Origin: Hydrogenothermus marinus | Lineage (GTDB): Bacteria > Aquificota > Aquificia > Aquificales > Hydrogenothermaceae | Direction of reading: 5' to 3' | NCBI RefSeq assembly: GCF_003688665.1 | Contig: NZ_REFO01000017.1 | Span: forward strand, 1 to 41,485 | DNA length: 41,485 nt | Shown here: in pieces, positions 1 to 41,485 of the stretch | How the letters are laid out: every line of letters starts with the position of its first letter | Numbering within the stretch: the first letter of the stretch is position 1 | Program-made: the position numbers and the translations under genes | Notes under the pieces: generated by a model | Seen by the model: only the letters and a program-made list of their open reading frames with translations | Told to the model about the DNA's origin: nothing | Database searches by the model: none

Positions 1-89
1 CCGGTCCCATTCCGAACCCGGCAGTTAAGCTCCCCTGCGCCTATGATACTGGCCGCGAGAGCGGTCGGGAAAGTTGGTCGCTGCCAGGG
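1..89 (+). rRNA. rrf: 5S ribosomal RNA, 3' part (5' end outside window)
   Basis: The first bases match the conserved internal and 3' portions of bacterial 5S rRNA: CCATTCCGAACCCGG, then GTTAAGC, then the closing GCGAGAGC...GGGAAAGTTGGTCGC region. The 5' part lies outside the window. The 3' end is placed at about 89 by analogy with the usual end after GTNGGTCGCTGCC; the last few bases are uncertain. The convergent pseudouridine synthase gene has its stop codon at 90-92, so the two features abut and no terminator hairpin fits between them. Confidence 0.93.
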
Positions 90-821
90 TTATTTCCTTA
101 ACCTTCTCTTTAATTTTAGAATCTCTTCTTCCCCTATTATTTTTATTTCTTTTTCTTTTAGATCACCTAATTTTATATTTCCAATTTGGATTCTCAATAA
201 TCTTTTTACAGGATATCCAAATTTCTTAAAAAATCTTCTAAGAATTCTTTTTTGGCCACTATGTATTTCTATTTCTACTGTAGTACTTTTTTCATCTTTT
301 TTTAAAATTTTCACTGAATCTGGTTTTAAAAAAGTGTCTTCTAGTTTGGTTCCTTTTTTTATTTTATTGAAATCTTTAGCATTTATTCTGCCTTCAACTT
401 TTAATATATATTTTTTGGGAATTTTGAAAGATGGATGCATTAATTTGTATGCAAATTCTCCATCGTTTGTTAGAATTAAAAGTCCTTCCGAATCTAAATC
501 TAATCTTCCTACTGGAAATACTTTTTCTTTAAAATTTATTTCTTTAAAAAGATCTGTTAAAGTTTTTCTACCAAATTTATCTTTACCTAAGGCAGTTAGA
601 TATCCTCTTGGTTTATAAAGTTTATAATATACTTTTTTAGAAATAGGTTTTAAAATTTTTCCTTCTACTTCTACTTTATCTTTGCTTGGGTCTATTTTTA
701 TACCAAGTTCTGATACTTTTTGACCATTAACTTTGACTTTTCCTTCTTTTATTAGAATATCGGCTTTTCTTCTTGAACAATATCCTGTAGATGCAATAAA
801 TTTATTTAGTCTTTCTTTCAT
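90..821 (-). CDS. rluB: RsuA/RluB-family rRNA pseudouridine synthase
   Basis: This 243-aa protein isomerises a uridine in rRNA to pseudouridine. An N-terminal S4 RNA-binding domain (about residues 3-60, MKERLNKFIASTGYCSRRKA) is followed by the RsuA/RluB catalytic domain. The catalytic-loop motif GRLDLDSEG is at about 105-113, with the presumed nucleophile Asp108. Length and order fit RluB/RluE/RluF rather than the longer RluA/RluC group; the exact target uridine cannot be told from sequence. The ATG start at 821 overlaps the end of rsmG by 20 nt, so it is the last gene of the operon that begins at 3034. It runs convergently into the 5S rRNA gene. Confidence 0.92.
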   Translation of the reverse strand: MKERLNKFIASTGYCSRRKADILIKEGKVKVNGQKVSELGIKIDPSKDKVEVEGKILKPISKKVYYKLYKPRGYLTALGKDKFGRKTLTDLFKEINFKEKVFPVGRLDLDSEGLLILTNDGEFAYKLMHPSFKIPKKYILKVEGRINAKDFNKIKKGTKLEDTFLKPDSVKILKKDEKSTTVEIEIHSGQKRILRRFFKKFGYPVKRLLRIQIGNIKLGDLKEKEIKIIGEEEILKLKRRLRK

Positions 822-1434
822 GTTTTTCTATTACTATAAATTTTCTTGAAGGGTAATTCTTAAATTCTATTTCTATAGTAAAAGGTTTAACTTCTTCTTC
901 TATTTTTTGTCCTTTCATTATTATTAAATAGCCTTTATTTTTTAATAAATTTTTACCTATTTTTAAAACTTCAAAAGTTTCTCCTGTAGCTCTACTTACA
1001 ACAATATTAAACTTTTCTTTTATATTTTCAGCTCTATCACATATTACATTATATTTTAAATTTAACTCTTTTCTAAGCATTTCAAGAAATATACATTTTT
1101 TTTGTATAGAATCTATGAGATAAAGTTCTATCTTGTCTTGATAATAAATTTTTAAAGGTACTCCCGGAAAACCACCACCTGTGCCAAAATCTGCTATTGT
1201 TTTATTTGTAATATCTATGTTTTTTATTTCAAAAAGTTTGACAAGTGTTAAACTATCAAAAAAATGTTTTTTAACTACTTCTTCTTTTTTTCTAATGGAA
1301 GATAGGTTATAAACTTTATTCCATTTCATATACATAGACAGATATTTGTCAAAAAGTTCTATTTGCTTTTCTGAAAAATTTATACCATTTTGGTTGCAAA
1401 GTTTTATTAGTATTTCTATCTCTTTATTTTCCAT
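802..1434 (-). CDS. rsmG: 16S rRNA (guanine-N7)-methyltransferase RsmG
   Basis: RsmG (GidB) methylates N7 of G527 of 16S rRNA using S-adenosylmethionine. The 210-aa length matches the family. The SAM-binding glycine loop is ADFGTGGGFPGVPLKI at about residues 81-96, followed by the acidic strand ELYLIDSIQKK and the family pattern VVSRATGETFEVLKIG. The N-terminal YLSMYMKWNKVYNLSSIRKK segment is the typical RsmG substrate-side helix. Its ATG overlaps the ogg stop codon by one base (TAATG), which suggests translational coupling. Loss of RsmG gives low-level streptomycin resistance in other bacteria (known of the family). Confidence 0.95.
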   Translation of the reverse strand: MENKEIEILIKLCNQNGINFSEKQIELFDKYLSMYMKWNKVYNLSSIRKKEEVVKKHFFDSLTLVKLFEIKNIDITNKTIADFGTGGGFPGVPLKIYYQDKIELYLIDSIQKKCIFLEMLRKELNLKYNVICDRAENIKEKFNIVVSRATGETFEVLKIGKNLLKNKGYLIIMKGQKIEEEVKPFTIEIEFKNYPSRKFIVIEKHERKTK

Positions 1435-2102
1435 TATTTTAAAACTTTTTTTGTTTTTATATAAAAGATATAAAGATCTAATTCTGCTTGGGTCAATTTA
1501 AAATCTTTGGCTATCTTTTCTAAAGCTTCTTCACATTCAAGATAAACTTTTTTTGTAATAGTTTTCCTTGGCTTTACAAGACCTTTTTCAAATAAAAATC
1601 TTGATATATGTCTATCTATTATTGCAACATCATCAAAACCTATATTCCTTAAAAAATGGCTTGCCTCTTTATATCCATATCCATATATTTCTTTTACTAA
1701 TTTCTCTCTTGCTTTTTTACCATCTTTTTCTTTTGCTATATCTAAAAGGAAATTTTCTTTTTCTCTAAGCTTTACAATTCTTTCTGCTCTTTGCATGGCA
1801 AATCTATGTCCATGTTCTCTGATTTTCTCATAAAGATCTTTTAAGTCTAAATTTTTAAAACCTTTTATTCCTATAGACTTTTGAATTTTTATTCCCATAG
1901 CAGCAGAAGAATTAGCAGTTAAAATGCAAAAACAAGCCTCTGAAAATATATCTGCTTGATAAGGCTCAATATCTAAGAAAGGTCTAAAGTTAAAAGTAGT
2001 AAGATTTTTGCTTTTTAGATTTTTAAACTCTTTTATTCTTTGGTCTACATATTTTTTAACTTCAGAAATAGCTTTTTCTATCTCTTCCTTTGGTGGTATC
2101 AA
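1434..2102 (-). CDS. ogg: N-glycosylase/DNA lyase, Ogg2 type (8-oxoguanine repair)
   Basis: This is a 222-aa helix-hairpin-helix GPD glycosylase of the Ogg2 type found in archaea and thermophilic bacteria. It should excise 8-oxoguanine and cut the backbone by its lyase activity. The hairpin GYGYKEASHFLRNIGF (about 141-156) carries the presumed catalytic Lys145, and IIDRHISRFL carries the presumed Asp163. The protein lacks the extra N-terminal domain of Ogg1 and the C-terminal FeS motif of EndoIII. The start is TTG at 2102-2100, overlapping the RodZ-like stop codon (TTGA), with AAAGGA about 7 nt upstream; no in-frame ATG would preserve the N-terminus. Confidence 0.88.
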   Translation of the reverse strand: MIPPKEEIEKAISEVKKYVDQRIKEFKNLKSKNLTTFNFRPFLDIEPYQADIFSEACFCILTANSSAAMGIKIQKSIGIKGFKNLDLKDLYEKIREHGHRFAMQRAERIVKLREKENFLLDIAKEKDGKKAREKLVKEIYGYGYKEASHFLRNIGFDDVAIIDRHISRFLFEKGLVKPRKTITKKVYLECEEALEKIAKDFKLTQAELDLYIFYIKTKKVLK

Positions 2103-2842
2103 CTATTTTCCTTTAGAAGATTATATCCATTTTTAAATATACCTGATTTATCTACAAAAATGTTATGAATAATATCATTTTCTGTCAATTTAATATTTTT
2201 ATTATTTACTTTAATAATAAGCCCATCTGCATTTCCTATTGTTTCAAAATATATCTTTTCTTTAAAAGAAATATCAAGTTTATTATTTTTTTTCAAATTA
2301 AAAATATGTTGTTTTCCATCTACTATAGCACTTAACCATATATCTTTTTTAGCTATTAATTGTAGTTTATGAATATTTTCTAACTTTTTTTGATTTATAG
2401 AAAAATCTTTATTAATTTTTTCATTATATTCTATTAGGGGTATTTCTTTTTTCTCTTCTTTTTGCTTTTGGAAACTATAGTTTAAAAAGAAAAATGTAAA
2501 CAAACTAAAAGATAAAAATAGAAGTTTAAACATTGAGATTATTTTATTTTTTAAATTGGAAAGAAAACTACCATTTTCTTTTTTTAATTGTTTATTCTGT
2601 TTTTTTTCTTCTTCTTCTGCCAAGTTAAAATCTAAATCTTCAATTTTTAATAAATTTAATATTTCTCTTACAACATAAAAACTATATGGATAATTTTTAT
2701 TAAAAAATGAAGGATCTGTTTCTAATTCTTTTAGTACATATAATGGAACTTTTATTTTTTTACTAATATCTTCTAAAGATAAATTTTGTTTTTCCCTTTC
2801 TTCCTTAATAATTTGCTGTAAATTTTCAAAATCAAAGTTCAA
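2099..2842 (-). CDS. RodZ-like membrane protein with N-terminal helix-turn-helix
   Basis: The 247-aa protein has a cytoplasmic HTH_25-type domain (about residues 8-68, KEEREKQNLSLEDISKKIKV), a charged linker, one transmembrane helix (about 104-122, rich in Phe and Leu) and a periplasmic C-terminal domain (about 150-240) with the DUF4115-like pattern KKDIWLSAIVDGK. That order is the one seen in RodZ, which links MreB to the cell-wall elongation machinery. No mreB is visible nearby, so the exact partner is unknown. The start is TTG at 2842-2840, with AAAGGAG upstream inside the end of the preceding small gene; no alternative ATG lies near. Confidence 0.75.
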   Translation of the reverse strand: MNFDFENLQQIIKEEREKQNLSLEDISKKIKVPLYVLKELETDPSFFNKNYPYSFYVVREILNLLKIEDLDFNLAEEEEKKQNKQLKKENGSFLSNLKNKIISMFKLLFLSFSLFTFFFLNYSFQKQKEEKKEIPLIEYNEKINKDFSINQKKLENIHKLQLIAKKDIWLSAIVDGKQHIFNLKKNNKLDISFKEKIYFETIGNADGLIIKVNNKNIKLTENDIIHNIFVDKSGIFKNGYNLLKENS

Positions 2843-2845
2843 GAA

Positions 2846-3034
2846 TTAAAGCTCCTTTAATTCACCTTCTTTTATAAGTTTAACAAGTAAATTCCAAGCA
2901 TGTTTGTTTAAAACTATTTTATCGTCATTTTCTTTTAAGATTACTTCAGATTCGCCTTTCTCATTTTTGATTATTTCTATATCTGGGCAACAATGAGCAG
3001 AAGAACATAAAGTTAATTTTTTTATAATTTCCAT
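2846..3034 (-). CDS. Small Cys-containing protein (62 aa), DUF397-like pattern
   Basis: I do not recognise this gene with certainty. It has a strong ribosome-binding site (AAAGGGGAG about 8 nt before the ATG at 3034) and is first in the operon, so it is very likely real. The N-terminus has LTLCSSAHCCPDIEI with three cysteines, followed by a short beta-type region and AWNLLVKLIKEGELKEL. The arrangement Ser-rich start, Cys-x-x-(I/V)-E, beta strands, then a Trp-containing helix ending in K-x-G resembles DUF397, which is mainly actinobacterial. That likeness is by eye only. A metal-binding or redox role for the cysteines is possible but unproven. Confidence 0.72.
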   Translation of the reverse strand: MEIIKKLTLCSSAHCCPDIEIIKNEKGESEVILKENDDKIVLNKHAWNLLVKLIKEGELKEL

Positions 3035-3060
3035 GATTATTCTCCCCTTTAAGATAAAGG

Positions 3061-3099
3061 TATACTTATAAGTATAAAACTAATTTTTTTTAACTGCAA
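3061..3099 (-). promoter_or_regulatory. Promoter with 16-bp palindrome for the 62-aa/RodZ/ogg/rsmG/rluB operon
   Basis: On the minus strand a -35 box TTGCAG (3099-3094) is followed after exactly 17 bp by a -10 box TATACT (3076-3071). The -10 box lies in a perfect 16-bp palindrome, TATACTTATAAGTATA (3061-3076), that runs to about the predicted transcription start. A protein bound there would block the polymerase, so an operator is plausible. The element sits in the 66 bp between the 62-aa gene and the upstream methyltransferase stop codon. Confidence 0.65.
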
Positions 3100-3100
3100 G

Positions 3101-4252
3101 TTAAAGTTTATATCTATCTGTTTGAGGTGGAATTATATCAAGTCCTTTTATATTAGTATCTTTTACATTTTTAGCTTGTACTAATATTTTGAATTTTTCA
3201 CCCATACCCTTAGGTAATACTAAGGTTTTTAATCTATTCATTCTTTCGTAAGCTTTATAATCTCCAATTTCTTGAAGTTTTTCAAAAATTTCCATAAGTC
3301 CAAGATTTGTTAAAAAATGAGCTTGATCTGTAAAGCCAACTGTTTCAAGCCCTTCTAATTTCCCGTAATAGCTTAATGCTGAAAAATTTACATGGGAAGT
3401 AATATCTTGAAGGCCAATATTTTCCCAATAATTTTCTGAATATTTATGCTGATAGTAGCATAATAAACTTCCTTTCATTCTATAAGGTTTATAAAGCTCT
3501 GCAGATGGATATCCATAATCTATTGTTATTACATATCCTCTTTTTAGTTTTTTTCCTATTTTGATTATATAATCTTTAGCTCCAAGATTTATTTCTGTTG
3601 TCATTCCTTCAGGAATATTTATATTTAACTCTTTTAAATATCTTAGTATTTCTTCAGTTGCTTCTTTTTCTATTTCATAAAGATTGTTTTCTTCGTCTAT
3701 TTTTACAAATATTTGATAAATTTTTCCGTTTTTCTTTTTTATTAGTTCAACCGGAAAAGCATCAAAAAGCTCATTTGAAAATACTATCCCTTCTATTTCA
3801 TTATCTTTAAAATCAATAATATCTTGTTTCCAGTCTATATTTTCAAAATCTTTTAAAAGTTCTTTTTGAATTTTTATATGATAAGGGGATTTTTCAATAA
3901 TAACATATGTTATATTCTCAAAAACTTTTGGATATTCATTTTTTAAAGTAGATAAAATATCGTAAGCAAGGTATCCTTTCCCTGCTCCTATTTCTACAAT
4001 TTTAAATTTTTTTGTATTTAGTTTTTCGTAAATTTCTACAAACTGTTTTGCTAAAAGCTGTCCAAAAACTGGATCAAGCTCCGATGCAGTAAAAAAGTCC
4101 CCTTTTCCACCTATTTTTGATTTATCAGATGTATAGTATCCAAGTTCTGGATAATAAAGGGTAATATCCATAAATTCACTAAAAGGTATAGTTCCTCTTT
4201 TTTTTATTATCTCAATTAGTTCTTTTTTTCCTGAAACCTTGCCTTTTTTCAT
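3101..4252 (-). CDS. MidA/NDUFAF7-family SAM-dependent methyltransferase
   Basis: This 383-aa protein belongs to the Methyltransf_28 (DUF185) family. The N-terminal PFSEFMDITLYYPELGYYTS and the GGKGDFFTASELDPVFGQLLA segments are family signatures. The SAM-binding motif is KIVEIGAGKGYLAYDIL (about 83-99), and IVFSNELFDAFPVE (about 155-168) is the conserved post-motif region. In mitochondria the relative NDUFAF7 methylates an Arg of the complex I 49-kDa subunit (NuoD homologue); the bacterial substrate is not established. A complex I gene with a NuoD part occurs at 22560 in this window, but that link is only suggestive. The ATG at 4252 follows AAAGGA. The gene appears to be transcribed alone. 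Confidence 0.88.
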   Translation of the reverse strand: MKKGKVSGKKELIEIIKKRGTIPFSEFMDITLYYPELGYYTSDKSKIGGKGDFFTASELDPVFGQLLAKQFVEIYEKLNTKKFKIVEIGAGKGYLAYDILSTLKNEYPKVFENITYVIIEKSPYHIKIQKELLKDFENIDWKQDIIDFKDNEIEGIVFSNELFDAFPVELIKKKNGKIYQIFVKIDEENNLYEIEKEATEEILRYLKELNINIPEGMTTEINLGAKDYIIKIGKKLKRGYVITIDYGYPSAELYKPYRMKGSLLCYYQHKYSENYWENIGLQDITSHVNFSALSYYGKLEGLETVGFTDQAHFLTNLGLMEIFEKLQEIGDYKAYERMNRLKTLVLPKGMGEKFKILVQAKNVKDTNIKGLDIIPPQTDRYKL

Positions 4253-4355
4253 ATTATTCCTTTAAAAAAGTTTGTTATTTTTTAATTTTATTACCTTTTT
4301 TATTATTGCACAAATATACAGAAAGATATATTGTTATAGTGAAAATATCAATAAC

Positions 4356-4412
4356 TTGAAAATTAGATAATATTAGAATATAATATTATAATAATTTTTG
4401 AATATTCTAATA
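4356..4412 (+). promoter_or_regulatory. Promoter and 11-bp inverted repeat of the RND efflux operon
   Basis: A near-consensus promoter reads TTGAAA (4356-4361), 17 bp, TATAAT (4379-4384). A perfect inverted repeat overlaps it: TATTAGAATAT (4371-4381) and ATATTCTAATA (4402-4412), with a 20-bp spacer. The left arm overlaps the -10 box, so it would be only partly transcribed and fits a DNA operator better than an RNA hairpin. Arm centres are about 31 bp (three helical turns) apart. No regulator gene lies next to the operon. Confidence 0.7.
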
Positions 4413-4440
4413 AGAAATTTCTTTAGTGAGGGAATATCAA

Positions 4441-5814
4441 ATGAGAAAAAACTGGCTTGCTGTGTTTAGTATATTTATTATTACAAGTTTTGCAAATGCA
4501 AAAATTATTTCTTTAGAAGAAGCTATAAATGAAGCTTTAAAAAACAACTTCCAAATAAAAGCAGAAGAAAAATTAGTAAAATCTAAAAGTTTTCAATATA
4601 AAGCATCTAAAGGAATGAGATGGCCTAAGATAGATTTATCTTTAAATTTTTTCAGAACAAATAATCCTGGCTATGCAATGATGAATACTTTAAATCAAAA
4701 AAGATTAGATTTAAATGAATCTGCTAAATTTGTAGATATGACAGGTTTTAATTCTTTCCCAGGTGTTAACTTTCCAAATCCATCTTATCCAGAAGTAAAT
4801 AATTGGCAAACTAAACTACAACTTCAAGTTCCTATATATACCGGTGGAAAAATATCTACTGCAATAAAAATAAGAAAAGATGATTATATAGCTTCTAAAT
4901 ATCAGCTTGAAAGAAAAAAAGAAGAAACAGAATTTAATGTAATTAAAGCTTATAAAGGTGCTTTACTTGCAAAAGAAGGTATTAAACTTGCAAAAGAGGC
5001 TTATAAAACAGCAAAAAAACATTATGAAATTGCGAAAAAAATGCAAAAGGAAGGACTTATTGTATATGCAGATGTTTTAAGAGCAAAAATTTATATGTTA
5101 AATATGGAAGATAAAATAGCTGAAGCCAAAGCTAACTATCTTACAGCTAAAAAAGCATTACTGCTTGCTATGGGAGATACAAAAACAAAACCTGAGGATA
5201 TAGATGTAGAAGGAAACTTAAAATGTGAAAAACTAAATAAAGATGTTTCTTATTATCAAAATATTGCTTTGGCAAAAAGAAAAGATTTGCTTTCTTTTAA
5301 AAAGAAATTAAACATAGCAAAAAATATGATTAATATTACGAAAGCAGATTTCTTACCAACAGTTGGAGCTTTTGCTTTTTATGAAATGGATTCTAAAGAC
5401 TCACCTATTGATCCAGATGGTAAATGGTGGGGAGCTGGAATTGGCTTAAATTGGAATATTTTTAATGGGTTCCAAAGATTTAATCAATACAAGGCATCAA
5501 AAGAACAGTATTATCATTATAAGAATCAGATTAAAGGTTTTGAGGAATACATAAAATTTAAGGTTTATCAAGCTTATAATAATTTTCAAACAAAATATAA
5601 TAAATATTTAACTCAAAAAGAAAACCTAAAATATGCAGAAGAAGTTTTAAGAACAACAGAAAAAAATTTCCAAAACCAAATGGTATCTATGCTTGATTTA
5701 ATAGATACTCAAACAATGAGAGATAAAATCAAATTTGATCTTTCTAAAGCCACTTATGAATGTGAAATTGAAAGATTAAATCTAAATTATGAATCTGGAT
5801 TAATAAATCAATAA
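4441..5814 (+). CDS. TolC-family outer-membrane efflux channel
   Basis: This is the outer-membrane channel of a tripartite RND pump. The first ATG with a ribosome-binding site is at 4441 (GAGGGA about 7 nt upstream). A GTG at 4426 extends the frame by five residues but places that Shine-Dalgarno sequence inside the gene. The signal peptide is about residues 1-20, ending SFANA before KIISLEEAI. Two OEP repeats of long amphipathic helices follow, including PIYTGGKISTAIKI and NWNIFNGFQRFNQYKAS, the conserved TolC beta-to-helix junctions. At about 457 aa it has the usual family length. The adaptor gene follows 13 nt downstream. Confidence 0.9.
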   Translation: MRKNWLAVFSIFIITSFANAKIISLEEAINEALKNNFQIKAEEKLVKSKSFQYKASKGMRWPKIDLSLNFFRTNNPGYAMMNTLNQKRLDLNESAKFVDMTGFNSFPGVNFPNPSYPEVNNWQTKLQLQVPIYTGGKISTAIKIRKDDYIASKYQLERKKEETEFNVIKAYKGALLAKEGIKLAKEAYKTAKKHYEIAKKMQKEGLIVYADVLRAKIYMLNMEDKIAEAKANYLTAKKALLLAMGDTKTKPEDIDVEGNLKCEKLNKDVSYYQNIALAKRKDLLSFKKKLNIAKNMINITKADFLPTVGAFAFYEMDSKDSPIDPDGKWWGAGIGLNWNIFNGFQRFNQYKASKEQYYHYKNQIKGFEEYIKFKVYQAYNNFQTKYNKYLTQKENLKYAEEVLRTTEKNFQNQMVSMLDLIDTQTMRDKIKFDLSKATYECEIERLNLNYESGLINQ

Positions 5815-5827
5815 AACGGAGGAGAAA

Positions 5828-6991
5828 ATGAAAGGCGTAATTAAATTTACATTATTTTTTATATTACCTATAGCTTTGTTTATATTATGGCTTGGAGGCT
5901 TTTTCTCTAATAGAATACAACCAGGATATGCAGAAGAATCTCCAAAGGTTGTATCAGGACTTAAGGTAATAGAAATAAATAAACAACCTGTAAGTGAAAG
6001 ATACAAAATAGATGGATATACTACTTCTAAAGAAACTGCAAATGTTGCCACTAAAATTATGGGAAAAATACTTAAAGAATATGTAAAGGAAGGAGATTAT
6101 GTAAAAAAAGGACAACTTCTTGCAGTAATTGATACATCAGATATAAAAGCTCAAAAACAAGAACTACTTGCTGCATTAAAAGAGTTAAAAGCAGGTAAAG
6201 AAGAAGCTCTTGCAGGTAAAAAAGCAGCTGAAGCTCAACTTCATTTTATGCAAATTACATATAAAAGATTAAAAAATCTTTATGAAGAAAATGCTATTCC
6301 TAAACAAAAAGTAGATGAGATTGAAATGAAACTAAAAGGAGCTCAAGCTCAGGTTGATCAAGTAAATGCGAAATTAAAACAGTTAGAGGCAAAAGAAAAA
6401 CAACTTCAAGCAAAATTAAAACAGATAGAAATTATGGAAGGATATGGCTATATAAGAGCTCCGTTTAATGGTTATATAGTTAAGAAAATGATAGATACAG
6501 GTAGTATGGCATCTCCTGGTATGCCTATATTTATAATAGGAAATAAAGATATAGAATTTCAGTCTTTCATTGATGCTAAATATATAAACAATGTTAAAAA
6601 AGGAGATACTCTATCAATATATATTGAACCTTTAAGAAAAAGCTTTAAAGGAAAAGTTATAGAAAAAAATAGTAATGTAAATCCTATGAATAATAGTTTT
6701 TCAATAAAAGTAGATATTCCTGATGATATGGGTGTTGGACTTTATGGATATAGCTATATAAATGTTAAAAAAGATGAAAAAATTCTTATTCCTAAAACTG
6801 CAATATCTAGATTAAATGATACTACTGCAGTTTTTATAGTAGATAAAAATGGAATATTACATTTAACACCAGTTGACTTAGGTGAAGAATATAATGGAAA
6901 AATAGAAGTTAAATCTGGAATTACAGAAGGACAAAAAATAGTTGTTTCAGATGTAGATAAAGCTTGCGATGGTTGTAGAGTAAGCTTTTAG
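5828..6991 (+). CDS. RND efflux periplasmic adaptor (membrane fusion protein)
   Basis: The 387-aa adaptor bridges the permease and TolC. It has an N-terminal hydrophobic anchor (about 5-25), a lipoyl half-motif ATKIMGKILKEYVKEGDYVKKGQLLAVID (shown here in parts at about 54-82), a long Lys/Ala/Gln-rich coiled-coil hairpin (about 85-205), the second lipoyl half around YGYIRAPFNGYIVKK, then beta-barrel and membrane-proximal domains. The start follows CGGAGGAG. The C-terminus is odd: the last residues include Cys380 and Cys383 (KACDGCRVSF), a CxxC pair not usual for this family. It ends one base before the first ATG of the next frame, in line with tight coupling. Confidence 0.92.
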   Translation: MKGVIKFTLFFILPIALFILWLGGFFSNRIQPGYAEESPKVVSGLKVIEINKQPVSERYKIDGYTTSKETANVATKIMGKILKEYVKEGDYVKKGQLLAVIDTSDIKAQKQELLAALKELKAGKEEALAGKKAAEAQLHFMQITYKRLKNLYEENAIPKQKVDEIEMKLKGAQAQVDQVNAKLKQLEAKEKQLQAKLKQIEIMEGYGYIRAPFNGYIVKKMIDTGSMASPGMPIFIIGNKDIEFQSFIDAKYINNVKKGDTLSIYIEPLRKSFKGKVIEKNSNVNPMNNSFSIKVDIPDDMGVGLYGYSYINVKKDEKILIPKTAISRLNDTTAVFIVDKNGILHLTPVDLGEEYNGKIEVKSGITEGQKIVVSDVDKACDGCRVSF

Positions 6992-7003
6992 ATGGAGGAG
7001 AAA

Positions 7004-10000
7004 ATGAATAAAGAATATAAACTTGGGCTTGCTGGTAAGATAGCAAAAGCTTTTATAAAATCACCTTTAACACCATTATTAGTACTTGCATCTTTGTTAC
7101 TTGGTTTATTTGCAATATTAACTACTCCAAGAGATGAGGAACCTCAAATCGTTGTTCCTATGATAGATATTACAGCTCCATATCCTGGAGTTGAAGCAGA
7201 AGAGGTTAATAAAAAGGTTATAAAACCTCTTGAAAAGATAATGTGGGAAATTCCTGGTGTTGAGTATGTATATTCATATGCAGGAGAAGGATTTGGAGTT
7301 GTTACTGTTAGATTCAAAGTTGGAGCGAATCCAGAAGATAGTTTAGTAAAACTATATAGTAAACTTATGTCTAATTATTATAAAATGCCAAAAGGGGCTA
7401 TGGACCCTATAGTTCAACCTAAATCTATAGATGATGTTCCGATAATGGCAATCACTTTATATAGTGATAAATTAAGTTCTTATCAAATAAGAAAAATAGC
7501 ATCTGTTGTTGAAGATCAACTAAAACAATTAGAAAATATTTCTGAAACAACTATAATAGGATCAAAACCTAAAACTATAAATATATGGTTTGATCCTGAA
7601 AAATTAAATACTTACCATATAATGCTTCCTCAAGTTATACAGATGCTACAATTACAGAATAATGCATTACCAGCTGGAGACATAGAAAAGAATAACTATA
7701 GATACCATGTAAGAGCTGGTAAATTATTTAAATCTATAACCGATGTAAAAAATGTTGTAGTAGGTGTTTATAAAAATAAACCTGTTTATTTAAAGGATGT
7801 AGCTAAGATTTTTGAAGGCGAAGGAAAACCGACTAATTATGTAAAATTTGGTTTTGGACAAGCTTCAGGTAAAGATAAAAATAAACTTTACAATGCAGTA
7901 ACTATAGCTATTGCCAAAAGAACAGGCAGTAATGCAGTTACAGTAGCTCATGCCATTGAAGAAAAACTCAAACTTATGGAAGGAACTATCATCCCAGATG
8001 ATGTAAAAGTAAAAATAACAAGAAATTATGGAGAAACAGCTACTGAAAAAGCAAATGAGCTTATAGAACACCTTTTAATAGCTACATTTTCTATTGTTTT
8101 ACTTATTGCAGTAACCTTAGGATTTAGAGAAAGTTTAATAGTTGCAATTACAATTCCTGTTACCCTTGCAATAGCATTATTTTTAAGTGAAATGTATGGA
8201 TATTCTCTAAATAGAGTTACTCTTTTTGCACTTATATTCTCAATAGGTATTTTAGTAGATAACTCTATAGTTGTTCTTGAAAATATACATAGATGGTTTT
8301 CTATGAGAAAACTTCCTATGGAACAAGCAGCAGTAGTTGCTACAGATGAAGTTGGTAATCCTACAATACTTGCAACATTTGCAGTTATCATAGCTCTTCT
8401 TCCAATGGCTTTTGTATCAGGATTAATGGGACCATATATGAGGCCTATTCCAATAAATGCATCTGTTGCAATGTTTTTCTCAATGGTCCTCGCATTTATA
8501 TTAACTCCATACCTTGCATTAAAATGGCTAAAGCATGATAAAGAACATGAATCTCCTGAAGCTTTAGAAAAAGAAGAAGAAAAAACTGCAGGATTTTTAG
8601 CTGTGCTTTTTGAAAAGATATATATTCCTCTTTTTAGAAGTAGAATAAAAAGATGGGTATTTATAGGATTTTTAGCTATTTTATTACTTGGTTCTATTGG
8701 ACTTCTTGTAAAAAGAGCGGTACTTGTAAAAATGCTTCCTTATGATAATAAAAGTGATCTATTTGTTGTCCTTGATATGCCAGAAAATACTCCTCTTGAA
8801 GAGACATATAAAGTTACTAAAAAGATTACAGATTACATAAAAAATATTAATGAAGTTGAAAACTATGTTAGTTATGTAGGAGTTCCTGCACCTTTTGATT
8901 TTAATGGTTTAGTAAGACATTATTACTTTAGAAAAGCTCCTTATTATGCAATGATTAAGATAAATCTTGTGAATAAATATAAAAGAAAACAGCAGTCCCA
9001 TGAAATTGCTGAAAGAATTAGAGGAGATATTGAAAAAATAGCAAAAGAAAATGGAGCTAAATTTGTTGCAGTAGTAGAGCCTCCTCCAGGTCCTCCAGTA
9101 CTTTCACCAATAGTTGCAGAGATATATGGTCCTGATTATCAAAATCAGTTAAAAATTGCAGAGAAAGTTAAGAAAATATTTGAAAATACAAAAGGTGTAA
9201 TTGATGTAGGTATATACTCCAATATTCCAAGAAAACAGTATATTTTAAAAATAAAGAGAGATATTGCATATAGATATGGAATAAATGATGATATGATAAT
9301 AAAAACAGTAAGGGTTGCTCTATCTGGATATAATGCAGGATTAATTTATGATGGAAATAGTATAGAAGCTGAACAGATAATATTATCCTTTGATCCTAAA
9401 TATAAAAACTCTTTAGAAAATTTACTTGCTATGAAAATACCAACTAAGAAGGGTGCAGTTCCTTTATCAGCATTAGTAGAAGTTGAAAAAGGATTAACTC
9501 ATAAAGAGATATATAGAAAAAATTTACAAGCTGTAGTTTATGTAGTTGCTAATGTTAATGACAGTGTTGGTAGTCCTGTTTATCCAATAATAGATTTATG
9601 GGATAAAATGAAAAGCATAAAAACTCCAGATGGAGACCATCTACAACTTTTATTAACAAAACAGCCTGAATTTACAGATAAATATTACTTAAAATGGGAT
9701 GGAGAATGGCAAGTTACTTATGAAACATTTAGAGATATGGGTATAGCTTTTGCAGTAGCAATTGTTGCTTTATATATATTACTTGTTGGTTGGTTTGGAT
9801 CCTTTAAAATGCCTGCAGTAATAATGTCTCCAATATTATTTACTCTTGTTGGAATAATCCCAGGACACTGGTTAATGGGAGCATTTTTTACAGCAACTTC
9901 TATGATTGGATTTATTGCCTTGGCAGGTATTATTCTTAGAAACTCTATACTACTTGTTCAGTTTGCAGAAGATAAATTAAAAGAAGGTTATTCTGTTGAG

Positions 10001-10261
10001 GAGGCTCTTCTTGAAGCAGGAATAGTAAGAACAAGACCTATTTTATTAACTGCTGCAGCAATTGTAGTTGGTGCTTTTGTTATTATCTTTGATCCTATCT
10101 TTAATGGACTTGCAATATCTTTAATATTTGGTACAGTAGCTTCTACATTGATTACTCTTGTTGTTGTTCCAGTTCTATACTTTATGATTGAAAGAAAAAG
10201 AGCTGAAACTCTTTGTATGGCACCTGCTGTTCCTATAGATGAAGGTAAAAAAGAAAAATAA
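7004..10261 (+). CDS. RND-family efflux permease (AcrB/HAE-like)
   Basis: This inner-membrane proton-driven pump subunit has about 1085 aa. Features in order are TM1 near 12-38, a first periplasmic porter domain, TM2-6 with the TM4 motif IGILVDNSIVVLENI, a cytoplasmic acidic segment (EALEKEEEKT), TM7, a second porter domain, and TM8-12 (AGIILRNSILLVQFAE). TM4 has one Asp followed by Asn where AcrB has Asp-Asp, so the proton relay may use other acidic residues. Substrate cannot be assigned. The frame is open from ATG 6992, but GGAGGAG at 6994-7000 makes ATG 7004 the likely start. It is the last gene of the operon. Confidence 0.92.
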   Translation: MNKEYKLGLAGKIAKAFIKSPLTPLLVLASLLLGLFAILTTPRDEEPQIVVPMIDITAPYPGVEAEEVNKKVIKPLEKIMWEIPGVEYVYSYAGEGFGVVTVRFKVGANPEDSLVKLYSKLMSNYYKMPKGAMDPIVQPKSIDDVPIMAITLYSDKLSSYQIRKIASVVEDQLKQLENISETTIIGSKPKTINIWFDPEKLNTYHIMLPQVIQMLQLQNNALPAGDIEKNNYRYHVRAGKLFKSITDVKNVVVGVYKNKPVYLKDVAKIFEGEGKPTNYVKFGFGQASGKDKNKLYNAVTIAIAKRTGSNAVTVAHAIEEKLKLMEGTIIPDDVKVKITRNYGETATEKANELIEHLLIATFSIVLLIAVTLGFRESLIVAITIPVTLAIALFLSEMYGYSLNRVTLFALIFSIGILVDNSIVVLENIHRWFSMRKLPMEQAAVVATDEVGNPTILATFAVIIALLPMAFVSGLMGPYMRPIPINASVAMFFSMVLAFILTPYLALKWLKHDKEHESPEALEKEEEKTAGFLAVLFEKIYIPLFRSRIKRWVFIGFLAILLLGSIGLLVKRAVLVKMLPYDNKSDLFVVLDMPENTPLEETYKVTKKITDYIKNINEVENYVSYVGVPAPFDFNGLVRHYYFRKAPYYAMIKINLVNKYKRKQQSHEIAERIRGDIEKIAKENGAKFVAVVEPPPGPPVLSPIVAEIYGPDYQNQLKIAEKVKKIFENTKGVIDVGIYSNIPRKQYILKIKRDIAYRYGINDDMIIKTVRVALSGYNAGLIYDGNSIEAEQIILSFDPKYKNSLENLLAMKIPTKKGAVPLSALVEVEKGLTHKEIYRKNLQAVVYVVANVNDSVGSPVYPIIDLWDKMKSIKTPDGDHLQLLLTKQPEFTDKYYLKWDGEWQVTYETFRDMGIAFAVAIVALYILLVGWFGSFKMPAVIMSPILFTLVGIIPGHWLMGAFFTATSMIGFIALAGIILRNSILLVQFAEDKLKEGYSVEEALLEAGIVRTRPILLTAAAIVVGAFVIIFDPIFNGLAISLIFGTVASTLITLVVVPVLYFMIERKRAETLCMAPAVPIDEGKKEK

Positions 10262-10264
10262 TAA

Positions 10265-10291
10265 TAAGCTCCCATTTTGGGAGCTTTTTTT
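10265..10291 (+). terminator. Rho-independent terminator of the RND efflux operon
   Basis: The stem AAGCTCCCA / TGGGAGCTT closes a short loop and is followed at once by a run of seven T residues. It starts 3 nt after the permease stop codon. This is the clearest intrinsic terminator in the window. Confidence 0.92.
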
Positions 10292-10305
10292 GTTATCATA
10301 TTTTA

Positions 10306-10938
10306 ATGATTGCTCTTTATGGTGGAAGCTTTGATCCAGTTCATATAGGCCATTTAAGAATTGCTGAAGATATTAGGGAATATTATGACTTTGAGAAAAT
10401 AATTTTTATTCCTGCATATATATCTCCTTTAAAAAAGAAAGTAAGAGCTTCTGCAGAAGATAGACTTAATATGTTAAGGCTATCTATTAAAGATAATCCA
10501 TATTTTGAAATTTCTGAGTTTGAAATAAAAAAAGGTGGAAAATCTTATACTATAGATACTATAAAACATTTTAAAAATATATTAGGATATAATCCTTATT
10601 TTATAGTTGGTACAGATGCTTTTTTAAGTTTTCATTTATGGAAACAGCCTGAAGATTTATTAAAAATTACAAATTTTATAGTTGTAGGAAGAGGTAAAGA
10701 TAACTTTTTTAATTTAATTGATTATTTAGAAGAAAATTTTCCTTTTGTTAAGGTTTTTAGATCTGAAAAATTAAATACTTCAGAAGTTGGCATATACTAT
10801 TTTGATTGTAGAAGATTAGATATTTCTTCTACTGAAATTAGAAGTAGAATTAAACAGAAAAAAAGTATAAAATATCTTGTCCTTAAAGAAGTAGAAGATT
10901 ATATTTTAAATAAAAAACTATATCTAAGAGGTCAATAA
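10306..10938 (+). CDS. nadD: Nicotinate-nucleotide adenylyltransferase NadD
   Basis: NadD joins ATP and nicotinate mononucleotide to give deamido-NAD, the step after NadC in NAD synthesis. The 210-aa protein has the nucleotidyltransferase motif GGSFDPVHIGHLRIAED (about 5-21) with the HxGH signature, the middle motif YFIVGTDAFLSFHLWKQPEDLL and the C-terminal ISSTEIRSRIK. There is no clear Shine-Dalgarno sequence before ATG 10306, and the gene begins only 14 nt after the upstream terminator; its promoter was not found with confidence. The next gene, clpS, begins directly after its stop codon. NadA of the same pathway is encoded at 20636-21568. Confidence 0.95.
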   Translation: MIALYGGSFDPVHIGHLRIAEDIREYYDFEKIIFIPAYISPLKKKVRASAEDRLNMLRLSIKDNPYFEISEFEIKKGGKSYTIDTIKHFKNILGYNPYFIVGTDAFLSFHLWKQPEDLLKITNFIVVGRGKDNFFNLIDYLEENFPFVKVFRSEKLNTSEVGIYYFDCRRLDISSTEIRSRIKQKKSIKYLVLKEVEDYILNKKLYLRGQ

Positions 10939-11217
10939 ATGGGGATAGGTTTTGAAACAGAAGTTTTAGAGAAAGATAAGACTGATTTAGATATACCTGC
11001 AAAAGTAGTTTTATATGATGATGATTGGCATACATTTGATGAAGTTATAGAACAGCTTATGAAAGCTCTTGGCTGTGATTATCTAACTGCTGAGAAATAT
11101 ACAATGGAAGTTCATACTAAAGGAAAAGCTGTTGTTTTTGAAGGTGATTTTGAAGAAGCTTTAAAAGTAGCAAGCATACTTGAAGAAATAGATTTATCTG
11201 TTGAAATCTTTATTTAA
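10939..11217 (+). CDS. clpS: ATP-dependent Clp protease adaptor ClpS
   Basis: ClpS binds the N-domain of ClpA/ClpC and delivers N-degron substrates. The 92-aa protein has the family core KVVLYDDDWHTFDEVIEQLM (about 23-42), then TAEKYTMEVHTKGKAVVFEG (the helix and strand with the conserved His-x-x-G of the family). The N-terminal 20 residues are the flexible extension. It starts directly after the nadD stop codon, and AGAGGTCAATAA upstream supplies a weak ribosome-binding site. The last 8 nt overlap the convergent kdsB gene tail to tail. No clpA is seen in the window. Confidence 0.92.
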   Translation: MGIGFETEVLEKDKTDLDIPAKVVLYDDDWHTFDEVIEQLMKALGCDYLTAEKYTMEVHTKGKAVVFEGDFEEALKVASILEEIDLSVEIFI

Positions 11218-11935
11218 GGTAATTTTTTACTTTCTTATAGTCTTCTTCTGTATCAACACCTACGCATTCCTTAGATGCTTTTTCCATTTTTATCTTTATT
11301 CCATAATGTAAAAATCTTAATTGTTCTAATTTTTCTACTTCTTCTAAAGGAGAATGTTTAAAATTATAAGCAAAATCAAGTAAAGCCTTTTTTCTATAGC
11401 CATAAATACCTATATGCTTATTTACAAGTTTTTTTTCTTTTAATTCAGTAAAGCTTATATCTCTTCCAAAAGGAATTGGACTTCTTGAAAAGTAAAGGGC
11501 ATAACTTTCTTTATCCATTACTACTTTTACAGCATTTGGATTTAAATAATCTTCCTCTTTTTCTATAGGATAGTAAAGAGATGAAACATCAGAATAATCT
11601 AAAGCATCTATCACTTTTTTTATATCATTTATATCTAATAAAGGTTCATCACCTTGCACATTTATTATTTTTTCTTCGTTTAAATTTTTTGATATGTAAG
11701 CTATTCTGTCAGTTCCACTTTTTAAATCTGAAGGGGTTATATAGATTTGTATAGGTAAATCTTCTAATACTTTTTTTATTTTGTGGCTGTCAGTTGCGAC
11801 AGCCACTTTTACATTTTTTAATTTAAGGCAGTTTTCTACAGTCCATCTTATTAAAGGTTTGCCATTTATATCAAGAAGCATCTTATTTTTAAGTCTTGTA
11901 GAACCTTCTCTTGCAGGTATAACTATAATAGCCAT
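11210..11935 (-). CDS. kdsB: 3-deoxy-manno-octulosonate cytidylyltransferase KdsB
   Basis: KdsB activates Kdo with CTP to CMP-Kdo for transfer to lipid A, so its presence indicates lipopolysaccharide and a diderm envelope. The 241-aa protein opens with IVIPAREGSTRLKNKML (about 4-20), the nucleotide-binding loop, then VAVATDSHKI, IINVQGDEPLL (about 90-100) and YFSRSPIPFGRD, all typical KdsB motifs. It lies 2 nt downstream of the TonB-receptor gene and has no strong Shine-Dalgarno sequence, so it may depend on coupling with that gene. Its stop overlaps clpS by 8 nt. Confidence 0.95.
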   Translation of the reverse strand: MAIIVIPAREGSTRLKNKMLLDINGKPLIRWTVENCLKLKNVKVAVATDSHKIKKVLEDLPIQIYITPSDLKSGTDRIAYISKNLNEEKIINVQGDEPLLDINDIKKVIDALDYSDVSSLYYPIEKEEDYLNPNAVKVVMDKESYALYFSRSPIPFGRDISFTELKEKKLVNKHIGIYGYRKKALLDFAYNFKHSPLEEVEKLEQLRFLHYGIKIKMEKASKECVGVDTEEDYKKVKNYLK

Positions 11936-11937
11936 AA

Positions 11938-13986
11938 TTACATTTTAGCAGATAATGTAAGATATATAAATCTTCCCGGTTCTGCTGTTTTCATGCCACT
12001 GCTAAACGGATTTCTTAAGTATGAAAGATGAGTATAATAGAACTTGTCAAATATATTATCTATTCCAAATCCTACAAAGAAATTTTTAGTTTTATAACCT
12101 GCTTTAAAATTAAATACAGTATAAGATGATGTTTCGCTTTCTTTTAAGGTACTATCTACTTTATTTTGTTTAAATGAATGAATCATTTCAATCTGTACAT
12201 ACTTTATTAAATCATCATAAGATAAAGCAGTCCTTAATTTCAATGGTGGTATTTCTGCTATATCTTTATCTGTTCCATTATCTTTCTTTCCTCTTTGATA
12301 TGCTCCACCAAAATCAAATGTTAAATAATATGGAAATAAAGCTTTTATATTAAAATCTCCACCATAAAATGTAGCTCCTATATTTTTATAACTCATTGCA
12401 TTTTTAGTACCATCTTTTGAAGTTATTTTTGTGATATAGATATAATCATTTAGCTTACTATAAAATCCATTTGCAGAAATAATAAAATTAGCTTTTTTAT
12501 ACTTTATACCAGTATCAAACTCATTATTTTTTACAGGTTTTAAATTAGGGTTTCCTACCCAATCTGGTTTATTCATTGGTCTTTTTAATGCAATATATCT
12601 TTCTTCAGGATCAGGTACTCTAACTGTATGGCCAAAGCCTGCATATATATATGATTTTTTTGCAAAATAATGCTTACTTAGTATAAATCCTGATAAATAA
12701 TTATCAGTTTTTGAGTATAGATAAGAATCATAATACTGACTATATAAATTTTTATTAGCAGTTCCAAAAGCATTTTTATCAGCCTCTGATTTTGTATTAT
12801 CAAATCTTAATCCAAAGCTAAAAATATTTTTATCTATTTTTTTATCTGCTTTTAAAAATAAACCAATATTTTTTATATCTACATCAGGTATCATACCTTT
12901 ATTATCAAGAGTCATTAGCTCATTATCTGCTTTCCAGTTTCTAATAAATCCATCTATTCCTGTTTTTATTTTTGCAAACTCAACTTTAAAATTTTTTTCT
13001 ATTTTAAAACCTTTTACATGAGATTTTGCATAGGTTCTCATCATATATCCTCTGGTAGATTTTGTTCCATCTGTCCAAGAGATAGATGATTTTCTCCATC
13101 TATCTTGCATATCATGTTTAACTTTGTTGTAATATATTTTTGATATTAAATCTAAAGATTTATTTTTATAATCTATAGAATATCTATATGTTCTATCATA
13201 AACTGCATCCATTAAAAGATAAGGATATAAAACATCTTTCGCATCATCATAATTAAAACCTAATTTAAAGATATTTTCTTTATCTGGTGTAATTACAAAT
13301 TTTGTCCATACATTATCTATATCAAATGCTTTATGGTTTTTCTCTGAATCCTTATAATCATTAATAGAATTTGGATGTTTATACTCTGTTATTTTTTTAC
13401 CTTCTCCTGTTTTATAAGGTTTTGAATATCTTTTTTGGTATCCAACAAGAGCTTTTATAAAATTGTTTCCACCTTCTGCAGAAATATATCCTTGCTTGTA
13501 TTGAAATGAACCAATTGTGCCTCCAATTTCTCCATGAATACCTTTTTTAGGATCTTTTGTTTCTACATTAACTAAACCTGCCATAGAACCTTGATTTTCA
13601 ACATCAAAAGGTCCCTCCTTTATTATTACCTTTTCAACATTTAAAGTGGAAACATGAAAAATAGGAGGATCCATTCTATTAGGACAGGCACCATATATCT
13701 TTTCTCCATCTATTAAAACATTTATATTATCTCTTCCAAAACCTCTTAAAACTATATCATTTGCAGTTCCTGCTTTTCTTATATGGCTAATTTCAGGATA
13801 TAACTGGGATAATATTTCTCCTAAATCTACCTGTTTTGTTAATTTTATCTCTTGGCTTTCTGTTTTCTTTTGTTCTACTGAAGTAGTTGGCATTTTTTCT
13901 GATGCTTGGATTTTTTCAATTTTGAAAACTTCTGCATTTGCCATTAAAGGAATGGTTAAAATAGAGCTTAAAGCTAATCTTTTCAT
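11938..13986 (-). CDS. TonB-dependent outer-membrane receptor, OprC/NosA-like copper type
   Basis: This is a 682-aa TonB receptor. It has a signal peptide (1-18, ending MANA), a plug domain (about 45-150, DIVLRGFGRDNINVLIDGEK) and a 22-strand-type beta-barrel to the C-terminus. Two features point to copper: GACPNRMDPP with Cys101 and Met105 (CxxxM), and HDM with His291 and Met293 (HxM). In OprC of Pseudomonas these two motifs form the copper site, at similar spacing (known of the family, recalled, not searched). A TonB box is not obvious near the N-terminus. The upstream region has inverted repeats that could be an operator. kdsB follows 2 nt downstream. Confidence 0.85.
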   Translation of the reverse strand: MKRLALSSILTIPLMANAEVFKIEKIQASEKMPTTSVEQKKTESQEIKLTKQVDLGEILSQLYPEISHIRKAGTANDIVLRGFGRDNINVLIDGEKIYGACPNRMDPPIFHVSTLNVEKVIIKEGPFDVENQGSMAGLVNVETKDPKKGIHGEIGGTIGSFQYKQGYISAEGGNNFIKALVGYQKRYSKPYKTGEGKKITEYKHPNSINDYKDSEKNHKAFDIDNVWTKFVITPDKENIFKLGFNYDDAKDVLYPYLLMDAVYDRTYRYSIDYKNKSLDLISKIYYNKVKHDMQDRWRKSSISWTDGTKSTRGYMMRTYAKSHVKGFKIEKNFKVEFAKIKTGIDGFIRNWKADNELMTLDNKGMIPDVDIKNIGLFLKADKKIDKNIFSFGLRFDNTKSEADKNAFGTANKNLYSQYYDSYLYSKTDNYLSGFILSKHYFAKKSYIYAGFGHTVRVPDPEERYIALKRPMNKPDWVGNPNLKPVKNNEFDTGIKYKKANFIISANGFYSKLNDYIYITKITSKDGTKNAMSYKNIGATFYGGDFNIKALFPYYLTFDFGGAYQRGKKDNGTDKDIAEIPPLKLRTALSYDDLIKYVQIEMIHSFKQNKVDSTLKESETSSYTVFNFKAGYKTKNFFVGFGIDNIFDKFYYTHLSYLRNPFSSGMKTAEPGRFIYLTLSAKM

Positions 13987-14028
13987 AATTATTCTTCCAT
14001 TAATTTAATGTTATTTTAAATAAATATT

Positions 14029-14088
14029 AACATAAATTTAAAACTGAAAACAACAAATATTGTTTTTATGTTTTGGATTTTATATATT
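14029..14088. promoter_or_regulatory. Intergenic inverted repeats between TonB receptor and receiver protein
   Basis: The 151-bp divergent region contains nested inverted repeats: outer arms AACATAAA (14029-14036) and TTTATGTT (14065-14072), and inner arms AAAACAA (14047-14053) and TTGTTTT (14060-14066). On the plus strand TTGTTT (14060-14065), 17 bp, TATATT (14083-14088) is a possible promoter for the gene at 14138. The inner repeat could be an operator acting on both genes. AT-rich sequence makes chance palindromes common, so this is tentative. Confidence 0.4.
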
Positions 14089-14137
14089 AATTTATAAACC
14101 GAAAATAAAAATAAAAGTTTATTAAGGAGCAGAAATT

Positions 14138-15208
14138 ATGAAGATAGCTTTAATAACATTTGATGAAAATTTACAAAATAAATTAATTAATTCTATTGGG
14201 GAAGCATATATACAAGCATATGTAGATAGTATTTCTCTTTTAAAAGATATAGAAAACTTAAAACCATCTATAATTATTTATGATGCATCAGCAGGAGATT
14301 TTGCTATAGATGATTTAAAATTCTTATTGTCTAAGGAAAAATTAAAAGGAAAAGAGTTTAAAGTTTTATATTCTGAAGAAAATCCAATAAAAAAGAAAGA
14401 AATAGAAGCTGAAAATATATCTTTTTATGAAAAGACTAAGGATTTAGATAAATTAATAAAAGAAATTTTAGATGAAATATCAAATTTTGAAGGTAATACT
14501 GAATATAAAGATTTATCTTCACCAATAGAAATTAATGAAAATTTTCAAGAACAAATAGATAATACTGCTTTATTTTCTTCTCCAGAAGATATTGAAAGCT
14601 TATATAATCAAGAAGGTAATAATCTTGATATACAAAATTCGAAAAAAGAGGAAATACCAGGATTTGAAGATATGTTTTCAGATATGACTATGGAGGATTT
14701 TTCTAACATAGAAACACCTATTACAGAGAGTGTAGAAAATAACCTTGAGATTAATAATCAAGATTTATCGCCATCTTTAGAAATACCAGAAATAGAAGAA
14801 GTGAATAGTAAAAATAATATAGAAAAAGAAAAGCCAATTACAGAAAAACCAAAAGAAACTATAAGTTCAAATGTTCCTATAAACTCTGATATAATCAGTT
14901 TTTCTTTGAATAAAGAAGAAATAAAAGAACAAGTTATAAAATTAGCTGTTGATAAACTAGTTTCTTTGATAAAAGAAGACCCAGATATAAAACAGATAAC
15001 AGAAAATATTCAAAAAGATTTTGTTGAAAGATTAAATAAAGAATTAGAAAATTTAAAAGAGGAAATAAGAGCTGAAGTTAAAGGAAAAATTTTAGGAAAA
15101 ATAGAAGAAGAAATAACAAATACTTTAAAACAAGATTTAAAAGATTATATAGCAGATATTACAGCTAAAATAGTAAAAGAAAAGCTTAATCAAATATTTA
15201 ACAAATAA
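14138..15208 (+). CDS. Receiver-domain protein with acidic linker and helical C-terminal domain
   Basis: Residues 1-115 look like a response-regulator receiver: acidic pair Asp9/Glu10, phospho-acceptor candidate Asp49 (IIIYDASAGD), Ser79 and Lys99, with spacing close to CheY. Residues about 118-260 are a low-complexity linker rich in Glu, Asn and Ile. Residues about 265-356 are predicted helical and charged (KLVSLIKEDPDI, then long Lys/Glu helices). There is no DNA-binding domain. I do not recognise the C-terminal domain for certain; it resembles helical tails of receiver proteins in deltaproteobacteria. The start follows AAGGAGCAG. It ends directly against the convergent gene at 15209, and no kinase is adjacent. 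Confidence 0.8.
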   Translation: MKIALITFDENLQNKLINSIGEAYIQAYVDSISLLKDIENLKPSIIIYDASAGDFAIDDLKFLLSKEKLKGKEFKVLYSEENPIKKKEIEAENISFYEKTKDLDKLIKEILDEISNFEGNTEYKDLSSPIEINENFQEQIDNTALFSSPEDIESLYNQEGNNLDIQNSKKEEIPGFEDMFSDMTMEDFSNIETPITESVENNLEINNQDLSPSLEIPEIEEVNSKNNIEKEKPITEKPKETISSNVPINSDIISFSLNKEEIKEQVIKLAVDKLVSLIKEDPDIKQITENIQKDFVERLNKELENLKEEIRAEVKGKILGKIEEEITNTLKQDLKDYIADITAKIVKEKLNQIFNK

Positions 15209-16075
15209 TTATTTTCTTAAAAACAAAAAGCATATTAAGGAAAGTAAAAAAGAAGAAAAAAGTATAAAGATATGAACAAAAACAGAAGATAATAAAGCCA
15301 GCTCTTTATCTATACCTATAAGTAGTAGTACACCGGCAAATCCGCCTTCATAAGTACCTATACCTGCTAATCCATGTATAGGTAAAACAGTTGTTAAATC
15401 TCCTGCTGAAGATGCAAAAAAAAGCTCACTAAGAGATAATTTTATATTTTTTGGCAATATAAAGTAAAAAGATAAAAATTTAAAAAATAAAGTAAAAATA
15501 GAAAGTATATAAAGCTTAAAAATAAAAGTTAAATTAATATTAACAGATTTAAACTTTTCTAATTTCTTTAGTTTTATAATACTTATAATCTTGAAAAATA
15601 ATGCTATTAAAAAAGGTGAAACAATAAGTGTAAAAATTGATAAAGCAATACTATATTCTTTAAAAATAAGAAAAGAAATAAAGAAAAAAATCAATAATGA
15701 GAAACCATCAAAAAGTCTAACTGTTAAAAATGGAATAATACTTTCAGAAAAATTAATATTTTCCTTTTTCATCATATAAAAAAAAGAAAATTCTCCAGTC
15801 CTAAAAGGTAAAAATATATTAAAAACTGTATTGTAAACTGTAATTTTAAAAAGTTTCAGGAAATCTTTAATTTTTAAAACTAAAATCCATCTAATAGTTC
15901 TTGTAATATAGCTTAACAGATATAATAAAAAAGCAATTAGAAAATGAACAAAATCTATTTGAGAAAAAAATTTAATAAATTTATTAAATCCTATAACTTT
16001 ATAAAAAAGATATATAAACCCAACAGATATAAAAACAGAAACAAGTAGTTCAAAAATTTTTAGCTTATTTTTCAA
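15209..16075 (-). CDS. Flippase-like membrane protein (LPG synthase TM / UPF0104 family)
   Basis: This 288-aa integral membrane protein has about seven to eight hydrophobic helices. Family features are LLYLLSYITRTIRWILVLK, the PFRTGEFSFFYMMK segment and, near the C-terminus, ASSAGDLTTVLPIHGLAGIGTYEGGFAG, which is characteristic of the LPG_synthase_TM (PF03706) group. Members of this group move or modify lipid-linked sugars; the precise substrate is unknown. The ATG overlaps the end of the glycosyltransferase gene by 4 nt, a strong sign that the two act on the same polyprenyl-linked intermediate. It is the last gene of the minus-strand run. Confidence 0.82.
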   Translation of the reverse strand: MKNKLKIFELLVSVFISVGFIYLFYKVIGFNKFIKFFSQIDFVHFLIAFLLYLLSYITRTIRWILVLKIKDFLKLFKITVYNTVFNIFLPFRTGEFSFFYMMKKENINFSESIIPFLTVRLFDGFSLLIFFFISFLIFKEYSIALSIFTLIVSPFLIALFFKIISIIKLKKLEKFKSVNINLTFIFKLYILSIFTLFFKFLSFYFILPKNIKLSLSELFFASSAGDLTTVLPIHGLAGIGTYEGGFAGVLLLIGIDKELALLSSVFVHIFILFSSFLLSLICFLFLRK

Positions 16076-17028
16076 TCTTGTTTCCTAACTACTTCCTTTA
16101 TAAAGTAAGGTCTTTTATTTTGAGATTCATAATAAGTTCTTGTAATTAGCTCAGCAACAATACCTGTTGATATAAGCTGAATTCCTGATAAAACAAGGAG
16201 AGTTCCAAATATTAAAAGAGGACGATTCCCAATATCGTGTCCTAGAAAAAGTTTTAAAGATACAAGATATAAAAGGGAGAAAAATCCAATAAAAAATAAA
16301 ACTAAACCTGTTCCACCAAAAACTCTAAGAGGTTTTGTCCTATAATCAAGAAGAAATTTAACTAAAAATAGGTCTAATATAACTTTAAATGTTCTTGATA
16401 TTCCATATTTTGATTTTCCATAAAGCCTTGGATGATGCTTTACAACAATTTCTGTTATTTTTGCTCCATAAGGCTTTGCAAGAGCAGGTAAAAATCTATG
16501 CATTTCTCCATAATAATCTAATTTTTTTGCAATGTCTGCTTTATATGCTTTCAGAGAACATCCATAATCATGTAAATGAACTCCTGTAACCTTAGAAATA
16601 AGCCAATTGGCTATTCTTGAAGGAAGGGTCCTACTTATAAATGCATCTTTTCTATTTTTTCTCCATCCACTTACAATATCATATCCTTCATTTACCTTTT
16701 CAAGAAGTTTTGGTATATCTTCAGGATCATTTTGAAGATCTGCATCCATTGTTATTATTATATCCCCTCTTGCAATATCAAATCCTGCAGACATAGCTGC
16801 TGTTTGCCCATAGTTTCTTCTAAAATTTACTCCTACTACAGTAGGATCTTTTTCTGACAGTTGTTTTATTATTTCCCAAGATTTGTCAGTACTTCCATCA
16901 TTAACAAAGATTATTTCATAACTTTTTCCAAGTTTATCTAAAACTGATTTTAGTTTTTCATACAAAATAGGTAAATTTTCTTCCTCATTATAGACCGGAA
17001 TAACAATAGATAAATCAACTTTTTTCAT
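16072..17028 (-). CDS. Polyprenyl-phosphate glycosyltransferase, GT2 (DPM1/GtrB-like)
   Basis: The 318-aa enzyme should transfer a sugar from a nucleotide donor to a polyprenyl phosphate. The GT-A domain has SIVIPVYNEEENLP (7-20), IFVNDGSTDKSW (40-51) and the metal-binding MDADLQNDPED with Asp95 and Asp97. QTAAMSAGFDIARGD is the typical loop. Two C-terminal transmembrane helices (about 230-255 and 265-292) match GtrB/ArnC-type membrane anchoring. It overlaps the TPR/SPOR lipoprotein gene by 14 nt and the flippase-like gene by 4 nt. Confidence 0.92.
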   Translation of the reverse strand: MKKVDLSIVIPVYNEEENLPILYEKLKSVLDKLGKSYEIIFVNDGSTDKSWEIIKQLSEKDPTVVGVNFRRNYGQTAAMSAGFDIARGDIIITMDADLQNDPEDIPKLLEKVNEGYDIVSGWRKNRKDAFISRTLPSRIANWLISKVTGVHLHDYGCSLKAYKADIAKKLDYYGEMHRFLPALAKPYGAKITEIVVKHHPRLYGKSKYGISRTFKVILDLFLVKFLLDYRTKPLRVFGGTGLVLFFIGFFSLLYLVSLKLFLGHDIGNRPLLIFGTLLVLSGIQLISTGIVAELITRTYYESQNKRPYFIKEVVRKQD

Positions 17029-18265
17029 CTTCTATCCTTTTAAATTTTATTATTCCTATAAATCCTGCAGGTTTTAAATTTTTTTTATAAAATCTAGAAG
17101 CTTTTAAATAGCTATCAAAATATCCAATATAAACAATGTAGTATATTTTACCATCTACTTTAATTTTTTCAATTTTTGAATCATATCCATAAAGTTTTAA
17201 TTTTGCATGTAGTTTTTTAGCATTTTTTTCTAAAGAAAATGTTCCTAAGTTGATAAAAAATTTAATTGAAAAACTTTTTTCTTTTTTTGGTTCTGTCTTT
17301 TTTGTATATAAATTAGATGGTGGAGTTTTATTCTCTTCTTTTTTCTTTTCTCTTATTATTGGTTCTCTTGGAATATAGCTATATTCACTTCCTTTTTTCA
17401 CATTAGGATAAATAATTATTTTTGGATATTCTTTCTGTTTTGTTGGTTTTTCTTCTTTTTTTAAAGCAGTTTTCTTTATTTTTGTTTGCTGGTTTAATTT
17501 TTCTTCAACTTTTGAAAGCAGTTCTTTTATTCTCTTTTCTTGGACAGGATTTGATTGGGTTAAAATTAAAGCTGTTTTAAGATACTTTTTTGCTAACTCA
17601 TATTTTTCTTTTTTGTAGTATAAATAAGCTAAACTATAATAAATTTCAGGAGTACCTAAACCTATTGAGATAGCCTTTTCATATAAGCTTTGAGCTTTTT
17701 CATAATTTTCAGTAGCTATATAGTAATTTCCTAACTCTAAATATGCAGGAAGAAAGGAATTATTATAAGCAATAGCTTTTTTTAGATTTTCTTCATATTC
17801 TTTTATATTCCCAATAGCTTTATCTACAAGGGCCATATTATAATAAACCTTTTCTTGGCTTTTATAGTTTGGATTTTCTGCTACTTTTTTGAGATATTTT
17901 AAAGCTGAACCATAATCTTTTTTTTCTGCTAATAAAACTCCTAAATTTAGATAGCTTTCTCCTTTTTGAGGAGCTACTTTTATAGCTTCTAAAAAATATT
18001 GCTGAGCTTTATCTAATTCTCCTACTTTTGAATATGCTATCCCAAGTGCATTAAGTATTTCTGGATTTTTATTATCTAAGGTATAAGCTTTATTAAGATT
18101 ATATATAGCTTCTGCAGTATTACCACTATTCAAGTATGAGACACCAACTTTAAAGTAGTATTGAGCCGTTTTTTTTGCTTCTTCTTGACTCGGTTTTTTA
18201 GTTGCACAACTGTTTAAAAAGATAACAACAGCTAAAATCTGAAAGATTATTAAAATTTTTTTCAT
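17015..18265 (-). CDS. TPR-repeat lipoprotein with C-terminal SPOR domain
   Basis: This 416-aa protein has a lipoprotein signal (lipobox LNSC, Cys20), then about six TPR units (about residues 33-250; for example AEAIYNLNKAYTLDNKNPEI), a Lys/Pro-rich linker (about 255-340) and a SPOR-type domain (about 345-412, FFINLGTFSLEKNAKKLHAKL). SPOR domains bind denuded glycan strands of septal peptidoglycan, so this could be an envelope scaffold linking cell-wall remodelling to the neighbouring glycosyltransferase. The TPR fold alone does not give a partner. The start overlaps the response-regulator stop by 4 nt. Confidence 0.87.
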   Translation of the reverse strand: MKKILIIFQILAVVIFLNSCATKKPSQEEAKKTAQYYFKVGVSYLNSGNTAEAIYNLNKAYTLDNKNPEILNALGIAYSKVGELDKAQQYFLEAIKVAPQKGESYLNLGVLLAEKKDYGSALKYLKKVAENPNYKSQEKVYYNMALVDKAIGNIKEYEENLKKAIAYNNSFLPAYLELGNYYIATENYEKAQSLYEKAISIGLGTPEIYYSLAYLYYKKEKYELAKKYLKTALILTQSNPVQEKRIKELLSKVEEKLNQQTKIKKTALKKEEKPTKQKEYPKIIIYPNVKKGSEYSYIPREPIIREKKKEENKTPPSNLYTKKTEPKKEKSFSIKFFINLGTFSLEKNAKKLHAKLKLYGYDSKIEKIKVDGKIYYIVYIGYFDSYLKASRFYKKNLKPAGFIGIIKFKRIEDEKS

Positions 18266-19632
18266 TTTTTATCTATACCTAACTCTTTAATTTTTTTATG
18301 TATTGTGTTCCTATGTATTCCAAGCAGTTTACTTGCTTTAGAAATATTGTTATTTGTTAAGTTTAAAGCTTCTTCAATTAATAATTTTTCTACTTTGTTC
18401 ACAATATTATTATAAACATTTTCTGATTTATTTAAAATAAAAAGGTCATTAATTTCTTCTTTTAAAAATTTTAACCATTTATCTTTTTCTATATTCCCTT
18501 TTATCTCAGCAGGTAAAAGTTCTGGAGTTATTGGTCTTTCTCTATATAAAGATATCATTCTATTAACAATATTTTTTAACTGTCTAACATTTCCTGGGAA
18601 ACTGTAATTTGTTAACATATTTATTGCTTCTTTTGTAAACCCTCCATCTTTTAGATTATAGGCTTTTAGAGCTTGTTTTGTAAAAAGATTTATAAGTTCA
18701 GGTATATCTTCTTTTCTTTCTCTTAAAGGAGGAATATATATTTCAAAAACAGATAATCTGTAATATAAATCCTCTCTAAACTTTCCTTCTTCAACAAGTT
18801 TTTTTAAATCTTTATTTGTTGCTGCAATAACCTTAATATCAACTTTATAAGTTTTATTTGAACCTATAGGAGAAACATCTTTTTCTTGTAAAACTCTTAA
18901 AAGTTTTCCTTGAGCATTATATGGAAGTTCACTTATTTCATCTAAGAATATGCTACCTTTATCAGCCAACAAAAATTTTCCTTCTTTTTTAGTATTTGCA
19001 CCTGTGAATGCTCCTTTTTCATATCCGAAAAGCTCACTTTCTATTAAATCTTCTGGAATAGCTGCACAATTTATAGCTACAAACTGATTTTTAGATCTAT
19101 TACTAAATTTATGTATAAGATTTGCTATTACTTCTTTTCCTGTTCCACTTTCTCCTGTTATCAAAACTGGCTCATCTGTTATAGCGGCTCTACCTACCAA
19201 TTTAAAAACTTGTGTCATAGCAGGACTTTTTCCTACAATCTCTGACTTTGCATTAACATTTTCTGATTTTTTGTTAATACTTTTTTTAATATCATTAATT
19301 ATTTCTTTTATTTTTGCTACATCAAAGGGTTTAGGTATGTAGTCATAAGCTCCAAATTTCATAGCTTCAATTAGATAATTGTACTCATCATACCCAGAAA
19401 TCATTACTACATAAGGTTTTTCTTCTAATTTGGAGATCTGCTTTAAAACTTCTAATCCATTACTGTCTTTAAATGAAATATCTAAAAACACAATATCAGG
19501 AGATTCTTCTTTAATTATATTTAATGCTTTTTTTGCAGAATCATACAGTTTTACTTCTACATTTTCTTTTTCAAGTAATTTTTTCATTGCTTTTAAGATA
19601 GATTTTTCATCGTCAAAAACTAAAGCTTTCAT
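18262..19632 (-). CDS. NtrC-family sigma-54-dependent response regulator
   Basis: The 456-aa protein activates sigma-54 promoters when phosphorylated. The receiver (1-115) has Asp7/Asp8 and the phospho-acceptor Asp51 ([10 protein letters not shown]). The AAA+ domain (about 130-370) has Walker A GESGTGKE (160-167), the sigma-54-contacting loop GAFTGA (207-212) and Walker [12 protein letters not shown]. The Fis-type HTH at the C-terminus (about 420-453) contains [21 protein letters not shown]. The partner kinase gene directly precedes it and the two abut. Targets are unknown; a sigma-54 promoter was not found with confidence in the window. Confidence 0.94.
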
Positions 19633-20610
19633 TTATTTATCCTTTATAGGAAGAAGTATTTCAAAAGTTGAATTCCCTATATATTTTAATATACCATTAT
19701 GTTGCTTTATTATCTTATAAGAAATTGAAAGGCCAAGTCCCATTCCATTTTTTTTAGTTGATATTAATGGATAAAATAGTTTATCTTCTAATTCCTTAGG
19801 TACCCCTTTACCACTATCTTTAATCTGAATAGAAATTTTATCTCCCTTAGGAGAGTAAACTTTATCCCAAGAAATTCCTGTCCTAATCTCTACCCACCCT
19901 TTAAAGTTTATAGCTTCTATAGCATTTCTTATTATATTTGTTAAAACTCTAACTAAAAGCTCTTTATCTACAGCTATATTTGGTAAACTTGGATCAAATA
20001 TTTCTTTAAATTCAATATCTTTATATTGCTTTCTAAATAGATTTACAGTTTTTCTTATTATTTGATGTATATTTATAGGTTTTTTATTTAAAATTAAATC
20101 CTTAGATAAAAATGTTATTTCATTTATTATATTTTCTAATCTATCTGTTTGTTCTAAAATATCATCTATAAGCTCTTTGTCTAAAGGATCTTCTTTTAAA
20201 AGCTGCGCGAAAGCTTTTATTCCTCCAACTGGACCTTTCATTTCATGAAAAATTTCATAAAGTAATTTTGAAACTGTAACAATAGAACCTTCTCTTTTTA
20301 TTTTTTCTTCAAGTTCTAAAAATCTTGTAACATCTTTTATTAAAATTGTTTTTAAATCAGTACCTGATATGGTAGAAATATCTAACATATATTTACTATT
20401 ATTTATCTCTTTCAATATTCCTTTTACAGAAAATCCTTCTTTTACTAATTTTAATGATAAAGGATATGTTATAAGTTCAAAAAATTTTGGAAATCCTAAA
20501 AATATCTTTAACTCTTTTGCTGAAGAGTTAATATAATGTATTTTTTTATCTTTAGATATTACAACAACAGGAAACTCAATACTTTCTAATATATCTTTAT
20601 AATCAACCAT
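19633..20610 (-). CDS. NtrB-like cytoplasmic PAS sensor histidine kinase
   Basis: The 325-aa kinase lacks transmembrane helices. A PAS-like domain (about 5-95, IEFPVVVISKDKKIHYINSS) precedes the dimerisation helices with the phospho-accepting His122 (EIFHEMKGPVGGIKAF). The ATPase domain has the N-box Asn229 (NIIRNAIEA), G1 DSGKG (265-269) and G2 GMGLGL (289-294). It should phosphorylate the sigma-54 activator encoded immediately downstream. The input signal is not evident; a soluble PAS suggests a cytoplasmic cue such as redox or nitrogen state. It starts 25 nt after the nadA stop codon, so it may be cotranscribed with nadA. Confidence 0.93.
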   Translation of the reverse strand: MVDYKDILESIEFPVVVISKDKKIHYINSSAKELKIFLGFPKFFELITYPLSLKLVKEGFSVKGILKEINNSKYMLDISTISGTDLKTILIKDVTRFLELEEKIKREGSIVTVSKLLYEIFHEMKGPVGGIKAFAQLLKEDPLDKELIDDILEQTDRLENIINEITFLSKDLILNKKPINIHQIIRKTVNLFRKQYKDIEFKEIFDPSLPNIAVDKELLVRVLTNIIRNAIEAINFKGWVEIRTGISWDKVYSPKGDKISIQIKDSGKGVPKELEDKLFYPLISTKKNGMGLGLSISYKIIKQHNGILKYIGNSTFEILLPIKDK

Positions 20611-20635
20611 AACTTAAATAAAGAAGATTGTTTCC

Positions 20636-21568
20636 TTACACAATATTTAGCATTCTTTCAAGAGGTTTTCTTGCTTTTTCCATTAATTCTTCATCTAAAA
20701 TAATTTCATTATTTTCATTTTCAAGAACTTCTTTAATTTTGTCCAAGGTATTTTTCTTCATATCACAACAATGAACTGTTCCACAATAATCTGCATTTAC
20801 AGGAAATATATAATTTTTGTTTGGATTTATTTTTTCAAGCTGATGTTTTAAACCAACTTCAGTTCCTATTATTACATTTTCTGAATCGCAAGTAGTTGCA
20901 AACTCTATAATCTGAGAAGTACTTCCAACAAAATCTGCAATTTTTACTGTCTCTGTATTACATTCAGGATGAACAGCTATTTTTGCATCTTTATATTTTT
21001 CTTTTAATTCTAAAAGTTGATCTGGAGTTAAATTGAAATGAGGAGGGCAAAAACCTTTCCATAAAATAAACTCTTTTTCTGGAATTTGTTTCGCTATATA
21101 AGAACCAAGAAACTGATCCGGAACAAAAATAATTTTATCTTCTTTTAAAGATCTAACAACTTTAACTGCATTTCTTGAAGTTACTATAATATCTGATACT
21201 GCTTTTACATCAACATTTGTATTAACATAAGATACTACTGCTGCATCTGGATGCTGTTTTTTTAGCTCTAAAACCCCTTTATATGTTGCCATATCTGCCA
21301 TAGGACAACCACTTTCAGGGTTTGGATGTAAAACCTTCTTTCCTGGATTTAATATTTTGGCAGTTTCAGCCATAAATCTAACACCTGCAAATACTATAAT
21401 ATCTGCATCTGTTTGTTGAGCTTTTCTTGCAAGTTCTAAACTATCTCCAATAAAATCTGCTATATCTTGTATTTCTCCTCTTTGATAATAATGAGCTAAT
21501 ATTACTGCATTTTTTTCTTTTCTTAATTTATTTATATCATTTATAATAGTTTTCTCTGCTACAGCCAT
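20636..21568 (-). CDS. nadA: Quinolinate synthase NadA
   Basis: NadA condenses iminoaspartate and dihydroxyacetone phosphate to quinolinate with a [4Fe-4S] cluster. The 310-aa protein has AVILAHYYQRGEIQDIADFI (21-40) and the three candidate cluster cysteines Cys88 (SGCPMAD), Cys174 (GFCPPH) and Cys267 or Cys268 (HCCDMKKNTL), at spacing close to that of known NadA. The start ATG follows AGGAGGT, a strong ribosome-binding site. A promoter lies at 21613-21641. It heads a run that continues into the two-component system. No nadB or nadC lies nearby, while nadD is at 10306. Confidence 0.96.
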   Translation of the reverse strand: MAVAEKTIINDINKLRKEKNAVILAHYYQRGEIQDIADFIGDSLELARKAQQTDADIIVFAGVRFMAETAKILNPGKKVLHPNPESGCPMADMATYKGVLELKKQHPDAAVVSYVNTNVDVKAVSDIIVTSRNAVKVVRSLKEDKIIFVPDQFLGSYIAKQIPEKEFILWKGFCPPHFNLTPDQLLELKEKYKDAKIAVHPECNTETVKIADFVGSTSQIIEFATTCDSENVIIGTEVGLKHQLEKINPNKNYIFPVNADYCGTVHCCDMKKNTLDKIKEVLENENNEIILDEELMEKARKPLERMLNIV

Positions 21569-21588
21569 TTAAACCTCCTGAAAAATAA

Positions 21589-21641
21589 AACAATGTTTGA
21601 TTTGGTTATGATAATATATATAATTATTTAGGAATTTTCAA
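21589..21641 (-). promoter_or_regulatory. nadA promoter with downstream 14-mer shared with nuoCD
   Basis: Minus-strand -35 TTGAAA (21641-21636), 17-bp spacer, -10 TATATT (21618-21613). Just downstream of the predicted start (near 21606) lies the 14-mer AACAATGTTTGATT (21589-21602, read on the plus strand). The identical 14-mer is in the nuoCD promoter at 22522-22535. It includes the near-palindrome AAACAATGTTT. Confidence 0.6.
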
Positions 21642-21665
21642 TAAAGTTAATAAAAAATTATATCA

Positions 21666-22394
21666 TCAAGAGAGATTAGGGTTATAAACTTCCTTTATCC
21701 TAAAAAATCCAAAAACTGGTAAAAATAAACCCAATAATATTAGAAAAAGTCCAGAAAAAGATGTTAAATATAAAAATTTATTCAAAGATACGTCTTTGTC
21801 TAACTCAATTAACAAAAGTTCTCCAATTATAGTAATAAACAAAAAAACGCCTCCTAATAAATATAAATTTCCTGCTATTTTAAATAAGTTTTGATTGGTT
21901 AATTGAAATATAATTAATAAAGATCTTCTATAAAAATAAAATGAAATTAAGAAAATAATGAAACTAAGAAATAACATCGTTGTTAATATTTTATTCATTC
22001 CATAAAGTACTTGGTCAGATAATGCTGAACCTAAACCTAAAACTAAAAATACAAATAATAAAATTAATGCAATAATTAATGATAGGATAAAAGCCAGATA
22101 AGAAATTAGGAATTTTTTGAATACTGATTTTTGACAAATAACATCAGTTAAAATTTTTACTGCATAGATTACTAAAATATTCCCGATAATAAATATTAAA
22201 AAAAGCAATTTTTGGCCTATTAAATTATAAATTAATAAATTATATCCAAAAATATCAGATATAAATTTAAATAAAAATTTTAATATAGGAAATTTAAATA
22301 AAAATTTTAATATAGGAAAAATAAAAATTGAAAAAACAATCAATAATTGGCCTATTCCACCATATATTTTTATTTTTTTTATATCTTCTATCAT
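21666..22394 (-). CDS. DUF996-like integral membrane protein with 9-residue tandem duplication
   Basis: The 242-aa protein is almost wholly hydrophobic with about six helices. The opening KKIKIYGGIGQLLIVFSIFI, the middle FYFYRRSLLIIFQLTNQNLF and the closing LLGLFLPVFGFFRIKEV resemble the DUF996 family, which is mostly archaeal; the match is by eye. Function is unknown. Codons for residues FPILKFLFK occur twice in a row because of an exact 27-bp tandem duplication (22263-22289 and 22290-22316). The region is extremely AT-rich and there is no visible Shine-Dalgarno sequence before ATG 22394. It is not closely linked to either neighbour. Confidence 0.7.
   Translation of the reverse strand: MIEDIKKIKIYGGIGQLLIVFSIFIFPILKFLFKFPILKFLFKFISDIFGYNLLIYNLIGQKLLFLIFIIGNILVIYAVKILTDVICQKSVFKKFLISYLAFILSLIIALILLFVFLVLGLGSALSDQVLYGMNKILTTMLFLSFIIFLISFYFYRRSLLIIFQLTNQNLFKIAGNLYLLGGVFLFITIIGELLLIELDKDVSLNKFLYLTSFSGLFLILLGLFLPVFGFFRIKEVYNPNLS
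22263..22316. repeat. Exact 27-bp tandem duplication inside the DUF996-like gene
   Basis: Copies lie at 22263-22289 and 22290-22316 and are identical. The length is a multiple of three, so the frame is kept and nine residues are repeated in the first hydrophobic segment. Replication slippage is the simplest explanation. It might vary between strains. Confidence 0.97.
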
Positions 22395-22488
22395 TTTAAT
22401 ACCAAAAAATATACTAACTATAATTAAATATATTTAGTTTTTATAATAAAAACAACTAAAAATATCTGATTCTTTTTTTAAAGCAATA

Positions 22489-22535
22489 TTGATAAATTGT
22501 AGTAAAATATATAAAATTTATAACAATGTTTGATT
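22489..22535 (+). promoter_or_regulatory. nuoCD promoter with 14-mer shared with nadA
   Basis: A -35 box TTGATA (22489-22494), 17 bp and a -10 box TAAAAT (22512-22517) predict a start near 22524. The 14-mer AACAATGTTTGATT (22522-22535) overlaps that start. The same 14-mer occurs in the nadA leader about 920 bp away. Confidence 0.58.
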
Positions 22536-22559
22536 AAATATATGTAGGTGGAGTATAGT

Positions 22560-24299
22560 ATGTCTTGGATAACTGAAGAAAAAGCAAATGGTTTAAAAGA
22601 AAAATTTAATTTTGTACAGGTTAATAACTCTAATGGATATGTTTCAGTAGAAGTTCCTAAGGAAAATCTTATTGAATTTTTAAAATTTTTAAAGGAAAGT
22701 CCTGATTATTCTTTTAAAATGTTTATAGACCTTACAATAATAGATCATGGAGAAAAAGAAGATCCAAGGTTTCAAGGAGTAGTAATACTTTATTCTCCTG
22801 AACATAAAGAAAGAATAATAGTAAAAAGCTGGGCTACAGATGAATCTCTTCCTACTTTGACAACTTTATGGTCAGGAGCTAAATGGGCAGAAAGAGAAGC
22901 TTGGGATATGTTTGGTATTAAATTTGAAGGCCATGAAAATCTTGTAAGAATGTTTATGTGGGAAAGTTATCCATATCATCCTTTAAGAAAGGATTTTCCT
23001 ATAAGAGGATATGAAGATGTTGAACTTCCTTCTTTAAATGAAAAAGAAAGAGGTGAAAATTTAGAAGGACTTTTTAACTATTCAAGAATGCATACTGCAC
23101 TTCCTACTTTAGAAGATTTAGAAGAAACTCAAAAAGCAAGAATGCCAGAAAAAAAATCTCAAATAGTTTTAAACTGGGGACCATTACATCCAGGAACTCA
23201 CGGAACAATATGGTTTTTATTTGATCTTGATGGAGAATATGTAAGGCAATGTGATATTATCATTGGCCAGCTTCATAGAGGGGTTGAAAAGATAGCTGAA
23301 AATATTGGATATCAACAATTTATACCTTATACAGACAGAATGGATTATATAGCTGCTATAAATGAAAATCATGCTTATGTTGTAGCAGCAGAAAAACTAC
23401 TTGGAATTCATGAAAAGGTACCTCCTAAGGCAAAATGGATTAGAACTATGATGGCTGAGCTTTCCAGAATAAATTCTCATTTACTTTGGCTTGGTACTTA
23501 TGCACTTGATCTTGGTGCTTTAACTATGTTCCTTTATACTTTTAGAGAAAGAGAAAAAATAATGGATATTTTAGAAGGTATAACAGGAGCAAGATTTACA
23601 ATAAATTATTTTAGAATAGGTGGAGTTTTTGCAGATTTACCAGCAGGTGCATTAGAAGCTATAGAACATTTCTTAAAAGATTTTGAAGAAAGGGTAGATG
23701 ATTATGAAAATCTACTTACAAGAAATAGAATTTGGCTAAAAAGAAATAAAGATGTTTGTATTATTACAGAAGAAGATGTATATGACTACGGTCTTACAGG
23801 TGCTGTAGCAAGAGCTTCAGGAGTACCTTATGATATTAGAAAAATAGATGAATATGATATGTATGGAGAAGTTGATTTTGATATTCCTATTGGCGAAGTA
23901 GGAGATAGTTATGATAGATATCTTGTAAGAATGGAAGAAATGAGGCAAAGTGCAAAAATAATAAGACAATGTATTGATAAATTAAGAAATGAATTTACTC
24001 CTGATGACCCTTACTTTTTAGAACCAGAAGATCCAAAAAAATTAAAGCTTTCAATAGATGGAAGAGGTTTAAAACTTCCTGCAGGTGAAGTTTATGCTTC
24101 TACAGATAATCCAAGAGGAGAACTTGGATTTTATATATTCAATAAAAAGGCAGCTATTAAGCCACATAGAGTAAGAATAAGATCTGGAGCATTTTATAAC
24201 TTACAAGTATTTACAAAAGCAATTATAGGAAGACCAATTGCAGATGCTATTACACTTTTATCAACAATAGATCCTGTTGTTGGTGAAACAGATAGATAA
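22560..24299 (+). CDS. nuoCD: NADH-quinone oxidoreductase subunit C/D fusion
   Basis: This 579-aa protein fuses NuoC (30-kDa, about residues 1-170, with TLTTLWSGAKWAEREAWDMFGIKFEGH and YPYHPLRKDFPIRGYE parts of the NuoC signature) to NuoD (49-kDa, about 190-579). NuoD features are NWGPLHPGTHGTIWF, the QLHRGVEKIAENIGYQQ motif and the C-terminal DPVVGETDR. NuoD forms part of the quinone site. GTG 22548 is in frame, but AGGTGGAG at 22546-22553 places ATG 22560 as start. Only nuoI follows; no other complex I subunits are present in this window. Confidence 0.95.
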   Translation: MSWITEEKANGLKEKFNFVQVNNSNGYVSVEVPKENLIEFLKFLKESPDYSFKMFIDLTIIDHGEKEDPRFQGVVILYSPEHKERIIVKSWATDESLPTLTTLWSGAKWAEREAWDMFGIKFEGHENLVRMFMWESYPYHPLRKDFPIRGYEDVELPSLNEKERGENLEGLFNYSRMHTALPTLEDLEETQKARMPEKKSQIVLNWGPLHPGTHGTIWFLFDLDGEYVRQCDIIIGQLHRGVEKIAENIGYQQFIPYTDRMDYIAAINENHAYVVAAEKLLGIHEKVPPKAKWIRTMMAELSRINSHLLWLGTYALDLGALTMFLYTFREREKIMDILEGITGARFTINYFRIGGVFADLPAGALEAIEHFLKDFEERVDDYENLLTRNRIWLKRNKDVCIITEEDVYDYGLTGAVARASGVPYDIRKIDEYDMYGEVDFDIPIGEVGDSYDRYLVRMEEMRQSAKIIRQCIDKLRNEFTPDDPYFLEPEDPKKLKLSIDGRGLKLPAGEVYASTDNPRGELGFYIFNKKAAIKPHRVRIRSGAFYNLQVFTKAIIGRPIADAITLLSTIDPVVGETDR

Positions 24300-24311
24300 G
24301 GAGGTTAAAAA

Positions 24312-25034
24312 ATGGGTATAAAAAAAGTAGGTTTAAATAGAAATATAAAACCTCAAAGTTTAGTAGAAAAACTATTCTTTTTAGATTTTATGAAAGGTTT
24401 AAAAACTACTATAAAGCATTTATTTAGAAAAACTATTACTGTTGATTTTCCATATGAAGTTACCACTCCTACAATTAGGTTTAGAGGAGTTCATGGTCTT
24501 AGAAATGTAGATGGTACTGAATCAGAAGATTTTAATAGCTGGGTGAAAAAGTTAAAAATAAAACCACCTGAAGTAGGTGAAACAAGATGTATTGCTTGTA
24601 AATTCTGCCAAGCAGCATGCCCTGTACCAGAACTTTTTACAATTAAAGCTAAAAAATTAGATGTACCTGAAGATCATCCTCATCATGGTTTAAAAGTTTT
24701 AGATGTTTTTGATATGGATTTATCTAAATGTATGTTCTGTGGTCTTTGTACTCAAGCATGCCCTACAGATTGTATTATTCATACAGATGTATATGATCTT
24801 TCTTCTTATACAAGAAAAAGCTGGGTATTAAATAAAGAAGAACTTTCAAGAATTGCAGATGATTTTATAGCAAGAAGAGGAAAAGAAAAATTTGATGAAA
24901 AATCAAACTGGAGAGATGATCAAAAAGTATGGCCTGAATATGATACTCCAAGAGCTAAAGCTTGGGATGGATGGATTCCTTCTTATCAATCAAATTACAA
25001 TTCATCAAATATAAAAACTGAAGTTTCAGAATAA
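24312..25034 (+). CDS. nuoI: NADH-quinone oxidoreductase subunit I
   Basis: NuoI carries two [4Fe-4S] clusters (N6a and N6b) between the hydrogenase-like NuoB/NuoD core and the upstream chain. The 240-aa protein has cysteines at 93, 96, 99 and 103 (CIACKFCQAACP) and at 140, 143, 146 and 150 (CMFCGLCTQACP). TIRFRGVHGLR is a family segment. The C-terminal tail after about 180 is longer than in the shortest NuoI proteins. ATG 24312 follows AAGGAGG, 12 nt after nuoCD. A long hairpin at 25038-25062 ends the operon. Confidence 0.95.
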   Translation: MGIKKVGLNRNIKPQSLVEKLFFLDFMKGLKTTIKHLFRKTITVDFPYEVTTPTIRFRGVHGLRNVDGTESEDFNSWVKKLKIKPPEVGETRCIACKFCQAACPVPELFTIKAKKLDVPEDHPHHGLKVLDVFDMDLSKCMFCGLCTQACPTDCIIHTDVYDLSSYTRKSWVLNKEELSRIADDFIARRGKEKFDEKSNWRDDQKVWPEYDTPRAKAWDGWIPSYQSNYNSSNIKTEVSE

Positions 25035-25037
25035 ATT

Positions 25038-25062
25038 AAGAGGGAGGTTTATCCTCCTTCTT
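25038..25062. terminator. Hairpin after nuoI, possibly bidirectional terminator
   Basis: AAGAGGGAGG (25038-25047) can pair with CCTCCTTCTT (25053-25062) over ten base pairs with one G-T pair, closing a 5-nt loop. It begins 3 nt after the nuoI stop. The following plus-strand tail is only modestly T-rich, so termination efficiency is uncertain. It also contains the stop codon of the small minus-strand ORF. Confidence 0.6.
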
Positions 25063-25201
25063 CTTCAACATAAACAGAAATAATAGTATTATCTGGATAA
25101 AGTTTGTCTATCAATTTTTCAAACTTATTTTCAAAAATATTCAAAGCAAATACTAAAAATAAAGTTATAATTATAATTGAAATGAATTTTATATTTCTCA
25201 T
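25049..25201 (-). CDS. Possible 50-aa single-span membrane protein
   Basis: An ATG at 25201 opens a frame of 50 codons ending in TAA at 25051-25049. The protein starts MRNIKFISIIIITLFLVFAL, a clear transmembrane helix with a positive N-terminus, followed by a polar segment NKFEKLIDKLYPDNTIISVY and an acidic tail VEEEGG. That composition is sensible for a small membrane protein rather than random AT-rich sequence. There is no good Shine-Dalgarno sequence upstream, and the stop codon lies in the loop of the nuoI hairpin, so expression is uncertain. The rest of the 25035-25305 intergenic stretch shows no other gene; the transglycosylase promoter was not resolved. Confidence 0.45.
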   Translation of the reverse strand: MRNIKFISIIIITLFLVFALNIFENKFEKLIDKLYPDNTIISVYVEEEGG

Positions 25202-25305
25202 AGTACTAATATTTTTCGGCTTAATTAAAGAAATATTTAATAAAAAATTTATTACATTTCTATATCTAAATAAAAGGTAGATAAGTTTTTAATCAGGAGG
25301 GAAAA

Positions 25306-26490
25306 ATGAAGATTTTAATCTTTTTACTTTTATTACTGATATCTATTTATTCTTATGGAAAAGAAGAAAAATTTCAAAATTATATGAAAGAATTTCAAGA
25401 ATATGAAAATAAAGAGATTAGAGATTATAAAGCATATTATGAACAGATAATGAAAGAGTTTGAAGAATACAAAAAAATTGTCAATGAAGAATTTGAAAAT
25501 TATAAAAAAGAAATATCAAAATATTGGGAAGATACAGAAATTTCTACTAAAACAAAATGGGTAGAGTATTCAAATAACTATAAAATAAAAAAGGTTGTAG
25601 ATTTTGAAAATGGTGAGATAAGAATAGAAATTATAGATAAAAATAAACCTTCAAATGAAAAGATAAAAAATTTACTTAAAGATTTAATTACAGAAGATAC
25701 TAATAGAGCATTTAAGAATGATAAATTATCTCAAAATATAGAAAAGAAGCTGCTTGAGAAAGTTAAACATATAAAAACTGCCAAAGTAGATAAGAAACCT
25801 ATTTTGATGGATGTAATTGTCCAAAAAGAAAATCCAGAACCTAAGGATATTTCAAAAGCAATTGAAAATCTTATACAGAAAGGTGAACTTTATAAAAAAC
25901 CTTCTAAATTTGGAGGAGAAAAAGTATATTTTTTTAAAATTAAACTTTTACCAAAAATATTTTTAATAAAAATTAAAGAATATAAACCTACTGTTAGTAA
26001 ATATTCAAAAAAATATAGATTAAGAGAATCTCTTATCTTTGCTATTATACATACAGAAAGTGCTTTTAATCCTTTAGCTAAATCTCCAGCACCGGCTTAT
26101 GGGCTTATGCAGATTGTACCTCAGACTGCAGGGAAAGATGCAACAAAAATTATATATGGAAAGCCTGTTTTACTTGCACCATCTTATCTTTACAATTCTG
26201 AAAAAAATATAATGGTTGGGACAACATATTTATATTTACTTTATTATAAATATTTAAGTGATATAAAAAATCCTTTAAGCAGGCTTTATTGTACAATAGC
26301 TGCATACAATACAGGAGCTGGAAATGTTGCAAGAGCTTTTATAGGAACAACAAATATAAAAAAAGCAATTCATATAATAAACAAAATGACTCCTTCTGAA
26401 GTTTATAATACATTAGAAAAAAATCTTCCTTATGAAGAAACTAAACAGTATTTAAATAAAGTTGCTATTAGAATAAAAATTTATGAGTAA
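25306..26490 (+). CDS. mltC: MltC-type membrane-bound lytic murein transglycosylase
   Basis: This 394-aa enzyme cleaves peptidoglycan glycan strands to 1,6-anhydroMurNAc ends. An N-terminal hydrophobic signal (1-18) is followed by a Glu/Tyr/Lys-rich coiled segment (about 20-80), a DUF3393-like domain (about 84-215, YSNNYKIKKVVDFENGEIRI) and an SLT domain (about 225-390). The catalytic Glu is Glu251 (IIHTESAFNP), followed by AYGLMQIVPQTAGKD and IAAYNTGAGNVARAF. E. coli MltC is a lipoprotein, but no Cys lipobox is present here, so this version may be secreted or anchored by its uncleaved signal. The ATG follows AGGAGGG. Confidence 0.92.
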   Translation: MKILIFLLLLLISIYSYGKEEKFQNYMKEFQEYENKEIRDYKAYYEQIMKEFEEYKKIVNEEFENYKKEISKYWEDTEISTKTKWVEYSNNYKIKKVVDFENGEIRIEIIDKNKPSNEKIKNLLKDLITEDTNRAFKNDKLSQNIEKKLLEKVKHIKTAKVDKKPILMDVIVQKENPEPKDISKAIENLIQKGELYKKPSKFGGEKVYFFKIKLLPKIFLIKIKEYKPTVSKYSKKYRLRESLIFAIIHTESAFNPLAKSPAPAYGLMQIVPQTAGKDATKIIYGKPVLLAPSYLYNSEKNIMVGTTYLYLLYYKYLSDIKNPLSRLYCTIAAYNTGAGNVARAFIGTTNIKKAIHIINKMTPSEVYNTLEKNLPYEETKQYLNKVAIRIKIYE

Positions 26491-26619
26491 ATGATTCTTT
26501 TATAATTAGCTCTGACATTTTTAGTGTAAAAATATAGTATAAAATATCATTATATGGTAGAAAATTTTAAATTCTAATTTTTTGTGATTTTTTTTAAAGG
26601 CTTGATATTTCTTAATTTA

Positions 26620-26710
26620 TGGCGGAGGGAGAGGGATTCGAACCCCCGGAGGGCTGTTAACCCTCAAGTGATTTCAAATCACCCGCCTTCGTCCACTCGG
26701 CCATCCCTCC
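26620..26710 (-). tRNA. tRNA-Ser (anticodon UGA)
   Basis: On the minus strand the acceptor arms GGAGGGA and TCCCTCC pair, followed by G73 and an encoded CCA (26622-26620). The anticodon loop TTTGAAA closes a GGTGA/TCACT stem and puts anticodon TGA at 26676-26674. A long variable arm (GAGGGTTAACAGCCCTC) and TTCGAAT identify a type II serine tRNA. Total length is 91 nt including CCA. Confidence 0.97.
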
Positions 26711-26725
26711 AAGAAAGGAATATAT

Positions 26726-26754
26726 ATTATAATCATTTAAAATAAGTTTTTCAA
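26726..26754 (-). promoter_or_regulatory. Promoter of tRNA-Ser
   Basis: Minus-strand TTGAAA (26754-26749), exactly 17 bp, TATAAT (26731-26726). The tRNA 5' end is 15 nt beyond the -10 box, so the 5' leader would be short, as for an independent tRNA gene. Confidence 0.78.
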
Positions 26755-26799
26755 GTTGAATTAAACTTTAAATAGATAATGAGTTTAAGATTTTCAACT

Positions 26800-26857
26800 A
26801 CTTAATCTTACAAAATTAAGTGAAAACACTTGAAAATTTTTATATAGGTCTTATATT
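26800..26857 (+). promoter_or_regulatory. Promoter of the DUF2267 gene with inverted repeats
   Basis: TTGAAA (26830-26835), 16 bp, TATATT (26852-26857) is a likely promoter. Just upstream are ACTTAAT (26800-26806) and ATTAAGT (26815-26821), a perfect 7-bp inverted repeat, and AAGTG/CACTT (26818-26831) partly overlapping the -35 box. They might be regulatory, though short AT-rich repeats are common here. Confidence 0.55.
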
Positions 26858-26900
26858 TAAAAATAGAAAAAATAACTAATAAATAAAGGAGGGTTAGAAA

Positions 26901-27332
26901 ATGTCATTTGCACCTATTGAAAGAACTGTTCAAAAAACTTACTCTTGGTTAAAAGATATTGAAGAAGAATTAGGAACAGATAATAGACATCGTGCTTATC
27001 ATGCTCTTCGCTCTGTACTTCATCATTTAAGAGATAGACTCACTGTTGAAGAATCAGCTGATTTTGCTGCTGAATTGCCAACACTAATTAGGGGAATTTA
27101 CTATGAAGGTTGGCAACCATCTAAGGTACCAATGAAAATTAGAAGTAAAGAAGAATTTTTAGAATTAATTAAACAAGATTTTGTAAAAGAGGGAGAAGAA
27201 GTTAATCCAGAAGAAATTGTTAAAGCGGTATTTAATGTAATTAAAAGAAGAATCGCTGATGGTGAAATTAAAGATATTCTTAGTGAACTTCCAAAACATA
27301 TTAGGGAAATTTTTGAACAAGAAATTTGCTAA
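26901..27332 (+). CDS. DUF2267 family protein
   Basis: The 143-aa protein is soluble and helical. The opening FAPIERTVQKTYSWLKDIEEEL, the HRAYHALRSVLHHLRDRL segment with two adjacent His residues, and LPTLIRGIYYEGW are typical DUF2267 features, while a second half (about 85-140) is a related helical repeat. The biochemical function is unknown; homologues are often stress-linked or sit near two-component genes. A strong ribosome-binding site AAGGAGGG precedes ATG 26901, and a good promoter lies upstream. It is transcribed alone and followed by a hairpin at 27338-27355. Confidence 0.88.
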   Translation: MSFAPIERTVQKTYSWLKDIEEELGTDNRHRAYHALRSVLHHLRDRLTVEESADFAAELPTLIRGIYYEGWQPSKVPMKIRSKEEFLELIKQDFVKEGEEVNPEEIVKAVFNVIKRRIADGEIKDILSELPKHIREIFEQEIC

Positions 27333-27337
27333 TAAAA

Positions 27338-27355
27338 GAGGGGATAATTCCCCTC
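27338..27355 (+). terminator. Hairpin after the DUF2267 gene
   Basis: GAGGGGA (27338-27344) pairs with TCCCCTC (27349-27355) around a 4-nt loop. The downstream sequence reaches a run of five T only after several bases, so it is a weaker intrinsic terminator. A -10-like TATAAT (27371-27376) follows and may serve yggS. Confidence 0.62.
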
Positions 27356-27408
27356 CATCTCCTTTTTAGGTATAATAAAAGATAAAATTTTCTCCAAAAG
27401 AGAGTTTT

Positions 27409-28098
27409 ATGTCTATTAAAGAAAATATAAAACAAATTTTAGAAATTGCTGAAAAATCTGCAAAAAAATCTGGAAGAAATTTAAAAGATATTATTATCTT
27501 AGGGGCTTCTAAAACCCAGCCTATAGAAAAGATTATAGATGCTTATAACGCAGGTTTAAGATATTTTGGTGAAAATAGAGTTCAAGAAGGAATAAATAAA
27601 ATTGAAGCATTAAAAAATTATAAAGATATTCATTGGCATTTAATAGGAGGACTTCAGACTAATAAAGCTAAATATGCCGTTAAATATTTTGAATTAATTC
27701 ATTCCTTAGATAGAAAAAGTTTAGCTGATGAACTGGATAAAAGAGCTAAAAAAATAAATAAAATACAAGATGTTTTAATTGAAGTAAATATAGGGAAAGA
27801 AGAATCAAAATATGGAGTAAAGCCAGAAGATCTAAATTCTCTTGTGGAATATACCTTAAAAAAAGAAAATTTAAATCTTTTAGGTTTAATGTGTATTCCA
27901 CCATATTCAGAAAATAAAGAAGATTCAAGACCTTATTTTGCAAGGCTTAGAGATTTAAAAGAGGATATAGAAAAAGAGTTTAATATACAACTTCCACATC
28001 TTTCTATGGGAATGTCCAATGATTTTGATATTGCAATAGAAGAAGGCGCAACAATTGTTAGAATCGGAACAAGACTTTTTGGAGAAAGAAATTATTAA
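27409..28098 (+). CDS. yggS: YggS/PLPBP-family pyridoxal phosphate homeostasis protein
   Basis: The 229-aa alanine-racemase-N fold protein binds PLP without known catalytic activity and controls free PLP and amino-acid balance. The PLP lysine is Lys35 (LGASKTQPIEKI). FGENRVQEGINKIEALK, IHWHLIGGLQTNKAKYAV and LSMGMSNDFDIAIEEGATIVRIGTRLFG are the family signatures. The ATG follows AAGAGAG. Its stop codon lies within a 13-bp tandem repeat that also supplies the stop of the convergent DUF502 gene. Confidence 0.95.
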   Translation: MSIKENIKQILEIAEKSAKKSGRNLKDIIILGASKTQPIEKIIDAYNAGLRYFGENRVQEGINKIEALKNYKDIHWHLIGGLQTNKAKYAVKYFELIHSLDRKSLADELDKRAKKINKIQDVLIEVNIGKEESKYGVKPEDLNSLVEYTLKKENLNLLGLMCIPPYSENKEDSRPYFARLRDLKEDIEKEFNIQLPHLSMGMSNDFDIAIEEGATIVRIGTRLFGERNY

Positions 28099-28111
28099 AA
28101 GAAATTATTAA
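28086..28111. repeat. Exact 13-bp tandem repeat across two convergent stop codons
   Basis: AAGAAATTATTAA occurs at 28086-28098 and again at 28099-28111. The first copy includes the yggS stop TAA and the second copy includes the stop of the minus-strand DUF502 gene. As 13 is not a multiple of three, the duplication shifted frame at the gene ends. Confidence 0.95.
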
Positions 28112-28689
28112 AGGTAATTTATCTTATTTTTCATTACTAAACCACCTGAAAGAATTACTTTCATAGCTTCATCTACAGATATATCTACATGAATTACTTC
28201 TTCTTCAGGAACAAAGATTGTATAACCTGAAGTTGGGTTAGGTGCAGTAGGAACATATACTACATAATAATTTTTATTATTAATTTCAATCTCATTAGCA
28301 ACAAAAGCAATAGACAATGTATTTTCTCTTGGAAATTCAACTAAAACAGTTTTTTTAAATTTATCTTTATTAGATATTAAAGATTCCATAGTTTGTTTTG
28401 TTGCAGAATAAATAGCTCTAACAAGTGGAATTTTACTTAGAACTTTATCCCACCATTCAAAAAATTTTTTACCAAAATAATTTTGAGCAAGAATACCTGT
28501 AGCTAATACTAATAGTAAGGTTGTTAGTATTCCTAATCCAGGTATATCTGGGATAGGAATAAATACTCTTATGTAAGGTAAAACTAAGTTGTTTACAAAA
28601 GTAAGTAATGTAATAACTACCCATAGGGTAATACCTATAGGTAGTAACACAAATAATCCTGTTAAAAAATAATCTCTTAATTTTTTCAT
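28108..28689 (-). CDS. DUF502 family membrane protein
   Basis: The 193-aa protein has two transmembrane helices (about 8-32 and 47-68, with LVLATGILAQNYFGKKF at the end) followed by a conserved soluble domain. Family signatures are KVLSKIPLVRAIYSATKQTMESL, TVLVEFPRENTLSIAF and VPTAPNPTSGYTIFVPEEEV. Function is unknown; homologues occur in bacteria and plants. It lies 3 nt after the membrane protease gene and is the last gene of the minus-strand run, so a role in membrane quality control with that protease is possible but unproven. Confidence 0.9.
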   Translation of the reverse strand: MKKLRDYFLTGLFVLLPIGITLWVVITLLTFVNNLVLPYIRVFIPIPDIPGLGILTTLLLVLATGILAQNYFGKKFFEWWDKVLSKIPLVRAIYSATKQTMESLISNKDKFKKTVLVEFPRENTLSIAFVANEIEINNKNYYVVYVPTAPNPTSGYTIFVPEEEVIHVDISVDEAMKVILSGGLVMKNKINYL

Positions 28690-28692
28690 AAT

Positions 28693-29544
28693 TTAATGTC
28701 CATTAGAAGTATTTCCAGGTTTTTGGTATGGTACTGGAATATATTGAACTGATTGAGGTCCTGAAGGTTGAGGATAGAGCTCCATTAAAGCATAAACCTC
28801 ATCAGGTACTTCTGTTGATACTTTAAGTCCAAGTTCTTTAGCCCTTTCTACTGTAATAGGAAAGTCATGAGTATATTTTCCTTGAGTTAGTTCTTCTGCT
28901 ACTTTTTTAGCTACTTCTTCCGAATATCCTTTCTTTTTAAGTAAAGATACAACATTATCATACATCTGCTTTAAAGCTTTTTCACTTACATCTATTTTTA
29001 CCCAAGTAGCATCATCTATTTCATTTGGATCTTTTATTTCTTTTATCTTAACTATGGAAGCTGCTGGCTCTTGTCCAAGTTGTGGATCTACAGGACCAAG
29101 AACAGCATGTTCATCCATTATTATCTCATCTGCTGCGAATGCTATTAAAGTTCCTCCAGACATTGCATAGTGAGGAATTATTACTCTAACAGGTGCTTGG
29201 TGATCTGCTAGGGCATTTGCTATTTGAGTAGCTGCTAAAGCAAGTCCTCCAGGGGTATGAATTATAAAATCTATTGGCATGTTTTTTGGTGTTAACCTTA
29301 TTGCTCTTAAAACCTGTTCAGAATCTTCTATAGTAATAAATCTCATCATAAAAAATCCAAGAAATGAACGGGTTTCCTGTCTATGAATCATTGTAATTAC
29401 ACGAGATTTTCTTTTTTCTTCAATAGCTCTTATAAGCCTTTCTCTGCTCCACTCTAAAGTCTGAGATTTAAGCATTGGTAGTATTAATAAAAGTATAAAA
29501 ATAAACCAAAAGAGCTGACTTATAAAAATTCCATAGGAATCCAT
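28693..29544 (-). CDS. ClpP-fold membrane-anchored serine protease (SDH_sah/DUF114)
   Basis: The 283-aa protein belongs to the PF01972 group of SppA-like proteases. One N-terminal transmembrane helix (about 7-25) precedes the protease core. The oxyanion-type loop IIHTPGGLALAATQIA and the presumed nucleophile Ser129 (HYAMSGGTLIAFAADEI) are clear; MDEHAVLGPVDPQLG follows, as in the family. The C-terminus is Pro/Gln-rich. Substrates are unknown. The ATG follows AAAGGAG, and it sits between the dUTPase and DUF502 genes. Confidence 0.9.
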   Translation of the reverse strand: MDSYGIFISQLFWFIFILLLILPMLKSQTLEWSRERLIRAIEEKRKSRVITMIHRQETRSFLGFFMMRFITIEDSEQVLRAIRLTPKNMPIDFIIHTPGGLALAATQIANALADHQAPVRVIIPHYAMSGGTLIAFAADEIIMDEHAVLGPVDPQLGQEPAASIVKIKEIKDPNEIDDATWVKIDVSEKALKQMYDNVVSLLKKKGYSEEVAKKVAEELTQGKYTHDFPITVERAKELGLKVSTEVPDEVYALMELYPQPSGPQSVQYIPVPYQKPGNTSNGH

Positions 29545-29566
29545 TATTTACTCCTTTAATTTGTGT

Positions 29567-30253
29567 TTAGCTTTTTGCTAAACTTTCAAAAGTATCTCTT
29601 ATTTTTTTCTCAAGGTCTTCTTTATTTTCTACTTGTTTAACAATATCAAATAAATATTTATTATCTTCTATACCATTAATCATCTTTTGATAATTACCAT
29701 CTTTATACCCTGTTTCTTGTCTAATATGATTAAGAATATTTTTACCTATGTAAAGTAAATACAATTCTTTAAAAGATAAACTATTTTTAACAAGAAGACC
29801 AAAGAAAAATAACCCTTCATAAGGATTATCCTTTAAAAAACCTTCTGCTACTCTTTCTGCTAAAAATATTATTTTTTTATTATTATCTGTTTCTCCAAGA
29901 TAATGATTTATATATTCTCCCTTTATATCTAAGTTTTGAAAATCTTCATCATATCCTTTTTGGAAATGTTTTATATATTCAGTTTCAACTATTTCTTCAA
30001 TATTATCAAAATCAAGTAATATATAAGATAATATAAAATGCCATATATCCACTACTTCTATTTTTACATTATCCATATCTGCTTCTTGTTTTTTCCACCA
30101 CTTCCAAGGAAGACTATCTACAAGCTCTGCACATTCTAACCAGATAGCTCTTGTAAAATCTTCTTTTGTTCTTTCTTTTTTCCAGTTTTCATTTATCTTT
30201 TTATTTAGATTATCTTGTAATGAAAACATATCTATAAGTTCTTTTTTAAACAT
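29567..30253 (-). CDS. Dimeric dUTP diphosphatase (dUTPase_2 family)
   Basis: This all-helical enzyme hydrolyses dUTP to dUMP and pyrophosphate, keeping uracil out of DNA and feeding thymidylate synthesis. The 228-aa protein has the MazG-like metal motif: LECAELVDSLPWKWWKK with two Glu (about 40-56), then IEVVDIWHF with Glu and Asp (about 65-73), matching EXXE...EXXD. FFGLLVKNSLSF and IGKNILNHIRQETGYKDG are further family segments. It differs from trimeric Dut. The start ATG at 30253 follows TAGGAG. It lies 6 nt downstream of the 112-aa gene. Confidence 0.9.
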   Translation of the reverse strand: MFKKELIDMFSLQDNLNKKINENWKKERTKEDFTRAIWLECAELVDSLPWKWWKKQEADMDNVKIEVVDIWHFILSYILLDFDNIEEIVETEYIKHFQKGYDEDFQNLDIKGEYINHYLGETDNNKKIIFLAERVAEGFLKDNPYEGLFFFGLLVKNSLSFKELYLLYIGKNILNHIRQETGYKDGNYQKMINGIEDNKYLFDIVKQVENKEDLEKKIRDTFESLAKS

Positions 30254-30259
30254 TGATAA

Positions 30260-30598
30260 TTATACTCCTACGGCTTTTTTTACAATATTTAATCTGTTTT
30301 GCATCTTTTCTTTTTCCTTTTCTTCTTTAAAAGATTCTAAAATTTCTTCATCATTAATTATTATTTTATCTACTGGTTGTCCTTTTAGTTTTTCACATAC
30401 TAAATCTGCAATAGCCATTAATTTTTTACATCTTTTTGATGAATTAAATTTTGCATCTTCTATTTTTCCATCTTTTTCTTTGATAAAACATGAAACTTTA
30501 TGAATCCCTTCTTTTGCTTCTCCTACGAGTTTATAACCAGAAGGAATAGTTTCAACAAAATTATTTAAACCTTTTTTATGATATTCAGAAACTTTCAT
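30260..30598 (-). CDS. 112-aa protein with a NifU/IscU-N-like pattern lacking its cysteines
   Basis: I do not recognise this protein with certainty. Residues about 30-80 (VSCFIKEKDGKIEDAKFNSS, then KKLMAIADLVCEKLKGQPVD) resemble the NifU/IscU scaffold pattern of a beta strand with D-A-K-F, a short loop, a long helix with L...L.G and a D-KII segment. The IscU cluster ligands at the expected positions are replaced: only Cys36, Cys57 and Cys68 occur and they do not match the usual spacing. A scaffold-derived function without a cluster is one reading. The ATG follows AGAGGG. A Lys/Glu-rich helix forms the C-terminus. Confidence 0.75.
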   Translation of the reverse strand: MKVSEYHKKGLNNFVETIPSGYKLVGEAKEGIHKVSCFIKEKDGKIEDAKFNSSKRCKKLMAIADLVCEKLKGQPVDKIIINDEEILESFKEEKEKEKMQNRLNIVKKAVGV

Positions 30599-30626
30599 AA
30601 AAACCCTCTATTTATATTGTATTTAG

Positions 30627-31763
30627 TTATATTTTAACATTAATTAATAATTGATTGTAAATTTCAAGTAATTTATTAAAAGTTTTTTCCCATGAAAAAT
30701 AATTTCTTGTAAAGATTGATATTTCTTTTCTAATATTTTCAGTAATGTAATATTTAGACGCATTTTCAATCATTTTTATAAACTCATCTTTTGAATCTAC
30801 TAAAAGCTCTTTTTTATAAACTACTTCAGGTAAAGAACCTAATTTATAAGCTATAACAGGAAGACCACAAGCTTGAGCTTCTACAACACTTAAACCAAAA
30901 GTTTCTATTTTTGAAGTTGTTATATATATATCAGATAAAGATAAAATCTGTGCAAGTTGTTTTTTATTTTGTAAATATCCAAAATATGTAAAATTAAACT
31001 TTATCTTTTTAAATAATTTCTTTTTTTTATTTCCTGATCCTACTATTATTAAGTGGTATTTATTATGATCTAAATTGTTATAAATATCAGCAAGTTCTAA
31101 AATATCTTTATCTTGAGTCAATCTTCCTACATAAATTAATATGATTTTATCTTTTGGAATATTATATTTAGCCCTTAATGTAGTTTCTTTTTTTCTATAA
31201 AAGAAAGTAGTTCTATCTACTCCTAAATAAACTGTAGTTGTATTTTCTATACCAATTTTATTTATATAATTTTCTATATACTTAGAAGGAGTAATAACAA
31301 TATCAAAATCACTATATTCTTTTTTTATTATTTTTTCAGAAATTAAACTAGATGATTTCTTTAATTGCTTTAGTTTTAGTATTGAAGATAAACTTCCTTC
31401 AATATTTGAATGGAAAAATCCTACAGTCCTATAACCAAAAAAATCTTTTTTCTCATTTATCCATGATGGTAAAAAATAAGGAGAACCTACTTCTACAATA
31501 TCTGGTTCTTCTTTTTCAATTATTTCAAATATTTTAGCTTTGTTTAATAATAACCTATAGTATTTAGAAAAAGGAAGAGGTGGTGATTTTACAAAATAAT
31601 ATTTTGCATTATTTATGTTTTTTATATAATCCTCTTTATCAGGAACAATCAAAGAATGATTTATTCCTTTTTTAAAGAGGTATTTAGATTTTTCTAATAG
31701 ATATGTTTTTATCCCTCCACTTTTTTTACTATAAAAATGAGTAATATCTAAAACTTTAAGCAA
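30627..31763 (-). CDS. Glycosyltransferase family 4 (GT-B fold)
   Basis: The 378-aa enzyme has an N-terminal acceptor half (KSGGIKTYLLEKSKYL, about 14-29) and a C-terminal donor half with ILIYVGRLTQDKDILELADI (about 208-227) and the E-x7-E motif region SKIETFGLSVVEAQACGLPVIAY. The sugar and acceptor cannot be told from sequence. The start is TTG at 31763-31761, which follows a GGGAGA ribosome-binding site and overlaps the PHP-glycosyltransferase gene by 8 nt, so the two are probably coupled and act in one glycan or glycolipid pathway. Confidence 0.88.
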   Translation of the reverse strand: MLKVLDITHFYSKKSGGIKTYLLEKSKYLFKKGINHSLIVPDKEDYIKNINNAKYYFVKSPPLPFSKYYRLLLNKAKIFEIIEKEEPDIVEVGSPYFLPSWINEKKDFFGYRTVGFFHSNIEGSLSSILKLKQLKKSSSLISEKIIKKEYSDFDIVITPSKYIENYINKIGIENTTTVYLGVDRTTFFYRKKETTLRAKYNIPKDKIILIYVGRLTQDKDILELADIYNNLDHNKYHLIIVGSGNKKKKLFKKIKFNFTYFGYLQNKKQLAQILSLSDIYITTSKIETFGLSVVEAQACGLPVIAYKLGSLPEVVYKKELLVDSKDEFIKMIENASKYYITENIRKEISIFTRNYFSWEKTFNKLLEIYNQLLINVKI

Positions 31764-34071
31764 AAACCATCTCCCTTTTCTTTATAAGTCCTAAAGAAAA
31801 TTTATCTATCATTTCCATAAGAAGTTTTTCATAATCTAAGTTCTTAGATAGATTTATAGCATTTTTTCTAAGATTCATATATAAATATTTATTAGTTAAT
31901 AAGTTGTTAATTAAGTTAATATACTCTTTTATATTATTATCTTTTACTATAAATCCATTTATTCCTTGAATAACATTTTCACAAGCTGCACCTTTATCTG
32001 AAACTAAAACAGGAAGCCCACAAGCTAAAGCTTCTAAAACTACATTTCCGAATGTTTCTGTAGTACTTGGAAATACAAATAAATAAGAGGATGCATAAGC
32101 TATAGCAAGTTCCTCTTTATCAAAAAATCCTGTAAATATTATATTTTTTGCTTTTCCTTCTATCTCTTTTCTATAAGGACCATCTCCTACAATAGCAAAT
32201 TTCACATCTTTATTATCCTCAAACTCTTTAGCTATATTTACAAAAACATCTAAATCCTTCTCTTTCGCTACTCTACCTGCATATAAAATAATTTTTTCTC
32301 CATTATAAGTAGGATCATATTTCTTCCAGAACATCTCATCTTTTTTTTCAGGGTTAAATATATTTAGATCTACACCTCTTTTAAATACTAAAATTTTAGA
32401 AGGTTCAACTCCTTTCTCTATTAATTTTTTCTTATTATAGTTTGATGGAGAAAGCACTTTATCTGCATTATTGTAGAATAAAGATAAAAGTTTCCATGAA
32501 TACATATAAGAAAAATGATCATTTGTATATTTTTTTACATACTCTGGAAAATCAGTATGATGAGTAGTTACAAAAGGAATTCCAAGTATTTTTGATATTA
32601 CAAATCCATATAATCCTACTACCCCAGGAGTAGCACTATATATAACATCAAAATTCTCTTTTTCTACATAATCAAGAACTTCTAAAAAGTTAGGAATATT
32701 TATGTTTAGCTCTTTATATTCTGGGATAGGAAATGATATAAGAGGTTTAAAATTTTTTATAAAAGGATCATCTATATTAGAATCATAACTTGTTATAAAG
32801 TTTAGATTTAGATTTTCTTTTTTTGCAATTTCCATTATATTTTGATATGTTCTTGCAACTCCATTTATTTCAAATAATGTATCTGTAAAACATGCAACCT
32901 TTCCTTCATTATAATATTCATTAGTTAGTTTGTTATAAATTTCTTTAGATTTATTTTTTTCATTAGCTCTTTGCCAATAAGTTCCAATATAGAAAGAAAT
33001 AGGTATAAAAGATAAAATACCCATTCCAAGATTTTGTGAGAATTTTTGTAAATCAAATTTTTTCATACTTTTTAAATTTTTTACTATATAAGGAAATAAA
33101 CTATCTATAAAACTATAAATTCTTTTGTGAGGATCTTTTTTCACTTCTTCATAATTCTCACCAATTACAGATCTTATAAAATCTTCTACAGGATTAATAC
33201 CTATTAAAGAATCTAAAAATGAGTAAGATTTCTTTTTTTCTAATCCTTTAGAAAATATTTCATCTCCTAAGTTTTTTAAATCCCCAATATTATATTTTCT
33301 TTTGCTTCCTTCATATGCTATTTTCATTACCATATGTGCAAGTCTTTTTGGAGAACCATGTAATCCTTGAGGAATTGTATTTCCTTTTTCTAAAGCTTTT
33401 TTTAAATCTTCAACAGTTTCCCCTTCTTCTACATATGTATAACCAAGACCTAAATCAAGTCCACCATGATCATCAGAACCACCAGAAAAAGATATAAAAT
33501 CTCTTTTCCTTTTATAAAATCCATATTTATCAGCAAGTTTTAATATATCTTCTTTAGAATATCTTCTTGCTAAATTTACTGTTAATTTAGATGATAAATG
33601 AGATCTTGTTCCATTTAAAACTTCCCAATTATCAAAAAGAAGTAAAAATTTTTCAATATGTTCCGGTTTTAATTTTCCATCCATATCATACAATGGATGA
33701 GCAAGAATATGAGTAATATTGTTTTCTTGTAAATAATCTACAAGTTCATATATATTATGTCTTACATGTTGAATATCTTGATGTATTTTTTCATTTATAT
33801 CAATAGCAATGACATGGACTTTGCAATTATCTTCAGGGAAATATGTTGTAATTTCTTCACTTATAAATGTATTAGGAAGATGAGCTATCTCTAAACAACC
33901 ATCTATAGAATCATGATCTGTAATAGTAAAAAGAGTCATTCCTCTTTCTTTTAAAGTATTGTATAAATCTATAGGATCTGTATAACTCTCATTTATTCCT
34001 ATTTTTTCTGAAAAATAACCAGCAGGTTTATTTGATGCTATTGAATGAAGATGTAGATCTACTTTTATCAT
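31756..34071 (-). CDS. PHP-domain / glycosyltransferase family 4 fusion protein
   Basis: A 771-aa bifunctional-looking protein. Residues 1-265 are a PHP phosphoesterase domain: DLHLHSIASN (5-14) with the first metal His pair, FTITDHDSIDG, ILAHPLYD and FSGGSDDHGG supply the other metal ligands. Residues about 270-390 are a helical linker with a hydrophobic stretch. Residues about 390-765 are a GT4 domain resembling MgtA/SqdX-type lipid glycosyltransferases: FTDTLFEINGVARTYQNI, ILYAGRVAKEKDLDVFV and STTETFGNVVLEALACGLPV. The start ATG at 34071 follows AGGAGGT and lies inside the upstream deacetylase gene by 44 nt. No stop or frameshift separates the two parts. The PHP substrate is unknown. Confidence 0.88.
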   Translation of the reverse strand: MIKVDLHLHSIASNKPAGYFSEKIGINESYTDPIDLYNTLKERGMTLFTITDHDSIDGCLEIAHLPNTFISEEITTYFPEDNCKVHVIAIDINEKIHQDIQHVRHNIYELVDYLQENNITHILAHPLYDMDGKLKPEHIEKFLLLFDNWEVLNGTRSHLSSKLTVNLARRYSKEDILKLADKYGFYKRKRDFISFSGGSDDHGGLDLGLGYTYVEEGETVEDLKKALEKGNTIPQGLHGSPKRLAHMVMKIAYEGSKRKYNIGDLKNLGDEIFSKGLEKKKSYSFLDSLIGINPVEDFIRSVIGENYEEVKKDPHKRIYSFIDSLFPYIVKNLKSMKKFDLQKFSQNLGMGILSFIPISFYIGTYWQRANEKNKSKEIYNKLTNEYYNEGKVACFTDTLFEINGVARTYQNIMEIAKKENLNLNFITSYDSNIDDPFIKNFKPLISFPIPEYKELNINIPNFLEVLDYVEKENFDVIYSATPGVVGLYGFVISKILGIPFVTTHHTDFPEYVKKYTNDHFSYMYSWKLLSLFYNNADKVLSPSNYNKKKLIEKGVEPSKILVFKRGVDLNIFNPEKKDEMFWKKYDPTYNGEKIILYAGRVAKEKDLDVFVNIAKEFEDNKDVKFAIVGDGPYRKEIEGKAKNIIFTGFFDKEELAIAYASSYLFVFPSTTETFGNVVLEALACGLPVLVSDKGAACENVIQGINGFIVKDNNIKEYINLINNLLTNKYLYMNLRKNAINLSKNLDYEKLLMEMIDKFSLGLIKKREMVFA

Positions 34072-34783
34072 AATTAATACCTCCTATTAATTCGCTAAAA
34101 TGAGAACTTTCTCCCCAGTTTTGCATTTTTAAAATAAAAGTTTTTATTAGATTTAATTTTTTACTGCTATTTATATCACAAGGATGAATTGCAAGCCTTA
34201 AGAAATTGAGAAAACTTTTATAAAGTTTAAGTTGAACAGTAAAAGTTCTTACTGATATAGATTCAATAATACCTCTACAACTAAAAGATATTACAGGTGA
34301 AAAGATATATCTATTATTTATTAAATCATATATTCCATATCTAGTAGTTGTAAATTTAAAACCATATTTTTTTAAAAGCTTTATATTTTCTTTTTTTATA
34401 AGCCATGCAGGTGCTATATATCCTTCTGGATATAAATTTATAGAGTTTAAAAGTTTTAAACCTTCTCTTAATCTATTTTCAAACTCTTTTAGTGAGAGAT
34501 TTAAAACCTCCCCCTCCCCTGATGTAAATAATCTATTTTTTATATTAAAGATGTTAACTTTATCTGCTTTATGGTAAAAACCATGAAGTATTATTTCTCT
34601 ATTAGGTATTATATCCTTTAAATAATCTTTAATTTCTAAAATATCTTCTTTATTATGATACTTAGGAATTAATAAAAGAGATATTTTCTTTATTCCTAAA
34701 TCTTCAAGAAAAAATATTATTTTAATAACATTTTCCATATTAGTTTTTGTAATATCATGGATTGATATATTAAATTTTTTCAT
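34028..34783 (-). CDS. DUF2334-like polysaccharide deacetylase family protein
   Basis: The 251-aa protein has the NodB-like pattern in a reduced form: SIHDITKTNM (7-16) with the Asp/His start, EIILHGFYHKADK (about 69-81) with His-x-x-x-His and EGYIAPAWLIKKENIKLLKKYGFK. These fit the DUF2334 deacetylase group, which removes acyl groups from sugars or glycolipids. The C-terminal residues from about 237 overlap the start of the PHP-GT gene, and the tail is Ser/Asn-rich. There is no clear Shine-Dalgarno sequence at ATG 34783. It heads the run to 28108 and may act on the glycan made by the next two genes. Confidence 0.78.
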   Translation of the reverse strand: MKKFNISIHDITKTNMENVIKIIFFLEDLGIKKISLLLIPKYHNKEDILEIKDYLKDIIPNREIILHGFYHKADKVNIFNIKNRLFTSGEGEVLNLSLKEFENRLREGLKLLNSINLYPEGYIAPAWLIKKENIKLLKKYGFKFTTTRYGIYDLINNRYIFSPVISFSCRGIIESISVRTFTVQLKLYKSFLNFLRLAIHPCDINSSKKLNLIKTFILKMQNWGESSHFSELIGGINYDKSRSTSSFNSIK

Positions 34784-34804
34784 ATAGATATATTAATTAT
34801 GTTT

Positions 34805-34833
34805 TATTAAGTTTTTATTAAGATTCTATTAAG
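34805..34833. repeat. Three TATTAAG direct repeats with exact 11-bp period
   Basis: TATTAAG starts at 34805, 34816 and 34827, so each copy is on the same face of the helix. This layout is that of binding sites for OmpR/PhoB-class regulators (known of the family). The array lies between the divergent deacetylase gene and the promoter at 34846, about 50-75 bp upstream of that promoter's predicted start. Confidence 0.85.
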
Positions 34834-34845
34834 TTTTTTTAATTT

Positions 34846-34874
34846 TTGAGAATATTAGATTTAAAGTTTATAAT
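34846..34874 (+). promoter_or_regulatory. Promoter of the small membrane protein-cpoB-uppS-cdsA operon
   Basis: TTGAGA (34846-34851), exactly 17 bp, TATAAT (34869-34874). The predicted start is near 34881, with the TTG start codon of the first gene about 28 nt downstream. The 11-bp repeats lie immediately upstream. Confidence 0.75.
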
Positions 34875-34908
34875 TATTACCTAAGCTAATTTTTAAAAGA
34901 GGGAAAAA

Positions 34909-35106
34909 TTGAAACAAAAGTTAAAAAACCCCTTTACACTTATAATATTATTAATGATAGTTTCTTCTATTCCATTTTTAGCTTTATTTTTTGATAGACT
35001 TTTGTTAAAGCTTAGTTATTCTTCCCTTTTTTATATTGAAATTTTTGCTGCTATAATTTTTATATCAGCAGGATTTATTTTTTCTTATCTTTTTATAAAA
35101 AAATAA
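34909..35106 (+). CDS. Small two-span membrane protein (65 aa)
   Basis: The protein starts at TTG 34909 with AAAGAGGG about 5 nt upstream; the only nearby ATG (34957) would delete part of the first helix. It has a basic N-terminus (KQKLKNPF), a first transmembrane helix (about 8-28), a short loop and a second helix (about 40-62) ending FIKK. I do not recognise the family. It is the first gene of the operon, 15 nt before the lipoprotein gene, with a consensus-like promoter, so it is likely expressed. Confidence 0.65.
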   Translation: MKQKLKNPFTLIILLMIVSSIPFLALFFDRLLLKLSYSSLFYIEIFAAIIFISAGFIFSYLFIKK

Positions 35107-35121
35107 TAGAGGTGGATTAAC

Positions 35122-35814
35122 ATGATTAAAAAAGCTGTTTTGTTTTCAAGTATTATATTTTTAACAACAAGTTGCGTCCAAGATAAAACTGTAATAACTT
35201 TACAAAATCAGATTATAGAGATAAAAAAAGAGGTTAAACAACTAAAAAAACATCAACTTCAATTAGAATCAAAAACAGATGATTTAGCAAATAAATTAGA
35301 TGAAGTTTCTAATAAAGCTACAAAAAATGAATTAGAAATACAAAAATTAAAACTTTCTTATAAACCTCCTAAAAATCCACCTTTAGAAGGACAGGAAAAA
35401 GTAAAAACCCCTCAAAATTCTGAAGATATTTATGACAAAGCTTTAGACCTTTATTATGAAGGAAAATTAGAAGAAGCAAAAAAAGAACTTAAAAGATTTT
35501 TAAATACAAGTAGCAAAGATAGTAAATATTATGATAATGCATTATTTTGGCTTGGACAGATTTATTATACAGAAGGACAGTATGACAAAGCAATTAATAC
35601 TTTTGAAAATTTAATAAATGAATGTGAAACTGGACAATTAAAAGATTGTAATAAAATTCCTGATACCTTATTAAAATTAGCTTATTCTTATCTAAAAATA
35701 GGGGAAAAAGAAAAAGCTATAAAATACTTAAAACAACTTTTAGATAAATATCCAGACAGTGATCAAGCTAAAATAGCAAAGAAAAAATTAGAGGTATTAG
35801 ATGAATCTTTATAA
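35122..35814 (+). CDS. CpoB/YbgF-like lipoprotein with coiled coil and TPR repeats
   Basis: The 230-aa protein has a lipoprotein signal (lipobox LTTSC, Cys18), a coiled coil (about 28-80, with LKKHQLQLESKTDDLANKL) and C-terminal TPR units (about 102-228, LDLYYEGKLEEAKKELKRFL and QYDKAINTFENLI). This order is that of CpoB (YbgF), which links Tol-Pal to peptidoglycan synthesis in proteobacteria; there the N-terminus is usually not lipidated, so assignment is by architecture only. No tol or pal genes are nearby. ATG 35122 follows AGAGGTGG. It overlaps uppS by 14 nt. Confidence 0.8.
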   Translation: MIKKAVLFSSIIFLTTSCVQDKTVITLQNQIIEIKKEVKQLKKHQLQLESKTDDLANKLDEVSNKATKNELEIQKLKLSYKPPKNPPLEGQEKVKTPQNSEDIYDKALDLYYEGKLEEAKKELKRFLNTSSKDSKYYDNALFWLGQIYYTEGQYDKAINTFENLINECETGQLKDCNKIPDTLLKLAYSYLKIGEKEKAIKYLKQLLDKYPDSDQAKIAKKKLEVLDESL

Positions 35815-36496
35815 AATACCTAATCATATAGCAATTATAATGGATGGGAATGGAAGATGGGCCAAAAGAAGAGGACTTCCAAGATATATAGGTCATAGGG
35901 AAGGAGCTAAAGCAGTAGAAAGGGTTATTGATTATGCATTAGAATTTGGCATTAAGTATTTAACACTTTTTGCATTTTCAACAGAAAACTGGGAAAGACC
36001 AAAAGAAGAAGTTGAAGCTATAATGTCTTTACTTATTGAGTATATAAATAAAAAAGTTCCTTACTTAATTGAAAGAGATATAAGACTTAGATTCGTAGGA
36101 AGAAGAGAAGATCTTCCAGATATGATTTTAAATACAGTTGAAGAAGGTGAAAGACTTACAAAAAATGGTAAAAAAATGCAGTTAGTGATAGCTTTAAACT
36201 ATAGTGGGAGAGCAGAAATTGTAGATGCAGTAAATAAAGCTATAAAAGAAGGTAAAGAAATAACAGAAGAAGATTTCCCTAAATTTTTGTATCTTCCAGA
36301 TTTACCTGATCCTGATTTATTGATAAGGACAAGTGGTGAGCAAAGAATATCTAACTTTTTACTTTGGCAGATAGCTTATTCTGAATTTTATTTTACAGAA
36401 GTACTTTGGCCAGATTTTGATAAAGAAGAGTTTTTAAAAGCTTTATATGAGTATCAAAATAGAGAAAGAAGATTTGGAAAGGTTTCAACTCAGTGA
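35801..36496 (+). CDS. uppS: Undecaprenyl diphosphate synthase (isoprenyl transferase)
   Basis: UppS adds eight isopentenyl units in cis to farnesyl diphosphate, giving the carrier lipid for peptidoglycan and O-antigen. The 231-aa protein has the catalytic motif AIIMDGNGRWAKRRGLPRYI (11-30), the GHREGAKAVERV loop, LFAFSTENWERPKEEV and the C-terminal IRTSGEQRISNFLLWQIAYS. Its ATG lies inside the CpoB-like gene (14-nt overlap). The next gene, cdsA, starts with GTG overlapping its stop by 4 nt. This fits the common uppS-cdsA pairing of bacteria. Confidence 0.96.
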   Translation: MNLYKIPNHIAIIMDGNGRWAKRRGLPRYIGHREGAKAVERVIDYALEFGIKYLTLFAFSTENWERPKEEVEAIMSLLIEYINKKVPYLIERDIRLRFVGRREDLPDMILNTVEEGERLTKNGKKMQLVIALNYSGRAEIVDAVNKAIKEGKEITEEDFPKFLYLPDLPDPDLLIRTSGEQRISNFLLWQIAYSEFYFTEVLWPDFDKEEFLKALYEYQNRERRFGKVSTQ

Positions 36497-37251
36497 GTAA
36501 TCTTATAAAAAGAGTTATATCTGCTATAGTTTTAGGTGCTATTGCTATTTTAGGTGTTTTATATTTAAATAAAATAATTTTTTTTATTATTGTATCTATT
36601 GTTTCAGCATTAGCTGGCTGGGAAATTGCAAACTTAATTTCTAAAAAAATAGGAAATATAAATAGTATCTTTTTTTCATTTATTGCTTTTATAAGTAGTT
36701 TGTCTTTATTTTTTATATCTCCTTTTTTATCTATATTAATCATTTTTATTTATGGATTTTATATTGCAAATAAATATTGGAATATTGATTTATTAGCTTA
36801 TATAACTTTTGGATTAGTATATTCTTCTTTTTTTATATCTTCTTTAGGATTTTTATTTGAGATTGATAGATATATACTTTTTATCCTTTTTGCTACTGTA
36901 TGGGCTGGAGATTCTTTGGCTTATTTTATTGGTAAAAATTTTGGTAAACATAAACTTGCCCCAAAACTTTCCCCTAAAAAAACTATAGAAGGTGCTATTG
37001 GAAGTACAGTTGGTTCTTTGTTTTTTGGTGGATTAACCGCTTATTACTTTAATCATTTAGAAGCAATAATTCCTATTTTTATTGGAGCTATATTAATGCA
37101 GATAGGGGATTTATTTGAAAGTTTTATAAAAAGACAGGTAGGTGTTAAAGATTCTTCAAATATAATCCCAGGACATGGAGGTATTCTTGATAGAATAGAT
37201 GGCCTTATATTTGCAAGTGTTACTTTTTTAATTTTTTATCAGATTTATTAA
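36493..37251 (+). CDS. cdsA: Phosphatidate cytidylyltransferase CdsA
   Basis: CdsA makes CDP-diacylglycerol from phosphatidate and CTP, the branch point of phospholipid synthesis. The 252-aa membrane protein has about seven hydrophobic helices. The C-terminal signature is clear: IGDLFESFIKRQVGVKDSSN, then IIPGHGGILDRIDGLIFA. The middle segment WAGDSLAYFIGKNFGKHKLAP is also conserved. The start is GTG at 36493, overlapping the uppS TGA by 4 nt. The tail overlaps the convergent Crp-type regulator gene by 4 nt. Confidence 0.95.
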   Translation: MSNLIKRVISAIVLGAIAILGVLYLNKIIFFIIVSIVSALAGWEIANLISKKIGNINSIFFSFIAFISSLSLFFISPFLSILIIFIYGFYIANKYWNIDLLAYITFGLVYSSFFISSLGFLFEIDRYILFILFATVWAGDSLAYFIGKNFGKHKLAPKLSPKKTIEGAIGSTVGSLFFGGLTAYYFNHLEAIIPIFIGAILMQIGDLFESFIKRQVGVKDSSNIIPGHGGILDRIDGLIFASVTFLIFYQIY

Positions 37252-37931
37252 AGGATTAAATCCTCAAGATAATCTACATCTAAAATCTCTATTTTTCCTC
37301 TTTCTGTATTAACTATACCTTCTTTTTTCCATTTACTAATTACTCTTATAGCTGTTTCTACTGTTGTTCCTGCCATTTCTGCAATATCTTGTCTTGTAAT
37401 AGGTGCTTCTATTATTAAATGTCCATCTTTTTCTTTTCCTATTTTTTTAGATAAATCTAAAAGAAGACTTGCTATTCTTCCTTCTACTTTTTCTGCTGCT
37501 AAACTTTTTAGCCTTTCATAAGCTTCAAGTAATTTTTTAGATGCATCACATGTTATTTTTACTGCTATTGCTGGATATTTTGTTAAAAGTCTTAAAAAGT
37601 CAGTATTTGATATATGAAGAACCTTACTATCCACTAAAGCTTGAGCTGTATAAGTACTTTCTGGTTTTGACTCTCCAAGAACAAGCCACCCAAAAACTTC
37701 CTTTGGTGTAGCAAGTCTAAGAATAACTGTTTTTCCATCTGCAGTTTCTTTTGTTAATTTTATAATTCCATCTACTACTATATATATTCCCGGATTTTCA
37801 TCTCCTTCAAAAAATATATAATCTCCTTTTTTATAATCTTCTTCATAGAAATATTTAGATATCTCTTTTATTTCTTCATCTTTTAATCCTTCAAATAAAT
37901 AAATCTGTTTTAAAAACTCTATTTTATCCAT
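37248..37931 (-). CDS. Crp/Fnr-family transcriptional regulator
   Basis: The protein has an N-terminal cyclic-nucleotide-binding-like beta barrel (about 5-120, EGDENPGIYIVVDGIIKLTK), a dimer helix and a C-terminal HTH_Crp (about 160-215, ITRQDIAEMAGTTVETAIRV). No cysteine cluster typical of FNR is present in the N-terminal segment, so the effector is unknown. The frame opens at ATG 37943 immediately after the MCE gene's stop, but GGAG lies within those codons and ATG 37931 (MDKIEFLK) has the better spacing; 227 aa result. It is the last gene of the 41175-37248 run, so it may respond to or regulate the lipid-transfer gene. Confidence 0.9.
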   Translation of the reverse strand: MDKIEFLKQIYLFEGLKDEEIKEISKYFYEEDYKKGDYIFFEGDENPGIYIVVDGIIKLTKETADGKTVILRLATPKEVFGWLVLGESKPESTYTAQALVDSKVLHISNTDFLRLLTKYPAIAVKITCDASKKLLEAYERLKSLAAEKVEGRIASLLLDLSKKIGKEKDGHLIIEAPITRQDIAEMAGTTVETAIRVISKWKKEGIVNTERGKIEILDVDYLEDLIL

Positions 37932-37943
37932 TTGTTTCTCCAT

Positions 37944-39476
37944 TTATGGTTTTGTTCCTCCTAAGGCTCCTAACATATATTTAAGATAATTATCTGTAAA
38001 TTGAAGTCCACCACCTATATAAAATCCTCTATTTTTTTCAGCAATTAAATCAGAACCACCAAATTTAACAAAAAATGGTGTTTTACCGAATTTATAATAT
38101 ATACCAGCATCAAATTCAGGTTTATCTGTGCCATAAGTTTCATATTCTCTATTAAATTTATAAAGATCTGTTGTAATTCTGAAATTTTTAGTAAACCACC
38201 AATCTAAACCACCTGCTCCTGTATTTTCTTTTAAACCAGCTCTTACCCATAAATTACCATATTTTGTTTCCCATAATCTTCTTGCATACTGAATATCAAA
38301 TAAAATACCATAATCTTTTTTTGTTTCACGTTTTGTGGTACCATTTTGAGTATATTCATTAATTTCACTAATAGAACCATTAGAGTTAGAAAGAAGTCCT
38401 ACATAAATATATCTATCATTTTTAGGGAAAAGAGATACAGATATCCCTGCTTTATCATCTTTATTTCCAGTATGATGTTCTCCATACATAGATATTTCTA
38501 AGTTTGATTCATCTATAATTTTGAATGGTTTTGATATTGATTTAACACCTTCATTTACATTATTATATAAACTATCATCATTTACAAGTTTTCCTACTGT
38601 TCCTTTACCTTTATCTATTTTTGCAAGTATTTTATCTAGCTTTTCTGTTGCTTTTTTTATGTTTTCTAAGGATTTTCTTATATTATCTTTATTTTCTCCA
38701 AGTATATCTTTTGCTTCTTTTGAAGCTACATTCAGATTATCCATTGTTGTAGGTAATTTTTCTTTCAATGTTTTAGTTATTTCTCTTAAAGATGCAACAA
38801 TATCTCTAATATCATTTTTATTATCTGATGTTATTTGATCAAGATTATCTGCTACTTTATCCATTTTTTCAATTAAAGAAGGTAATGTTTCTTTTAAAGA
38901 TGCTGTTATCTGTTGAATATTATCAACTGTTTTCTTTATATTTTTTCTATTTTCTGCTACTAAATATTTTGTTTCAACTGCTAAACTATCTATATCTTCT
39001 ATTAGTTTTTGAAGTCTCCCGTTTCCTATTGCTTGGTTAATATTATCTACAAGCTGTGAGACTTTATTGAATGCTTCATCTGTTGAACCATAAGTAGTTC
39101 CATACTGGATTATTCCGCCTTTTGATAAAACTCCATATTCAGGACTACCTGGTTCTATATAAATATATTTATCCCCCATAAGCCCAAGCATCTTTATATA
39201 AGCTTTTGCATTTTGATATAAAGTTATATCTTTCATAAAACCTATTTTTACTTTTACTTTATTACCTTCTATAGTAATATCATCTACTTTTCCAGCTTTT
39301 ACACCTTTTACAACTACATCTGCCCCTTTTGAGAGGCCGCTAACATCATCAAAATATATATAATAATTAGCTACTGATTTACTAAATCCATTAGATTCAA
39401 AAGTAATTATTAAATATCCTGCTAAAACTGCTGTTAAAAGAACAAAAAGCCCTACTTTTATTGCTATAGTATTCAT
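37944..39476 (-). CDS. MCE (MlaD-family) protein with coiled coil and C-terminal beta-rich domain
   Basis: This 510-aa protein has an N-terminal membrane anchor (about 5-25), one MCE domain (about 37-126, YIYFDDVSGLSKGADVVVKG and YIKMLGLMGDKYIYIEPG), a long coiled region (about 135-320) with the MCE-family motif KGTVGKLVNDDSLYNNV, and a C-terminal domain (about 323-510) of alternating hydrophobic strands (for example YIYVGLLSN, GILFDIQYARRLW, FFVKFGGSD, GFYIGGGLQF). That domain could be an outer-membrane barrel, so the protein might span the periplasm and carry lipids. MlaE, MlaF and MlaC genes are not in the window. Its ATG overlaps the DHQ-synthase stop by one base. Confidence 0.87.
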   Translation of the reverse strand: MNTIAIKVGLFVLLTAVLAGYLIITFESNGFSKSVANYYIYFDDVSGLSKGADVVVKGVKAGKVDDITIEGNKVKVKIGFMKDITLYQNAKAYIKMLGLMGDKYIYIEPGSPEYGVLSKGGIIQYGTTYGSTDEAFNKVSQLVDNINQAIGNGRLQKLIEDIDSLAVETKYLVAENRKNIKKTVDNIQQITASLKETLPSLIEKMDKVADNLDQITSDNKNDIRDIVASLREITKTLKEKLPTTMDNLNVASKEAKDILGENKDNIRKSLENIKKATEKLDKILAKIDKGKGTVGKLVNDDSLYNNVNEGVKSISKPFKIIDESNLEISMYGEHHTGNKDDKAGISVSLFPKNDRYIYVGLLSNSNGSISEINEYTQNGTTKRETKKDYGILFDIQYARRLWETKYGNLWVRAGLKENTGAGGLDWWFTKNFRITTDLYKFNREYETYGTDKPEFDAGIYYKFGKTPFFVKFGGSDLIAEKNRGFYIGGGLQFTDNYLKYMLGALGGTKP

Positions 39477-40474
39477 TATTTTTCTATTATAGTTTCTTCA
39501 ACTTTCATTCCAAAGTGTCTGCCGGCTTCTTCTACATAGCCTAAAATCTCATCTCCAATTTTTAAATCTACAACAGAAACCAAAGAACCATCTGATTTAA
39601 CTAATCTAATTGTTTCTGCATTTTGAAGGACTGCTGAAAGTTTTTTACCATTATATTCTGCTTCTACTAAAAGCATAGGTCTTCTTTCTATTTTTGATCT
39701 TCCTACATAAACAACTCTTCCATTTCCTTCAGTATCATAAACCATTACTTCACTTCCTGTTTTTAACTCACATAAATAAACTGTTTTTCCATTTGGAACT
39801 TTTGTATACATATGGACAGCTCCAGCATTTACTCTAAAAGGCCTTGATGCTACATATGGACTTTCTTCTGTTTCTGCATGAACAAAGATCATTCCTGCAG
39901 AAGAATTTCCAACAAGCATTCCTTCTCCTCTTTTTAAAAGAGAAGTAGTATCAACTGCTACTCTATCTCCCATTCCTACCGGTGTTATTGAAATAACTTT
40001 GGCTTTTACTAAATTAACTTTTTCTGTTTGCTGTTTTATTTCATTTGAAACTTTTTTAATTATATTAATATCATTTGTTTGTAAAACAACACCTTTTACA
40101 CCTTTTTCAAGAATTGCTATTGCTGTAGCTGCTTCTTCTTCATTTTTTACTACAGAATATATATTATCTGATTGGGCTATAAGATTTTCTAAAGGGATTA
40201 TAGTCCAGTCTGTAGTTTCCACTATTACTTTTTTCCCTGCTTTTGCTAATGATGCTGCCTTTTCTTCATCTTTTTTATTTTCTATTCTTATTAAAACAAA
40301 ATCATCTGATAAATTTCCATCTTTGTCTATAGATATAAATTTTATTCTTCCAAGTTTTTTTGCATCTTCTAATTTTTCTTTTGGTACTATTATTGCATCT
40401 GCTCCACTTTCTATAGCAGTAGTAATTATTACTTTATTAAAATTTTTAGAGGCATCTACAATAAACTCTTTCAT
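39476..40474 (-). CDS. 3-dehydroquinate synthase, class II (archaeal type)
   Basis: The 332-aa enzyme belongs to PF01959. In the alternative early shikimate route found in methanogens and some thermophilic bacteria it forms 3-dehydroquinate from 2-amino-3,7-dideoxy-D-threo-hept-6-ulosonate by oxidative deamination with NAD (known of the family). Family signatures are TTDWTIIPLENLIAQ, ISITPVGMGDRVAVDTTSLL, RGEGMLVGNSSAGMIFVHAE and ASRPFRVNAGAVHMYTKVPN. The start ATG at 40474 follows AAAGGGG. No partner aldolase (ADH synthase) is in the window. It is unrelated to classical AroB in sequence. Confidence 0.93.
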   Translation of the reverse strand: MKEFIVDASKNFNKVIITTAIESGADAIIVPKEKLEDAKKLGRIKFISIDKDGNLSDDFVLIRIENKKDEEKAASLAKAGKKVIVETTDWTIIPLENLIAQSDNIYSVVKNEEEAATAIAILEKGVKGVVLQTNDINIIKKVSNEIKQQTEKVNLVKAKVISITPVGMGDRVAVDTTSLLKRGEGMLVGNSSAGMIFVHAETEESPYVASRPFRVNAGAVHMYTKVPNGKTVYLCELKTGSEVMVYDTEGNGRVVYVGRSKIERRPMLLVEAEYNGKKLSAVLQNAETIRLVKSDGSLVSVVDLKIGDEILGYVEEAGRHFGMKVEETIIEK

Positions 40475-40524
40475 ATGCTTTCCCCTTTTTATAGAATATT
40501 CTTAAATTATAATATCATATCTTT

Positions 40525-41175
40525 TTAAGATGATTTTTTGAAAATAACTATTATTGCTAATCCAAATAGATACTTCTTCTTATATATGCATTCAAAGTCA
40601 TTTTTTTTAAATAACTCTTCAAGTTCCTCTATAGATTTAGCCCATTTTATACTATCTATAAAATAATCATACTCTTTTTTAGAAAATATTAATCTTCCAA
40701 AAGGTTTAAAAATTTTGTCAAATAAAAAAAGTAATAATTTATTTTTACTTAAATCTAAAATAGAGACATATCCATTTTTCTTTATTACTCTTTTTAGTTC
40801 TTGAGTAGTATTTTCTTGATTTAGATGTCTAAAAACAAGAGAGAAAAATATATTATCTATACTCTTATTTTTAAAAGGTAAATTTTCAGCATCTGCAATT
40901 AATAAATTTGCATTTGGTACCTTTTCTTTTGCTTTCAATAGCATATTTTTTGAAACATCTATTCCAATTAACAAACTATTATTATTTTTATCATTAATCT
41001 TTTTTAATATTTCACCAGTTCCAGTTCCAATATCAACAATATTTTCCCCAAGTGGTGTTTTTTCTATAAGATTGTTTTGAAGTTTATGTATATATCCAAA
41101 AGTAATAAAGTTTAAGAAGATATCATATGTTTTAGAAACAGAATCAAAAATTTTAGATGCTATATTTGTACTCAT
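40525..41175 (-). CDS. UbiE/MenG-like SAM-dependent methyltransferase
   Basis: The 216-aa class I methyltransferase resembles UbiE/MenG, which methylates the quinone ring late in ubiquinone or menaquinone synthesis. It opens ASKIFDSVSKTYDIFLNFIT, has motif I IVDIGTGTGEILKKI (about 46-60), the acidic GIDVSKNMLLKAKEKV and the UbiE-like DAENLPFKNKSIDNIFFSL. The C-terminal half (KIFKPFGRLIFSKKEYDYFI) is close to the family but less conserved, so a different lipid or metabolite substrate is possible. The ATG is at 41175 with GAGAG upstream. An IS element lies about 90 bp upstream on the same strand. Confidence 0.82.
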   Translation of the reverse strand: MSTNIASKIFDSVSKTYDIFLNFITFGYIHKLQNNLIEKTPLGENIVDIGTGTGEILKKINDKNNNSLLIGIDVSKNMLLKAKEKVPNANLLIADAENLPFKNKSIDNIFFSLVFRHLNQENTTQELKRVIKKNGYVSILDLSKNKLLLFLFDKIFKPFGRLIFSKKEYDYFIDSIKWAKSIEELEELFKKNDFECIYKKKYLFGLAIIVIFKKSS

Positions 41176-41268
41176 ATTAACTCTCTAGTTTTTTACAACT
41201 GATATTAAAAATATAATAATTATTCCTAAAAAAAAGTTTAATTTTATTAGACTTAAAATTTTAGTTAA

Positions 41269-41358
41269 GTGAACTACTCCGCCCTTACGGACAGAGCTTC
41301 TGAGGGATTTTGACAGCTTAACGCTGTCCTTATCCCTCCTGGCAGGTTCACGCTGCCA
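41269..41358 (-). ncRNA. Candidate omega-RNA (guide RNA scaffold) of the TnpB element
   Basis: The last 90 bases of the element fold as nested hairpins on the minus strand: TGGCAG/CTGCCA (41358-41353 with 41345-41340), GAGGGAT/ATCCCTC (41338-41332 with 41308-41302) enclosing GACAGC/GCTGTC (41328-41323 with 41317-41312), and CTCTGTCC/GGGCGGAG with a GTAA loop (41296-41277). The scaffold would end at TTCAC and the guide would be the flanking AT-rich bases from 41268 down. The 5' end is not determinable; coordinates are the structured core only. Confidence 0.6.
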
Positions 41359-41485
41359 ACTACTCCTATCCCCTCATCAAGCAGGGATTCGGAGATACCT
41401 TTTAGTCTGTAAAGCCGCATCTTTACTACCTTCTTTAATCCTGTTATAAGGTCAAACCACTTTTTCTTAAACTTCCTTAAGATGT
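41274..41485 (-). CDS. tnpB: TnpB-type RNA-guided nuclease, C-terminal fragment (truncated by window edge)
   Basis: One frame is open from the window edge to TAG at 41276-41274, giving 69 residues. The start ILRKFKKKWFDLI is likely the NIL segment that directly follows the RuvC-III Asp-x-Asn motif in TnpB proteins; the tail SEALSVRAE fits the long GC-rich tails of IS200/IS605-type TnpB. The catalytic domains and zinc ribbon would lie beyond 41485, so activity cannot be judged. The fragment is visible only by manual translation. Transcription is toward the UbiE-like gene. Confidence 0.7.
   Translation of the reverse strand, partial: ILRKFKKKWFDLITGLKKVVKMRLYRLKGISESLLDEGIGVVGSVNLPGGIRTALSCQNPSEALSVRAE

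What the first reader, a model, noticed from the sequence alone, without database searches (positions are those of the whole stretch)
41269..41485. Right end of an IS605-type TnpB element with a readable omega-RNA scaffold
A 69-codon open frame running off the window edge, nested perfect hairpins and a TTCAC end form the signature of a TnpB/omega-RNA unit in an AT-rich genome. The coding tail and the guide scaffold are the same DNA. If the boundary is right, the guide begins TTAACTAAAATTTTAAG, which is the DNA just upstream of the UbiE-like gene. The thermophilic host makes a heat-stable RNA-guided nuclease plausible.
Basis: partly seen in the sequence, partly recalled or inferred. Interest (0 to 1): 0.62.

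Follow-up and report, generated by a model that had tools for sequence, protein, structure and literature searches.

The report
Right end of a TnpB transposon
The last 217 bases of this contig are the tail of a small jumping-DNA element that encodes a TnpB RNA-guided DNA cutter and its guide RNA in the same stretch; the element is real and interrupts a membrane-protein gene, but it belongs to a known and common class.

Summary
The observation and the interpretation both hold. Window 41269-41485 (- strand) is the right end of a tnpB-only IS200/IS605-superfamily element; the contig stops inside it. The 69-codon frame is residues 403-472 of a TnpB whose other pieces lie at further contig ends of the same assembly (C13 residues 3-220; C18, C14), so about 182 codons are lost in an assembly gap. 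Intact relatives (about 474 aa, 73-74% identical over this tail) match the curated RNA-guided TnpB model, and one folds onto solved TnpB structures. The tail RNA folds far better than shuffles (z -6.8), with compensatory changes at 20 of 29 pairs across 25 relatives. The end (GTTCAC, 41269) is confirmed by an empty-site test: contig C14's flank plus the window's flank rebuild, in frame, a 139-aa membrane protein that is intact in a sister species. Target: TTTAT | TTAACTAAAATTTTAAG. Corrections: the 'guide' DNA is the 3' end of that interrupted gene; the family lacks CxxC motifs and has the shifted RuvC-II glutamate; no tnpA is assembled here. New member of a known kind; solo guide-RNA mini-elements in related Aquificota are the most interesting by-product.

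The parts
41269..41485 (-). right part of a tnpB element (right end at 41269; contig breaks at 41485 inside tnpB)
   Evidence: four copies in the assembly share this unit and this end; empty site
41274..41483 (-). C-terminal 69 codons and TAG stop of TnpB; the stop codon lies inside the last 9 nt of the RNA scaffold
   Evidence: matches residues 403-472 of intact TnpB L033 at 74% identity, E 1.1e-23
41269..41396 (-). omega-RNA (reRNA) scaffold core, 128 nt
   Evidence: fold z -6.8; 20 of 29 pairs with compensatory changes, 91.7% of cells paired against 33-46% in slid controls
41363..41394 (-). scaffold stem-loop 1
   Evidence: predicted in the window sequence; not in the RNAalifold consensus of the 25 right ends, so unsupported by covariation
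41339..41359 (-). scaffold stem-loop 2
   Evidence: 99% of cells paired, compensatory changes at 3 pairs
41302..41338 (-). scaffold stem-loop 3 with inner hairpin 41312-41328
   Evidence: compensatory changes at 4 outer and 5 inner pairs
41271..41300 (-). terminal stem-loop (tight hairpin 41276-41297), followed by the 3' end
   Evidence: compensatory changes at 8 pairs; two sister copies have 2 extra bp made by insertions in both arms
41249..41268 (-). predicted guide / target: TTAACTAAAATTTTAAGTCT
   Evidence: immediate flank; preceded by TTTAT in the reconstructed empty site
41185..41268 (-). 3' end of the interrupted membrane-protein gene (LTKILSLIKLNFFLGIIIIFLISVVKN*)
   Evidence: joins in frame with the contig C14 ORF; intact homologue in G005
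40525..41175 (-). UbiE/COQ5-like methyltransferase, next gene downstream
   Evidence: Pfam PF01209 E 4.5e-25

Best explanation
The stretch is the right end of a roughly 1.5-kb tnpB-only element of the IS200/IS605 superfamily, broken by the contig end. Its DNA encodes both the C-terminal tail of TnpB and the scaffold of the guide (omega) RNA. Shown: the end, the coding tail, the conserved RNA structure, and insertion directly 3' of TTTAT without target duplication. Inferred from ISDra2 TnpB: TnpB binds the RNA cut from the 3' end of its own transcript; the about 16-20 nt past the element end (TTAACTAAAATTTTAAG) act as guide; the complex cuts TTTAT-TTAACTAAAATTTTAAG, which exists only when the element has left, so the element is restored from a sister copy and kept in the genome. 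Movement itself would need a Y1 transposase in trans, and none is assembled here.
For: Six pieces of one TnpB in the own genome; both halves are closest to the same intact proteins, 67-73% identical; the relative passes NCBIfam guided_TnpB, 144 bits against a cut-off of 100; an AlphaFold2 model of the L129 protein, 83% identical to L033 (pLDDT 80), matches TnpB 8h1j (TM by target 0.76) and 8iaz (0.72); RNA covariation; RNA model R1 finds the scaffold in 64 of 136 genomes of the phylum; empty site; TTTAT before the left end in C13, C14, C18 and L033; Y1 tnpA next to the same kind of TnpB in relatives. Mechanism: PMC8612924.
Against: About 182 central codons, holding the RuvC-II Glu and RuvC-III Asp, are not in the assembly, so an intact enzyme is not shown in this organism. 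One left half (C18) carries a deletion and a stop, and the C6 and C15 tails have broken frames, so part of the set is decayed. No RNA reads or activity data are available. RNA-guided cutting has not been tested for this subfamily in anything read here.
Confidence: 0.93

Rival explanations
1. It is a dead remnant: the element end is real, but no functional TnpB or guide RNA is made in this organism any more.
For: C18 copy deleted with a stop; C6 and C15 tails with broken frames; no tnpA and no complete tnpB assembled.
Against: The window copy and the C11 copy keep the tail frame open at 99% identity and the C13 N-terminal half is open to the contig end; the missing middle falls at contig ends of the repeat, which points to an assembly gap rather than a deletion; C6 and C15 keep and even lengthen the terminal stem with paired insertions.
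Confidence: 0.3
2. The tail is only a structured right end recognised as single-stranded DNA by a Y1 transposase, and not a guide RNA.
For: IS605-type ends carry subterminal hairpins (family knowledge); left end and right end share the hairpin tip CCGTAAGGG.
Against: Stem-loops 2 and 3, upstream of the terminal hairpin, also covary, which end recognition would not need; the fold lies in the same place as the ISDra2 reRNA (PMC8612924); Rfam sot0042 matches over 125 nt at E 1e-5, though below its gathering score.
Confidence: 0.04
3. An ordinary coding tail or stable terminator-like fold with no link to TnpB.
For: The tail alone matches no Pfam or NCBIfam model.
Against: 74% identity to the end of an intact TnpB and the other half of the protein in the same assembly; exact shared end in four copies.
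Confidence: 0.01

Closest known systems
ISDra2 TnpB and its reRNA (IS200/IS605, Deinococcus radiodurans; PMC8612924)
   Same: 3' end of tnpB overlaps the guide-RNA scaffold; guide comes from the flank past the right end; insertion 3' of a pentamer (TTGAT there, TTTAT here); same fold
   Different: here the RuvC-II Glu is at the alternative position, no zinc ribbon, other scaffold sequence, no tnpA in the copy
TnpBs with the alternative RuvC-II glutamate (Ealt), related to Fanzors (PMC10711439)
   Same: invariant Glu in the (D/E)ESYTS-type motif, about 48 residues after the canonical site
   Different: RuvC-I of the window's own subfamily is DYG rather than DPG, and the CxxC pairs that mark the position there are missing
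tnpB elements of Desulfurobacteriaceae and of phage-like contig L129 (IMG/VR)
   Same: about 81-84% identical to one another, 70-77% identical to the main pieces in this genome; L033 and L129 share the SVRAE tail
   Different: other host families; some carry tnpA beside tnpB (G120, G129)
Rfam sot0042 (sense overlapping transcript)
   Same: aligns over the whole scaffold on the same strand
   Different: 30 bits against a gathering score of 88, so not a member by Rfam's rule

Membership tests
TnpB (RNA-guided endonuclease family) | whole-protein match to the curated TnpB model | tested here: met
   intact relative L033: NF040570 guided_TnpB 144 bits, cut-off 100; the own N-terminal half reaches 51 bits as a fragment, below the cut-off
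TnpB (RNA-guided endonuclease family) | RuvC triad Asp / Glu / Asp | tested here: inconclusive
   in this genome only RuvC-I Asp (AIDYGINN, C13) is assembled; in relatives D209, E354 (alternative site) and D396 are invariant
TnpB (RNA-guided endonuclease family) | zinc-ribbon CxxC pairs between RuvC-II and RuvC-III (present in typical TnpBs, not required by the curated family model) | tested here: not met
   absent in the alignment of the intact subfamily, although the Pfam TNB domain still matches above cut-off (PF07282)
TnpB (RNA-guided endonuclease family) | structured RNA overlapping the 3' end of tnpB and ending at the element boundary | tested here: met
   z -6.8 and covariation; end at 41269
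TnpB (RNA-guided endonuclease family) | RNA-guided DNA cleavage next to a TAM | not testable with these tools
   needs biochemistry; TTTAT is the predicted TAM
IS200/IS605 superfamily element | precise insertion 3' of a short fixed target, no target duplication | tested here: met
   TTTAT precedes the left end in C13, C14, C18; the C14 and window flanks join without gain or loss of codons
IS200/IS605 superfamily element | subterminal hairpins at both ends | tested here: met
   left-end and right-end hairpins with the same CCGTAAGGG tip
IS200/IS605 superfamily element | Y1 tnpA transposase (absent in the recognised tnpB-only group) | tested here: not met
   no PF01797 in the own assembly and tnpB follows the left end directly; tnpA sits beside the same kind of tnpB in G120, G129, G045, G006, G102, G032

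The most novel reading that the evidence does not exclude
In this phylum the guide-RNA scaffold has become a mobile unit of its own: about 330-bp mini-elements with only the two ends and the scaffold (7 in complete genome G045 beside 5 full tnpB copies; similar ones in G107; a solo tail in C15 here) supply guides in trans to one resident TnpB lacking a zinc ribbon, so that one enzyme guards many insertion sites.
Probability: 0.35. Interest if true: 0.55.

Novelty: new member of a known kind. Interest (0 to 1): 0.33.

Why it matters
It gives a tnpB system from a (probably thermophilic) Aquificota lineage with a defined TAM candidate, scaffold, boundary and natural target, from a subfamily that lacks the zinc ribbon and uses the shifted glutamate. 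The related mini-elements offer a natural test of whether guide RNAs without a nuclease gene are served in trans.

Tried and rejected
Pfam searches of the own genome for PF07282, PF01385 and PF01797 gave nothing; this first suggested that no tnpB exists, but the conserved domains fall in the assembly gap. The tail alone hits no protein family. Rfam at E <= 1 gave sot0042 below gathering and HgcC and RT-18 at chance level; none is claimed. The first alignment of the four copies made the C15 copy look longer; it is a solo fragment about 190 bp long. The organism could not be named: records of the window's genome may be left out of genome contigs. In the Aquificales ncRNA survey PMC4227106 a search of the main text for transposase and IS605 found nothing. 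One paper search found none that describes these mini-elements; most subscription papers are not in the library.

Full report
Observation. The window ends inside a repeat. The 69-codon frame 41274-41483 (-) is open to the contig end. The same unit occurs four times in the own 1.6-Mb, 18-contig assembly: C17 (window), C11 and C6 at contig ends that break at the same base, and C15 as an internal copy about 190 bp long. All four copies stop at the same base (window 41269...AGTAGTTCAC on the - strand) and their flanks differ, so the boundary is real. The stretch has 45% GC in a 26% GC window and folds far better than shuffles, z = -6.2 for 217 nt and -6.8 for the 128-nt core.

The missing protein. 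Family searches of the own genome with the core TnpB domains were empty. A DNA search of relatives led to a TnpB-like protein in G056 whose end resembles the window's tail, and a protein search of the phylum gave a family of 440-500 aa proteins. The contig-end comparison then showed left parts of the same element at the ends of C13, C18 and C14. With intact relative L033 (G125) as query, the own genome shows C13 residues 3-220 (70% identity), C18 residues 112-220, and tails 403-472 in C11, C17, C6 and C15. Residues 221-402 are in no readable contig; they fall where contigs break, so they are most simply a collapsed repeat. Both halves pick the same best relatives.

Identity. L033 matches NCBIfam guided_TnpB at 144 bits, cut-off 100. 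An AlphaFold2 model of the phage-contig protein L129, 83% identical to L033, has mean pLDDT 80 and matches solved Cas12f and TnpB structures, including TnpB-omegaRNA 8h1j (TM by target length 0.76). In that model residues 431-472, which correspond to most of the window's frame, are below pLDDT 50; this fits a tail whose DNA is kept for its RNA rather than for its protein (inference). Residues D209, E354 and D396 are invariant. The canonical RuvC-II position is occupied by an invariant Gly (G306), and the invariant Glu is in the (D/E)ESYTS-type motif, which is the alternative glutamate position described in PMC10711439. The CxxC pairs are missing.

The RNA. An alignment of 25 right ends supports 29 pairs in four helices; 20 pairs have compensatory changes, 91.7% of cells are paired, and sliding the partners by 1-3 columns drops this to 33-46%. 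Two of the five shuffle measures (number of pairs with a change on both sides, number of pair types) are not exceeded; the three cell-based measures are, with 0 of 500 shuffles reaching them. Within the own genome C6 and C15 carry 2-nt insertions in both arms of the terminal stem: the helix is 2 bp longer while the reading frame is changed. A covariance model built from these ends finds 64 of 136 phylum genomes at E <= 1e-4; the sequences used for building match by construction.

The boundary and the target. C14's left flank carries an ORF that stops within the element; the window's right flank reads LTKILSLIKLNFFLGIIIIFLISVVKN* on the - strand. Joined without any added or lost base they give one 139-aa frame that runs codon for codon along the 142-aa membrane protein intact in G005. 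TTTAT also precedes the left end in C13 and C18 and in the L033 element. The flank is therefore the 3' end of an interrupted gene; the UbiE-like gene starts 93 bases from the element end.

Mechanism. Shown: the coding and RNA overlap, the precise site, the absence of a target duplication. Inferred from ISDra2 (PMC8612924): the flank serves as guide, TTTAT as TAM, and cleavage of the vacated site favours retention of the element. No Y1 transposase is assembled; relatives of the same kind of TnpB do have tnpA next to it (G120, G129, G045, G006, G102, G032; positions). The copies here are tnpB-only and would need help in trans to move. The closest relatives lie in another family, which is Desulfurobacteriaceae judging by an apparently identical protein in a named record, and one sits on a phage-like contig, so transfer between families is likely (inference). 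The host family is probably Hydrogenothermaceae (inference from kinship and GC; not named by any tool).

By-product. In complete genome G045 the model finds 12 scaffolds: 5 belong to full tnpB genes and 7 to mini-elements of about 330 bp that share a left end of about 60 bp and a right end of 136 bp with the full copies and have no tnpB; G107 has similar ones. Whether their RNAs act as guides in trans is open.

Verdict. The feature is a well-delimited but ordinary member of a known class, with a few features (alternative glutamate, no zinc ribbon, mini-elements) worth a specialist's look.

Noticed in passing
L103-L109 (G045) and L113-L119 (G107): Mini-elements of about 330 bp with only left end, spacer and guide-RNA right end, 7 in G045 against 5 full tnpB copies; possible stand-alone guide RNAs.
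   Followed up: partly
L008:2951-3145 (G000:C15): Solo right-end fragment next to a truncated EAL-like gene, left end and tnpB lost; the terminal stem is 2 bp longer than in the window copy.
   Followed up: partly
L007 (G000:C6): The C6 copy of the element lies next to what looks like a type III (Cmr-like) CRISPR effector gene set; several contig ends (C4, C6, C15) carry CRISPR-like repeats.
   Followed up: no
L129:2501-3919: Phage-like IMG/VR contig carries a TnpB 83% identical to L033, with the same SVRAE tail, plus a second, distant TnpB-like ORF at 259-1773 (-).
   Followed up: partly
window 39476-40474 (-): 3-dehydroquinate synthase II (PF01959, E 1e-126), an enzyme type best known from archaea.
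   Followed up: no
G000 contigs C8 and C9: Two short contigs read entirely as N (withheld), so the missing tnpB middle cannot be excluded there.
   Followed up: no
window 41256-41360 (-): Chance-level match to Rfam HgcC (E 0.38) whose 3' part resembles the terminal hairpin; worth asking whether HgcC RNAs sit at tnpB ends.
   Followed up: no
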